DNA of 64,000 nt, taken from positions 13,101,700 to 13,165,699 of the forward strand of contig NC_088654.1 of the NCBI RefSeq assembly GCF_964019385.1, written 5' to 3'. Positions 1-64,000 of this stretch are shown here, in pieces (positions within the stretch are counted from its first letter, which is position 1; every line of letters starts with the position of its first letter). The notes below the pieces were generated by a model that saw nothing but the letters and a program-made list of their open reading frames with translations, did not search any database and was not told the origin of the DNA. Position numbers and translations under genes: made by a program. This DNA comes from Sycon ciliatum. Lineage: Eukaryota; Porifera; Calcarea; Leucosolenida; Sycettidae.

Positions 1-1072
1 TTACACATGCATTTTTCTGATTTCTTCTCCATGATCCAGTGTATGGTTTATTGCATTTAAATCTATTTTGTGTTTTTTGCTAGTAAAAGAAACTTGAATA
101 CTAACAAAATTAAAAGTTTGAACTCGGATGGAACTAGAGCCTCCCAAGTTGGGTGGTCTGTTGCTTTGCGTCGTCGAGTTGTAGTAAGGCCGGTCTGTCC
201 TATAGTCTTCCTAATTTCGTCATCTTCCAGTAACTTTCGATATTCTTTGTTGCCGTGATGCGTAGTTCATGCTCTTCTTCGTTGCGCTTTCCTTCCCCTC
301 TTGGACCTTTCCGGACCTGAGGCTTCCAAGTTGGAAGGTTGTTGGTTTGCGCCTTGGAGAAGTGTTGGAGCTAGGTGTCAGGTCGCTGAATGTCTCAGTA
401 CTCCTTGTCAGTTTTGTGCCATTTTGTCGCACTTGCTGAGTGTATACGATCTGGTTACGTTGGTGCACAGTTTGTCATAACTCGTAACATTTTTGTCCTT
501 TACCTTTCTTTATCCAAAATGAAGAGTAGTAGCCATTTATATACGCAGTACTAGACGTGAGGCATTGTACTCACATGACAGTCTCAAGGACCGCTCCACA
601 ACTGCATCCAAATCTAAAAGAATCCCTTTGAATCTAAAGCGCGATGAACAGCATCACTTCTGCAATGAGATGACCAAAAGCGAAAGTCTTTTGGTACCGC
701 ACCAGGAGTATTCGATGCACAATGCACTGCCCATCGCGCATCGTTGCAGGCCATGCAGAGTCCAAACTGCACGCGAGCTGTCAGTTGCGCCCGCCCTGTA
801 GAAAGTGATGCACATCGCTCGTGGCCCGTCGCAGAAGTTGAACAAGGCTCAGCTTCCCGCGATGAGACCTGCGACGGAGCTGCGACTGACTGAAATTCAA
901 AAATTTCCCAAAAAATAGCTGTCGATCCCATTGCTCGTCGCGCGCTCATCGCGTCGCAGAAGTGATATTGTTCATCGCGCTTAACCCTGTCTGGAACTTT
1001 TTCTTCCTCACGGAACTAGCAGAACATAATACATGCCAAAGTGTGTTACACGAATACGAATGTCCGTGTTGT
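1..1072 (+). other. 3' flank of an off-window copy of the duplicated gene unit
   Basis: This stretch lines up by eye, in the same order, with the DNA downstream of gene copies 2 (about 22,510-22,800) and 3 (about 49,690-50,000). Shared blocks include the run ending in ATTGCATTT near 45, the CTCACATGACAGTC block near 570, the TTCTTCCTCA block near 1,000 and the CATGCCAAAG block near 1,033. Two insertions are absent from the other copies: about 95-515, unidentified, and a MITE at 638-981. The gene itself would lie before base 1. No real coding region is visible here. Confidence 0.7.
638..981. repeat. PIF/Harbinger-like MITE
   Basis: The element starts AGCGCGATGAACA and ends with its reverse complement, with about 27 bp of imperfect terminal inverted repeat. 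It is flanked by TAA on both sides. The paralogous flank after gene copy 3 (near 49,900) reads straight through with a single copy of the site, so this is an insertion with a three-base duplication, as in PIF/Harbinger MITEs. It has no coding capacity. Confidence 0.7.
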
Positions 1073-1074
1073 TT

Positions 1075-2461
1075 TCTCCCGCCTAGTGCATGAGATTTCC
1101 GCCAGCCGAGATGCCGGTCAGGCAGTGTCAGGATGCTTCTTTGACTTATCAAAGGCTTTTGACCGAGTCTGGCATGCTGGCCTCCTGGCCAAACTCGAGC
1201 ACCTTGGTGTCCGTGGCATTGCCCTGGCTCACAAGCTACCTGACTCGCCGCCGACAACGCGTCAAGGTTGGCTCCGCCTTGTCATCATGGAAACCCATTC
1301 CAGCTGGAGTACCCCAGGGCTCTGTCCTGGGGCCTCTTCTTTTCCTGGTGTACACGATCGACCTCCCCCCAGCATGTACAAACTCCCACACCAAATGCAG
1401 CCAGTTCGCCGATGACACGGCACTCATCGCGACGCATTACACCAGGGATTTGTCAGCTGCATTCCTCCAACGTGCCGTGGACGCAGCAGGACGATGGTTG
1501 AAGGATTGGCATCTCCTCGTCAACACCACAAAAACCGTCGTCCTTTCCTTCCAACCCCAACACACCATCCACATCACGCTCCACTCGACTCAGGTGCAGC
1601 AGGTCCACCAACACAGACACCTTGGTGTTACACTCCAAGACGATAATTATGCGATGGACCCAACACATCATAGAAACCACCAACAAAGCCAAAAAACTAC
1701 TACAACAACTCCACAAGACACGTGGCACAATGAATGCTTCCAGCCTATTGTTAATATACACGACCTACATCCGACACGTTCTCGAATATGGCAGCCTTGC
1801 CCCCTCCAACACCACATAGCAACAGCGGGATACACTGGAGAGAATTCAACGCCGTGCTATACGCATCTGCCTTCAGATTCCCCTCTTTGCACCAGTTCAC
1901 CACAGTTCTCTCCTCCATCATGTAAAGCTCCCGACCCTTATTAGCTCACGACTCCTTGTTAAACAAGTCCTACTAGCACCGGACATCCACCACCAAACCT
2001 CCCCACCACACCTGCAACAACCACATCTTGCACCACAACGTCAACACCAACCATACACCCTTCGACAGACAAGGACCTACTCCATCGGACACGCACACAC
2101 AAACAGGCACCGAGATTCCCCCATCAACAGTGCCCTCACCCTCTACAACTCACTCCCTATCGACATCACAACCCAACCTCGTAGAAATGCTTTCCGAAAC
2201 AGTGCATCTAGTCTTCTTTTGAGCAGTACCTGTTCCTGCTCCGCGCATCCCCCTGGTTTCTGATATCTCGAACGTGTACTTTAAAGTATCTCGATCACCC
2301 CTGCTAACGTTATTGCCCCCGCTTGTTTTTCATGATCCATTGCTTCTTGCCTCCCCGGTTAATTTCCATCTAGCTGTTTCTGGCTAGTACCAGTTCTATC
2401 GCACTTATCAATCATCCTTACTGGCGTCACACCATCGTGGAATAAAAGAATAATAATAATT
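1075..2461 (+). mobile_element. 5'-truncated LINE fragment (Jockey/CR1-type RT), decayed
   Basis: Non-LTR reverse transcriptase motifs appear in order but in shifting frames: FFDLSKAFDRVWH (motif A, about 1,138-1,176), YLTRRRQRV, GVPQGSVLGPLLF (motif B, about 1,306-1,344), FADDTALI (motif C, about 1,408-1,430), then HRHLGVTL. One frameshift lies between motifs A and B and another falls after 1,640. The endonuclease and the RT fingers are missing. The 3' end is a short AATAATAAT tail at about 2,448-2,461. It inserted into the duplicated gene flank, whose similarity stops near 1,073. It is a dead copy. Confidence 0.85.
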
Positions 2462-2500
2462 ACCATTGCGACGACACTTCCGTAGACGATATTGATAATT

Positions 2501-2544
2501 CCTTCCGACAGCTGTTGCGTTAATACATAGTTAATCAGTGAAGG
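2501..2544 (-). ncRNA. decayed hammerhead ribozyme copy
   Basis: On the minus strand the order is stem I half CCTTC, a core reading CTGATTA instead of CTGATGA, a stem II segment, GCAA in place of GAAA, CAGCTGTC and the stem I partner GGAAGG. Its flanks match those of the copy at 14,519-14,562, including the block related to ATCAATATCGTCTACGGAAG. Both essential core boxes are mutated, so it should not cleave. Confidence 0.55.
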
Positions 2545-3354
2545 TAGATGTTGACTGATTAAGAGAGCACATCTGAGAAAACCAGAACATTTTGTGCAAG
2601 TCGATCTCTGATATATCGCTTAGATGTTGCAGGTAAGTTTCTTTTGGGGTGTAGGTCGACATTCCAAAGCCCGCGCTAAATCTTTTGAAGAGAACCATGA
2701 AATTAGCATACCCCTCAATATTGGCACGATTTAGAGGTCTACAAACGAGCCAGGGCACAGCGTGTATGGCAGCTTGTTAAAAATCTGTGGCCCTGGCGCT
2801 TGTGTGATGCACACGAACCACGTATGCAAGTAATACACCAGCGGAGCAAACACAGCGACAATACAGATCGAAGTTGTCCCATGACTACAGAATAATGTAA
2901 CTCAGGATTTTTCTCAACAACCAGCGATACCAAATTTTTCAAAAAAAGAGACCCTCTGGCCCACACATGCCGGATGTTGAAAACACTAATGGCATATTCA
3001 AACGACGGGCAAATCCACGTGCACCGGAAAGTTGCTATGGTACTTTACCTGTGAACGAGAAAAGTGGCTGAAAATGGCTGAAAAGTGCAAGCGAGCTGGG
3101 GGTCCACTTTCACGATAATCGTGGCGAGCACGAGTACATTTACACCAAATATCGAGAAACAAGACTTGATTTTTTACGCGGCTCTTTAGAGCATGATAAT
3201 TATTGTATGCATGTTTTGAAATTTTGAAATACCAATGACTACTGGTCGGTGAAGCATTCAAAAATGCAAACGCGCCTGTCGTCGATTGCAGCTGCACATA
3301 GTCACCTTTCTCGTATGTCACCCTGTAAAATGCGCAAGTGCCTGTCGTGTGAAT
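2545..3354. other. no recognisable gene
   Basis: There is unassigned DNA between the decayed ribozyme repeat and the end of the recognisable R2-like LINE coding similarity near 3,360. A minus-strand reading frame continues here from that LINE, but its residues no longer resemble the family. Confidence 0.4.
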
Positions 3355-4145
3355 ACCCTGTAACGGTGTGAATGATGCTGTCCCTACAATATTTACACGG
3401 GCACAATATTCTTTCTTTTTGGCCTGTTCATGGGTCTTCAGCTGACGCAGGACGTTTGTACGCGACAGCCGGCTTGCTTTCGGGTGCGTTAAAATAAAAA
3501 AAATAATAAGTTTCACGGTTCGCGTGAGACTCGGCTGGAAGCCGAGTTTTCCGCATCCGCCGTGGGAACGCCACCACCCTCTAGGATCAAAGGGTGCGTT
3601 ACCCGTACATCAAAAAAGGCATACCGCTGCCGGGTCTTGAAGCCCCGCGCCCTGATATCCAGACGCGCCTCCAAAGACCGGTTCGCAGTTCGATGTGGTA
3701 GTGTTTCTCCTTCAAACGGCTTGAGAAGAGACTCCTTCTCCACATCTGGCAGTATTTCCCGAATACTTGTAGCTTCCGACAGAATGTACCGGATCTCGTT
3801 ATGTTTTGCAATTGGGTAACCACCCGCCGGGCAACTCATGGCATGATCTATTGTCATGTCTTGCCCACAAATACAGGAACTGTACACTCCCTCCAATGAC
3901 AAACCAAATACAAACAGCATCACGAAAATCCGATTTGTTTAGGATTGAAGTGGGCTTTACGAAAGACGGCATAGAGGATAACCTATTTGAAACACCCTTC
4001 TCACCAGCCGTTTCCAACAAAAGCTGTTGCGCCCGCGGTAGCATGGGGCGCAACTGTGCCACTCTGTCTTCCTGTTTCTTTTGCCTCTGCTGACGTGACT
4101 GACGGGCCCGCTATCAAACAGCCCCGATGGCATCAAGGATAACCT
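3355..4145 (-). mobile_element. C-terminal fragment of an R2-like LINE (zinc finger + restriction-like endonuclease)
   Basis: Minus-strand reading gives SEKG-like sequence (EKGVSNRLSSMP, about 4,000), then FRDAVCI, a CCHC-type finger (CICG...IDHAMSC, about 3,880-3,840), a KHNEIR segment, and LEARLDIRARGF followed by FFDVRVTHP (about 3,660-3,600). After a 100-bp insertion, coding resumes with a KASRLSRTNVLRQLKTHEQ stretch and ends near SFTPL (about 3,360). The D...FFDVR spacing fits the PD-(D/E)XK-type endonuclease at the C-terminus of R2-like LINEs, which would nick the target DNA. That assignment is an inference from motif order. The RT is absent and several frameshifts are present. A related element lies at 53,340-60,110. 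Confidence 0.6.
3492..3591 (-). mobile_element. 100-bp SINE-like insertion with 10-bp target duplication
   Basis: GGGTGCGTTA occurs at 3,482-3,491 and again at 3,592-3,601, bracketing exactly 100 bases that split the R2-like coding region. The insert contains two short hairpins (arms CTCGGCT/AGCCGAG and CACG/CGTG) and an A/T-rich end. Nearly the same sequence is found in the opposite orientation at about 24,347-24,432. No tRNA-like boxes are visible in this piece, so the class is uncertain. Confidence 0.6.
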
Positions 4146-4179
4146 CAGTGCCCGAGCCTCCGCCTGCGTCATCCAGGCT

Positions 4180-4300
4180 AGTACAGACCCATTGTTTGTT
4201 TGTTTCTTTTATTTGAATTCGTTTAGAGCCCAGGCAATTCTGCCTTCTCACCAGAGGATACAATCTCCGGTTCCTGCTAAGAACGAATAGAAAATTATGA
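4180..4300 (-). repeat. LINE 3' terminal fragment
   Basis: Read on the minus strand, it carries the end block GTGAGAAGGCAGAATTGCC followed by an A-rich AAATAAAAGAAACAAACAAA tail. The same end block precedes the tails at about 8,600-8,670 (+) and 57,430-57,515 (+). Confidence 0.6.
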
Positions 4301-4364
4301 GAGAAGGAAATATTAAAAAGAATCATAACATGATAGCACAAAGTATGTATACAATTCAAATGGG

Positions 4365-4960
4365 TGTTTTTTTTTATTTTTTATTTTTTTTATTGAAAAC
4401 TACAAACCTTCAGACATGTGAATGTGCACATGATATACAGTGTACATACGTATGTATCGAGAAGGCAGCACGGAAACGGCAGTGGTGGTGAGGCCTGGGC
4501 AGCTCGTCCGACTGTGGGTCTCGGAGTCAACACTGGGCAGACGCACCGGGGGGGGGGGGGGTAGCTTAGGAGATAAGGGATGAAGCCAGCATGATCATAG
4601 TATGTAATGCATATGCAGAAGTAATAATGATGTTAATCTTAAAAACAATAGTGCGGTGTGTGTATGTGTAAGCATGCAGTGAAGACCACACAGAGAAAAT
4701 ATGCAAAAAATGTGTAGGGATGGCGAGCCAGGAAGGAGCGTGATTAACACGGGTTACAAATTACAATTAATTCTTTTCAGAGCCAGTTTAAAGGCAAAAG
4801 CCGCAATATGGAGGCAAATATCACTGGGAAGGGCATTCCAAAGACTGCTTCCAACAAAATTTTAATGTCAATGACTGACGGCCGGAAGGTCCAGGAAGGA
4901 AAGGCACTTGCAGTAGCCGTTGTTCCTGTTCTCGAGTAATTCGGCGAACATCCCGGGATA
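4365..4960 (-). mobile_element. LINE C-terminal/3' UTR fragment
   Basis: On the minus strand a short frame reads GSSLWNALPSDI followed by FAFKLALKR (about 4,860-4,770), the conserved end of many LINE ORF2 proteins. It is followed by a 3' UTR and an A-rich tail at about 4,365-4,395. A G13 tract lies at about 4,549. No RT core remains. Confidence 0.55.
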
Positions 4961-6232
4961 CTTAAGTATTAGCTGTCAACTGAAAGTAGGTGTAGAAAAG
5001 AGGACTTACAAGATCATAATTATAGGCAACGGAAAACAAAAAACAAAACCTTGTCGTGAAATTTTAGTTAGGTATCGAATAGATAAGCTCACAAGGAGGG
5101 GGCTGTGGATGCACGGCTGGAGAGTCGGACAATTTCACGAATTCCGGATTTGCTGGATTTGATTAATTAAACGACTCTGCAGCTGCTGTGTCAGCGACGG
5201 GAAGAATGCATTGGGTGCGTACGTTAGTCATGCTTGCACAATGCCAATGTACCAAAGTCTGCGGGCTCTTATAGGCAGAGATCGCCCATGGCGCCACAGC
5301 TGGCTGATGGCGACTGACGCTTTCTGCACAACACTGGAGACATGTGGCTGCCAGGATAGCTGGTCATCAATGGTTACGCCAAGGTATTTGGCAGTGGAGG
5401 TAACAGTTAAGGCTTGATCCTTACATTTAACGACTGGTATGTTTCCAGTGAGTCCCCGAGGTTGAATTACCATGGCTTGGGTTTTGCCGGTGTTCAGAAG
5501 AAGCCCAATTTCGGAGAGCCAGTCAGACAGACGTGTCACAGCCGTAGTCAAAGTCCTGCAAACAGTGTCCAAATCTGAATCAGACAAATCTAGGATGATG
5601 TCGTACGCGAACTCCTGATGAACAACAATTGAAGGTATGATGTGGGAAATGTCACTCGTGTAAAGGACAAAGAGAAGCGGACCCGCGAACACTGCCTTGG
5701 GGCACACCTCTTGAGCATGGGACTGCATCAGAGAGAGCCTCACACACCTTGACACGCTGAGAACGCCCAGACAGATAGCTAGCCAACCATAACAATACTC
5801 TGCCATTGACTCCCAGGGTGAATTATTTATCAATCAGACGTTGATGTTGGACACGGTCAAACGCTTTTGACATGTCAATCATCACAATACCCGTGTATTT
5901 ACGCTCTTGTTTGGACAACAGCCAACGCTTGTCGGCTGGAACTAATGCATTTTCCTGTAGGCAAACTGCCTGCCACGTAATATGCTGTGTTGCGTGAGGT
6001 CTGCTGTGAGTTGCTTCTTTGCAAAGAACTCCAAAATCCAGAACAGAATAGGGAGCAATGACAATGGTCTATAGTTAGTAGGGGATGTTGCATCGCCACT
6101 CTTGAACAGTGGACTAATGTGTGATGTTTTAAAACACACTGGCACAGTACCTGATGTCTAGGTCGTATTGACGAGGGTGGTAAATGGAGGTGCCAGGACG
6201 TCTGCACACTGCTGCAGCTCAATTCCAGGAAT

Positions 6233-6408
6233 ATCAAAAAAGTATTCTTTCTAGACCAAAGAGTGGTGTATTTGATAAAATTTAAAAACGATAGAAATAT
6301 TTACGATACTTCTCCAGACGTTTCGTTGTTCTGAACAACATCGTCAGTTTTTTGATATTACAATGAGAGTGAATAATCAACGGCTTGTTCACCAACTCTT
6401 TTCTTTTT
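6233..6408 (-). mobile_element. 176-bp non-autonomous element with hammerhead core
   Basis: A 12-bp direct repeat AATTCCAGGAAT at 6,221-6,232 and 6,409-6,420 brackets this insert inside a LINE. The related LINE at 63,585-63,600 shows the unoccupied site. The insert contains a minus-strand hammerhead core and A/T-rich flanks with ATATCAAAAA motifs near both ends. Size, target duplication and ribozyme type fit a fragment of a Penelope-like element or a retrozyme; this is inferred. Confidence 0.65.
6317..6347 (-). ncRNA. minimal hammerhead ribozyme core (1-bp stem III)
   Basis: The minus strand reads CTGACGA, then a stem II with perfect arms GTTGTT/AACAAC closing CAG, then GAAAC and GTC. This is the catalytic arrangement of a hammerhead with a one-pair stem III and predicted cleavage after GTC. 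A CUGACGA variant and near-absent stem III are known from ribozymes of Penelope-like retroelements. A convincing stem I is not seen next to the core, so activity as a monomer is doubtful. Confidence 0.6.
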
Positions 6409-7130
6409 AATTCCAGGAATGTTGTCACTCCCAGATGCTTTGTGAGGGCTCACAGTTTGTAAGCATTGTGCAACATTATAGACACGCGGACCGGCTGAGA
6501 TGTTGAGAAGCTAGAAGAAGAGGCCGGACCATGTGGTATATGCAGCTCAGGTGGCCGCATAGGGCCATGCACAATGTCTCCAAATAATTTACTGAGTGAC
6601 TCAAGCGGCGCTTCAGGTTCTTTTCGCGTCTTCTGTCGACCTGTGACATCTTTCACGGCAGCCCAAAGTTGCCGTTGATCTGATGTATCACATCCCTTAA
6701 TGAAGTACAAGTTGCGCAAACTCCTGTCCAACTGCCTTGCTTTGTAGCGAGCTGATCGGTGCGCTTCTTGAAGGTTCTGATCGGTTTTGTCTCGGATCCA
6801 GAGACGATGCGCCCGGTTACATTCACGAACACTTGCCACTAACTCATCTGTAATCCAGGGGCAAGGACGTCGAGATTCGCGGCACCGTTCCCGAAATGGA
6901 GCATATTTTTCTAGAGTGGTCTGGATTCCCGCAGTGAGTGACGACGCAAGCACATCCACACAGACAGAGTCACAAGTATTTTAGTGTCTTCTCCAGGTCT
7001 CATGGCAAAATATTCTAATCCACTTTGTGCAAACAACCAGTCTTGCACAGACGCTGTTTCAAGTGGTGACTTGCTGAAATAGGCAGCCTCGCAAGTATTG
7101 CAAAGTGGTCACTGATATCCAATGTGGAGC

Positions 7131-7890
7131 GCAACCCAGTTGGGTCAGCTGACGAAGGAACTAGGAGGACTTGCAGATCATAACTTGCATGCCCATTCCG
7201 AGAACGTCAGGCATGAACTTCTGCCTGGATATCTCGGATACTCTGTAGGTGTCCAATTTAGGCAGGAGGGTGCGCGCGGAGGTGTGATGCGAGTGTCCGA
7301 AAACCGACCTTGCCTCCAGATTCTGCATGACTTGTAGCCAATCCAACTGGTTGGCAGTAAGAAGTGGGGGAAACCATTGGATCCGTACATTAGGTCAGAC
7401 ATGATGATCGCTTTAAAGAAGAGAACTCGGCTTTGATGAGTCAAGCAGCGACGCAACCTCCATAGTGCTCTGATCATCCGGGCCAGTCGAGCGATGCAGC
7501 GATCAACATGGGGCGTCCATGCCAGATCCGAGTCTAGGAGCACTCCAAGATACCTGGCCGCATTAACGACAGGAATCGGCGTTTCATAACACTTTACATT
7601 GATCGTGTGCTGGGGCTGCTGAGGCTTCCTGTTTGGGTATACAGGAATCACTTGGCTCTTGGCTGCATTCAAAATGAGACCACAGGTCTGCAAACAGTCA
7701 GCAAGTGCAGAAACAGAGGCGGGTAGCGTAGCAGATACCGTGTCGAGGGATGTGCAGCTGATGATCAGCGCGATGTCATCGGCAAATTGAACTGTTGAAG
7801 ACTGGTTAGCTAGCGTCGAAACTTCGCCGGTGCAGATACTGAAAAGGAACGGTCCTACAACAGAACCGTGTGGCACGAATTAGAGAGGGG
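7131..7890 (-). mobile_element. LINE RT fragment (motifs B-C and thumb)
   Basis: The minus strand starts at PHGSVVGPFLF (a diverged motif B, about 7,876), followed by QFADDIALI (motif C, about 7,790), NAAKSQVIPVYP, RYLGVLLDSDLAW, and the thumb YGSNGFPHFLL. After a frameshift near 7,340 comes YRVSEISRQKF. The N-terminal part, including motif A, is missing. It abuts the next LINE at about 7,130 in the same orientation. Confidence 0.8.
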
Positions 7891-8589
7891 GCGGATCAAC
7901 GGTACTTAACGGAATTCATGATATTGATTTCAAGTGAAAAACAAGCAATGGACCCTGCTGCTCCTTCAAGTCGATAATCTGAGTGTCCTTATTCGGAACA
8001 TCACTGAAAGGAGCAGTAAGCAACGAAAGCAGTACTCCCTGGTGAGCAGAGAAACCCGTGTGCAGATTGGCTTTGGTGTGGGACATATGAGCTCGTCATA
8101 TAATTGAGTATGCTCAGGAAGACTGTGTGCAGCAGTATACATCAGAAAGTACAGGTGAAGTGTGATAGAGGGAACGGGAACAAAAACAACCTGAAGATCA
8201 ATGTTTTGCCTGTGGCCATAGTAGTAGTAGTATTTATTTAACATCGACCAACTCAACAGTGTTGACACAAAAATTCAAGGAGCGCCGATGAGGCAAAAAG
8301 GAAAAGTAAAAGTAAAAGATGAGGCTATAGCCAATGTGAAGACCCAGTAAAGGTTAAGATGATGAAGAACATACATGGAGTGTGACTTGCACCATGGAAA
8401 AAGAAGTCAATAAGGATATACAACGGTCACTCAAGGATATACAACGTTCACTACACATTGGTAACGCGGCCAAAAAGGAAGTTAAGAAAGCGGTTGACCT
8501 GCATTAAATTTTTTGGTCCTTCAAAATCTTTTTTATATTTCTTGTTTTTCATTAGCTTTAGCATGTTCATTCACATTCTTCATCATTAA
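7891..8589. other. unassigned DNA with a LINE tail
   Basis: No gene is recognised. A short minus-strand LINE end is suggested at 8,216-8,290 by an AAATAAATACTACTACTAC-type tail (seen as GTAGTAGTAGTATTTATTT on the plus strand). Confidence 0.4.
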
Positions 8590-8680
8590 ATTTTGTGAGA
8601 ACTAGACCTGGTCTAGTGAGAAGGCATTCTACTGCCTGTAATTCTGTTGAAGTAAAATAAAGTAACAACAACAAAAAAGT
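8590..8680 (+). repeat. LINE 3' terminal fragment with (AAC)n tail
   Basis: The block GTGAGAAGGCATTCTACTGC is followed by AAGTAAAATAAAG and AACAACAAC. It matches the 3' end of the LINE at 56,303-57,515 and the fragment at 4,180-4,300. There is no coding sequence. Confidence 0.65.
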
Positions 8681-8904
8681 TGTTAAATTTTTGCATGAAA
8701 ATTATTTAATGCTGAGTGGGCGAAGAACTGCGGAGTTCAGAGGGTAGTGCATTAAAGAACAATGCAGCACGGTTAGAAAAAGAATTGACATCATCAGAAG
8801 TACGAAATGTCATATTTTAGTGTGATTTGTCATAGTGTGGAAAGCCCGTAAGTTATAAGAAATACATGATTGTAGAAATAATCCACGTGAAGATATTAAG
8901 AGCT

Positions 8905-9458
8905 TTCTTGCAGGTTTTCCGAGTGGACAGTTCGATGGACTTCTCGTGAGCTCTGGATGGCAGTCGTTAGTCAGCCAAGTGAGAATTCAAGTCGGCAGGA
9001 AAACCGCGAGCTCCCATGTAGGGAGCAATACACTCTTCCCGCACTATCGCTGAGGACACACCAACCTTTTCTTCACATTATTGTCCCCAGTGCGGGCTTG
9101 CGAATTAGATGGTTTCGAGACAACAACGTTCTGATGGGGCAACGGTCATTAGAGCTTGTTCAGCACCTCCACGAGCGACACTGACTCATGCTGTTGTCTG
9201 GTGTTCACGAGGTGTTGGTTGCGCTGGAAACGGAAGGTCTCTGTAAGTTTGTATCCTGGTGATGTTCGTGCCTGGAGAGCACTATGCCAGTGGCGCTCTT
9301 CAGGCACAATCTTCCTCAGCCTACTGAAGCTCAACTGATGAGGATAAATTCCCAGAAACAGTGTGTCTCACAGTGAGCAGAAGTGGTGCTTTCTTACATG
9401 TTTGCTGAGTGGATGGTTCGATGAAATTCTCGTGTGCTCTGGATGGCAGTCGTGAGTA
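8905..9458 (+). repeat. two copies of a diverged repeat with a shared reading frame
   Basis: Two related blocks (8,905-8,990 and 9,118-9,458) match minus-strand DNA at 34,640-35,030. Translated similarity persists despite stops: FSTSxSxTDS, LVFTR, VSLYP, LESTxxxxxFxxNL, then an Arg-Val-Leu-x-Met-(Ala/Glu)-Val segment that is followed by GTGAGTCAG, GTTAGTCAG or ATGAGTCAG. The copies here contain stops and frameshifts. This could be a dead exon family or a transposon ORF; the product is not recognised. Confidence 0.5.
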
Positions 9459-9547
9459 GGCATTTTCCACACCCGCCGGCCCAAATATTCGCCGATTGCT
9501 CAATTTTCGCATTGAATTCGCCGAAAATCGAGGTTTTGGTGCCTCAA

Positions 9548-12098
9548 TAGAGTGCAAATACAATGTTTTGGTGATCACCAACCGACCACGCCTCGTGCGC
9601 TCAATTGATCAAGCACCTCCCTTGGGTATGTCTGACCATATACAGATTGTTTGCACTTTATGTTACGCCCCTATTTCGAACTACTTCCCCAACTCTGCCA
9701 CTGGTCCTCCCTCTTCACTGTATCGCTTCAAACAAGTACCTTCGCACCTTTGGCAATTAATCAACGCTGATTTAGCTGGCTACAACTGGTCCTCTCTGAA
9801 CTCGTACACTGATGTTGATGACGCACTTCATCACTTTGATTGTGAGCTCCAGTCCGCCTTCCGTCGGCACCTCACTTCATTCGGAGCCACCCACACTGTG
9901 ACATCTCCACGACCCCGCATGCAATCTCCACCATGGGTTACTGCTGAGCTCAGGTCTGCTGTAAAACGCAAGCGTGATCTATATAGTGTGTACAAAAAAT
10001 ATCCGACAGCAGTAAATCATGCAGCTTATAACCGACAAAGGAATGCTGTAAAGCACCTGTCTCGGCAAGCACATCGTCAATATATACGCTCCATCCAAGC
10101 ATCACTAACGTCACCGAATCGACCTACACTCTTTCAGTTTGTGCGAGCACAGCGGCACACTTCCGGCCGTGTCATGCCCCAAACGATGATAGCATCCGAC
10201 GGTACGGTCGCCACGTCCCCCAAGAGCATAGCTGATGTTCTGAACACTCAGTTCACCTCATTTGGGCTACCTGATGATCCTTCGTGGCGCATTCCCCCTT
10301 TGTCCCAATCGCCTTTCATATCTGTTCCGTTCGTACAATCACTGTCACTACGTTTCAAGTTCGGAAATATCTGAAGCGCCTGAAATGTGGAAAGTCTCCC
10401 GGCTCAGATGGGATCCCGAATGAAGTGCTGCAGTCTCTTGCACCATCAATAGCCTATCCTCTCGCCATTATTTTTAATATGTCATTTCGAACTGGTACAT
10501 TCCCACAGGATTGGAAATCCGCCATCGTGACACCGCTTTACAAGAATAAAGGCTCCCGTGCTTGCCCGGCAAACGACCGCCCCATCTCTCTGCTGCGCAC
10601 AGTTTCCAAACTTTGTGAGCGTATTGTATTCGATTCCCTCTACCTGCACATCGCTCCGGCTCTCTCACCAGCTCAGTCGGGATTCTGCCGTGGTGACTCA
10701 ACTCAATACCAGGTGACTCGACTTGTCCAAGACATAGCGACAAAGAGGAACTGTGGGGAGCACGTGGGAATGGTGTTTTTCGACTTGGCTAAGGCATTCG
10801 ACACCGTTTGGCATCGTGGCTTACTTGCCAAGTTGAAGGTCACCTTCCGGGTGGAGGATGCTGCCTTGCGTTGGATATCCTCGTATCTGTCTGCTCGTTC
10901 TCAGGCTGTTCGCTTGTTCTATTTCTTGTCTGATCCCCTCCCTGTAACGTCTGGAGTGCCCCAAGGTTCCATTCTGGGTCCTTTGTTATTCTTGCTTTAC
11001 GTTAATGACCTACCTTCAGTTGTCCCCGATGTTAGTTTGTATGCGGATGACACTGGCCTTATCTGTTCTGATTCCTCCCCTGCACAATTACTCCTTACCA
11101 TGCAGCATCGCATCAACAGCACTGTCATGTGGATGCAAACGTGGAAACTCCAGCCCAATTTTGACAAGACAGAAGCCATGTATATTTCTTCATCCCCTCC
11201 TGATCAACCATTATTCTTCCCTGACTCGACTATGCCTATCCGTGTTGTTACTCAGCACAAACATCTAGGTGTGATGTTTGACTGCAAACTCTCTTGGGCT
11301 GCACATGTCAACTGTGTATGCAAGCGAACCAGTTCAGCCTTAGGGGTACTACAATCACATTGCACTCATTTGCCCATCCAGTGTAAACTATTATTTTATC
11401 AGTGCTATATTCTCCCTATATTCGACTATTGCGATACCGCTTGGTGTGGCCTTTCTGACACAACTCTGAGCCAATTAGAAGTCCACCATAGATTTATACT
11501 TAAAATTATTTACAACAAGGATCGATGTTTTCCTTCGGATGCCCTTTATCGACTTGCACACACTTCTCCTCTCTCCGTTCGTCATAAGCACCATCTCTGT
11601 ACACTGGTTCATAAGATATTTCTTCATAAAACCCCTTCACACATGATGAAGTACAATTGGTTTTCGACAAGCTCAACCCGTAACGCGCTCACCCTGCCTC
11701 TTGTTAAGTCAGCCCAGTATCTAAAGTCCCCTTTGTTTTCCGGCTACTCTCATTGGTTATCATTACCATACGGTCTGAAAACTTGTTCTTCTATTGGTCA
11801 GTTTAAAGATCTACTATCACAACTGAACTAGACGCAATAATTATCATCGAAGAACATTCTCGAATACCTGGGTGATGCACGAATTTTGATAGTGCTCACT
11901 TCCGTTAATCGTTTTTCTTTGTAATTGTCCATTCATTTTCTGCTTTAATTCATATTATTTTGCTTTGTTTTCCTAGCTTACTATTGCCGTGGCTGGCTCA
12001 ACGCCCTTGTCTCAGGGGATTCTGTCCCTGCATTAGCTATGCTTGTCACATGCTATGAGGTTGTGTCTAATAATAATAATAATAATAATAATAATTGT
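9548..12098 (+). mobile_element. LINE (Jockey/CR1-type) with near-complete RT
   Basis: It begins inside the endonuclease C-terminus (SDHIQIVCTL, about 9,630), continues through the linker (PPWVTAELRSAVKRKRDLY, about 9,930-9,990), shifts frame near 10,330 into the RT ORF, and ends in a (TAA)n tail at about 12,068-12,096. Related host DNA lies on both sides: the GCTGAATTC-like block near 9,510 on the left and near 12,220 on the right. Most of the endonuclease is missing, so it cannot move by itself. Confidence 0.85.
10284..11831 (+). CDS. LINE reverse transcriptase ORF (5' incomplete)
   Basis: About 515 codons are open. RT would copy its own RNA at a nicked chromosomal site. Visible blocks are KCGKSPGSDGIPNEV (about residues 35-49), FFDLAKAFDTVWH (motif A, about 165-177), SGVPQGSILGPLLF (motif B, about 222-235), YADDTG (motif C, about 253), HKHLGVMFD, and a Cys/His-containing C-terminal region ending LLSQLN. 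The stated 5' end is only where the frame opens (GTG); true translation would come from the upstream frame at 9,496-10,374 before a frameshift near 10,330. The catalytic Asp residues are present. Confidence 0.8.
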   Translation: MAHSPFVPIAFHICSVRTITVTTFQVRKYLKRLKCGKSPGSDGIPNEVLQSLAPSIAYPLAIIFNMSFRTGTFPQDWKSAIVTPLYKNKGSRACPANDRPISLLRTVSKLCERIVFDSLYLHIAPALSPAQSGFCRGDSTQYQVTRLVQDIATKRNCGEHVGMVFFDLAKAFDTVWHRGLLAKLKVTFRVEDAALRWISSYLSARSQAVRLFYFLSDPLPVTSGVPQGSILGPLLFLLYVNDLPSVVPDVSLYADDTGLICSDSSPAQLLLTMQHRINSTVMWMQTWKLQPNFDKTEAMYISSSPPDQPLFFPDSTMPIRVVTQHKHLGVMFDCKLSWAAHVNCVCKRTSSALGVLQSHCTHLPIQCKLLFYQCYILPIFDYCDTAWCGLSDTTLSQLEVHHRFILKIIYNKDRCFPSDALYRLAHTSPLSVRHKHHLCTLVHKIFLHKTPSHMMKYNWFSTSSTRNALTLPLVKSAQYLKSPLFSGYSHWLSLPYGLKTCSSIGQFKDLLSQLN

Positions 12099-12275
12099 AG
12101 CCATTATCTGCGAAAGGTGACTGCGAGTTTAGGCATTTCCGAAAAGAGTCAGCAGGAAAAGACGCTGAAATCAATGGCTGAAATCGCCGATAATTGCGTA
12201 GAATTTACAAATTTCGCGCTGAATTCACCGAAAATGGATGTGTTAGTGCCTCTACAGCGTGCAAGTAAATGTCCA

Positions 12276-12701
12276 TCTATACTGTGATAGGTGACTTCAA
12301 GTACCGCTTTGAGCCGGAATATGACTTAAGGGCTAATAATATGGCCGGATTGGGACATTCTCTTAGCCGATCGAAAAGCCGATCAGGCGAAAAAATCGCA
12401 ATGACAATAATGCCAGGCAGACCGAATTTGACCACTAGCTCGATATAATTACGCCACAGCAAGTGTCGCTTGTGTTTTAGAAAATGCACATTTTTGGGGT
12501 ACAGGAATAAACTTTGTGCATGTACCTATTTCATATTGGAAATGTTAACTCGTAACATTGCACCACCTCTGAACATAAAGAACGGGAGCGTGTGGAGTCT
12601 ATGCCTTCTTTAATAATACGTCGCGTACCGCCTACAATCAAAATCTCTTCCATAGAAGTAATGAATTCATTCATACCATAACACCTGAGGGAGACATGTA
12701 G

Positions 12702-12702
<1 letters not shown>
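12276..12702. other. unassigned DNA
   Basis: I see no gene, RNA or clear repeat boundary between the repeat flanking the LINE and the (AAC)n tract. Confidence 0.4.
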
Positions 12703-12754
<52 letters not shown>

Positions 12755-12791
12755 CTTCTCTTATTGGCCACAGGCCATCGTGAGAATAAAG

Positions 12792-12855
<64 letters not shown>

Positions 12856-12900
12856 GGCCATCGTGAGAATAAAGATGTGAAACAACAACAACAACAACAA

Positions 12901-12965
<65 letters not shown>

Positions 12966-12967
12966 GC

Positions 12968-13007
<40 letters not shown>

Positions 13008-13026
13008 GCAACAACAACAACAACAA
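12703..13026 (+). repeat. (AAC)n microsatellite with embedded LINE 3' ends
   Basis: Long AAC arrays are interrupted twice: at about 12,755-12,792 by CTTATTGGCCACAGGCCATC, GTGAGAATAAAG and more AAC, and at about 12,855-12,883 by GGCCATCGTGAGAATAAAG. The same end, with slight changes, is a LINE 3' terminus at 26,090-26,130. The tract is therefore a stack of very short LINE tail insertions rather than a simple microsatellite. Homopolymer-like Leu/Cys ORFs read from it are artefacts. Confidence 0.75.
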
Positions 13027-13265
13027 AATGTCGTGGAGAAATGTTGACAACGAGACTTTTCTGGTTGTCCATAAAGATATCAAGCACGTTTACTCCTAGT
13101 TTGAAATCACTGACAGGTTCGAATACGTAATACCTTGATGTCATTATCTAATACTTGTCGGCTTCCTTGGATTTGCCTGCATACGTCCATAATCAGTCCT
13201 GTAACACTGTTTCAGACGTTGATCGTAGAAAAGGAAAGACACTGGTTCGATAACCAGATACTTAA

Positions 13266-13859
13266 TCAGTTCTCCTCATCTGATGTGCTTTCGCCTAGAT
13301 CCATCGGTTGCTCGGTCACTCGATAAACAATAGGTCCTTGTCGCTGAAGAACAGTGCATGGCAGCAGTATAGCAATATGGATAGATTCCACGGAGACCTT
13401 AATCTTCTCTCCAGGAAGTGTGCTCCACACTAGCGAAAAAGTCCAGACCCCGTCAAATGCGAAATGATGAGGTTGATCGGAAAACCGCGTCTCGAAGGCT
13501 GACTGCAGAACGGTGTGATCTGGTAACTCGCCAGTTGCTCCCGTACCGTACTTGAAGGGTCTTTTCTCAACGACATAGTCAAGGTCCATCCTAGAAATGA
13601 GGGTAATGATTGGAATAATATAAGAAGTACGATGAACATGGAATAGATTGCATCCGTGAACTTGCAGAACACACAATACGTCGTCGGTAAAGAGAGGCGG
13701 ACCCCATTGGACATTATCGGTGTACTCAGGCCAATTTGGAACGACCACCAGGGCGGTAATCGGATCCGTGATAGTATTAATCGAATCCGTCAGAATAGTA
13801 TTTATTATCAACGTACCTAAGAACTGTGGATCATGAAACGGTACTGGAAACACTGTCAT
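13266..13859 (-). CDS. uncharacterised protein family, copy 1 (197 aa)
   Basis: This is an intact single-exon ORF starting at an ATG (13,859-13,857) with an in-frame TGA three codons upstream. It has no signal peptide, no convincing transmembrane segment, and no family that I recognise. Motifs shared with the copies at 21,613 and 48,777 are WGPPLF (about residue 52), FxYGTG, TVLxxxF, WxFSLVW, SVESIHIAILLPCTV (about 158-172) and YRVTEQP near the C-terminus. It is the most diverged of the three and has an N-terminal extension plus an acidic tail (STSDEEN). The first bases after the stop also resemble copy 2. Retention of the frame despite strong divergence argues for selection on the protein. 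Alternating hydrophobic residues suggest a beta-rich fold (inference). Confidence 0.7.
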   Translation of the reverse strand: MTVFPVPFHDPQFLGTLIINTILTDSINTITDPITALVVVPNWPEYTDNVQWGPPLFTDDVLCVLQVHGCNLFHVHRTSYIIPIITLISRMDLDYVVEKRPFKYGTGATGELPDHTVLQSAFETRFSDQPHHFAFDGVWTFSLVWSTLPGEKIKVSVESIHIAILLPCTVLQRQGPIVYRVTEQPMDLGESTSDEEN

Positions 13860-14257
13860 CGTGAATCACTTATCTTGACCAGCAGCTGACTAGAATCCTT
13901 GACATTATGGACAAAACGTTCCCTCCAAACCAACACATTTTAAATATTCTTCAACACAGAGCAATTACTGAATTGTATTATTTTCCCCTTATATGAGAGA
14001 ATTCCCATATTTTCACACGGGAATTGGCAGTTTTTGAAAATGGCACAGTGATTCACGCAGGGTTGCGCCTCAATCGTTTTGCACTGTTAACGGCACTCAG
14101 TTTAAGAAATCCCAAGTTAAATTGGCAATTGTGTCGCTAATCATTATACTGTTGACCTTTGGTGTACATTTTCAATTCCTAAATTTCCACGAGAACCATA
14201 CCAAAGTCGCAGCACAGCAATGGAGCTATTTTATTCCCATACCTACGCAAAAGACGG
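13860..14257. other. unassigned DNA upstream of gene copy 1
   Basis: This could hold the promoter of the minus-strand gene. No TATA box or clear repeat stands out. Confidence 0.3.
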
Positions 14258-14502
14258 CTACTGCAGTAACGTCTGGCGCTAGCCAGGGTCCCCACAGCTT
14301 TAATTCCGTGTTTGTTTGTTTTTTTGTGCTATCGCCATGCCTGGCGCTATCCCGTACCTGTCCTGTACCATACCATCAAGGACAGCATCGGCAATTAGGC
14401 ATGCCTGGCCGTATCCCGTACCACACAGCTTTAAGTCCCTTAGCTATGCAAAATATGTTACTTCTGTAACGTCTGGCGCTAGAAAGGGTCCGCACAGCTT
14501 TA
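14258..14502. repeat. pair of direct repeats
   Basis: A block containing GTAACGTCTGGCGCTAG and CACAGCTTTA occurs at about 14,262-14,303 and again at about 14,463-14,502. A related GGCGCTATCCCGTACC/GGCCGTATCCCGTACC pair lies between them. The class is unknown. Confidence 0.5.
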
Positions 14503-14518
14503 TTATTACCAACATCTA

Positions 14519-14562
14519 CCTTCACTGATGAGCTATGTATTAGCGAAACAGGTGCCTGAAGG
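14519..14562 (+). ncRNA. hammerhead ribozyme, probably inactive
   Basis: Stem I CCTTCA pairs with TGAAGG. The core CTGATGAG, stem II GCTA/TAGC closing a 5-base loop, and CGAAAC are all intact. The cleavage box reads CC instead of UH (GTC in the sibling at 21,067), which should impair cleavage. The downstream block (ATCAATATCGTCTACGGAAG) is shared with the minus-strand copy at 2,501. Confidence 0.7.
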
Positions 14563-14899
14563 AGTTTATCAATATCGTCTACGGAAGTGTCCTCGCAATG
14601 GTGATGGTTGTGTGCAGGAGAGTCTAGTAGGCTGAAGAGCGCAGTGTGATGGTGGAAGTGACTCAACATTTTCTTCAATGGCTGAGAGCTCTGTCGCACC
14701 CTGTAATAATATGATACGCGCGCCGTTAGCGTCAGAGCAAGAAGAGGGACAAGACGAGTCAAGGAACAATCCGGAGGACGCAATACCATACGACCTACTG
14801 TTTGTTTCTACCAGCGTTATTGTACCGTCGACACAGCTCTGACGACGATATACTAGGTGAATGCCGCGGGGCCTCCCAGCGTGTCAGCGGCAGTGGGTG

Positions 14900-14990
14900 A
14901 TGGTTTGCTGAGTGGAAGGTGCGACGGGCTCCTCGTGTGCTTCGGATGGCAGTCGTGAGTCAGTCAAGTGACAAGTTCGGCAAGCAGCAT
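14900..14990 (+). repeat. copy of the 8,905-9,458 repeat
   Basis: The translated block FAEWKVRRAPRVLRMAVVSQ matches the C-terminal part of the reading frame at 34,640-35,030, and GTGAGTCAGTCAAGTGA follows. Only this end is preserved here. Confidence 0.55.
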
Positions 14991-15239
14991 GTGTTCCTAG
15001 TTGGAACAATCAACTTCATGACTATTACCGCCGAAGTCGCAACTTCTAAGTTCATTAGATATCTCTTGTTTTTTTGTTTGTTTTTTCTTCTACAAAATCC
15101 ACATATCTCCAGACACTGGGGTGAATGATGGAGTGTGGTTGTGTGGCCCATTAAGCTCCGCCGACCAGAGTTGTCGTCGAAATGCAACCGTAGATTCCTG
15201 AGTGAAAGCACTGGATTTTTACTTAGTCAACAGAAGGTT

Positions 15240-15379
15240 AATTGAATTTCAATACACCATTAATAACCTTCCGAACTAAATATTGCGACAGAGCTTTCGG
15301 CCATATTTTCAATTCATTGCATTCCCAGCTCATCACAACCACGCGCTCTTCAGCCGAACCATACAGACACCAGCAATGT
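15240..15379 (-). repeat. ribozyme-bearing repeat, distal part
   Basis: The minus-strand sequence matches 21,120-21,215 (+), including CTTCAGCCGAACCATACAG read on the plus strand. The repeat is cut by a LINE at 15,380 and resumes at 17,049 with its hammerhead at 17,088-17,133. Confidence 0.7.
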
Positions 15380-17048
15380 TGGTTGGTTGGTTTTTATTTC
15401 ACTTCGCACATTCAAACGGGATGACGACCCAATAAAATGACGGCGAAGGCTTAGCCTAGAAGTGGCTATGGAAGAACATAGTAAAAGCTATGGAAGCACA
15501 TAGTAAGAGAATAGGATACTAATAACTGCGGGTAAACGGGGGGGGAGAGAGAGAATACGATGTATCTGTGATACTACGTGCGGGTTACTGAACTGCACGG
15601 GGAGGGAGAGCAGAGCGATCAGCAGCAACTCGAACTACTCCCTACAGGCGTATGGTACACATGCATGCTTAAACTCAGGTAGCCGGGTAATTGTGCGGAC
15701 CTCACCAGGGAGAGCGTTCCACAGCAGAGCACCAGCAACAGAAAATCTCCGCTGACCGCGGCGGCTACGGTTTGCCTGGCTTAGTAGGCCATTTGACTGC
15801 TGATGGCGGGTAGGGGTGCCTTGTGCCAGGGTCAGAAGCTGGGCGAGCACAGGGCTGGTGCGGGCGTTGATGCACCGCCAGATGGTGATCAATATTTTCT
15901 GCCTGTAGAGCTCGCTGACACGGTACAGGGAGTGAGCAGTGAGCAGCGGCTGTATGGCTGTCCGGGGCGGGTTGCCATCGATACAGCGGATGGCTCTGTT
16001 TTGCGTGGTTTGCAGTCGTTTCAGTTGACCCTCTCGCATTGCGGCTGAAAAACAGCAGGAGCCATAAAGCAGGTCGGGAATTAAGACCGCCTTCACATAC
16101 ACCTGACGAGAGCGTCTTGATAGGCTTCGGCGTGCCCGCCACAAGGCGCCAATTTTCTTGGCAACCTTGGTGACCACATAGTTTACATGGGTGTCCCAAT
16201 CTAGGCGATTGTCAAGGTGAACGCCGAGGTAGCGCGCAGAAGACGCTGAGGGGAGGAGACAGTCGCCGCTTTTGACTGTTACTTCCTGTACATGCTGCTG
16301 GGGAGAGATAGTCAGAACCTGGCTCTTGGTGGCGTTCAAGATAAGGCCTCGGGACTTCAGCCAACCGGCCAGAGCAGTTGCCGCTGTGGTGAGGGTTCTG
16401 GACGCTTCCGCCGCTGAGGCCTGGGAGTCGTACAGGGCTATGTCGTCTGCAAATTGTACACTTGGCACAGGCGAGGAAACCAAAGGGACATCGCGTGTGT
16501 ATATACTGAAGAGGACAGGGCCGAGAACAGAGCCTTGGGGCACTCCGCAGGTGCAAGCCAGAGCAGGGCTGGTTGAAGGCGAGATGAGGATCTGCTGCTT
16601 GCGGCCGGACAAGTAGTCGACGAACCAACTAAGGGCTTTTCCAGAAATTCCAACCGCAAGGAGGTCTTGAATTAACTTGTCGTGGTGCACTTTATCAAAA
16701 GCCTTCGACATGTCTAATAGGCACAGCCCTGTGGTCTTGCCACTGTCTCTCGCCTTCTGCAGATTATCAGTCAGCACACAGAGGGCGTCTTCCGTGGAAC
16801 ATTTCTTGCGGAAGGCAAATTGTGTTTCGGGTAATGCCTGGGTCAAGTCCAAATGACGAATTAACTGGTGTTGCACTACCCTCTCCAGCAACTTGGACAC
16901 TATTGGGAGAAGGGATACAGGCCTATAGTTGGTGGGGACTGATGGGTCACCGGCCTTGTACAGTGGCACGACAGACGCCAATTTAAATGCGGATGGAATG
17001 GTTCCAGTCCTCAGCGAGGTGCAGAACAGCACAGCAAGAGAATATGAA
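15380..17048 (-). mobile_element. 5'-truncated LINE with long open RT frame
   Basis: AGCAATG at 15,373-15,379 and 17,049-17,055 is the target duplication. The undisturbed repeat copy at 21,140-21,160 confirms the join. The 3' end carries a CCAACCAACCAA tail seen as TTGGTTGGTTGG at 15,380. The element starts inside the RT fingers, so the endonuclease is missing. The family is close to the LINE at 29,650-32,620. Confidence 0.88.
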
Positions 17049-17086
17049 AGCAATGTCACTTCCGTTGAGAGATAATATTGCTCCAT
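15635..17086 (-). CDS. LINE reverse transcriptase, open for 483 codons (chimeric start)
   Basis: The RT frame is open. It contains NYRPVSLLPIVSKLLERVV (about residues 53-71), LLDMSKAFDKVHH (motif A, about 123-135), CGVPQGSVLGPVLF (motif B, about 180-193), FADDIALY (motif C, about 213-220), RYLGVHLDNRLDW, YGSCCFSAA and the C-terminal LWNALPGEVR block. Roughly the first dozen codons (MEQYYLSTEVT) come from the ribozyme-bearing repeat into which the LINE inserted, so the apparent start is not the element's own. Motif residues are intact but the endonuclease is gone. Confidence 0.82.
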   Translation of the reverse strand: MEQYYLSTEVTLLSYSLAVLFCTSLRTGTIPSAFKLASVVPLYKAGDPSVPTNYRPVSLLPIVSKLLERVVQHQLIRHLDLTQALPETQFAFRKKCSTEDALCVLTDNLQKARDSGKTTGLCLLDMSKAFDKVHHDKLIQDLLAVGISGKALSWFVDYLSGRKQQILISPSTSPALACTCGVPQGSVLGPVLFSIYTRDVPLVSSPVPSVQFADDIALYDSQASAAEASRTLTTAATALAGWLKSRGLILNATKSQVLTISPQQHVQEVTVKSGDCLLPSASSARYLGVHLDNRLDWDTHVNYVVTKVAKKIGALWRARRSLSRRSRQVYVKAVLIPDLLYGSCCFSAAMREGQLKRLQTTQNRAIRCIDGNPPRTAIQPLLTAHSLYRVSELYRQKILITIWRCINARTSPVLAQLLTLAQGTPTRHQQSNGLLSQANRSRRGQRRFSVAGALLWNALPGEVRTITRLPEFKHACVPYACRE

Positions 17087-17087
17087 G

Positions 17088-17133
17088 CCTCTAGACAGCT
17101 GTTTCGCTCCCTGTCGGAGCTCATCAGTAGAGG
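17088..17133 (-). ncRNA. hammerhead ribozyme, complete
   Basis: On the minus strand, stem I CCTCTA pairs with TAGAGG; the core is CTGATGAG; stem II CTCC/GGAG closes GACAG; then CGAAA; stem III CAG/CTG with no loop; and cleavage box TC after G. All conserved bases are present. Short loopless stem III is typical of retroelement-linked hammerheads that work best as dimers. It is the twin of the plus-strand copy at 21,067. Confidence 0.85.
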
Positions 17134-17765
17134 ATGATAATGAAGATAATGAATGCAGCCCTTACAGTTGTGGAACAAGCGCGGTACCTGGGCGTAATGG
17201 TAGATGGGCAGCTCTCCTGGGAGCCTCACGTCAATCACACAATCCAGCAGGTGCGGAAGTCAGTAGGTGCGCTGTGGCGGAGCCGCCGAAGCCTCACCCT
17301 GGAGTCAAAGATCCTGTTTTACAGGTCGATGATCCAGGGTAGGTTGTCGTACGCTTCCAACGCCTTTTATCCGTCACTTCAAATTGGCAACATGGAGCCC
17401 CTCACACGTCTAACGAAGTGCGCTATCCGCGGCTTCTTCGGTCTGCCACAGTGGTCGCGCACGAGCCCGATCTTTGAACAGCTCCGCCTCACCACCCTGG
17501 AGGACATGTTTAACATTAAGCTCCTCATCTTTGTCCGTCGTTGTCTGTTCTCCCGAGCTAGCTCCCTCTTCACCAGCTTCTTCGTGAGAGTTACTGGTGA
17601 CCGCACTCGGGGAGCAGCACAACACCTCGTTCGAGTACCATTTTGGCCCGGTCCTGCGGGTCGAGCGACCATGCAGTTCATCGGCGCAGTCCTGTGGAAC
17701 CAGCTCCCGCCTGATCTCCGTTCCGAGCCCAGCCACCTTCAGTTCTGTGCCCTGCTTTAACCTTA
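17134..17765 (+). mobile_element. LINE C-terminal fragment (RT thumb onward)
   Basis: The frame at about 17,150-17,760 reads ARYLGVMVDGQLSWEPHVN, then a thumb/C-terminal region with YASNAFYPSL and ending near LWNQLPPDLR. RT catalytic motifs are absent. It directly abuts the ribozyme-bearing repeat at about 17,150. The stop at 17,758-17,760 is the natural C-terminus or close to it. Confidence 0.8.
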
Positions 17766-18873
17766 ATTTGGCCGTCACAAGAATTCAGCGTATTCTTGCA
17801 GTTGTTTTCTTTTGTTTCAGCTTGCATTGGACCAATTAAGCATGTTTATAAGTTTGAACTGAATATGTCCATGCGTTATGGAAATATTTATATGTTCCCA
17901 AAAGGGAACGTTGGCCGGATCGCGTACCAAAATGACCATGGTTTTTATGAAGGGAAGATGCAATATGATATAATGGATTATGTTGTCTTCTAAGTGTTTG
18001 TGGAGCAATGCAAACATGAACAAGCAGTGATGGAGAAGAAAAAAATATGTAATAGTCGTCAAAGAGTGTCCAGCAATGTTTCTTAGCGTTTTCGGCTGCT
18101 ACCGTTCGCGTCTCGTATACACCGTGGCATTCGATCCTCGATCGAAATGCCGCGTCCAACTCCACACTGAGAACAGTAACATATCGTGGTTTTTCTGCAC
18201 CATTTACAACGACATTGTGTTGTCCACATTCTTGTTGTCAAACGCGCTTGTATTGCACATCAACAGCAAGACACTGGTGCTTCTGGGCGCGGTCGGCTAT
18301 AATAAAATAGGACGGCGATCTCGGGATGAGCCTGGATGTAGGACATTGGCTTGGGGCTCACCGCTGCTTGAAAAATTGGCACTCTCAGATCAGTTGTAGG
18401 AATGTGGAGCCAGACAAAAAGAATTACAAGGAATCTCTCAAGATTGTCGGTCTCCGAGCTAATCTTGGCCTTGTCTGTATCGCGGGTATTGCGCAGTATT
18501 TACTCGTCCAATAGTGTTTAGAGATGTACAGGGTGTGTATATCTCGCGATTGGCAAGTGGGCGATGCTGTAGTGATCTCATGGTGATCGTGAAGGGATTT
18601 GTCCAGTTCAATTTCAGGACGCCTATCGTAAACACCAGTCTATTTCACCCAACGCGTTGTTCCAGCGGGTTGGCGTTTTTTTGCGGTCGTACTCACTATC
18701 AACAGGAAAGGCACCAACATCATTATCCTCTCCATTCGTCACGTGGTAGTGGTCTAGGTCCATATCTCTTGCAAGTTCGATGAAACCCTTATCATCCGTT
18801 GAATCATCTGATTACTACTCTATTTCAACGAGAAGTGGTGAGCACACATGCTCTTTCCCTGGGCACAGCAAAT
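17766..18873. other. unassigned DNA
   Basis: It contains a lone palindrome GTTCCCAAAAGGGAAC followed by GTTGGCC at 17,894-17,916, matching the termini of the MITE at 19,570-19,944. Short open frames here have no recognisable products. Confidence 0.4.
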
Positions 18874-19436
18874 TCACTGCATCAGAATCACGGAATCATT
18901 AGCACCATCCAGTTCTGAATTTGCAGTGCTCAGAGAAGGAGCAAGTGTGCTCACCACTTCTTTTTCGAGTTCCTGAGCTGCAGGATGCCTTACCCCTATA
19001 GCGCTTACGTTCAGATTGCCAGTAATCGGTGGCGCTAGGACTAAGTCTTGAAGTGTGTTGGAGTTCTCAACAATGTCCTTAGCTTCCATTAGAATCACTT
19101 TTGAGTCCCTTTCCAGAAAGGACTCTGCTACTGTAAACCTTTCCCTCTGCCATACCACATTACAGCTAAAGCGATATTTTCTGACAAAATGCAACAGCGC
19201 GGAGGAAAAATCATCGAAAGTCCAGGAGAACGCCATAAAGCATCCATACTTTGCTGAATATTGTTGAAGTGAATCTTGTTACACAAAAGAAAACCTACTT
19301 CAGAAGTATATTCCTTTGGAGACTGTTTAGCAATCTTTACTTTGGCAAATGTCAGCCTCGCACAGCATTGCTGTATTCCGCATGCTAGTGAATCACAAAT
19401 ATATGACCAAATTTGGTTACCATGGAGACGGTCCAA
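18874..19436 (-). pseudogene. unrecognised coding-like region, probably frameshifted
   Basis: Two overlapping minus-strand frames (19,436-19,128 and 19,236-18,874) read as one protein-like stretch if joined near 19,230: first LTFAKVKIAKQSPKEYTSEV with several Cys, then FDDFSSALLHFVRKYRFSCN and an acidic/Ser-rich tail. No family is recognised. It lies between copies of the GTTCCC palindrome, so it may be remnant transposon coding or a host exon. Evidence is composition only. Confidence 0.25.
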
Positions 19437-19569
19437 TTACCATCAAAACATCAAAAAGGCTCCATCAGTTATATATCCACGTTTACGGATGGTACAAACA
19501 AGGAATATGCGCTAGATATACTGGTTCCTGAAATCAGGTGAAAATGAGGTATATCTGGGTCTCGGATCT

Positions 19570-19944
19570 GGCCAACGTTCCCTTTTGGGAACATCGAAGA
19601 AAGATGGCGGGTTTCTATGTGCCATGATCAAATTTCCGGTGAATCTTCAGGCCAGTTGGGTGGCCATAGTAGCAGAGTGCACTTCTTACGTGTGGATTAC
19701 TCTGAGAAAGACTGTTTTTCACACCAGAATTCTCAATTTCTGAAGTACGGCCGAATACCGAAAATTCACGACATTTCGCGTTATATCCCGATACTTGAAA
19801 ATTTCAAAAGCCTGACAAATATTCCAAGATTCATGATCATCAGCCTTCTAGATATGTATATAAACAGAAAATACGGAGGAAAAATGAATTTCCCTTGACC
19901 AAATCGCATGCGGAAAGAAATGTTCCCTTTTGGGAACATTGGCC
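19570..19944. repeat. MITE-like element with palindromic termini
   Basis: Ends are GGCCAACGTTCCC at the left and the reverse complement of GGCCAATGTTCCC at the right. Each end includes a 16-bp perfect palindrome (GTTCCCTTTTGGGAAC) at 19,577-19,592 and 19,922-19,937. The 375-bp interior has no coding. No clear target duplication was found. Confidence 0.5.
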
Positions 19945-20099
19945 TGATTAAGGTTAAAGCGCATCATGGCTCCGTTTAAATGCTTTTCGGCTAGTGTGTT
20001 TCTGTGGTATAGCGGACTGAAGAATAGTAAACGTGTTTTGCAATATATGTATGAAGCTATTTTGTATATAGTATGTTCCCATTCCGTTTTTGCTTTGGT

Positions 20100-20261
20100 G
20101 TAGCCCTGAGGTTGATTGCTTATTTATTTCTACCCTTCCTCTCTCCATACTTCTGTCCCCCCCTCTCTCTCTCTCTCATTCCTTCTGTCGTCCACATGTA
20201 TCAAAGGAGGCGAAATCGCCTGTTTGTGGTGCGACGTTAAATAAACTTCTACAACAACAAC
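20100..20261 (+). repeat. LINE/SINE 3' terminal fragment with (CAA)n tail
   Basis: A CT-rich stretch is followed by AAGGAGGCGAAATCGCC, a hairpin-capable GGCGA/TCGCC pair, then GACGTTAAATAAAC and ACAACAACAACAA. This has the layout of a retroposon 3' end; coding sequence is absent. Confidence 0.5.
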
Positions 20262-21052
20262 AATGGAGGAATGATCATTCTTATACACCAGAAATGGCGC
20301 AAGTGTGCGCTTTCCACATTATATCAATGGCATATGCAAGCTGCTAAAATGGTAAAGTGTGAGAACAGCGATAAATAATCATAGTACGCGCATAGTACGC
20401 GCTCGTTGGTGGAGAAACACACCACACAGGCGACGAAAATCTTACGCGGAATACTGATGCCAATGGAAAGTACATGTATGTTGTTTATTATTATGATGCT
20501 GCAGGCGAGGTGAGACTCACCGCCGAGATCCCCCAACGCGACAGGCTCGGTTGCCGTTCAGGATTCACACCGACCTTTCCGCCCGTCAACAGGATCGACA
20601 GCGGGAGGCCCCACTGATGCCAATGTCGATGCACATCAGGAAACTTGTAGTCGTGAGTGTGATACTAACAGTTCTAGTAGCAACCACTGACACACGAGAG
20701 GCCAGCTGGGGCATTCACTCCAGTCAGGGATGCTTGGTCGACGCTTCGTATAAAGCAGCTCAGCTCAGTTTGATCAAACAAAGATGTTGCGGATGTGTCT
20801 TGCTTTTCTCCTTCCTTCTTCACCGACTCGGCTTGTCATCTCTCCTTCTTTCTTCACCGACTCTTCGTGTCCACTCTGCTCTGCCACTAACGGCGCATTA
20901 AAACTTCAGAACTAAATATTGCTATGATTATTAATTTTATCGCTGTTCTCACACTTTACCATTTTAGCAGCTTGCATATGCCATTGATATAATTATGTGG
21001 AAAGCGCGCACTTGCGCCATTTCTGGTGTATAAGAATGATCATTTCTCCATT
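20262..21052. repeat. fold-back element with ~120-bp inverted arms
   Basis: The arm at 20,262-20,384 matches the reverse complement of 20,922-21,052 with few differences, starting AATGGAGGAATGATCATTC at the left outer end. The interior (about 540 bp) is unrelated and encodes nothing recognisable. A hammerhead follows 15 bp after the right arm. Confidence 0.7.
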
Positions 21053-21066
21053 ATCATCATTATCAT

Positions 21067-21112
21067 CCTCTACTGATGAGCTCCGAACGGGAGCGAAACA
21101 GCTGTCTAGAGG
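21067..21112 (+). ncRNA. hammerhead ribozyme, complete
   Basis: Stem I CCTCTA (21,067-21,072) pairs with TAGAGG (21,107-21,112). Core CTGATGAG is at 21,073-21,080, stem II CTCC/GGAG closes GAACG, CGAAA follows, stem III is CAG/CTG without a loop, and cleavage is predicted after TC at 21,106. Every conserved nucleotide is in place. About 100 bp downstream is shared with the minus-strand copy near 17,050, so this is a mobile repeat and not a chance match. Confidence 0.88.
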
Positions 21113-21612
21113 CGTGGAGCAATATTATCTCTCAACGGAAGTGTCCTTGCTGGTGTCTGTATGGTTCGGCTGAAGAGCGCGTGGTTGTGATGAGTTGGGA
21201 ATGCAACCATTAATAACCGGCCAAAATAGTGTAAAGCTGCGACTTTGACTTGGTTTTCCCCACGAAACATCTATTTTCCAAAGCCAATTATAAGCAAGTA
21301 TTAGCAAAACAGATTATAGAGCGTGGATTTGTATTTTCCGAGAGCGTTTGGTGACAAAAGGTGATCTCAGCGCAATGTTCAGTGCAACCCATGGAGACTG
21401 TTCGCATCAGTGAAAAGTTTTACTCAGCCTTTCTGCGAGATATAGCGTGAATTTGCGGCATTTCTTCTACAAATCGGGAGGCAAAAAAGCAACAGCAAGC
21501 CTTTTGCTGTATTGTGAAGAAAGATACTTCGTGTGCAGATTTTGTCGAATAATCCATTCTGGATACCACGTCTGAATTTGGAATTGCCTGCAATTCAAAT
21601 CGCACATGAAAA
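21113..21612 (+). promoter_or_regulatory. repeat end, then conserved upstream region of gene copy 2
   Basis: From about 21,236 to 21,612 the sequence parallels 48,412-48,776, including TTTGACTTGGTTTTCCC and ATTCTGGATACCACGTCTGAAT shortly before the start codon. Conservation of about 380 bp ahead of two paralogues fits a promoter/5' UTR or simply the extent of the duplication. No TATA box was identified. Confidence 0.45.
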
Positions 21613-22167
21613 ATGGAGTATCCAGAACCTGAGTTTATAGGTGATACAATAATTACCGCCATTTTGGAATCTTTCGATTTCAGTGATCCCGACTGCAGCT
21701 TTCCGGGAGCCGAGGAATCGGACATTCCTTACCTATGGGGCCCGCCACTGTTTATAGCAAATCCGACCATTGTTATGCAGATCCACACTCATGACTCATT
21801 CTACTTCGATCGCACATCTACTGTGGATGGAATCCTCGACTTCATCGGTAACGATGTAATATTAGAATTTTCCTTGGATCTTGACAAATTCACGTATTCA
21901 TCTGGAATAAACAATGAGGAGACTGATTACACAGTTTTGCGGGTCAACTTCAAGGCATTCTTTCCTTACGGTGGACGTGAATTCGCGTTTGACTGGTTCT
22001 CCAACTTTTCACTAGTGTGGAACCGAAATGATAACGGCACGATGAGATTCTCTGTGGAGTCGGTGCATATAGTCATATTGCTACCTTGCACTGTTCAACA
22101 AAGACCAAGATCTGTTACATATCGTGTGACTCAGCAACCGACTGTCGGAATACCTGAGGAGAACTGA
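21613..22167 (+). CDS. uncharacterised protein family, copy 2 (184 aa)
   Basis: This is an intact single-exon ORF in a good start context (AAAATGG) with an in-frame TGA two codons upstream. It begins MEYPEPEFIGDTI, has an acidic stretch around residues 22-40, then WGPPLFIANPTIV (about 46-58), FTYSSG, ETDYTVLRV, FDWFSNFSLVW, SVESVHIVILLPCTV (about 150-164) and YRVTQQPTV. It is roughly two thirds identical to copy 3 by eye and less to copy 1. No signal peptide, membrane helix or known domain is seen. A conserved ATTAAA lies 128 bp after the stop. The function is unknown. Confidence 0.75.
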   Translation: MEYPEPEFIGDTIITAILESFDFSDPDCSFPGAEESDIPYLWGPPLFIANPTIVMQIHTHDSFYFDRTSTVDGILDFIGNDVILEFSLDLDKFTYSSGINNEETDYTVLRVNFKAFFPYGGREFAFDWFSNFSLVWNRNDNGTMRFSVESVHIVILLPCTVQQRPRSVTYRVTQQPTVGIPEEN

Positions 22168-24017
22168 TTGAGTTTCTGTTGGTCGACCAGACGCCATTTG
22201 GGTTCTGTGATAACCATCTTTGGGACGGAGTAGAAGACGGAATTAGGAGCAGGTGAGAAACAACCAGGCACGAAGGGGTGGATATTGGTGAGAGATTAAA
22301 GTATCAAGTGTTATAACCTAAAAATTGACAGTACACAAGAAGGCATTGTGCAAAATATGACAAATAACAACGAGAAGAGTATCCTCATCCACCACAATAG
22401 CTGAAATAACCAGAACGATTTTTACCAGATATGGTGATGCAAAGAAGATTAGTAGCCAGTAATTGTATAAAATTGATTTGAGTTTTTTTGGTTTGGATTT
22501 GAAATCTTTATTTTACACGTGCAGTTTCTGATTTCCATTTCAGTGTATGTGTTATTGCATTTAAATCCATTGGGTTAATTTGAATTCGTAAGATAATCTT
22601 GTATATTGCAAAACAAATAGTAGCCAATCAAATACTCAGTATTAGAGGTAAGGCATTGTACTCACATGACAGTCGCAAGGACCGCTTCACGACTGCATCG
22701 AAATCTAAAGGAAAACCCTTTTGAGAACTTTTCTTCCTCAAGAAAATAGCAGAAAATTAAACATGCCAAAGTGAGTTACACGAATACAAATGTCAGTTTT
22801 GTGTTCGCACCAACCAAATGTATTAATTGCCACAAAAGCTTTAGTGCCCCTCCCTTTCTACACCATGGAAAATATTATTACAAAATTGTATGGTTCCAGG
22901 GTTCATCAAAGTTTTCTCCGCTAACTAGAAGTTTGAATTGGTGTTATCCAACAGGTTTTGAAAAGGTATTGCCACGATTATTTCAAAGTTTCCTCATCTT
23001 TCCATCATTTTTATTGTGGTGTCATTTGTTTTGTTATGTTAATATTGTGTTCTTGTGCTTTCCGTGGTATTCCATCAAAGAATGTGTTAATGGGAGACAT
23101 CACCCAAACATCAAAACTTCATGTGCCATCACGTTTTGGATGCTAGGTCGAAAGTTGAAGGTCCCATTTACTTCCGACCCAGTTTTCCGGAAACATGTTC
23201 GATTCAAATTGTACTTTCGGGGGACTCGCTATAACGTCATGATGGACAAAACCAGCCCACCCCACCCCCCCCCCAAAAAAGCTTCCTTTTACGTCACCGA
23301 GACTAACCTGATTGGGCTGAACTAAGAGGTAAAGAGTAATTTGGTATTTGAAAGAAATGTTCTGACGAAGATTTCCACGACATGAGCGAATCGGGCATGT
23401 CAGACCAGCTTGAAAGCCTAGAGCCTGAACTGAAAATATGTGGCTTTGAGCGAGAGGCGACATTTTCAGGAAAGGATATGGCTAGAACTATCTCTGTGCT
23501 GCAAAACGTGCAATGTGCTTATCTCACATAAGTTGACTGCACATCAGTTCGTATCATTGTGAAATACATTCTCACATTTTGCTTTATAACTTCTAACAAA
23601 GCTTGGACGTTTTTTTCTATTTCACGCAGCTATGCATCGACAATTATGCTGTGCACTCTAGCAGCAGCAGCAGCAGCAGCACAATGGCACATTGAGTGCG
23701 TTTTTCCCCACGGAAGTGTCTCATGGGGGCATCACAGGAACATATCTCTGTTCTGATTGATTTTCAGTATGAAATCTGTGCAAATGTCCCCTGCACCCAA
23801 ATAGACACGCACGCAGATTTGCTCACCTTGGTTCGCGCATAGTATTCATACACATGCTCATGCACTCAGACACGCATTTTCATAAGCGCAAGCGCATGCG
23901 CACACGAGTTCATAAGCGTACAACTGCCTGTGTACATGCTCGTGAAGGCACACTTGCGCTCACTCAAGGACTTGCCTACACAAGCACACATTTCTAAGGA
24001 TCACACGCACTTAATCT
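22168..24017 (+). other. duplicated 3' flank of gene copy 2
   Basis: Blocks follow the same order as after copy 3 (49,320-50,889): the TTGGTCGACCAGACGCCATTT block, ATTAAA, the CATGACAGTCGCAAGGAC block, CATGCCAAAG, a (CAG)n run, and a stretch rich in CACATGCTCATGCAC. No intact gene is recognised in it. The open frame at 22,771-23,325 is not preserved in the paralogous flank and is probably spurious. Confidence 0.65.
22295..22300 (+). promoter_or_regulatory. putative polyadenylation signal ATTAAA
   Basis: It lies 128 bp after the stop of copy 2 within GAGAGATTAAAGTATCAAGTG, a block conserved at 49,464-49,469 after copy 3. Confidence 0.45.
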
Positions 24018-24240
24018 GAGGATGACATTCTCGGTGAAGGAAACCCAATGAGGGGGACTGGTTGAGTTTCCGCTAATCAACCCGAAACCATTTGCTTTGT
24101 GCCATAACATTTTTTAAGACGGAGATTCAGGACGATATTTGAAGAAAGCGAAGTAAATCCAGGTAAGCCGGAGTGGATGTGGATGAGACATCCAAGTTTT
24201 AAGGCTGACTAGTGTCAAGAAATTAAAGAACAGTAAAGAA
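24018..24240 (+). pseudogene. 3' end remnant of a further gene-family copy
   Basis: GAGGATGACATTCTCGGTG resembles the gene region coding for FSVES. About 40 bp later the sequence follows the gene's own 3' UTR (GACTGGTTGAGTTTCCG..., AAGACGGAG). The same arrangement occurs at 50,890 after copy 3, so the duplicated unit ends in a truncated second gene. Confidence 0.55.
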
Positions 24241-24284
24241 TGTCTGCATCCATCACATGGATGCAGCTAATGGGACTTCGGTCT

Positions 24285-24432
24285 TTGACCACTTGGTGGT
24301 GGGTCTGATCTACTCACCTCCCACCGTTTAGGCGCTGCATCTGCGCCTTTGATGCTAGAGGGTGGTGGCGTTCCCACGGCGGATGCGGAAAACTAGGCTT
24401 CCAGCCGAGTCTCACGCGAACCGTGAAATTTA
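24285..24432 (+). repeat. SINE-like element (longer copy of the 3,492-3,591 insert)
   Basis: It contains a GGCGC/GCGCC hairpin near 24,331-24,347, then the same sequence as the 100-bp insertion at 3,492 in opposite orientation, with both terminal hairpins. A diverged relative of its first part may be present at 48,222-48,300. Confidence 0.5.
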
Positions 24433-25190
24433 AATTTATAAAGAATGTCTCACCGGCCGGCGGTGAGACATTCCCTGGCTGAGTCCATCACTGGCCAGCC
24501 AAGTGATCTAAATCATATGCATTAGGCATGTAGACTATAAGGAGGACACATGAACTAGATATTGCTAACGACAGAATTCGAATCGAGAACAATCATGTCG
24601 AGTCCAACACAGTTGGATGTTGCAATTACTTCATGGTTCTAGCGGTACACTGAACATACCGTAGAGCACAACACCTATACAAACGCCTGATTCCTGTTCC
24701 AAACCTGTACAATTCTTTCAATGCCCAATCTGGATAACCCTATCATTCTAGCAAAATCTATTTAAGTCGCAAAATGGGTGAATAGCGTGCTGAATTTAGT
24801 TGCGTGATTTGTGACGCAAAAAGTATACAATCAAGTTTGTTTTCCTGGCCCACGTATTGTTGAGTTTCTCCAACAGCTTACACATTCTATTTTGACGGTT
24901 TACTTTGCTTTGGGTATTGTATTCATTCTGGTGGGTATGTTTTAAGCAAGTGCATCCGCGCTCCCCTTCACCTGTAACAGCCTCACCTTGCACGACCAAT
25001 TACAGAGCAGCCATATGCACTACGACACATGAGAACGTACACATTGAGAACATCACACATATACCGACACACCAACTCACCCATCAACCTGTCCCTTCAC
25101 AGTTTCAGCCAACTACCCACCGACCTGCTTTAAACAAATATCAAGCATGCGTTTAAATCAGTGGCGTCTAGCCTCATTCTATCATCCAAT
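24433..25190. other. unassigned DNA
   Basis: No gene, RNA or repeat boundary is recognised between the SINE-like element and the next LINE fragment. Confidence 0.4.
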
Positions 25191-25194
25191 ATGC

Positions 25195-26130
25195 TCCTGT
25201 AGTAGCTAAAACACAATATTTCACTGTGACCAAGGAAGACGATTCCTGGAAATCGGTGAAGCTGCTGGGGAGTATGCTAGGCACAGCAGAAGACATAGCA
25301 CCCAGAGTGTCTGCTGCAAATCGGGCATTTGCAAGCATTCCATGGAAACGCCACAACCTGAATTCCAGGCTGTGTATGTGTTTCCTGCCTGATGTTGCCT
25401 GTCTTGCTGTATAGTTGTGCGTTTTGGACCTTATCGCAAACATTAACCGACATCGCCAATGTATGGCACCAGAAGAAACTACGTGCCATCATTGGTATCA
25501 CGTACCCACAACGAATCTTGAACACAGCGCTGTATGCCAGAACCGAGCAGACTCCACTATCCCAAGTCTGCAAGCAACGGAGACTGCTGTGGTTCGGCCA
25601 TGTAGTGAGGGAAGGCGAAGAATCGTCCTCTTTCCAAGCCCTCCTAATGTCAATCAACACAACAGACAAACGACGACCCCGAGGACGACAACGTCTGAGA
25701 TGGATCGACGTTGTCAAGAAAGACTTACAATGCATTAATCTGTCGCTGCTGGATGCTGTGCAATCTGCTTCTGATAGAGCTGCTTGACTCGAAATTGTTA
25801 CAGATGTGTTGACCTCATGCAATGAGTGAAATGCGAACTGTCATTCTTATTATTACTATTATTATTATTTGAAACTCGGGTATTGACTGTATATAGTATC
25901 TAGTTACAGTGGTGGAGAGTTACTCTTAACTAGTTTCCATATGTCCTTTTCCTTTCTACATTATTATTATTATTATTATTAGCTCACAATGTATCCCATC
26001 ATAACCCCATACCCCTGCAATGTGTTGGTTTCCTTACTTGCTAGACTGATTTTATATGATTCTGGACTGATTTGAAACATAGTATCTTCCTTATTGGCCA
26101 TGGGCCATCATGGAAATAAAGAATAATAAA
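25195..26130 (+). mobile_element. LINE C-terminal fragments, two 3' ends
   Basis: The first part (25,195-25,795) codes for the end of an ORF2 of the same general type as the 998-residue ORF at 37,638: SVKLLGSMLG, then ALYARTEQTPLSQVCKQRRLLWFGHV and RPRGRQRLRW. It is followed by an (ATT)n tract. A second, different 3' end at about 26,090-26,130 (TTATTGGCCATGGGCCATC, AATAAAGAATAATAA) belongs to the lineage whose tails sit in the (AAC)n tract at 12,703. RT catalytic motifs are absent. Confidence 0.75.
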
Positions 26131-26291
26131 CTTGGTTTGGTATTCTGTTTGCGAGGCAGAAAGCAAAAATATGTGTGGCTCGCGGCAGGTGGCCTTTTAT
26201 GTCCAATAATAAAGTGTGAAGAAGAGGTTAGTGTGTCTTCGCCGACACTTGGGGTTGTGTGTTTCTCCAAACGTTGGAGGTTGCGCTAATC

Positions 26292-29200
26292 CTGTTGTTG
26301 AAATTTATTTTGTATCGCAGACATAACGGGCAACGGTGCCCAATATTATGATGGCGATAAAGTAACGGCCGAGAGCCAAGGATACAACAAGCAAGCCTCC
26401 ACGAAAGAGAGAAGAACACAGAAAACACAGACTGGAAATACTCAAAAAGAAAAGAATGGGAAAAAAGAAAAAAGGAGAAGAAGAAAGCACAGTTGAGTCA
26501 CAGTTGAGTCACGACTCCAAGTCCAAGCCTAGATGCTGGCTAACCATAAAAATAAACGTTTAAAAGTCTCTTGAATGATCTATGGCAGGCGAGGGACTTG
26601 AACTCTTGGGTGTTCCATAATCTAACAGCAGAAACGAGCGGCCGACAGTCACCAGAGACTCGCCTGGTGGCAGGGACAACATCCGCATTTGGATCGTTGA
26701 TCCGAGTGACGCCTTCAGTCTGGCGACGTAGGCGCTTGGACAGGAGATTACTAATTCTGGCGGTGTGGATAAGAAGCATGAGGAGGCGGAGCTTACAGTG
26801 GGCGTTTTGGATGATGGGGATTAGGCCTAGACGGGTGTATATGGGATCTGTATGGGAGGGGAATGGCTGGTTGGCAACGCAGCGGATACATCGCGTGTCG
26901 AGGACCGAACGCCGATGCCGTTGGTGCGCAGAGAGAACCGAGAAGAAGGTATCAGATCCATACCACATGTCCGGTAGTATTAACGATCTGTAAAATAGCA
27001 GGGCTTGTTGCTCAGCTAAGCAGGAGCGAATTGTTTCGCAGCGCCGTCAGTTTCTGGGAGGTCTTCCGTGTGAAAGTTGCAACTTGAGTCTCCCACCGAA
27101 GCTGGGTGTCGAGATGTAGACCTAGATATCGAGCATTTGTGGTCTGAGCTAGGGGATTTCCATTGCATTATAATACCGGTATGTTAAGTAACAAGGGCAG
27201 CCTGCGGTACGCATGAAGGGCTAGAACGTGGGTTTTGGAGGGATTTAGTATTAAGCCTCTTTCTTCCAGAAAGTTGGCCAGGTTGGAGACCGAACGGGAG
27301 AGGGTTAAATTCAAGAATTCGACGGATTTACTGATGGAATCTAGCAGGATATCATCAGTAAACAGCTGTGAGTGGGCTGGAGCTGTGATCTGTTCTATTT
27401 CCATTGTGTAGATGGAGAACAAAAGAGGACCCAGCACACTTCCCCGAGGAACACCACACTCACAGGGAGAGAGGGTGGACGACTGGCCATTGCTCAGGAC
27501 GACTCGCTGACGGCGGTCAGTTAGGTAGCTCATGTACCAACTGAGCGCCGTTGAGATAATACCAAGCTGAAATAGATCTGTAACCAAATTTGGTGTTTGA
27601 CCTTATCAAAGGCCTTGCTCATATCGACAAGTACAAGACCTGTATGGCGCTGCTGATCCGCTGCCTCCAAATATATGTCTACAGCCAATGTCAGGGCATC
27701 TTCTTGGAGCGAAGCGGGCGATATGTGAACTGGTTTGTGGGAAACAAGGAATTTTCGGAGAGGAACTTACAGAGTCTCCTATGGACTACCCGTTCTAGGA
27801 CTTTGGAAACTATTGGTAATAACGATATTGGTCTATAGTTCTTAGCGACAACTTTGTCGCCTGACTTGAAGAGGGGACGAACATCCGCAATCTTCAGAGA
27901 TGCAGGAACAACACCAGAAGCCAGAGATGCATTGATTAATATGGTGAGAGACGGTGCAAGGACAGAAGAACAGTGTTTGAGGATTGCAGCCGGAACCTGG
28001 TCGCTGCCTGCAGCTTTGCGCACGTCTATGTTGGAGAGCAGCTTAGCGATCTCTTGCACACTTGCTGGAGCAAATTCTTCGAGGCATTCCTTCTTCGTGG
28101 GACCCAATGGGGCTGAGAGACGTAGTGGTCTAGTTGGGTCTGACACAACACCGCTGAATTGGTCACTGAGCTGTGAGACACTGACGGCTGGTGGAACTGA
28201 GGACTTGTTACGACTGCTGAGGTAGTCGATGGTCTGCCAGGTGTTTCGTGCGTTGGCCTGACTAACAGCAAGAAGGTCCCTAAAGTAGGTGGCTCGGAGA
28301 TGTCGTGCCATGCGCTTGGCTTCGTCTCGGGCAGAAGTGAAGACATTGCGTAGAGCAGGGTCTGCAGGTGATGCTTTCCACCGTCGATGGGCCGCGTCAC
28401 GTAGCTGGACTAGGTCATGTAGAGCTGGCGTCTTCCAGGAGAAAGATTTCCGGGTAGGAGCTTTTGGGCGGTGTAGACGGATAGGAGCATGAGTGTTCAA
28501 GGCAGCGACAACTTTCTCCAGCCACATATCCCACATTTCATCTTCCGTCCGTGCGAAGCAGAAGTTCTCTAGATCGCTATTTAGAAGGTCGGGTGCAAAT
28601 TGACAGATATCAATTCTTGTAATGTTACGGTAACGTCGCGCGGTCGGTGTGCAGGACGTTGTGAGTCGCAAATCAAGTGCCAGAGCGAAGTGGTCACTGA
28701 TTGTACAAGGTACTACGACACAAGAGTTCACATGATCGTCTCCGACCAGAGCGAGATCCAGGGTTGTTTGGCTGCCTCGGGGTCCAACTCTGGTAGGAAG
28801 GACTGTCCACTTGGTTCTTGATGTCGAAAGTATTACACAGGTGCAGCAAGCTGTTTAGCTGGGGGCTGTCGCGGGAGCTTACATCGACATTGAAGTCTCC
28901 AACAAGGACCAGAGGTGACGTGGGAAGTGTGGAGATGACAGTGTCTAGTGCATTCGTCAAGTCTTGCCGGAATTGCACAGGAGTGAGTGGAGGACGGTAC
29001 ACACCACCAATGAGAACCTTGGAACGCTGCCCACTGACCTCTAACATGAGCATTTCCATCTGGGTGTCAGCCTTCACAATTCGGGCTCGGAGATGATCTC
29101 CTACATATGCTGCTAAGCCTCCGCCATGAGTTGGCCTGTCGCGTCTGACCAGGGTGTAATTCTGTATGCGTAGGATGTCATCGGAAACGGAGGTTGTTAA

Positions 29201-29460
29201 GAAAGTCTCTGCCAGCATCATTATATCAACTTTATGGGAAAGAATATAATCTTCAATTTCATGCATTTTATTGAGAAGATGGCAAACATTTAGGAATCCT
29301 ATATTGAGGTTACTTTTAATTAATTCATGCTGTAGGGGATTTACAGTGGGGCAAATATTTCGTGGCTGAAAGAAAGGTGCATGAGGGTTTACGGGTTGAA
29401 AGGGGGCTGCGTTAGGATATAAAACTGAACATTTAGTGCTCCTCTGCAGCTCGACCAGTT
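26292..29460 (-). mobile_element. near full-length LINE, EN + RT, with frameshifts
   Basis: From the minus-strand 5' side: endonuclease (LNIGFLNVCHLLNK about 29,300; AETFL; GGVYRPP; VLVGDFNVDVSS about 28,890; then SDHFALALDL about 28,690), linker, RT fingers (AAGSDQVPAAILKHC about 28,000; NYRPISLLPIVSKVLERVV about 27,840), thumb and C-terminus (RLWNTQEFKSL about 26,610). Motif B is GVPRGSVLGPLLF and motif C reads FTDD instead of FADD (about 27,340). Frameshifts fall near 28,720 and near 27,690, where motif A is lost. The 3' end is AAATTTCAACAACA near 26,292. It is inactive as it stands. Confidence 0.88.
27168..28731 (-). pseudogene. LINE RT ORF remnants
   Basis: Two frames (28,731-27,691 and 27,587-27,168) cover linker to thumb. 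The join between them loses motif A, and motif C has Thr where Ala is usual (LFTDDILLD). The first Asp pair of the active site is therefore partly present only. See the enclosing element for context. Confidence 0.75.
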
Positions 29461-30276
29461 GCTACACTGTGAGCCTTGAAGGGGCATTCTCGAAATTTGA
29501 CGTTTGAAGGCCAGAATGCCGGTTCCTGAACAGTAGCTTTGTGTTGTATTGGCAGAATTACGTGAGCAAAGGCCAAGCCGAAGGACTTTGTCTCAGGCAC
29601 GGAGCACTTGTATATTTCGGCGTTCACACCATTTGGCGATCGATTCTAATGTGATGATTGATTGATTGATTGATTGTATTTTACGGGTTCCTGGCCCAGT
29701 TATATGAAAGCGAAGGATAGAATTTGCCAAAATCCTAATGAGCAACAGCATAGGCAATATTATCATAGAAGTGGAGTACTATGCGAGCGAGAATACTGAG
29801 AAGAAAGGAACATGTCAAAACCTGACGAAACACAACTTATTTCAGGCATACATAAGGAAGGCAGGCTAGCTTAAAATCTTGCAATCTGGATACAGTGCGC
29901 ACCTCTCTAGGCAAACTGTTCCACAGCAATGCTCCTGCGGTGGCGAATCTCGTTTGGCCACACCGACTGCGAGCTGGCTGGCTGAGCAGACCATTGGCAT
30001 GCTGATGGCGCGCACTTCTGCCGCTGCATGCTGCTGGTTTGAGAAGCTGGGCTAGAGCAAGGCTAGTGGAGTCATTTAGACAACGCCAGATGAAGATCAG
30101 GAGCTTTTGTTTGAAAAGTTCAGTGACGCGGTAAATCGAGTTGGCAGCCAGGAGGGGCTGCATCGCGGAACATGGTGGGCTGCCATCAATGCATCGGATC
30201 GCCCGGTTTTGCATGGCTTGCAGACGCTGAAGTTGGGTCACGCGGAGGGCTGCAGAGAAGCTGCAGGCACCATAAT

Positions 30277-30317
30277 GTCATGCCGGATATGATATATTAT
30301 ATCATATCCGGCATGAC
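30277..30317. repeat. 41-bp perfect palindrome with 3-base spacer
   Basis: GTCATGCCGGATATGATAT at 30,277-30,295 is followed by ATT and its exact reverse complement at 30,299-30,317. It lies where the LINE should code for IVMPDMIYGA (compare VLIPDLLYGS in the LINE at 15,380). It looks like an inverted micro-duplication of coding sequence that breaks the frame. Confidence 0.8.
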
Positions 30318-32351
30318 AATAGCCTTTACATATACCTTGCGCGAGCTGCGGGAGAGGCATCGACGGGCTCGCCACAAGGCGCCTATCTTCCTCGCAACTT
30401 TGGTCACTATGGCGCTGACGTGAACATCCCAACTCAGGCGGTTGTCAAGAAAGACACCAAGATACCGCGCAGACTTCACTATCGGTAGAGAGGTATCGCA
30501 GCACACCATAGAGACCTCAGGCCCAGCATGTTGCGGTGAGATAGTCATTACCTGGCTTTTGGAGGCATTTAAAATTAGGCCGCGTGACTTAAGTCATATG
30601 GCGAGATCAGTGACAGCTGAAGAGACGGATTTGGAGACTTCCCCAGCGGAAGCGTTTGAATCATACAGAGCAATGTCGTCTGCGAACTGCACGCTGGGTA
30701 TTGGCGATGAGACCGATTTCACATCACGGGTGTAGACGTTAAAGAGAACAGGCCCCAAAACGGAGCCTTGGGGCACACCACAGGTGCAGTCAAGAGCACG
30801 ACTTGTGGCCGAAGCGACTGTAACTTGCTGCCTGCGATCTGTCAGGTAATTCGCGAACCACTTCAGGGCGACACCAGTGATACCAACGTCAAAAAGGTCT
30901 TGGATGAGGATACCATGCCGGACTTTGTCAAAAGCCTTGGACATGTCGAGGAGGCACAGCCCAGTTACCAGACCACTGTCCTTCGCCTTCTGCAAGCTGT
31001 CCGTGCGAACACAGAGGGCATCCTCAGTGGAGCACTTCATCCTGAAAGCAAACTGAGAATCCGGTAGGGCATTACTCAAGTCTAGATGGCGAACTAGCTG
31101 ACGCTGCACCACTCTCTCCAACAGCTTTGAGACAATTGGAAGAAGGGAAACAGGGCGATAATTGGTGGGGACTGATGGGTCCCCGGTCTTGTAAAGCAGT
31201 ACAACGGTCGCCAGCTTGAACGCCAAAGGAACCGTGCCAGTACGGAGGGAAGTGCAAAACAGTACTGCTAAAGAGTATGCCAATAAATCGGAACACTGCC
31301 GCAATAGCGAACCCGGTATGCCGTCACTTCCCGTAGCTTTGCGAGCATCTACCTACTGAAGGAGACGTTGAACGTCCGATGGAGTTACAGGGGAGAACTC
31401 GGTTAGGGAGACAGGCCCATTGGGGCCACACGGAACGCTGTGATGGTCGGGTCGGTTTGTGTCTGTAACAATAGAGTGGAACGTGTTGCTGATCTCATGG
31501 ACGTCGCAGCACGGATCTTGACGGCATGGTGAGCGCCCTGTCACGGCATTGAGAATTTCCCAGGACTTTCTTGGGTTACCAGCATTCTCTTTGCATTTTT
31601 CTTTTGCCGAGAAGCGTTCCGAGCAATGCTTCGTGCTCGTTTGAACTCAATGTGAAGATTTCCATTCGTTTTGTCCTGTCTCCAACGTTTATGAATGCGA
31701 CGTTTTCGCTGCATTTGCCTGTGTAGTTCTGCGTCTACCCACCGTGTTGTGGACTGTCTGGGAGGCTTTGAGTTACATAGGGGGGGGGGGGCATGCTTAT
31801 CCATAACGTGCATATACTTGGCATGCCATTCTCTCCACATGATATTTACATCATTGAAGTCAGAAAAGTCATGTAGGTTGGCCTCACAGATATCATGACG
31901 GAACGCAGTACTGTCTATCTTATGGATTCTTTGCATGTGCCTTGGGGCCTGCCGTGTAGTCCGGGGAACCCCCCCCAAAAAAAACACCGACCTGGATATT
32001 GCACTCCACAGCACTGTGATCACTGATATGAAGAGGTACGACAGTAGCTACAGTTGCATGGGTAGGGTCAGCCAGAATGAGATCAATTATAGTACCATTC
32101 GGACAGCGGGGAGTTTCACGAGTGGGTTCTCTAACGATGTTCTTGAGGCCATAGGCGGCACAGAGGTCACTGAGATAGTGATGCTGGGGACCAAGCTGTT
32201 TTGGGTCCATGTTGACGTTGAAGTCACCAACCATTGTAATGGAGGCCGATTGCAGCTTGGCACGCAGGATCACCGCTTCTAGGTCTGTCCAGTAAGATAC
32301 TGATTCCCCGGGGGGGGGGGGGGGGGGGGACGGTAGATACAACCAATCAAG

Positions 32352-32400
32352 TTGTTGTTGTTGTTGTTTGGCTTTATTTACAAGTGGCAGCCAAGTGGAC
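32352..32400 (-). repeat. tail-only LINE insertion (~48 bp)
   Basis: Within endonuclease coding, the minus strand reads a LINE-style end (GGCTGCCACTTGTAAATAAAG) plus AACAACAACAACAAC. Nothing else of that LINE is present. It adds KQQQQQ-like codons to the frame. Confidence 0.55.
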
Positions 32401-32621
32401 CTTTTATTTCCAACCAAGCAGACTCGATCTTGTCGGAATGAAGGTCAGAACGGGCTCGAATAGGAAGGTCTTGGTGGTAATAAAAGCAGACCCCACCACC
32501 CATCCGGCCGTGCCTGTCATTACGGTGTAAATTGTAACCATGGATACTTAGTTCTCCGTCTGCAATTTGTGCACCCACTATTGCCTCATACCTGTATGAT
32601 CGTCGGCAGAAAGTCACTCTG

Positions 32622-33918
32622 CCACATGCTACATCCAGAGTCCTCCCAGTTTCGCGTGGAGTCCCGCAAGGTACTGTTCTGGGTCCTGTACTCTTTAATG
32701 TCTATATAAGCCACCTCCCTACCATAGCGGATTCCTTCACCTGTTCCCTTCCCATGTTCGCAGATGATATGACCCTGTACCGAAGTGCCCCCTCACTCAA
32801 ACTGTGTATTGCCTCCGTCATTCCCTGCTTGAATGTACTATGTGACGAGCTACAAAAGCTCCACATGATGATCAATGTTAAAAAGTCAGGTGTTATGATC
32901 ATTTCCCCCGGCCGAAACCCCACGACGCACCCAAGTGTCATTAGCCTTCAAGGTGAGCCACTTAATTTTGTGACCGAAACTCGTCTCCTTGGTATCCAAG
33001 TTGACAACTGCCTGTCATGGACCAAGCATATCGATGTAATTGTTAGAAAAGTATCCCAGAAGGTGGGTGTCTTACGTCGCACCTTCCGGCAACTGAGCAA
33101 ACTTGCACGCCGCCAGTACATCCTGTCTGTCGTTCTTCCTGACATTCTGTACTGCATCTGTTCCTTCGTCACACTCATTACTGCGAAGGATCACAGTCGT
33201 CTAGTAAGCGTGTACAATAGAGCTATCCGAGCGGCTTGTGGGGCTTCGAGCCGGGACAGTATCTCTGGTCTTCTGAAAAACCTTGATGTTAAGCCCCTGG
33301 ACTACTATTTCCTGGTGTCAACTGGGAAGTTCATTTTCATTAATCATATTCTTCGCCCTTTGCCTGTATTTACATCGTTATTCCCAGCCCCGCAATCTAC
33401 CCGGAGCACGCGTAATCGCGACACACATGATATCCCTTATTTAAAATGCAGAACAACACTCGGTCAAAAATCCTTTGTGCTTCGTGCTGCTCTTTTTTTT
33501 AATGCTCTACCTAATGACTTGAAATCCTCTTTGTTTACCTCTCAGTTCGATCGCGGTTTTAAGCGCTTATTGGATGATCCAGTTTGGTTTGAACGATATC
33601 ATGCAATTTTGTTTGACAACGTTGGCAACGTTTAGTCTCTCACCAGCTACATGTATGTATTGCCCAGGTTCATTCAGCATACGTTTTTCTTCTTTTCTCT
33701 TTATGTTCACCACTCATCCCCCTTTTTTTTTCTAAACATTTGAACATTTACACTGATGTATGAACATATACACTGATATCATGATGTATATACATTGTTT
33801 ATTTTATTTTTATTTTTTTTTATATATATATTTTTTGGTCCCATCGGCCTCTTCATATTTGTGCAGCTGCACTGTTGAGCTTCCGATGTAAAACAAAATA
33901 ATAAATAATAATAATATT
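32622..33918 (+). mobile_element. 5'-truncated LINE, RT motifs B/C to 3' end
   Basis: It begins just before RGVPQGTVLGPVLF (about 32,665), followed in the same open frame by FADDMTLY (about 32,758), ETRLLGIQVDNCLSW, a thumb, and RAALFFNALPNDLKS near the end; the stop is at 33,633-33,635. The 3' UTR holds a T/A-rich run, GGTCCCATCGGCC, and an (AAT)n tail at about 33,897-33,918. It meets the 3'-truncated end of another LINE copy in inverted orientation. Confidence 0.82.
32644..33635 (+). CDS. LINE RT C-terminal half (open frame)
   Basis: About 330 codons are open from near motif B to the natural stop. Motif B (GVPQGTVLGP) and motif C (FADD) are intact, but motif A and the fingers are missing, so no active polymerase can be made. 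No stop or frameshift occurs in this stretch, which suggests a fairly recent insertion. Confidence 0.7.
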
Positions 33919-34615
33919 GACATTGCCCACATACAAAGCGCAACATTTTGTACGGGATCCTCCCTGTAGTTGATCAGAGGGCTTGGGCCGGTTTTCATAG
34001 TACGACGTGACCTGAGTGCTTGGCCCTGGGTGACTTGCTTGGGGTTGTGTAGTACTGGCCTGCTGGCTGGGGCCTCCCCATGTGTTATCCCGTGCTCGGA
34101 CCTGTGACGACTGTGCACGTGCCGCCGCCCTGTACAACCTGAGGCTGTCAGCAGGCGGTTGTACACGTACGGGTTGAGGTTCAGGTGTGCTAGTTTGTAC
34201 AGGGTCAGAATCAGAGTTCCTTTCTTTGAGAGCCACCAATTCTCCTCGATGGGACGACACCTCCAACTGCAAGACAGAAATTAGGGCTACCTTGGCGGCC
34301 AATTCTTTAACATTTTTTGCAATATTGGCCAATGCCTGCTGAACAACATCGCGCACTTTGTCAGACTGACCTGCTGAGTCTGTCGACGAACCAATACCGT
34401 TGTCGCGAAGAAGCTTGACTATCTGGGTACGGGAAAGTTCCGAGTGTTCCAGTCTGTGACTCTTGGCGAGATGCCGGATCTCCTGATTGCTAATCACAGC
34501 AAGTTCTACATCTGCTGGTGCGGTGGGTGACTCCTCAGATGACATTGTCACATCAAGGGGCCTGTTATACCTACCTCCAGACCGGCCTAATGCCGGTTGG
34601 GCTTAAATATTTGCA
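33919..34615 (-). mobile_element. 5' end of a LINE: 5' UTR and ORF1
   Basis: Reading from an ATG at 34,545, the protein has an acidic start, a SAP-like helical segment (SNQEIRHLAKSHRLEHSELS... about residues 18-50), a likely coiled coil, a Pro/Gln/Ser-rich middle, and CCALYVGNV where a folded C-terminal domain would begin. Similarity stops at 33,920, where the opposing LINE's tail starts; codons after this are not ORF1. ORF1 proteins bind LINE RNA; the RNA-binding C-terminus is lost here. A retained 5' end is unusual, as most copies here are 5'-truncated. Confidence 0.6.
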
Positions 34616-34639
34616 GAGCTCAAAAAGTCACAATTGTCC

Positions 34640-35205
34640 CGTATTCTGCATTCAAAAAGATTTTTCGACTTGAATTCTCACTTGACTGACTCATGACTTC
34701 CATCGAGAGCACACGACAAGTCCATCGAACTTTAAACCCGGCAAACCGGAAAGAAAGCACCACTCCCTGCTCAAAGTACAGTGTTTCGGGTAATTCACCG
34801 CTCATCCGTTGAGCTTGAGTAGGATGAGAAAGATTGCGCCCGAAGACCACCCCATATGAAGTGCTTTCCAGGCACAAACATCCCACGGGATACAAACTCA
34901 CCCAGACGCTTCCTTTTCCAGCGTACAAAAACCTCGTGAACACCAGATAGCCGCGTGAGTCAGTTTCGCTCATGGAAGTGCTGAACAAACGCTGAGGACC
35001 GTTGGCCACAATGTTGTTGCCCCTCAATCTTCTAATTCACAATCCCGCGCCGGAGACAACAATGTCAAGAGGTAGTTGGTGCGACTTTCGCGATACGTGT
35101 AGGTTGTGTGTTGCTCCCACTTGAGCTCTCACTTGACTGACTCACGACTGCTATCGAGAGCACACCCGAAGTCCCTCGAACCTTCCACTGGGCAATCCTG
35201 GAAGC
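34640..35205 (-). repeat. best-preserved copies of the coding-like repeat
   Basis: At 35,027-34,640 one minus-strand frame stays open for about 130 codons: LFSTSMSETDS, YLVFTRFLY, VWVSLYP, LCLESTSYGVVF, a GVVLSFRFAGFKVRWTC segment, RVLSMEVMSQ. A second partial copy (35,205-35,105) has only the final block, with TCGTGAGTCAGTCAAG. Equivalent plus-strand copies lie at 8,905-9,458 and 14,900. The residue pattern suggests beta strands, but no family is recognised. Confidence 0.5.
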
Positions 35206-35790
35206 ATAATGTGGTAAACCCAAAAAACATCAAATGTATTAACTTGGTAATCGACAATACCTTCAGTGAAATCCTTGGAATCATCCTTTTGAGTTTTGAT
35301 GTTGGCCGTTGCCAATTAACTCCTCGATATCGAGGTGAAGAAATTAGTGAAAACTAGTAGCAGTGTCAGTGGCGGATCAGCTTCAAATTCCTGTTTGTAT
35401 CGGGAAATCGTGGTCGGTTCTAGTTTTTATTTGAAGAGTAAACTCTAGATGTCTTCATTCTGGCGTAAAGTTCGCACTGAGATTTGGAATATACTCACAA
35501 GATTACTTCAGTTTTGAAGAAATCTTGCCGAGCCCTAGCAGCTTTAACACAACCGTTTACATGACGGCTCGGAATTTCGGAAGTCGTTGAATCTCAGAGG
35601 TTTGGTCGTTGAATCGCAAGGGTATCATTAACCTTATGTACCTTCCGAGATACGAAAGTCCTCTTGAAGAAGATCAACTCAACCATGCGTTATTGGTGAA
35701 GGTTTGAGCTCACTTTCTCACCGTAAAAGAAAGAGTAACATTTTTAAACGCTTTTTGCTTATAAAACTCATTTTACTTGGATTTTACATA
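35206..35790. other. unassigned DNA
   Basis: No gene or repeat boundary is recognised. Confidence 0.35.
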
Positions 35791-36019
35791 TACCGTAAAG
35801 TCCGCTGCAAACGCTCACTTTGCAGCAAACGCCCACCCATCGGGTTCATACTATTTTCGTCTTTTGTTGGTCATTTTAATTGTAGAAAACTTGCATGAAG
35901 GTCGAATGCGCACGAAAACGGCTGTAATGCCTACAAACTGCTAATGTCCTACCAGGAGGCTCTGCAAACGTAATTGTCATTATTTTGCTGCAATGAAAAA
36001 TGTCTTGACTAGTTTGAGG

Positions 36020-36210
36020 GAAAGACAGAAACGGAAAAGTCTGAAGAAAAAATTGACTTTCATCTTCCTTCTCCGTTTTTCTTTCCTTTCACTTGCATCT
36101 TCCTCTCTGCTCTGTTTTATTTTCTCTTTTCGTTCGTCCCTCTTGATATTTGTACTTTGTACTGTTGAGGCAACGAACTGAAATAATATAAACCAACCAA
36201 CCAACCAACC
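36020..36210 (+). repeat. LINE 3' terminal fragment with (AACC)n tail
   Basis: The block TGAGGCAACGAACTGAAATAA ends in AACCAACCAACCAACCAACC. The same end occurs on the minus strand at 60,403-60,530 with an (AAACC)n tail. Confidence 0.65.
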
Positions 36211-36274
36211 ACCAGGACTCGAACCAGGGACCCTCGCTTGTAGCTAGCGATGCTCTAACCACTGAGCTATGGTG
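36211..36274 (-). tRNA. tRNA-like sequence (pseudogene or SINE head)
   Basis: The minus strand has a D-arm/A box TAGCTCAGTGGTTAGAGC, an anticodon stem TCGCT/AGCGA, and a T-arm/B box GGTTCGAGTCC. The anticodon loop lacks U33 and would read CTA, and the acceptor stem is poorly paired because the LINE's (AACC)n tail abuts its 3' side. It is therefore probably not a working tRNA, but the internal RNA polymerase III promoter boxes look good. Confidence 0.6.
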
Positions 36275-36924
36275 TTGGGCTGTCGAGATTTCCTTTCATT
36301 CGATAAATGCAATGAGTCGTCTTTGTGATAGTTTGCTCTCCATTTGATAATGTCGTAGAGTGCATCTTCTTTTCATGAAGCTTCTGCAGTGTCGCGCTTT
36401 CAAACCGGGCAGTGATTGTTCTGACGAAGCGTCATTCAACGACTTGACTGGTCACAGTATTGCAGTTGCAGGTCGAACAGGGTATGTCACAGAAGCTACA
36501 CCTACAAAGTGGTAGCTAACTTGTTGAAAACTCTGAAGTGCTAGAGAAAAACACTTGCCATTGAGCGTTGTGTGATCTGAAAATGATGGCTTGAAACACC
36601 AACAGAAGTGTATTTGGTTCCTGCAATATTCTGTTCTTCGCTACCTTGTAATTCGGAAGAAACTCCCTTTCGCATTTACGAAATAAAACAACCATCATCA
36701 TAAATACACTATGAGCTACAATTGTAGCTCGTTGCTAGCGCCCAAAGAGATTTAGAAACGAGGAAAGTGTACATAGTTTACCGTAGCTACTACCAAAGCG
36801 CTCTTCGCGCTACAGTGTGAGATGCACTTTCTTACAGTAGGTGTGACAGTGCATGGGGTCTGTGTGTGCAGGCCAGCAGATCTTGCAACAATGGGGTGGG
36901 CGTTTGCAGCGGACTTTACGGTAT

Positions 36925-37637
36925 TTACGCAAGAATACATTTCATAATCCAACTTTCGTGTTTGGTAAACCTTGAAAGAATTAGCCTGACTCAAGTACTT
37001 TACTGATTCCTGGTTCTGGTCTCTGGTTTTATGCATGTTTACGTATGGGTCTCTGGATAAAGAAATGATATCAGAAGTCAATGAGGTGCCTGTGAACAGG
37101 GTTGTAGTGTTCTGCCAATTTCAATGCTTTTCGGGCAGAAGCCATCAGTTGTCCGAGCAATATCCATAGTTTGGTGTTTTCGCACATTCTCTAAGCACGT
37201 CCGACATGTTCCAGTGTTATGTTGTCGCTTGGTCGCTAGCCTATTATCGCAGTGCCCTTGTTTCATAAAGGATACAGCGCACTGTCTGTACCTGACGGGG
37301 AAACCATGACTCATGAATAATCACTCTTTTTTCCTTTTTTATCTCAGCTACAAAAGAGGAAGAAGACGTAAAAGGAAGAGAACAGGATTTTTTTGCTGAT
37401 TTAATTGAGAAAGGAGATGTGCGTAATAAGACAGGTGATCACCAATGTGTCTAGCAACTCAAATCTTTAATGGACTATACGACAAATCAGAACCCACAAA
37501 CAAAAATGATAAATGCTATATTGTATGTGTTGGAAAGGTTGAGGGAAGTTGCGTTCTCTCTCTCTCTCCTGCTCCTCTACTTTGGAGCGGGAGAGTTCTG
37601 TATTTATTGGACATGACGACTGGCTAGGATACTGGGA
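36925..37637 (+). other. DNA upstream of the intact LINE ORF
   Basis: It includes the probable 5' UTR of the element at 37,638. The true 5' end is not marked by a target duplication that I can see. A CT-rich run precedes the ORF at about 37,555-37,585. Confidence 0.35.
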
Positions 37638-40634
37638 ATGGGCGGAAGAAAGCCGAAGCGCAGGCCGTTTGCCGTAGGCAGCTTCAACGTCCGCGGGCTG
37701 AACTCAAATTTCCGTCAGGACGCTTTGCGACGCGACCTAAAAAGCTATCGTGTCGACTTGTGTTGTCTTCAGGAAACAAAGCTGACTGGCAGCCTTGACA
37801 CTGAGAAGGACGGCTATCGACTTATCGCCCTGGCACCTCAATGTCGCCACTATGGGCTTGCATTTGTTGTGTCGTCTTCGTTATCGTCGCCAATTCAGAA
37901 ATATTGGAGCTTGTCGGACCGAGTGGCTGTGCTGACTATCAACCTGCCTTCACGGGCGGGCAATGGAGGCACCAAGGCATCCACTCTCGCCATTATCAAT
38001 GTGTACGCACCAACGTTTTCGTTAGTTGCCCGCGACGCTGATAAATTGGACAAATTCTATTCCGACTTGAATAGTGCATATAATCAAATAAAATCGTCAG
38101 CTATCGTCCTCTTCGCTGGAGACTTCAATGCTAAGGTTGGGAAAAAGTCGGATGCAAGAGAAACATGTTGTGGGAGGCATGGTAGAGGGAAAAGGAACCT
38201 GAGTGGCCAAAGCCTGATAGACTTTTGCCATGCTGGTGACTTGTTCATCTGTAACACTGCCTTTCAGCATAATGCACGGCATGTGACTACTTGGACAGGA
38301 CATCGCAGGCATGGAGCCAGTGGAGCTACTGTTCCTGTGTATAACCAACTAGATTACGTGCTGTGTAAATCTACCCAGAGGCGGCTTCTCCTTGACAGTC
38401 GTAGCTTCCGTGGATGCACCCTCTCGTCTGACCACAGGCTCGTTGTTGCGCGGTTGGACCTCCAGAGGCTATATGGAATATTTGGACAGAGGAAGAAAGA
38501 TGATCTGCAGGCGCCTAAGTTCAACACATTCAAACTAGCCGAGGGACAAGTCCAAGAGGAATATGCTGAGAAGTTGGCCAGTGAGCTGCTAGCTGCCGAT
38601 CAGGTCCAAGGCAATACCGGCCTGCAGGAAAGATCCCGGAGGCTTATGGAAGTGGTCAGGAGTGCAGCAGGTGATGTCCTTGGCACAGTCCAGCAGAAAA
38701 CTCGTCGCAAAGCACCAGATCATGAAATTGAGCTGCTATCCCTGGAACAGAGATCACTGCGGATCAGCATTGGTAGCACTAACAACCCTGACACCAAAGC
38801 ATCTCTCAAGACGAAACGAAACAGAATCCTTCACGCTATAAGAACAAAATGCCGAGACAATGCAGAGAAAAGTATGCAAGAGAGAGCAGCGGAAGTCGAG
38901 AGGTTGAAGAATGGAGCACGGATGTTCAAAGCAGTCCAGCTGATGACCAGAAAGCCAAGCCGAAAGCCCATTGTACATGACCAGAAGGGTCGCTTCATAG
39001 CTGATGACCAGGAGGCGGCATCTACTGTCCGGAGCCACTTCCATGACCAGTTTCGTAGGAATGTGGATGCAGGCGTCGAGCTATTCACTGGTCGCCCAAG
39101 AAGCCTCCAAAGACAAATCTCATCTGCTGAGGTCTCCAATGCGCTGAAAAAACTGAATAATGGAAGATCCCCTGGCCCAGATGGAGTCCCAGGCGAACTC
39201 TTGAAATATGGAAGAGAAAACCTAGCACCTCACATTGCCTGTCTGTTCAACAGCCTGTTCACAACTCACCAGCTCCTTGACCTGGGATGTGGCACACTGG
39301 TACCTTTGCAGAAACTAGGAAAGACGGTTGGACCACCTGGAAATCTGCGCCCTATTGTCCTCCTTACATCATTACGCAAAACGCTCTCCATTATTACATT
39401 GCGAAGAATATCGTCGAAAGTCGGTGAGTACTTGTCTCCGACGCAGAGTGGTTTCAGAGCAGGCCGATCTACAGCGGACCTTGTTTGGAGCCACAGATGG
39501 TTTGCAGCAACATGTCAGCATTATCGGCGGGAAATGACCATTCTTGGAATCGACATGTCCAAAGCATTCGACTGTATACGTCGTGACAAACTGTTGACAG
39601 TTCCTGAGTCTTTCCTGGTGGAGGATGATGTTCGGCTGGTTAGAGTGCTGTTGACCAACACAACTCTGCAGGTACGCATCGGCAGGGCAGTATCAGAGTC
39701 CCTTGAAACTACAATTGGCACCCCGCAGGGTGATTCTCTCTCCCCGGTGTTGTTTGTTATATACTTAGAGGCAGCACTGAGAGATCTGAGGAGCACCCAG
39801 GTGGCACGAAACAGACCGCCAATGGATCAAAGCATCAACATTCCATTTGAGCTTGTCTACGCAGATGACACCGATTTCATAAGCCTTAATCGTCAATGGC
39901 TCACAGAGCTCGAACCGGTCATAGACCACACTCTCGGGCAGTGGGCCCTGAGAGTCAACAACACCAAAACTGAGTGGACAGAGCTGGGTCGATCTGTAGA
40001 CAGAATTGACGAGCGCTGGAGGACATCCCGAAAGCTGGGCTCACTCCTGGGCGACATTGAGGATGTGACACGTCGCAGGCAATTGGCCGAGGCTGCCTTC
40101 CGATCCATGTGGTCTCTTTGGAAGCGGCAAGGACTGATCCGAGAGCCTCTGCGTATGAGGTTGTACTGCGCCTTTATCATGCCGATACTTCTCTATAATT
40201 CAGGCACCTGGGGCCTGACGGTTGCTAGCGAACGCTCCCTGGACGCTTTCCTTAGAAGGCAACTCAGGTCACTTCTCGGCATCACATGGCCACAGAAGAT
40301 TAGTAATTTGGCGTTGTATGCCCGATGTGGAGTGGAGCCGGTGTCGGACTTGATCCCAAATTCACGCTGGAGCCTATTCGGGCATGTGCTTCGCCTGGGT
40401 AAGGACACGCCAGCACGATTGAGCATGGAGCAATACTTTCAGGCGCCCGAGGGGAGGTACCGTGGGAGGCCCAGGGTGACACTACCAATAAAGCTCCACA
40501 CCGATCTGTCCCAGTCGAACAATGGGCACCTGCGGAGTGTTGGGGACTTGCGCCGTCTGGAGCGGATTGCTGTGGACCGTCCAGCATGGAACGCGCTGGT
40601 GAAGAGTGTTTGTGCACACCCTCGTCACGAGTAG
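37638..40634 (+). CDS. intact LINE endonuclease-reverse transcriptase (998 aa)
   Basis: This single uninterrupted ORF has all catalytic motifs. The APE-type endonuclease spans residues 10-275 (FNVRG 16-20, QETK 45-48, GDFNAKVG 161-168, LDYVL 238-242, SDH 264-266). RT lies at about 490-760: GRSPGPDGVPGELLKYG, GIDMSKAFDCI (motif A, about 636-646), GTPQGDSLSPVLF (motif B, about 693-705), YADDTDF (motif C, about 741). The C-terminal part has GHVLRLG and RYRGRPR, as in RTE-like or related LINEs. The protein nicks chromosomal DNA and primes reverse transcription of its RNA. The ATG start fits the usual ORF length of about 1,000 residues. It is the only undamaged autonomous coding region in the window. 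Clade placement is tentative. Confidence 0.88.
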   Translation: MGGRKPKRRPFAVGSFNVRGLNSNFRQDALRRDLKSYRVDLCCLQETKLTGSLDTEKDGYRLIALAPQCRHYGLAFVVSSSLSSPIQKYWSLSDRVAVLTINLPSRAGNGGTKASTLAIINVYAPTFSLVARDADKLDKFYSDLNSAYNQIKSSAIVLFAGDFNAKVGKKSDARETCCGRHGRGKRNLSGQSLIDFCHAGDLFICNTAFQHNARHVTTWTGHRRHGASGATVPVYNQLDYVLCKSTQRRLLLDSRSFRGCTLSSDHRLVVARLDLQRLYGIFGQRKKDDLQAPKFNTFKLAEGQVQEEYAEKLASELLAADQVQGNTGLQERSRRLMEVVRSAAGDVLGTVQQKTRRKAPDHEIELLSLEQRSLRISIGSTNNPDTKASLKTKRNRILHAIRTKCRDNAEKSMQERAAEVERLKNGARMFKAVQLMTRKPSRKPIVHDQKGRFIADDQEAASTVRSHFHDQFRRNVDAGVELFTGRPRSLQRQISSAEVSNALKKLNNGRSPGPDGVPGELLKYGRENLAPHIACLFNSLFTTHQLLDLGCGTLVPLQKLGKTVGPPGNLRPIVLLTSLRKTLSIITLRRISSKVGEYLSPTQSGFRAGRSTADLVWSHRWFAATCQHYRREMTILGIDMSKAFDCIRRDKLLTVPESFLVEDDVRLVRVLLTNTTLQVRIGRAVSESLETTIGTPQGDSLSPVLFVIYLEAALRDLRSTQVARNRPPMDQSINIPFELVYADDTDFISLNRQWLTELEPVIDHTLGQWALRVNNTKTEWTELGRSVDRIDERWRTSRKLGSLLGDIEDVTRRRQLAEAAFRSMWSLWKRQGLIREPLRMRLYCAFIMPILLYNSGTWGLTVASERSLDAFLRRQLRSLLGITWPQKISNLALYARCGVEPVSDLIPNSRWSLFGHVLRLGKDTPARLSMEQYFQAPEGRYRGRPRVTLPIKLHTDLSQSNNGHLRSVGDLRRLERIAVDRPAWNALVKSVCAHPRHE

Positions 40635-41150
40635 AAACAGCCATGGCACCATTATAAACTCATAACAACCATTCTATAATAATATTACTATTTGAATCTT
40701 TTAATAATTATCTGGCAACTCAACCTCATACGTATAATTATCTGGCCACCCATTGACCATGATGCTACATGAGGAGACAATAGTGATGACATTTTTTTCC
40801 AATGAGACCAATTTTATGACGCTCCATGTTACTGAAGGACTAACTTCGATCATTGGTTTTGTAGAGCACCATTCTCCAGGAGCTGTCTACATCTGCTTTG
40901 TTTCAATGTCCAGCATAAGCGAACGTGTGGATCAAGCATAACTGCTTGGTTGACGCTGCCGCGGGAATGCGTATAATAATAATAATAATGTGTTGGAGGC
41001 TGGTTCTCGCAGTCCAATTGCAGTGTATACAAGACCATGGTCTATGTTTGTAGCGTAAGAAAACCTATTTATTTCAATTCAGACGAGTCTTGAACTGTAC
41101 AATGTGAACTTGATAAAATGGAAGCCGCTAGTTGAGCAATCATAATAAGT
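40635..41150 (+). other. 3' side of the intact LINE, boundary uncertain
   Basis: A short AT-rich 3' UTR follows the stop. TATAATTATCTGGC occurs twice (about 40,700 and 40,733), and an (AAT)n run at 40,974-40,989 may be the tail. No further gene is seen. Confidence 0.4.
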
Positions 41151-41173
41151 CCTGAGCGGATAATGCTAGTTAA

Positions 41174-41775
41174 CCCTTTAAGAGCCGCCCCATACTTGAA
41201 TGCGTCGTAAACGACGCATTCAAATGCAAAACTTCAAAAGATCGTAACTCAGTCCAATCTCGCTCAAATCCAGTGATCGAAATACCCAGGGCGAAGAGAA
41301 AACTCTCACCTGTCGGGAGAAGCAATCCGCGAAGCGCTGCGAGCAACGGTTCCTGAGATAAATCACTCGTAAGTTGAGCCGCGATCGCGGCAATTTCAAA
41401 AGCGCGCAGTGCGACTTTAGTATTGAGAATTTTGAGACTTTTCGTCACGCTGGTTTACTCGAATTTGCACGGGTTTCACTGTTGATATTGTCAAGAGTAC
41501 ACAGCGAAAAAATTGGAACTCCACGATCGAGTAAAATGAAATATCTGGAGCGGGACGCAATTGGACGCATTTGGGGCATTTTTCGTACTGTCGCTGCGAT
41601 CTAGCGCTGGATAGACGGTGTGCTGGCTATCATGATCGACCTCATTCTCTTCCTCTCGCGGAGACCGTTCCAGGAAGCCCTAGATTGTGAGAATTGAGTA
41701 AGTAGAACTGAAGCTATGATCCAAGGAACACGAAAAAATGCAGAATTTTGAAATTTTCCTGTGGCTCTTAAAGGG
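41174..41775. mobile_element. piggyBac-like MITE with TTAA target duplication
   Basis: CCCTTTAAGAGCC at the left end is mirrored by GGCTCTTAAAGGG at the right, with TTAA immediately outside both (41,170-41,173 and 41,776-41,779). A 28-bp palindrome (TTGAATGCGTCGT arms) lies near the left end at about 41,196. There is no transposase ORF. The TTAA duplication and CCC start are the hallmark of piggyBac-type elements. Confidence 0.8.
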
Positions 41776-41883
41776 TTAAATTGCGGGATAATGCTAATGG
41801 CAATGCCAGAAAAACTGTATCATAATGCTACTGTTGGGAAACAACAAGTTCTCGAGAGTGAAAGGCCTTCTTGCTTGTGACAT

Positions 41884-42228
41884 TAGAGAGGTTCCGCACT
41901 ACGTAAAGTTGAGCAACTTTACGTTAGTGGGCGGGAAAACCCCGTGAATTCGCGAGTTTGCACTCCACTTACGGAAAGTTGTCTACGGAGAGTACGTAGA
42001 TAGGGCTCTGATAACGTAGCTGGTCCGTAAGTGGATTGGGTACAAATTTATGACTCTCTCCCCAGGTCGATCTGGTCGGACACTGCTGCATTCGGAGTTG
42101 CCAAGGGCAGCTACGTGATTTGAAAACTCCGTATGGCGGAACCCAGATGCGCATGCAGTTTACGTAAGACTTTCCGTAGATCGACTACGTTTTTTACTAA
42201 CGTAATTACGTTATGCGGAACCTCTCTA
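41884..42228. repeat. MITE inside the 5' LTR
   Basis: It begins TAGAGAGGTTCCGC and ends with the exact reverse complement. It is absent from the 3' LTR (site near 44,124), so it inserted after the LTR element. A similar terminus bounds the MITE at 57,596-57,865. Confidence 0.8.
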
Positions 42229-42515
42229 TTGTGTTCGTTCCAATGCAGTTGTATCCCGACTCCGCCGTACCGCTGATGTTTACGACGTGGCATACGCTAC
42301 ATGCGCTATGTGGGGTTTGCTGTGTGCGCGGTAGTTGTATGTTGTATGTGTATGCTTTTCTCATAATATAGGCTGTTATTTTGACGCTATAACTACCTGG
42401 TGGTATTAGTGCTAGGTATTCATTGTTATTAGTCGATCGAAGTGAAATATACTGTCAAGAGTGAATAGTTGTCCTCGTGCCGTGTGGTCGTTCGTTCCTG
42501 CCACTTGAGAATCTA

Positions 42516-42910
42516 CAGTCCATTCAGAAAAAGATGGACTTCTAGCTTTTGGCCATAAATGGGTCAAACTGTGAGTTTTTTAGAATTTTTTTCTGCAATC
42601 CCCTGTGGAGTCCTCTTCCAATTATGTTTCGGAAGTTTTTTTGTCCAAAAAGCAAGCCATAACAAGAATAGGGTTTCGGCCAGGTTTTGCCCCAAAAGCA
42701 CTGAATTGGGAAAAACCATAAAAATTCAGGTCGTTTGACCCCGCCTGCAACAGTGCATTGTGCGGTTCGAACCCCAGTTCAGGTACCCTTTTTGGACCCT
42801 TTTTTCAAATTTCAAATTCCGCAGCACTGCACTGTGTACGATGAAATCACGAAAAATCGCCAAATACGGGAGCTCGCCAGAGCCAGGGCCCGTCTTTTAT
42901 GAATGGACTG
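42516..42910. repeat. second MITE inside the 5' LTR (TA duplication)
   Basis: It begins CAGTCCATTCAGAAAA and ends with the near-perfect reverse complement, with TA on both sides (42,514-42,515, 42,911-42,912). Excision restores a sequence collinear with the 3' LTR end (AGAGGGTTCACAACA). The TA site fits Tc1/mariner-type mobilisation. Confidence 0.8.
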
Positions 42911-42927
42911 TAAGAGGGTTCACAACA

Positions 42928-43658
42928 TTTGGCGACCACGCCAGGATACGAAGCGAGCATGGCACAGGAACTATGGATCATAAAGCCCGCTTTATCGCCA
43001 ATGGAATTCTGTTAGGATTGGAAGGCGATGAGTTGAGGGAACATGTGAAGAAGAGGCTCCGACAGTGCGAGGAGTTTGAAGAGCGCGGTGCTAGACGGCA
43101 AGAGGGTTCGCTCCGCACAGAGTTTAACGAAAGCTCAAGAAGATAAACGAGCGCATCCCCGTCAGTACATATGAGGAAGCAAAGCGATATTTGCTTGCCT
43201 TGCCCGGAAGGACGCCGGACAAGGCGTGGAAGACTTTGCTTACAGACAAGCAGCGGTCAGAGGAGTCTTTGAACCCAGTGGGGGGATCGGATCCAAAGCC
43301 CACTGCGTCGGCGCAGGTCATGGCGACATGGGTCGGAGACGCTCAGAAGCAGCTGGAGTCTCGGCCGAACGACGTCGGGGCGCAAGACGTAGATGCGCAC
43401 GACGTAGAGGCGCAAGACGTAGAGGCGCAAGACGTAGAGGTGCAAGACGTAGAGGTGCAAGACGTAGAGGCGCAAGACGTACAGGCGCAAGACGTACAGG
43501 CGCAAGACGTAGAAGCGCAAGACGTAGAAGCGCAAGGCGTAGAAGCTAAGGAAATGAGAAGGGCGGTACAGGTTGGCACGGAAGAAGTGGGCGGCGAGAC
43601 TGTGTGGAACACGGAAATCGGATGTATGACCGGTGGACCGGTGACCGTACGTGTGTGA
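42928..43658 (+). pseudogene. gag-like segment of the LTR element, frameshifted
   Basis: The first frame (to 43,146) reads FGDHARIRSEHGTG and FIANGILLGLEGDELREHVKKRL. The second frame (about 43,147-43,658) reads INERIPVSTYEEAKRYLLALPG, then a (DVEAQ)n array, and stops before the protease piece. A frameshift separates the two parts near 43,140. Gag would form the RNA-packaging particle; the zinc knuckle region is not seen. Confidence 0.5.
43371..43550 (+). repeat. 15-bp tandem repeat coding (DVEAQ)n
   Basis: About 11-12 units of GACGTAGAGGCGCAA-type sequence occur with point changes. The unit length is a multiple of three, so all frames keep their phase and the array expands without frameshift. 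Confidence 0.8.
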
Positions 43659-43987
43659 CATCCCACAGGGGCAAGCTTCGCGTATTGCTGGACTCGGGTG
43701 CTAAGGCGTCATTTGTGACTGCAGAATTGGTGTCCGCAATCGATGCAGGGCACGTTGGTGTTGAGACTGTTGAGGTGAAGCCGTTCGGTGCGGAATCAAC
43801 CCAACAGCCAATGGACAAGTTCTCCATCACGATCCTGGGAAGCTCCGCAGTCATTCCAATATGTGCTCTCGTAAAGACGAAGTTAAAGCTTGATCTGAAG
43901 TTTGCAAGCCCGCAGACCATTGCTCAGTTGGCAGAAATGGTGAGCACTCGTAATTTTAACCTTGGCCACCGCCACAGCAGCGAATGA
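43604..43987 (+). pseudogene. aspartic protease-like fragment
   Basis: The frame contains KLRVLLDSGAKASFVTAELV (about 43,673-43,732), the active-site motif DSGA with the SFVT pattern typical of BEL/Pao-type retroelement proteases, followed by VEVKPFGAES. It ends about 85 bp before the 3' LTR; RT and integrase are missing. The protease would cut Gag-Pol. The start codon shown is not an ATG-defined start. Confidence 0.6.
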
Positions 43988-44831
43988 CTCGTTCTGGGTG
44001 TGTAGTCAGAGCCCGGGTCGTTTTTGACTTGTGAGTTGTATGGCGGTGAGAAGCCCTTTGGCGGGGAGAATGTTGCGACACAACAAGTTTTCGAGAGGGA
44101 AAGGACTTCTCGCTTGTGACATTGTGTTCGTTCCAATGCAGTTGTATCCCGACTCCGCCGTACCGCTGATGTTTACGACGTGGCATACGCTACATGCGCT
44201 ATGTGTGGTTTGCTGTGTGCGCTGTAGTTGTATGTTGTATGTGTATGCTTTTCTTATATACGCTGTCATTTTCACGCGATAACTACTTGGTGGTTTTAGT
44301 GCTAGTTATTCATTGTTATCAGTCGATCGAACTGAAATATACTGTCAAGAGTGAATAGCTGTCTTCGTGCCGTGTGGTCGTTCGTTCATGACAGTTTAGA
44401 GTCTCAGAGGGTTCACAACAGCTACTTATAATGCTGCTGTTCCTCTGTAATTCCGGTAATTCACAAGTGGTAAGTATGGGAAAATGGCTTGGTTTGGGCA
44501 GTATTGTGCACGTTTCGTAGTTCTACGTAGACAGCATGGAAAATGCTAGAAAATCCTGATCATAATGAAAATGTTATGCTGCTATTGCTCCATAATGCCA
44601 GCAAAATCGCAATAGTATGCATGGAAAACGGCTTAGTTTTGGACAATGCTATGCAGGTTATGCTGTTGTATGTACAAGGCATGTAACGGTCCATTTTTGG
44701 TAGTGGCCAAAACTTCTATACTTCAGTATAATGCCACTTTTGTGGAAATGTAGTGTTAAAATGCTAGCATAATGCTCGTTGCAAATCGCACACTATAACG
44801 CTACTTATAATGCTAGCATTATCCGCCCAGG

Positions 44832-45273
44832 CCTAAGCATATTAAAATTAATAGCACAGATGTTGTACTGCATAATATGGAATGGTTCTGATTATTATAA
44901 CTTTATAAGAATCTGTGTAAAATCGCTGCGGGTTTTTTACGTAGTAGGGGATATCTGGCAGCTATCATAGCAGAAATAGATCTAGTATAAAATTATTTGT
45001 AATTCGTAAAATCGCCAAGGCATGGGACAATGAGGCATCTCTTCCAGCCTCATTTGTTACTATAATTTGCGATAAATTCTCAGATGAGTAGCCCAGGTTT
45101 AGAATGCTGATGCCTAGCGATTGCTGTCAAATTTTGCTGGTCATGCTTCAAACAAAGTCTGGGAGGGTCTGTTGCGTTATATGTCTTGGTAAACACTTCT
45201 GCTATGGCCGTCGGTGGGAAGTTTTTCACGCATCTGGAATGGATAATCATCGTTCGCCTAGACACTGACTGCC
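44832..45273. other. unassigned DNA between two LTR elements
   Basis: No gene or repeat boundary is recognised. Confidence 0.35.
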
Positions 45274-45429
45274 GCGTTTGTAAACGTCTCACTTAGTCAG
45301 CTGAGGAATAATCGTCTCTTTATTAGTAAGAAACAGTTTTATACAGTAAGTAGAAAAACAGGTGCCAAGGTTAGCCGTGAAGAATAAGTGCTAGAAGTTG
45401 CACAAGGTGTGCAACTGATAGTGATAGGC

Positions 45430-46578
45430 GCGCACAAGCTGTGCAGTGATAGGCGCGTACATACATAGGTGTGCAGTGATAGGCGCGTACATACATGTAG
45501 GTGTGCAGTGATAGGCGAGTACATAGGTGTGCAGTGATAGGCGCGTACATAGGTGTGCAGTGATAGGCGAGTACATAGCCATAGGTGTGCAGTGATAGGC
45601 GAGTACATAGCCATAGCCATAGGTGTGCAGTGATAGGCGTACATAGGTGTGCGGTGATAGGCGCGTACATAGGTGTGCAGTGCTAGGCGCGTACATAGGT
45701 GTGCATTGATAGGCGCGTACATAGGTGTGCAGTGATAGGCGCGTACAGAGGTGTGCAGTGATAGGCGAGTACATAGGTGTGCATTGATAGGCGAGTACAT
45801 AGGTGTGCAGTGCACTAGTGATAGGCGAGTACATAGGTGTGCAGTGATAGGCGCGTACATAGGTGTGCAGTGATAGGCGCGTACATAGGTGTGCAGTGAT
45901 AGGCGAGTACATAGGTGTGCAGTGATAGGCGCGTACATAGGTGTGCAGTGATAGGCGCGTACATAGGTGTGCAGTGATAGGCGAGTACATAGGTGTGCAG
46001 TGATAGGCGAGTACATAGGTGTGCAGTGATAGGCGAGTACATAGGTGTGCAGTGATAGGCGAGTACATAGGTGTGCAGTGATAGGCGCGTACATAGGTGT
46101 GCAGTGATAGGCGCGAACATAGGTGTGCAGTGATAGGCGCGTACATAGGTGTGCAGTGATAGGCGAGTACATAGGTGTGCAGTGATAGGCGACTACATAG
46201 GTGTGCAGTGATAGGCGAGTACATAGGTGTGCAGTGATAGGCGAGTACATAGGTGTGCACTGATAGGCGAGTACATAGGTGTGCAGTGATAGGCGAGTAC
46301 ATAGGTGTGCAGTGATAGGCGAGTACATAGGTGTGCAGTGATAGGCGAGTACATAGGTGTGCAGTGATAGGCGAGTACATAGGTGTGCAGTGATAGGCGA
46401 GTACACAGGTGTGCAGTGATAGGCGCGTACATAGGTGTGCAGTGATAGGTGAGTACATAGGTGTGCAGTGATAGGCGAGTACATAGGTGTGCAGTGATAG
46501 GCGCGTACATAGGTGTGCAGTGATAGGCGAGTACATAGGTGTGCAGTGATAGGTGAGTACATAGGTGTGCAGTGATAT
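45430..46578 (-). repeat. 26-bp minisatellite inside one LTR (~44 units)
   Basis: The plus-strand unit is AGTGATAGGCGAGTACATAG plus GTGTGC. The partner LTR has only about two to three units (47,965-48,028). Because 26 is not a multiple of three and the unit has no minus-strand stop in any phase, all three minus frames stay open, giving spurious ORFs of over 400 codons built from HCTPMYSPITAHLCTRLSL-like repeats. These are not genes. Confidence 0.92.
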
Positions 46579-46929
46579 GAAGGCAGAAGAAGGTGTAACA
46601 GTTACACCATCCCCCTCCTCTCCATTGTGCACAACACAATGGCATGAAATACTTAAGAACACAAGTCGAGCAATGTTTCTTCCGAACTCGCCCTTGAGAA
46701 AATTCCGCTTAATCAAAACTCGGGTGTGCCTTTGCATACTCAGTGATCCAATATTTCCTCCACAATAAACCCTGTTGTGCCGTCCAAATCAGTAGTAGGC
46801 GGCTCAGGCGGCTGGCGGCGCCCATGAATTGCGTCCGCTTCGTATGGTTTCAGCGCGGTTACATTGAACACAGGGTGGCAGTGTAAGGTTTTCCGCGGGT
46901 TAGGCGATATGCATTGTCATTACCTGACT

Positions 46930-47195
46930 GGGTGAGATGAGACCCATTAGCTGACTGGGCAACTGGGAGGCTCTGGGTAAATCTAGGTAATTCTGGGTAA
47001 CTGGGTAACTCTAGGTAACTGGGTAATTCTGGGGAACTGGGTAACTCTGGTTAACTGGGTAACTCTGGTTAACTGGGTGACTCAGGGTGAAACTGGGTGA
47101 CTCTGGGAAACTGGGTGACTCTGGGAAACTGGGTGACTCTGGGAAACTGGGTGACTCTGGGAAACTGGGTCACTCTGGGTAACTGTGTGACGCAT
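46930..47195 (-). repeat. imperfect ~18-bp tandem repeat at the gag end
   Basis: Units of CTGGGTGACTCTGGGAAA and shorter variants (CTGGGTAACTCTGG) code, at the well-preserved end, for repeated VSQSHP on the minus strand. Confidence 0.75.
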
Positions 47196-47560
47196 GGCGT
47201 CGAGTACGGAACTAACAGCGACGCAGGTTAGAGCTGACTGTATGGCCGCCGACAAGGTTTTCGGATGGTCACGAAGTACCTGTTCTCGGACATCGCCGTA
47301 CAGCCTGTTGGTGAACAGCAGCGCTCTTGAGTGCTCGTCCAACTCAGGAACCTGAAGGCTTGGACCGTATATCTTAGCAAGCGCATCTCTTAGTGACGGC
47401 CAGTCAAGAAAAGTTTCAGCTTCCAGGGAAGAGAAGAGCCAAATGCGAGCGTTGCCTACAAGGAAACTAGCGGAAAAGTTCATTTCTCTATCCGAACTGC
47501 CTAATTCCAGGGACTTGAGAGCCAATTCGATAGCGAAAGAACACTCCTTGAACCGGTTTG
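47082..47560 (-). pseudogene. gag-like ORF with premature stop
   Basis: The minus-strand frame reads FGG-stop-ANRFKECSFAIELALKS, then FSASFLVGNARIWLFSSLE, TFLDWPSLRDALAKIYGP, RALLFTNRLYGDVREQV, and ends in VSQSHP repeats. The pattern of a G-A-W motif followed by a TW/W-L segment and an L-R-Y-V-E segment fits the retrotransposon Gag family. The TAG codon near 47,560 interrupts it. No pol region follows. Confidence 0.65.
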
Positions 47561-48059
47561 CCTAGCCACCGAACACTTGAGGCTCCTTCGTACAAGGCCG
47601 ACGTCTCGAGGTAGGCCGATTCTGGTTGACCGCGGCTCCGATACCCTCCCAAGGAGTCACTGGTACTGTTGTTAGCTTTGGATCGTTGGCTTATGGCCTA
47701 GCAACTCGCAGCAGCTCTCGAATAGCGGCGAAAACCAGTAAACTGAGTACCAGGAACGATAAGACAGCAGGCGTCAGAAGGAACCAGTGCAAACTGAAGA
47801 TAACCATCGAAAACCATCCTCTTTGCTACCAATGTAAACGTCTTACTTAGTCAGCTGAGGAATAATCGTCTCTTTAATAGTAAAAAGCAGTATCATACAG
47901 TAAGTAGAATAACAGGTGCCAAGGTTAGCCTTGAACAGTAAGTGCTAGAAGTTGCACAAGGTGTGCAACTGATAGGCGCGCACAAGCTGTGCAGTGATAG
48001 GCGCGTACATAGGTGTGCAGTGATAGGAAGGCAGAAGAAGGTGTAACGGTTACAGCGTT

Positions 48060-48776
48060 CATACTAGCTTCCATTTTGCTAAAACCGTCCGGATCTCTCT
48101 CGTCGGCAAACAATGCACGGAAGCAAAAATTATTATAACAACCGTGGGATTCAGAACGATAGCACTGGATTATTACTTGTTCTTGAACAGATGGTTAATT
48201 CTATTTGAATACACCTCACCCTCGCCGTTAGGCGCTGCATCTGCCACCCTGGTATTACAGGCACGGTGGTGGCCTGGCACATGCGAAACTTCCTAAGCTG
48301 GTTGTGTTTCTCAACGGAATTGTATAGCCGGTGGTAACGCGGACGTGCAAACAAACTTTTCTTTTTTTTACACCGTAAGTAAGCCGCCAAATCAGTGCCC
48401 AGTTACGATTTTGACTTGGTTTTCCCGAGAATCATCTATTTCCAAAGTCGATCATGAGCAAGTATTAGCAAAACAGTTCAAAGAGCATGGCCATGTATTT
48501 TCGGCGAGTGTTTGATGACAAAAAGTGACCTCAGCGCCATTTTCAGTGCCACATTAGAGACTCTTCGCAAGGGTGAAAATGTTTGACTCAACTATTCTGC
48601 GAGATAAGGCGTGAACTTGCGGCTAATCTCTTACAAAACGTGAGCCAAATAAGCAACAGGGATCTGTTTATTGGATTGTGATGAAAGAGATTTCCTGTGC
48701 AGATTTTGTGGAATGATCGATTCTGGATACCACGTCTGAATTTCGATTTGGCTGCCGTTCAAGTAGCATATAACAA
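48060..48776 (+). promoter_or_regulatory. flank and conserved upstream region of gene copy 3
   Basis: From about 48,412 to the start codon the sequence parallels 21,236-21,612 upstream of copy 2. The part before that contains GTTAGGCGCTGCATCTGCC, a possible diverged relative of the SINE-like element at 24,285. No core promoter was identified. Confidence 0.45.
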
Positions 48777-49319
48777 ATGGAGTATCCAGATCCTCACTTT
48801 GTAGGTGAGACGATACTTGATGGCATTGAAGATTTTTTTAACAAAAACTCAATTGATGGCGACTTCAGCATGGATGGACGTCAGGAATCAGCCATTCCTT
48901 ACGAATGGGGTCCGCCACTGTTTACGGCAAATCCAACCATTGTTACTCAGATTCACACTCCTGGCTTATTCTACTTAGATCGTACATTTATTCTGGAAGA
49001 TAGACTCAAGTTCATCTGGGACGTTACGATGAGCGAATTTTTCACAATGATGGACACCTTCACGTATGGAACGGGAGAAAGCCATGAGGAGACTGATTAT
49101 ACAGTTCTGCGGGTCGACTTCAAGGCATTCTTTCTTGATCATGGACAAGAACTGGCCTTTAACTGGTTCTCCAATTTTTCACTAGTGTGGAATCCAAATG
49201 ATGACGGGAAGATGATATTCTCTGTGGAGTCGGTGCACATAGTTATATTGCTACCTTGCACGGTTCAGCACCGACCAAGATCTGTTACTTATCGTGTGAC
49301 TGAGAACCCGACTGTCTGA
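48777..49319 (+). CDS. uncharacterised protein family, copy 3 (180 aa)
   Basis: This is an intact single-exon ORF; the ATG has A at -3 and G at +4, and an in-frame TAA lies two codons upstream. It begins MEYPDPHFVGETILDGIEDF, then WGPPLFTANPTIV (about residues 43-55), FTYGTG, ETDYTVLRVDFKAFF, FNWFSNFSLVW, SVESVHIVILLPCTV (about 152-166) and YRVTENPTV. It lacks the IPEEN tail of copy 2 because its stop comes earlier. Most substitutions relative to copy 2 are in the N-terminal third and the middle; the C-terminal half is nearly constant, which suggests a functional core there. No known domain is recognised. Confidence 0.75.
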   Translation: MEYPDPHFVGETILDGIEDFFNKNSIDGDFSMDGRQESAIPYEWGPPLFTANPTIVTQIHTPGLFYLDRTFILEDRLKFIWDVTMSEFFTMMDTFTYGTGESHEETDYTVLRVDFKAFFLDHGQELAFNWFSNFSLVWNPNDDGKMIFSVESVHIVILLPCTVQHRPRSVTYRVTENPTV

Positions 49320-50505
49320 ATACCTGAGGAGAACTAGTTGAATTTCCGTTGGTCGACCAGACGCCATTTGCGTTCTGCGATAACCTTCTTTGGGACGGAG
49401 TACAAGACGGAATGAGGAGCAAGCGTCAAGCAATCAGGCACTAAGAGTGGATATCGGTGAGAGATTAAAGTATCAAGTGTTACAACACAAACAGTGACAT
49501 TAACATGAAGGCATATTGCAAAATGTGACAAAATGACAAAAAGAACAGTATCCTCCGCCACTACTGTAGCCGAAATCACCAGAACGATTTGCACCAGATA
49601 TATTGACCGCAAGGAAAGTAGTAGCCAATAACAATTATTATAAAAAAAAATCATTTGATGTATTTTCAGTTTGTGTTCGAAAATCTTTATTTTACTCATG
49701 CATTTTCTGATTTCTTTTCCAGTGTATGTTTTGTTTTATTGCATTTTAATCGATTGCGGTAATTTGTGCCCGGAAGAGAAGCTTGTATCATGCCAAAAAA
49801 GGAGTAGTAGCAATTCACATACCCAGTACTAGAAGTCAGGCATTGTGGTCACATGACAGTCGCAAGGACCTCCTCAAGACTTCATCCAAATCTAAAATTG
49901 AATCCAACCCTGTTGGTAATTGTCTCTTCCTCACGAAGCGTGCAGATCACTAAACATGCCAAAGCGTTATACACGAATACGGATGTCAGTGTTGTATTCA
50001 TACCCACCGATGGCATTAATTGCCACCAAAGTTTCTGTAGCCCTACTTTTCTACACGATGAAAAATATTATTAAAAATATGTATGGTTCCAGCGTTCATC
50101 AAACTTTTCTTCACTAACTAGAAGTCTGTTTTAGCGTTATCCAACAGCTTTTGAAAAGGTACTGCCACGATTATTTCAAAGTCTCCTCGTCTTTGTATCA
50201 TGTTTTTTAGTGTAATTTGTTTTGTTATGTCAAAATGATTTCTTGTACATTCCATTGTATTCGTTCAAAGAATTAATTGAGTGAAGGTCCAATTTACTGC
50301 CGACCAAGCGTTCTTGAGACATCTTAGATTGACATTGTACTTTCGGGGGACGCGCCATGACGTTATGCGGGACCGAACCCCCCCCCCACAAAAGGGGTAT
50401 TGTGGTGAAATATATTCTCACATTTTGCTTTATAACTTTTATTAAAGCTAAGACCTGCTTTTGTATTTCACACAGCTATGCACCATCAAGTATGCACTGC
50501 ATTCA

Positions 50506-50545
<40 letters not shown>

Positions 50546-50889
50546 CAATAGGACATTGAGTGCGTTTTGCCTTACTGTAGTGTTATATGGGGGCATAACA
50601 GAAACAGATCTCTGATCTAATTGATTACCATTATGAAATTTGTGCAAAATATCCCCCTGCACCAAAACAGACGCGCGCGCACACGTGCTCACCATGGTGT
50701 GCGCATAGTATAGTAGTCATACACATGCTCATGCACGCAAGCACGCACTTCCATAAGCGCAAGCGCATGCGCACAACTGTACATAAGCGTACAACTGATT
50801 TCGCACATGCTCTTGGAGGCAAACTTGTGCTAAAAAAACGGGCTTGCCTGCACAGGCACACATCTCTTAGGATCACACGCACTGGTCCC
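49320..50889 (+). other. duplicated 3' flank of gene copy 3
   Basis: It is collinear with the DNA after copy 2 and with the first kilobase of the window. It includes a (CAG)n/(CAA)n run at about 50,503-50,545 and a C-tract near 50,380 matching one near 23,266. No gene is recognised. Confidence 0.65.
49464..49469 (+). promoter_or_regulatory. putative polyadenylation signal ATTAAA
   Basis: It lies 145 bp after the stop of copy 3 in a block conserved after copy 2. Confidence 0.45.
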
Positions 50890-50985
50890 TCAGGATGACA
50901 TTCTCGGTGGAGTCACTGAACATAGTTACTCAGTATTATGCTACCTAGCACAGTTCATCAAAGGAAAAGATCAGTTACTTTTGTA
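50890..50985 (+). pseudogene. 3' end remnant of a further gene-family copy
   Basis: GATGACATTCTCGGTGGAGTC, then CATAGTTACTC, GCTACCTAGCACAGTTCA and AAAAGATCAGTTACTT track the gene segment coding for FSVESVHIVILLPCTVQ...RSVTY with small gaps. It is truncated at both sides and not translatable. Confidence 0.65.
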
Positions 50986-51135
50986 AAAGGACTTTTCTGT
51001 TTAGTTTTTTCTGTGGTGGAGGTTATGTGATGCCCACTTCTATACGCGTGGGGAGTGGAAGGAAACTTTTGAGCTCCGATAGTGATATCTTTTTCTGCAG
51101 AAAGTGGCTGAAGTGCGTGTAGAATTGTTATAAAG

Positions 51136-51985
51136 ATGTCTAGAATCTGTTCCATTCAGCTGAATGAAGGATGGTGCTCGAAGGATCATGCCTTTTTCAT
51201 CAGACTTCTTCTGTCAGGTGGTGTAAGACCTGATGATATCAAGCAGGTGGATCTGAGTGGAAGGCGCGGATTCTGTAGATTTTGGTTTCCTGCACTGCTG
51301 TTAGGGACGAAGTGTTGTCCAGAGGGTTAGAATTTGAAGGAAAACAGTTAGTATTAGTAGTTGGTGATGGGGCAGTTGTGTCCGTGCATATATTTGGTGT
51401 GGCGGATGACACCCCACTGTCGACCATTACGTCCGCGATGGAGACATTTGCATCCGTCATTGCTGTTCCGAAGCGGGAAACAAAGGCTGTGGAAGGCTGC
51501 ACCTTCACAACTGGTACTATATTCATGAACTTAGTACCCACAGCTATCGTACCCTCCACCATCATGTTGCCTGCCGAGTCCCGTCAGAAACTGTGCATTT
51601 TTCACAGGGGTCAAGTTCCCAAGTGCTACAAGTGTGGCTCAAGTACTCATATCGCCAAACTCTGCACCCACAGCCAGGCCAGCAGGCTCAGTCCGTACGC
51701 TGATGCAGCAGCCAACGCGCTGAAGGGCACTCTGGGCCAGGCCCAGGGGGCACTAGATGACACAGTAAGTGCAAATTTACAACCAACAGTGAGTACAAGC
51801 CAGTAAGCAGGAAGTACAGCTTCAGCACCTGAAACTGGGACACCTCCAGTTTCTTCACCTAGTCAGGAATCAGCCAAACCAGACCAGCTCAACAAGGAGC
51901 TTGGAACTGCTCACTGCCCTCCAGATGACAATGGAGGCTTTATGGTGGCCAAGGGCGGAACACCTTCAGAGTGCCAAGAAAACTT
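51136..51985 (+). pseudogene. LINE ORF1-like / gag-like protein with zinc knuckle, frameshifted
   Basis: The first frame (51,136-51,300) reads CSIQLNEGWCSKDHAFFIRL. After a frameshift near 51,295 the frame at 51,300-51,806 continues VRDEVLSRGLEFEGKQLVLV, and contains a CCHC knuckle CYKCGSSTHIAKLC (about 51,626-51,667) and a Ser/Thr/Gln-rich tail ending at a stop. Such proteins bind retroelement RNA. The following RT was not found adjacent. Whether it belongs to a LINE or an LTR element is unclear. Confidence 0.55.
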
Positions 51986-51989
51986 GTTT

Positions 51990-52420
51990 TGGATTGGATT
52001 GGATTGGATTTTTATTTATAGTGGTGACTATAACAGACAATTACCTAATAACAATAGAACCACTCGAGGGAAAGATGCAAAAAGATATGAATAATTAATA
52101 TAATAGACTACCGTGTTGTTGACTTTTCAGGAAAGGAGCTACTGACTGACTACCAATGTTAGAGATCAACAGATCACACACGCGAACAGCCTCGGTCCCA
52201 AAAGTACGAGGATCAATAGTCAAAGTCTCAAGTCGACAACAGTTGGAAAGGGAGAGGGAAAATGTCCAAGCCAGAGATTATCCAGGGCCTGGATAGCTAT
52301 GGAAATGAATGTGCTAAAGCGCGAATCCAGCTACCCAGGCGAACGGAAGAAAAGGTAAGAAAAAGGAACAAGGGTGAGTACGAGTCTGTAGAGGTGAGTG
52401 CGAGCCTATAAAGGTGAATG
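51990..52420 (-). mobile_element. LINE 3' terminal fragment with (AATCC)n tail
   Basis: The minus strand has the C-terminal motif RTFGTEAVRVCDLL (about 52,195-52,155), a 3' UTR, AAATAAAAATCCAATCCAATCC, and nothing upstream. The tail appears as GGATTGGATTGG at 51,995-52,010. Confidence 0.6.
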
Positions 52421-52450
52421 CGAGCCTGTAAAGGTGAGTACGAGCAAGAG
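52374..52450 (+). repeat. ~20-bp tandem repeat
   Basis: Units resemble GTGAGTACGAGCCTGTAAAG. Isolated units also lie at 53,195-53,220 and 60,122-60,140. Confidence 0.6.
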
Positions 52451-52494
52451 TCCATAAACCTTTTGTTTATGCACTCTTGGTACGAGTCTGTAAG

Positions 52495-53205
52495 GGCCCG
52501 GTCACACATGCACTCGAAAGTAGCGTATACGCTGAAGCGAGGTCGCAGGAGCGAAAAATGGCATGGCAACGGCGAAAAGCGGAACTTCCGCTTCAGCGGA
52601 AACTCCAATCCGCTTCCTCCAAAATTTTCGAAGCGAGACTGTCGCTTCTGCGGATTCGCTTCAGCGGAAAACACCACGGTCTGCTGTATATGGACTTGCT
52701 ACGAGAAATTTGTATGCGTATGATGTCCATGCAACAAAAATGCGTGGATCACGCTCCGTTCGCCGCCGTCACATCAACCTTGTGCCTGTCGACCTCGTCC
52801 AGGCTGAGGCTCGCCTTGCTACGCATTAGACTGTCTTCACAGCCATTTTAGCTTCCTCCTTATTGGACTGTTTTCACAGCCATTGTAGCTTCCTCCGTAT
52901 AAGACTGTTTTCACAGCCATTTCAGCTCATTTTCTCTCGGTACTAAGCTGTTGATCTTGCACTTGTGTTTATTTTGCCCGTACAAGAGGCTTGGAAACTA
53001 AAAAAAAAAAAAAAATGCGTGCAAGATAGTCATTGACCTCGTCTATTCTCCGTACCGTATGCACCACAGTCTCATTTTCCGCCAAAGTAGGAGTTGTGCC
53101 CTGTTTGTATGTGTGACCACACACACGTGGTTTCGCTGGAGCGACACCAGGCTCGCTGCCGCCGAACCTCGTCGCCGAAGCGAATCCCAGTGCATGTGTG
53201 AGTGC
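52495..53205. mobile_element. DNA-transposon-like element with GGTCACACATGCACT end
   Basis: The left end GGCCCGGTCACACATGCACT is matched by the inverted TCACACATGCACT near 53,190-53,205. Interior CGCTTC/GAAGCG motifs recur in both orientations. A 38-39-bp tandem repeat (ACTGTTTTCACAGCCATT core, three units) lies at 52,826-52,930. No transposase is seen. Confidence 0.4.
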
Positions 53206-53339
53206 GAGCCTGTAAAGGTTTTTTTCGGGGGTAACGGCCTCTTTTACGGGCAATATAAAGTCATGTAGACGTGAAAAAATTGAGTTACCATGAAAGGTAA
53301 AATAGAATTTTATTCAAGTACAATACATTGGGAAACTCC

Positions 53340-55045
53340 AAGAAATTCCACATAAAACCAACGAAATTCAGTTTTCAATGGCCGATGCCTACCCCAGCAC
53401 CATCCTGCGTCGACAGGCCTGTCAGGCGCCTTCTAGACCCGCGGAGCCGGAGGTTGACCGCATGGATCACTGCAAATTGGCTGCGAACTCGCACCCAAGC
53501 CATGATGATTGAAAAATGGCTTGTCCCACTTGAGGGCGAGGCGACCAGCAAGTCGCTTCTGATAGCTGGCGTATTCGCGATGTAGCACCCCATCCGCGGA
53601 ACAAACCAGTGGTGTGAACGACCCACGGAGGTCCTCGGAGGCCTGACGGTACTTCTTTTTCTTCGCGTTAGCAGCGCGGTTGGAAGTAGCTTCCCAGGAT
53701 GAATGGGAGTAACTGGGTGCGTTGGCATCAATGATGCGATTATCAATCTGCCTGAAGAGCAAGCTTCCCCGTCTGATCTCCCTCCGGCACCATGATCGGC
53801 TCGACGACAACACCACCGAATGCCATATCAGCTAGATTTGCATCGCTATCACGCAGATCATTGTGGCCTCGCTTGATAAGTCCACCTTTCGGGCAGTCAA
53901 GGCCATGCTGAAGAGTGAATGGCTTGCCGCAACCATCACATTGCGCTGGCAGGGCAAGCGGCTGTCGACCATAGCGGATGGCAAGTTGATCGCGGAATTC
54001 TGTACTCGACAGATCATACCCCTCGCGCTTCAGGGGCAACACCGTTAGCCAACTGGAGGCATTTCCCCGTACGATGGGGGAGAGGGTGCGCTCCGCAAGC
54101 TGTGGCAGGTCACTGAGAATTGATTGGCTGATGTCAGCGGAAATCACATCTTGTTCCCTGCTGATTTGGCTTGTGATGCGGCGACAGTGAGCGCTGTGAT
54201 CATTTACGTTTACGGGGTTACCAGATTCAATGGAGTTGCGCAGGATGTCAGTTGCGTTTCTCGAATTCTGGTAAGCCTGGGGTGCTGTGTGGACAGGATT
54301 GTCCAAAGCAAAGCCACCATACTTGACTGGCAGGGTCAAGAGCTGATGTTCCCGAGGAAGAACCTCCAGCCCAAGGATGGCTGGGGCAAATTGCTCCAGG
54401 ATGATGTCTCGAAGCGGAGCAAACTCCTCTTCAATACCCTGGCCAACACGCTGCAGGTATGACCACTCACATGGGAGCGAGCGATTGAACGCACAATACG
54501 CCGACTGGAGGTATTTACTGGCAGCAGCGGCAAGGCAATTGACACTGCTCACCCACGTCTCCACTCTGTCCTTGACAAACGATTTCACTCCGTCAGGTTC
54601 ACCGATACAGCTTCCAAGGAACCGGGCGGATGTGGCTACTTGGATGTTCAGATCCCCAAAGATATCATTAGCTTTCTGAACGAGATGCGGTGAAACAAAA
54701 ATGATACTATTTTGTCGGCTCAGCTTGGTAGCCGAAAGCTTCACCCTTATCGATAAGGCGGTCGAGCCACTTCCTGATGTTGCGCAACCGTCCCGCACAA
54801 GAAGAATCATCAGCGCACCAGTTTTGGGTGTCCTGGTTGGGTTCCTTCAAACTCTCAATCAGAGGGTGCAGACAGATGGCATACATTAGCATAGCCAGGG
54901 GACATCCCTGAGTAGTACCTTCCCGGCTGAGAAGGGTATGGACCTCAGATATACAGGAACCTTTTTCAAGATGATCACAGCGTACCAACGGTAGGCGTTG
55001 AATAGAAACCTTTCGCACCTCGGCCAGAGCACCCGACAGTTCCAT
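53340..55045 (-). mobile_element. R2-like LINE, C-terminal half (RT motifs B/C to endonuclease)
   Basis: The minus strand continues the RT of 59,041-60,110: WNCRVLWPRCERFLFNAYR (about 55,040-54,985), then after a frameshift REGTTQGCPLAMLMYA (motif B, about 54,925), CADDSSCAG (motif C, about 54,815), a long thumb region, the CDGCGKPFTLQHGLDC finger (about 53,945), KRGHNDLRD, and after another frameshift RQIDNRIIDANAPSY and SFTPLVCSADGVLHREY (restriction-like endonuclease-type C-terminus, about 53,760-53,560). The family is widespread in aquatic invertebrate genomes as far as I recall. Frameshifts make it inactive. Confidence 0.7.
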
Positions 55046-55047
55046 TA

Positions 55048-55482
55048 TAGCAATAAAAACTGCTTTATGGCAGTTTTCTAAAAAACGTTATTGTGTTCTA
55101 GTCCATGGACCCCGTTTAAAAAGTAAGAAATTAACGAAATGTGATGGCTGAAAATTAAAATTTCACACAAAACCTCACAATAATCACAACACTTGAAATG
55201 CTGCTTTCAACCAGGGAGTAGTACAAAACTACTCCCTGCTTTCAACACTAAACTTGTACTGCACCAACAATTGGCAACATGCATGCATAGGAAAGAGGAT
55301 CGCGAGGGGAAAAGGTCTTCTGCACGTAGCTTTTCATTCTGTGTGTGATTATTGTGAGGTTTTGTGTGAAATTTTAATTTTCAGCTATCACATTTCGTTA
55401 ATGTCTTACTTTTTAGACGGGGTCCATGGACTAGAACACAATACCTTTTTTTAGAAAACTGCCATAAAGCAATTTATTGCTA
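55048..55482. repeat. MITE with ~145-bp inverted arms, TA flanks
   Basis: The left arm (55,048 to about 55,195) starts TAGCAATAAAAACTGC, and the right arm (about 55,338-55,482) is its reverse complement with few changes, including GGTCCATGGACTAGAACACA on the plus strand. TA lies outside both ends. It is non-coding. Confidence 0.8.
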
Positions 55483-55489
55483 TAATTTC

Positions 55490-56300
55490 TTTTGTTTTTT
55501 CTGACACCAATCAATGGAATGCCCTATATCAATATGTAAATGATGGCCTTCACATCATATCAATACCATATTATACGCATTGATGTGCAAGCCTTTTCTT
55601 GCAGAAAATGGCACTAGCATAATGCATGTTCTTCTGCGGGGAAACATGTGAGCAGTGGTGGTGATACTTTTTTATACGGAGGTCATTATGTGCATGTTGC
55701 TGTTGCAGAATTTCATGACTCTGTCATAAAATTGTCTTGCCTTTCAGATATTTCAGATTACTCCACCCTCAATCAGATTTATTTGAGAAATGTAGCCATG
55801 CGGCAGGCGCGTGTCGCAGATGTTTTTGTTGATTCTGTGTTTATAATGGTTTATAGTTATGGGTTATCGTGATAAGGTCATCCAGCATCATATTGAAACT
55901 GAAGCCGTAATCCTGTTGATGTCGATACAACTTTTGGAAGTAGTAGTTCAATGTCTTCAAACTATTAGTCCACGATTGTCTAAAACAACACAGCAAAGGA
56001 GGAACAATACACATGTATTAAAATGTAAACGAATACATTGCCGAGTCCAAAACCTCGTTCCAACAACTACACTGATCCTGAGGAGAAAAGGGGCAAGGCT
56101 ATGGTTGGAGGTACTGAGAGATAAACAAGGCACTCCACAATAATAAAATCTTACACATCTTTTGGTGAGTGAATGATATCCAGTCGAACCTCTTTAGGAC
56201 GAACACCAAGGGACCGATGGTATTTATTCTGTGAGCTTAACCTATTTTATAACCAGAGAATACAATTATATCTCCAATAGACATACGAATATACAATACT
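55490..56300. other. unassigned DNA
   Basis: No gene or repeat boundary is recognised; it forms part of the composite insertion. Confidence 0.35.
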
Positions 56301-56302
56301 AC

Positions 56303-57515
56303 TCCGACTATCAGCCTGATTTAGTGTGCTCTGTTCTCTCGAACGCTGTAACACGACTCGCTGAGTACTTGGACAACATTGGGCTGCTATTAAATGCCAG
56401 TAAAACCCAAGTTATGTTTGTGAGACCCCGTGGTTGTCTGGACGGACCATCTGAAGTGAAGTGTGGTACCACAGTGCTTGATGTTACTCCAGTCACGAAG
56501 TATCTCGGTGTCATGCTTGATGACCAACTATCCTGGAAGCCCCAAGTGGACTTTAATGCCAGCAAGACTGCTACTACAATCGGGCAGCTCTGGCGCCATG
56601 GACGGTGCCTTTCACTCAATGCCCGCCGGGCCTGGTACATGAGTATGATCCAGCCTGTGCTCTGCTATGCCTCAAACTGTTTCTTTCCCGCTCTATCCAA
56701 ACTGCTGCTGCATCGACTGCTACGCATTGCTAAGTCTGGCATACGAGCCATCTTCCAACTCCCCAGAAGGACCCCAAATGCTCCCCTATTTGCCAGACTA
56801 TCAATGACTCAGCTCCACCCGCTGTACGTGCAACGTCTGCTTCTCTTCGTCTTCGGCTGCCTTCATGGCAGAGCCAGCTCACTGTTCCAATCCTACTACT
56901 CCCTCATTGCCACGGATGTGGACAGAAGTTGTGTCACGCGAGGTCAGGTCAGCCAGCTGCTCAGAGTGCCGTTCCTACCTGGTCCCTCAGGCCGTAGCTC
57001 TATCGCCTTTGTTGGCAGTACCACATGGAACTCTCTCCCTGCTGATATTCGCGCTTGCGACGTACGCAACACGTTTCAAGCATTGCTGTCTGGCCATGAT
57101 CTTATCTCCCTCCTCAACTAGCTCTCCGATGTTGTGCCTACTATGTCTTCTTCATAGACTCTGCCTGAACAAATGCTCATCAATTATGTTCTTGTCCTCT
57201 ATCCTAGTCCAAATTCTGCCTTGCCCATGCGTGACTCTCATGAAATGCCCGTACTAAATAGTCTATAGAACAAGAATATTGGATATCATACTTCTCATCA
57301 ACTATGATAATACCCATTTCATACCCCCCCCCCTTCATACAATTAATACCTACTGTTTCCTTTCCTTTCATTTCATCTTCTTTTCCGTTCCTTTCTTCTT
57401 CATACAAATTTTAAACATTTTCATCATATTGTGAGAGCCGTGGGCCAATAGCCCCGGTGAGAAGGCAGTCTTGCCTGTTCATATGGTGAAGTAAAATAAA
57501 GAAACAACAACAACA
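56303..57515 (+). mobile_element. 5'-truncated LINE with intact C-terminus and 3' end
   Basis: An open frame at 56,303-57,121 begins after RT motif C with NAVTRLAEYLDNIGLLLNASK, then TKYLGVMLDDQLSWKP, thumb, and WNSLPADIR near the stop. The 3' UTR carries GGTGAGAAGGCAGTCTTGCC, AAGTAAAATAAAG and AACAACAACAACAAC. The sequence is close to the minus-strand LINE at 5,165-7,130. No catalytic RT residues remain. Confidence 0.82.
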
Positions 57516-57595
57516 ACAAATAGATTTCTTCTACAGCGAAAGATTCTAAGCCACACCGACTCATTGACTCGTCTCGTATTAAACAATTGAGTCAC

Positions 57596-57865
57596 TAGAG
57601 AGATTCTGCAAAACGAAAATGCGTACAAACTTTCGCTCTACATCATGAAGTGCGAAACTTCGCACCTTTGGACGCGAAACTTGCAGGGAACGCGAAATGA
57701 ACTGTCGTAGGAAATTTCGTGAGATCGGGTCATGGCGTAAGTGCACTTGGCCCGCGCAAACTAAGAAAATGTGCAGAACGCAAAGTTCGTGCAAAAATTC
57801 GCGCACACTTTCGCAAGGACTGTCGCGAAACTTCGTTCGAATTTTCGTTTTGCAGAACCTCTCTA
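57596..57865. repeat. 270-bp MITE, long inverted arms
   Basis: It starts TAGAGAGATTCTGCAAAACG and ends with the near reverse complement. The interior continues to fold back on itself (CTTTCGC/GCGAAAG motifs). The termini resemble those of the MITE at 41,884. Confidence 0.75.
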
Positions 57866-59040
57866 CTGTACCTTTCTTTTGCACCATGATGGCAACTGAA
57901 ACAGCAACAGAGAAAGTACGATACATGTACTCCACATTCTTACAGGTACTACACACAGATTGCAGATCGTAATTCTTGCTTTGGCGGCACGAAACTTTAT
58001 TTGAGGCTGTGCAATCTCGGCGGTACTCACAAAACAAACAGCCCAGACTTGAGTAAACAAATCCAATCATACATGTACGAGATTTTCACGAGACGAGACT
58101 GCACCCATTGACTTGTTTCGTATGAAACAAACAAGTTACTGAACCTCTCCACAATAGAGATTCCCCTGATATGCGAATTTATTTTGCAAACTCGGTCAAT
58201 TGGTACTTGAACCTTTCCCTCCAGATTGGGAACTGCCAACGATAGTATGCCACTGACCAGTGCCTTACTTGTAACGTACCAATGTACAATGAATATGAGT
58301 ATTTCGACAACACATCTAACATAAGCCTTACCGTCAAGAAGTTGAACTCGCGTTCTTCGTACACTGTAGACAAGGGCAAAGAGATAAATGGATCTAAATC
58401 CGAATAAAATCAGCAAACGTATCCGTAAATGAAAGGTGAACATAAGCAAATGAATCGAAGGAAACCGGTCAACTTAGAGATCACCTGTCATCGAGTATTC
58501 CGTAAAAGGAGGCCTCGCAGCTCGGCAGCAGAAAAGCAAAATTTAGAAAAGAGATCCTGTCAACTTTTCCATTATTAATTGCATTCCGCCCCAAAATCAG
58601 CATACTTTTCCTGAATGAAAGAGTCAACACAAGCAAATGAATCAAAGGCAACTGGTCAACTCACCTGTGGCTGTCATTGAGTAATATTTCGCAAAAGGAG
58701 GTCTCAGCAGCGCCGAAACGAAATAAGCCAGGCCATGAGACGAAATATCCGAAACAGCTCATGCAAGAAGCAGTTCCAAAGAAGGAAGTTCCTCGCGCAT
58801 GCACATCCGAACACGGATCCGCGGACTGCATGCACTGAACACAATAATGTCTGCCGTGCACGTGCACAGCACACGGCTATCACCCGCTGGTAGATCTAAC
58901 ACCGAGCACCTTACGTAGAGACTTACGTAGCCTAAGTGAAATACCGAACACCTTACGTAGAAACTTACGTAGCATAGCGATGTCGTTTTTTCTGCCATGT
59001 GAACACAATAATAGAAAAGCTGACAGGATCGCTTTTCTAA
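57866..59040. other. short duplications, no gene
   Basis: A ~95-bp block starting near 58,430 is repeated in diverged form near 58,617 (shared GTCAAC and GTAAAAGGAGG/GCAAAAGGAGG motifs). A ~38-bp unit with CACCTTACGTAGA occurs twice at 58,907-58,975. TAGAAAAG(A/C)GATCCTGTCA occurs at 58,546 (+) and inverted at 59,038. Confidence 0.5.
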
Positions 59041-60110
59041 ATAGGGCCGCGGGACGGCTTAGCGAGTTAAACGCATTAGCTGCATCGACAAGAAGGAGTC
59101 CTTCGGTGTCATCCTCGGTGAAAACGTCGCTCATAGCACGAACTGCTGCCTCAATCCCAGCTTTTGCACCCGAGCATAGCTGGTCAGCCCCACAGACCTC
59201 CTGGACATCAATTCCCGTAGCAAGGGCTATGGCCCTTGCCTCAATGCGCTGCCCCACTCCGATTGGCCTAATTCCTGGTAGCTTGTCCAGTGCAATGCCT
59301 CTCCGAGCAAGGAATGCTCGCATGTTGCACCAGGGCACGATTCCATTTGCATGTCGACGGGTTGAGGCGGCCACAGCTTCCCGCAGGCGATCGCTGGCGT
59401 TGCCATGGGATAACAAGAACGTTCTCCACTGCTCGGAGTTGGTCCCACTGGGACCGGCACTGTTGAAGAGTCATTCAATCATTGCACCAGTGATATGAAA
59501 ATCGTCCAGCAGGGGGAGATCCTCGCATCCAAGGAATGCTCTTGGATCGGCGGGTTGTTGCTCCGGGTGTTTCTCTTGCAGCACATCGTACACGGTCCTA
59601 CCAAGTGAGCCAGCCTTGCCATGAGCCTCACAACTGGGGTCCTGTACACCTCCACCACATCGATCTGTGATTAGACGCACCGCGGATCTGACCCTGCCTT
59701 CGAGCATAAGACAGTTGAAGATCCGCTCTATTGGCTCTGGCGACATAGGACACATGCTGGTCCGCAGCTGAGTATCACACCGTTGAGCCTCACAGTTGAG
59801 CAGTAGTTCAGAGAGGTGGCCATTCTCTCACATATCCATCCGTCTTGTGAGGAGTGGCCGGATGTCCGTTCCTTTGCGAATAGACTTGTTACGTTGCAGA
59901 ACGAGAGCAGTGAAAAGAAATTCACACTCTGAAGGTTGTTGGCTATTGCTCCATTTTCTATTTCTTCAGCTAAAATGTTGACGAAGCGTGTTCCGACCCC
60001 TCCGTCGGGCATGCCATATTGCTTCCCATGCAAAGCTACCGCTTTCCACCACATTTGCCTGATTTCAGAATCCGGACCACAGTCGGAGTTGACCAGTTCA
60101 GCACCAAACG
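59041..60110 (-). mobile_element. R2-like LINE, N-terminal half (RT fingers and motif A)
   Basis: Frames on the minus strand read EIRQMWWKAVALHGKQYGMP and GGVGTRFVNILAEEI (about 60,070-59,950). Then, after frameshifts, come [18 protein letters not shown] (about 59,275), [20 protein letters not shown] (about 59,190) and [19 protein letters not shown] (motif A, about 59,100-59,043). The frame stops cleanly at the 3,995-bp insertion and resumes at 55,045. A short GTGAGTACGAGCCTGTAA repeat lies just beyond its 5' side at 60,122. Confidence 0.7.
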
Positions 60111-60329
60111 CTCTCTGGAAAGGTGAGTACGAGCCTGTAATGGTGAATACGAGTGTGTGAGTGCGTACGAGTGAGTGCATATGTTATATCGTGAACCTAA
60201 CAGACCGCCCCTACTTGAAAAAGACTCCGCGTCCACGTGGAGAAAAGGAAGGAGAAAAATTGCAAAATAGATGAAACATAAAGACGTTAATGGGACAACA
60301 AAACGGAGAAAGGGTGGGAATAATTTGCC

Positions 60330-60650
60330 GCAATAAGAGCGAGGGAGAGAGAGAGAAAGAGGGAGAGAGAAATAGAGCGAAAAAGGTTTCTAAAAAATGT
60401 ACCTGGTTTGGTTTGGTTTTTTATTATTTCAGTTCGTTGCCTCAACAGTACAAAGTACAAGTATCAAGAGGGACGAACGAAAAGATAAAATTAAACAGAG
60501 CAGAGAGGAAGATGCAACTGAAAGCAAAGGAAAACTGAGAGAAACGGAGAAGGAATGTAGACTGGGCGGATTCATGAACCATTACTAGAGAGAAACGGAG
60601 AAGGAATGTGGACTGGGCGGATTCATGAACCATTACTAGAGCAGGGCAAT
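60330..60650 (-). repeat. LINE 3' end and a tandem 54-bp duplication
   Basis: The minus strand carries the TGAGGCAACGAACTGAAATAA end with an (AAACC)n tail (GGTTTGGTTTGG at 60,403). At about 60,538-60,645 a unit containing GAGAAGGAATGTGGACTGGG occurs twice. A GA-rich run lies at 60,338-60,372. Confidence 0.6.
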
Positions 60651-60689
60651 GCATGAACCGAAGGGGCAAGTCCGTCGATATTCATGTTA

Positions 60690-61010
60690 AAAAAAATTCC
60701 AAGCCGTATTTTATTGGTGAAATACATTTTCAAAAAGGAGGGGATATAGGGATATAGTCCATTTGTCGTCATTTAGTGCGTGCAAAAGTTCTGTAGAAAA
60801 TGATCTAATGTCCTCACTTCCTATCAAGTAAGCAGGGAGGGCATTCCACATAAGGGATGCTCTGGAGGAAAAGGAATTGTACCCGACCATGGATTTATAC
60901 AAGCAAATTGAAAAATTGTTTGTTTGTAGTTCTACGAGTTGACCGCTTAGAGGTGGGCAAAGGGAAATGAGTGTGTAAGCATGATGCAGGCTGAACAATA
61001 ATTATGACAA
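60690..61010 (-). mobile_element. LINE C-terminal fragment with AATAAA
   Basis: The minus-strand frame 60,998-60,711 reads YNSFSSRASLMWNALPAYLI and SFSTELLHALNDD, the end of an ORF2 protein, followed by an AATAAA within CACCAATAAAATACG. The RT core is absent. Confidence 0.65.
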
Positions 61011-61030
61011 ATAAACGTAAACGTACTTGA

Positions 61031-61225
61031 ACTTCCGAAGCGCCTGTCCGCAAACGCAATACCAAGGAAAAGCACAACGACAAAGAAACGACAGGCACCC
61101 CGGAAGACACCAACTTCCGAAGCGCCTGCCCGCACACGGAGCACCAACGAAAAGGACAACGACAAAGAAACGACAGGCACCCCGGAAGACAACAACTTCC
61201 GAAGTGCCTGCCCGCACACTCAACA
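61031..61225. repeat. 82-bp tandem repeat, about 2.4 units
   Basis: Units start CTTCCGAAGCGCCTG at about 61,032, 61,114 and 61,196, with ACGACAAAGAAACGACAGGC in between. Confidence 0.8.
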
Positions 61226-61614
61226 CGTTCACACATATACTCAAACAAAACACAGGCATAACTGTAGAGAACAAAGGTACAGGCGAGCGCATGGCGTGGC
61301 GAAATCCGTCAACTGCGGGCTGTATACTTGAAACAAAACAGGAATATCAGTAGGCATTAAACAGTAAAGGACCAGGCAAACGTATGGCGAGGCGAAATCC
61401 GTCGATCTGCGAGGAAGCGACAAAGAATTATTCGTTAATGAGACAATTCAAATTAAATTGAAGTGCGAGACCGGGTAATGTACGTGTGTGCAGGCGCAGC
61501 AAGAGGTGTTCGTGGAGGCGCAGCAAGTGGTGTGCGCTTAGTGTAGGTCCCATTTGCGTGAAACATTTCCGAAGGCGATTTCGATGGACCATGCAAAGTC
61601 GATGGCGGATAGGA
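61226..61614. other. short direct repeats, no gene
   Basis: ATGGCGTGGCGAAATCCGTC near 61,291 and ATGGCGAGGCGAAATCCGTC near 61,383 form a direct repeat. It may belong to the 3' side of the Ty3-like fragment; no LTR was identified. Confidence 0.4.
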
Positions 61615-61619
61615 CTCTC

Positions 61620-62003
61620 AAATCAAGGCTCAATCGCATACGTAACGTCTGTTGTTTTCTTTACAATTTCCCATGGTCCTGACCAATACTTGAAAAATTT
61701 AGGCGAAACTTGAGGCGTCGGGTGTCGATGTAGCCAAACCTGGTCACCTACATTTTCGATCGTGACGGACTTAAGAACAACGTTGACTAGAATCGAGAGG
61801 TTGTCGAACCAAATCGTAGGAAAACGCAACTTTGAAACATGTTCTTTCGCAAAAGATTCGTGCGTTTCAGGAAGTGAGTCGGCAGGCGGATGACACAAAA
61901 TATCGAGAGGCATGTGTGCCTCGCGACCAAACATTAAAGAACAGGAGGACATGGGTAACACCGAGAGCAACGACCGGCATATGACAGTTGGCGAACTCAC
62001 CAT
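61620..62003 (-). pseudogene. Ty3/gypsy integrase C-terminal fragment
   Basis: The minus-strand frame reads LMFGREAHMPLDILCHPP (about 61,945-61,890), then GDQVWLHRHPTPQVSPKFFKYWSGPWEIV (about 61,735-61,650) and TYAIEP. The F-GR-x-P segment and the hydrophobic-basic YW-GP-W region are the C-terminal end of Ty3-type integrases, which insert LTR element DNA. The catalytic core, RT and LTRs are not in view. The fragment ends at 62,003 next to the following LINE. Confidence 0.75.
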
Positions 62004-62017
62004 ATCGTATTAGATCA

Positions 62018-64000
62018 TGACCAGTGTAGCTTTCCTAAATGTCTGCCTTAGGAGAAAAGTAGCATCAATTGAAGACTTTCTCTCAACCCGTGGAGTGCAC
62101 ATCCTAGGCGTTGCGGAAACGTGGCTGTCAGCCGATGTAACAGACACCAAGAAGTAAACATTCCTCATTTCAGTGTGTTCCGCAAAGATCGGGAAGGCAG
62201 GCAAGGAGGCGGTGTTGCCTTCTACTGCCATCCGTCCTTGGATGTCCATGGAAGTGCTGACCTGGAGTGTGAGCTGGAGATGTTGTGGCTGGAGATTCTA
62301 GCCCCAGGTCGACCAGGCAATGAGACGGTCTTACTGGGCTGCTGCTAACCACCACCTAGTGAATCTGCGGGCTATTGGGATGGGCTGGAGTCAAACCTAG
62401 AGACTGCCTGCAGTGGACCGCAGACCACAACTGTGCTAGTAGGAGACTTCAACGTAAACTTTAATGATGCCCGTGCTGTGAATTCTTTGCATCATGTACT
62501 CAACCAGTTTAACCTTCGCAACCACGTCACATCTCCTACCCGAGTGACCAGCAGTACTGCCACACTACTGGATCCATTCTTGTCTACCACCCCGATCCAG
62601 GGTGTTTGCGAGACTATACATTTGGATGTCAGTGACCACTCTGCAATACTTGCCAGGCTGCCTATTTCAGCAAGTCACCGCTTGAAGGGACAGCGTCTGC
62701 ACGAGACTCGTTGTTTGCACAAAGAGGATTGGAATATGTTTACATGTGACCTGGAGAAGACACCAACTACCTGTGGCTCTGTCTGTGTGGATGTGCCTGC
62801 GTCGTCACTCACTGCGATAATCCAGACCACTCTAGACAAACATGCTCCACTTCGGGAACGGAGCCGCAAATCTCGACGTCCCTGCCTCTGGATTACAGAT
62901 GAGGTAGTGGCAAGTGTTCGTGAACGGAACCGGGTGCATCGTGTCTGGCTCCGAGGCAAAACCGATCAGAACCTTCAAGAAGCGCACCGATCAGCTCGCT
63001 CCAAATCATGGAAGTCGGAGAGGAGTCTGCGCAACTTGTACTTCACTAAGAGATGTGAAACATCAGATCAAGATTACATGAAAACCAGAGTGTGCAGCTC
63101 GGATGGGTTGGTGTCACGGCGAAATTCCGTGATTACATCATCTTAGTCATGTAGTGCGTACAAGCAGGATTCAAGCAGGTCTCTTTCTGTAGTGTGCGCA
63201 CTACGCCATTTCCCGCCTCAGATCTGCACCAAATATGATGGAATCACGGAATTCCGCCGTGACAGACACCCATAGCAGACAAGACCCCAAGCTGCACACT
63301 CTGGTTTTCATATACTCTTGATCAGATTAAGGGCAACTTTGGGCTGTCATGAACTATGTCACAGGCCGACAGAAGACACGGAAAGAACCTGAAGCGCCGC
63401 TTGAGTCATTCAGTAAATTGTTTGGAGATATTGTGCATGACCCTATGGGGCCACCTGAGCTGCATATACCACATGGTCCAGCCTCTGCATCTAGCTTCTG
63501 AACATTTCAGCCGGTAAGCGTGTCTGATGTTGCACAGTGCTTGCAAACTGTGAGTCCTCACAAAGCATCTGGGAGTGACAACATTCCTGAAATTGTACTG
63601 CAGCAGTGTTCAGACGTCCTTGCACCTCCATTTACCACCCTAGTCAATGCATCCTTGACATCAGGTACTGTGCCAGTGTGTTTTAAAACATCAAACATTA
63701 GTCCACTGTTCAAGAGTGGCGATGCAACATCCCCTACAAATCATAGACCATTGTTATTGCTCCCTATTCTGTCCCGGATTTTGGAGTTCTTTGTAAAGAA
63801 GGAACTCACAGCATACCTTACGCAACATAGCATATTACCTTGCAGTCATTTTGCCTACAGGAAAATGCACTCTACCGAAGATGCATCAGTTCAAGCCGCC
63901 ATCTGTTGGCTGTTGGCCAAACAAGAGAGTAAATACACGGGTATTGTGATTGTTTACGTGTCAAAAGCGTTTGACCGTGTCCATCATCAACGTCTGATTA
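62018..64000 (+). mobile_element. LINE with endonuclease and RT, running off the window
   Basis: It starts MTSVAFLNVCLRRK (endonuclease, 62,018), then AETWLS, GGGVAFYCHP, VLVGDFNVNFND (62,431), SDHSAILARL (62,635) and the linker CLWITDEVVASVRERNRVHR. An insertion falls at 63,073-63,320, then RT fingers SGSDNIPEIVLQQCSD (63,570) and PLFKSGDATSPT, and VYVSKAFDRVHHQRL (motif A region, 63,953; Val-Tyr-Val-Ser where an Asp is usual) reaches the end. There are stops at 62,155 (TAA) and 63,500. The 5' end is near 62,018, directly after the Ty3-like fragment. The family matches 5,165-7,130. Confidence 0.87.
63073..63320. repeat. ~248-bp MITE inside the LINE, 11-bp target duplication
   Basis: ATCAGATCAAG (63,062-63,072) and ATCAGATTAAG (63,321-63,331) flank it. 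Terminal inverted repeats include AAAACCAGAGTGTGCAGCT at 63,081-63,099 and its exact reverse complement at 63,290-63,308, and the arms continue inward (GTGTCACGGCG...). The related LINE near 6,680 shows the empty site. The long arms and 9-11-bp duplication fit a Mutator-like MITE (inference). Confidence 0.7.

Follow-up and report, generated by a model that had tools for sequence, protein, structure and literature searches.

A stretch of 64,000 nucleotides from the genome of Sycon ciliatum (NC_088654.1, positions 13,101,700 to 13,165,699; hereafter, the window) contains complete type I hammerhead ribozymes (HHRs) at 21,067–21,112 on the forward strand and at 17,088–17,133 on the reverse strand, where inspection of the sequence bears out the coordinates and anatomy given in a preliminary description. 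In both, stem I is formed by CCUCUA/UAGAGG and followed by the core CUGAUGA, a 5-bp stem II, and GAAA; stem III (ACAGCUGU) is loopless, and the cleavage triplet is GUC. The CUGANGA/GAAA core, three helices, an open stem I, and an NUH site are thus present, on which we assign both motifs to type I. Self-cleavage is predicted and would occur between 21,106 and 21,107 (+) and between 17,094 and 17,093 (−). The pattern CTGATGAG-N6..30-CGAAAC matches at three places in the window (14,525 +; 17,101 −; 21,073 +) and in none of 100 shuffled versions; chance is not the explanation for these matches.

The Rfam model Hammerhead_HH9 (RF02275) matched both HHRs, at 17,072–17,148 (−; 28.3 bits, E 0.0065) and 21,055–21,128 (+; 23.1 bits, E 0.29), but this covariance-model support is weak, because both scores lie below the gathering score of 52. 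In the predicted minimum-energy fold of the monomer, the CUG of the core pairs with CAG and the structure is not a hammerhead, whereas two strands are predicted to co-fold as a double hammerhead at −46.1 kcal/mol, the monomer reaching −20.3 kcal/mol. Since stem III has no loop, only the dimer is predicted to complete the hammerhead, and a dimeric form is the predicted one for this family (family A). The term "complete hammerhead" therefore holds for the sequence parts, all of which are present, but not for the monomer, in which stem III is not predicted to form.

The two HHRs had been described as two copies of a repeat sharing about 100 bp of flanking sequence. They are instead the two arms of one inverted head-to-head family-A insertion (15,269–21,206), later split by two LINE-like insertions (Table 1); the 100 bp are merely the stretch that these left contiguous, and the real unit measures about 846 nt. 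Independent copies were rejected, as the pieces are consecutive in the unit apart from a few shared bases and lie between common 12-bp duplications. The duplicated string CCATTAATAACC occurs on the forward strand of the window at these two places only, and the BLAST alignment of the left arm to the unit extends to U57, into the duplication. The first of the later insertions carries an RT-like frame (15,635–17,161, −) and the short repeat ACATTGC at both junctions, and a 75% match to 31,279–31,086 begins just past its junction. The second contains a frame for an RT C-terminus (17,131–17,760) and has an (AAC)n end at 20,261. The flanks of the window copy are about 76% and 80% similar to 48,139–48,214 and 48,380–48,569, two pieces 166 nt apart that we take to be a diverged relative without the element.

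Table 1. Family-A insertion and family-B copies in the window (U, position in the 846-nt unit U of locus L024)
Feature	Position	Strand	Basis
Remnant of family B; HHR core at 2,501 mutated	2464..2562	−	L033 match at 90%
Family-B copy, HHR at 14,519 with GCC, running into the next unit	14510..14903	+	L033 matches
Left copy of the target-site duplication, 12 bp, CCATTAATAACC	15257..15268		Exact string
Left arm, 3′ part with tail (U787–846, then U1 to ~U49)	15269..15376	−	Unit comparison
Later insertion within the left arm, with RT-like frame, judged LINE-type by eye	15377..17046	−	Frame and junctions
Left arm, HHR part (U689–791), HHR 17,088–17,133	17049..17151	−	Rfam, sequence, unit comparison
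Later insertion, putatively at least partly LINE-type, splitting the left arm	17152..20261	+	RT frame, junctions
Left arm, upstream part (U31–692)	20262..20922	−	90.6% identity to unit U
Right arm (U571–846, ending at site 1, without tail), HHR 21,067–21,112	20922..21206	+	94.4% identity to unit U
Target-site duplication, right-hand copy, CCATTAATAACC	21207..21218		Exact string

Two further HHRs, at 14,519 and 2,501, had been regarded as mutated copies of the same family. That they are altered was confirmed: the first keeps CTGATGAG and CGAAA but has the cleavage triplet GCC instead of GTC, and the second retains GTC with mutations in the core (CTGATTAA, CGCAA). They belong, however, to a separate but related family B, of which an intact HHR is present elsewhere in the genome (L033, matching the window at 14,510–14,711 with 95% and at 14,726–14,903 with 89% identity).

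The proposal of a mobile ribozyme-bearing repeat held up, and its body, unassigned at that time, can now be assigned to a unit of about 846 nt that is arranged head to tail and inserts as Penelope-like elements (PLEs) do. In the genome (538 Mb, 313 contigs), a 40-mer spanning the family-A HHR was found at 541 places with up to 3 mismatches, compared to 0 for the control, and a 154-nt query (21,053–21,206) matched at least 42 places, most of them at 99%, with 40 of 1,067 candidates scored. The unit is defined by locus L024, where consecutive head-to-tail units of 846 nt, each with one HHR, are identical at 844 of 846 positions. The expected head-to-tail pairs 0.5–1.5 kb apart exist: among the first 100 places listed, 12 of 14 same-strand neighbors of family A are spaced by 835–851 nt. 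Adjacent opposite-strand pairs within 2.5 kb in the same listing are exclusively of the orientation −+ (18 versus 0 +−), as are those of a second family with a 352-nt unit (8 versus 0), and the 3′ ends of the RNA therefore face outward. The arms of one family-A insertion are 97.5–99.8% identical in the cases measured. A satellite reading of family A was rejected, and a search of a phage collection gave no match.

The ATG of the HHR starts a frame of 61 codons in unit U, in which no Pfam domain was found. Since the unit contains no long reading frame, encoding neither the RT nor the GIY-YIG protein of a PLE, family A is not an autonomous PLE. It does share with PLEs the tandem and inverted head-to-head copies with short duplications, and the two 3′ ends with a tail of 30–45 nt between them. 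PLE frames carrying GIY-YIG or RVT_1 domains are present in the genome. Among 150 of 1,006 candidates scored in a search with the 61-aa frame, none proved to be an autonomous PLE bearing the ends of family A (longest frame 202 aa). Rfam detected no HHR in nine PLE-matching or adjoining stretches. The PLE loci retrieved were 5′-incomplete; HHR-like strings near PLE frames in L063, L064, and L071 were recognized by pattern only, without Rfam support.

The outer ends of the family-A insertions fall at two places in the unit, about U838–860 (site 1) and U39–57 (site 2, the tail), the latter about 45 nt farther 3′; the sites lie about 136 and 180 nt past the ATG of the HHR. All 26 evaluable two-ended insertions, the window copy among them, have the tail-site end on one arm and one arm only. 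The discovery set comprised 20 loci (L009–L028), and the rule applies there to 13 of 13 independent two-ended insertions (L009, L011, L012, L013, L014, L016, L017, L018, L019, L021, L022, L023, and L028); L010, a duplicate of L009, and L020, L024, and L025, whose ends are not clear, were left out, and the one-ended insertions are tailed (L015, L027) or tailless (L026). In a test set of 15 loci preselected by HHR orientation alone, all 11 evaluable insertions follow the rule, four loci running off the stretch (L075, L084, L085, and L089) not being counted; the non-tail ends of L079 and L080 are misfits in position, lying 43–52 nt short of site 1. A third set was drawn from a listing that favored internal copies; its 9 loci contributed one evaluable insertion (L097), which fits. 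Were each end to choose freely at even odds, the chance of this outcome would be 1.5e-8 overall and 4.9e-4 when the test set is taken by itself.

The target-site duplications have a median length of 12.5 nt (20 family-A insertions with clear duplications), and the target flanks contain about 70% A+T. With the insertions oriented so that the tail arm points rightward, a G directly follows the tail-side duplication in 17 of 20 insertions (background 0.18, p 1.4e-10), a preference that was noticed and counted in one set after inspection of 24 positions. A C precedes the non-tail-side copy in 9 of 20 (p 0.003; 17 versus 9, p 0.019). L097, located in a TTG repeat, has no G after the tail-side duplication. 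The overlap at the junction of the head-to-head arms is 0–4 nt in most cases. No clustering of cut ends at the HHR cleavage site was seen by eye, and a stop of the cDNAs at this site found no support: L016 (U741) and L021 (U751) have their junctions near U744/745, the other junctions being spread. In 6 of 41 family-A arms, the length deviates from that of a full unit by no more than 28 nt, which is at most a lead towards circular templates.

Hammerhead motifs are abundant beyond family A: a looser pattern matched 7,530 times genome-wide, compared to 14 times for a reversed-pattern control. Among the first 100 places listed, 35 distinct motif strings were obtained, of which 32 have all three inner positions of stem II paired; native combinations of the stem II arms pair in 12 of 15 cases and swapped ones in 31 of 210, so that pairing is preserved across families while the letters vary. 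Stem III is an 8-nt loopless palindrome in families A and B and in two families with units of 352 and 591 nt. The 352-nt family, with six matches in L053, scores 35.4 bits and so exceeds the Rfam type I cut-off of 34 bits. It shows a two-site pattern in three of four insertions (ends at 272–276 and 310–316: L030, L036, and the L053–L058 array), L043 being the misfit. The 591-nt family does so in four of five (ends at 548–561 and 578–584: L029, L037–L042, L045, and L047), with L046 as the misfit. Arrays of 228- and 237-nt HHR units are one-sided, their ends lying 49–53 nt past the start of the HHR, and none of five insertions inspected has an inverted arm. In a listing of mixed HHR families (first 100 places), five −+ and one +− neighbor pairs occur, the latter joining two different families.

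We consider family A to be a non-autonomous Penelope-like HHR retroelement that inserts by two-ended priming, a reading to which we assign a probability of roughly 75%. Tandem units of about 846 nt would be transcribed, and two HHRs of one transcript may pair via the 8-nt palindromic stem III, as the predicted fold allows, and cleave as a dimer, releasing unit-length RNA that is possibly circularized. A PLE-type reverse transcriptase/GIY-YIG endonuclease, presumably provided in trans, would cut AT-rich DNA in a staggered manner with a 3′ overhang of 12–13 nt, as suggested by the observed duplications. The observed end positions suggest that both cut DNA strands prime reverse transcription with their 3′-OH ends, each at its own fixed internal RNA site: the strand cut just before G would use site 1 (about U846), and the other strand, 12–13 nt away, site 2 (about U49, tail), about 45 nt farther 3′. 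One tail per complete insertion would follow from this arrangement. The two cDNAs, variably truncated and sometimes several units long, would finally be joined head to head. Both the order of priming and the enzyme are part of the model. We lean slightly towards a fixed coupling of strand and site, in which the strand cut before G is tied to site 1, combined with some HHR-made circular templates that are copied in whole laps. In vitro, the Anolis PLE was reported to have the same start sites on the top and bottom strands (accessible text of PMC11167929), which counts against such coupling. HHR cleavage itself may be dispensable, because mutants of the Anolis HHR are described there as without effect on insertion.

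The head-to-head arms that are the rule in family A (first 100 places listed) and their near identity within an insertion would also be expected if priming took place at a single DNA end and the cDNA went on to prime itself, yielding a hairpin-derived structure, as in the model described for bdelloid Penelope (PMC3846280, accessible text). Arm lengths and unit numbers are unequal within single insertions, however, junction overlaps are short, and in all 26 insertions the outer ends lie at two fixed sites that differ from each other. Two primers are favored because the outer ends are fixed but different and the arms unequal; self-copying gives no cause for a fixed difference of 45 nt, and we regard it as improbable. 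The one-tail rule thus discriminates between two-ended priming and self-priming.

An ordinary metazoan retrozyme, in which an HHR-cleaved, circularized small RNA is reverse transcribed at one DNA end by a LINE or PLE enzyme into head-to-tail arrays, would account for the array of L024, and the arms close to one full unit could reflect a circular template; the one-sided 228- and 237-nt arrays of this genome fit the description. For family A we consider it doubtful, as stem III is loopless, the insertions are two-ended with tails, and the unit of about 846 nt exceeds the 170–400-nt tandem units described in PMC7229834, in whose accessible text the word "inverted" is absent. Inverted arms and target duplications also resemble the terminal inverted repeats of a DNA transposon of the fold-back or MITE type in which HHR motifs are incidental. 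Since the arms are unequal, have variable break points, and continue into further tandem units, while the ends alternate between tailed and tailless and one-ended copies exist, this origin is very improbable. Two-ended priming remains our preferred reading.

For the Anolis PLE, reverse transcription was reported to start from two adjacent internal RNA sites with the tail between them, and both DNA strands were cleaved and extended in vitro; its ORF begins at the ATG of the HHR, with the start sites 111–118 nt into the ORF, and later integration steps were still to be validated (PMC11167929, 2024, accessible text). Family A resembles Penelope/Poseidon PLEs, including Anolis PAc, in the frame opened by the ATG of the HHR, the two internal 3′ end sites a tail of 30–45 nt apart, the tandem and inverted head-to-head copies, and the AT-rich targets (accessible parts of PMC11167929 and PMC3846280). 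It also shares short duplications with them, of 8–10 bp in those elements and about 12–13 bp in family A. Unlike PLEs, it has a short unit of about 846 nt without reverse transcriptase or endonuclease, the frame stopping after 61 aa. The tail is always on exactly one arm of evaluable two-ended insertions, whereas in bdelloid Penelope it is described as optional on one inverted pLTR, self-priming being preferred (PMC3846280, 2013, accessible text).

PLE-associated dimeric HHRs and tails are already known; a strict one-tail rule was not found in the open papers searched. The young copies number in the hundreds and their ends can be read, which makes the mode of PLE integration testable directly from sequence. 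Lunse, Weinberg and Breaker (2017) reportedly described small PLE-associated HHR variants that cleave as dimers. Family A resembles these variants, known to us by title, in its minimal stem III, PLE association, and expected dimer. No HHRs of sponges (Porifera, Amphimedon) were found in the open literature searched, the one review that turned up being unrelated; the HHR-rich genomes, such as that of Acropora millepora with more than 6,000 HHRs in 16 families (PMC7229834, accessible text), would gain a sponge, provided that a sponge origin of the element is confirmed. A protein encoded at 21,610–22,164 of the window matches scpid110414 with 97% identity over 63%, and as scpid numbers designate Sycon ciliatum in PMC6526912, this species is the probable host. 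With metazoan non-LTR retrozymes, family A shares the type I HHR, tandem units, and a non-autonomous nature; the accessible text of PMC7229834 describes units of 170–400 nt with a looped stem III and no inverted arms, from which family A differs in its larger unit of about 846 nt, its two-ended insertions, and its loopless stem III.

Six of the 41 arms of family A, a probable non-autonomous, Penelope-like retroelement bearing hammerhead ribozymes (HHRs), were about one full unit in length (818-865 nt; loci L014, L018, L076, L080, and L081) and possibly represent a single lap of a circular RNA. Several arms start around U447-467 of the ~846-nt unit (L012, L014, L015, L021, L022, and L027), perhaps reflecting an RNA 5' end or a start site. 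The surroundings of one insertion (L011) are listed in the table.

Among the genome-wide HHR-pattern matches listed, at least 10 distinct types were found within the first 7 Mb of contig C1 (L029-L058), where the tandem unit lengths were 228, 237, 352, 591, and 747 nt. At ≤2 mismatches, 1,014 HHRs across the genome belong to just one of these, the 352-nt family.

Three frames of ~185 amino acids in the window are mutually related and form one family, which had no match in Pfam; relatives are contained in Sycon transcripts. Relatives of the LINE-type frame harbor RVT_1 and exonuclease-type domains. The tRNA-like match is adjoined by an inverted repeat that occurs a second time at 60,418-60,540; this is a possible SINE.

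Features in the window and the family-A insertion L011 on contig C9
Feature	Position	Strand	Remark
~185-aa frame	13,266-13,865	(-)	member of frame family
~185-aa frame	21,610-22,167	(+)	member of frame family
tRNA-like match	36,208-36,273	(-)	36.2 bits
LINE-type open frame, 1,005 aa	37,617-40,634	(+)	
26-bp tandem repeat, long array	45,445-46,600		
~185-aa frame	48,774-49,319	(+)	member of frame family
L011	C9:29,763,500-29,768,500		in (AAT)n tract, immediately adjoining Penelope-like reverse-transcriptase frame

A full-length GIY-YIG match was identified in a 652-aa frame at L059 on the small contig C291. Since this frame appears to resemble bacterial UvrC, the contig may be of bacterial origin.
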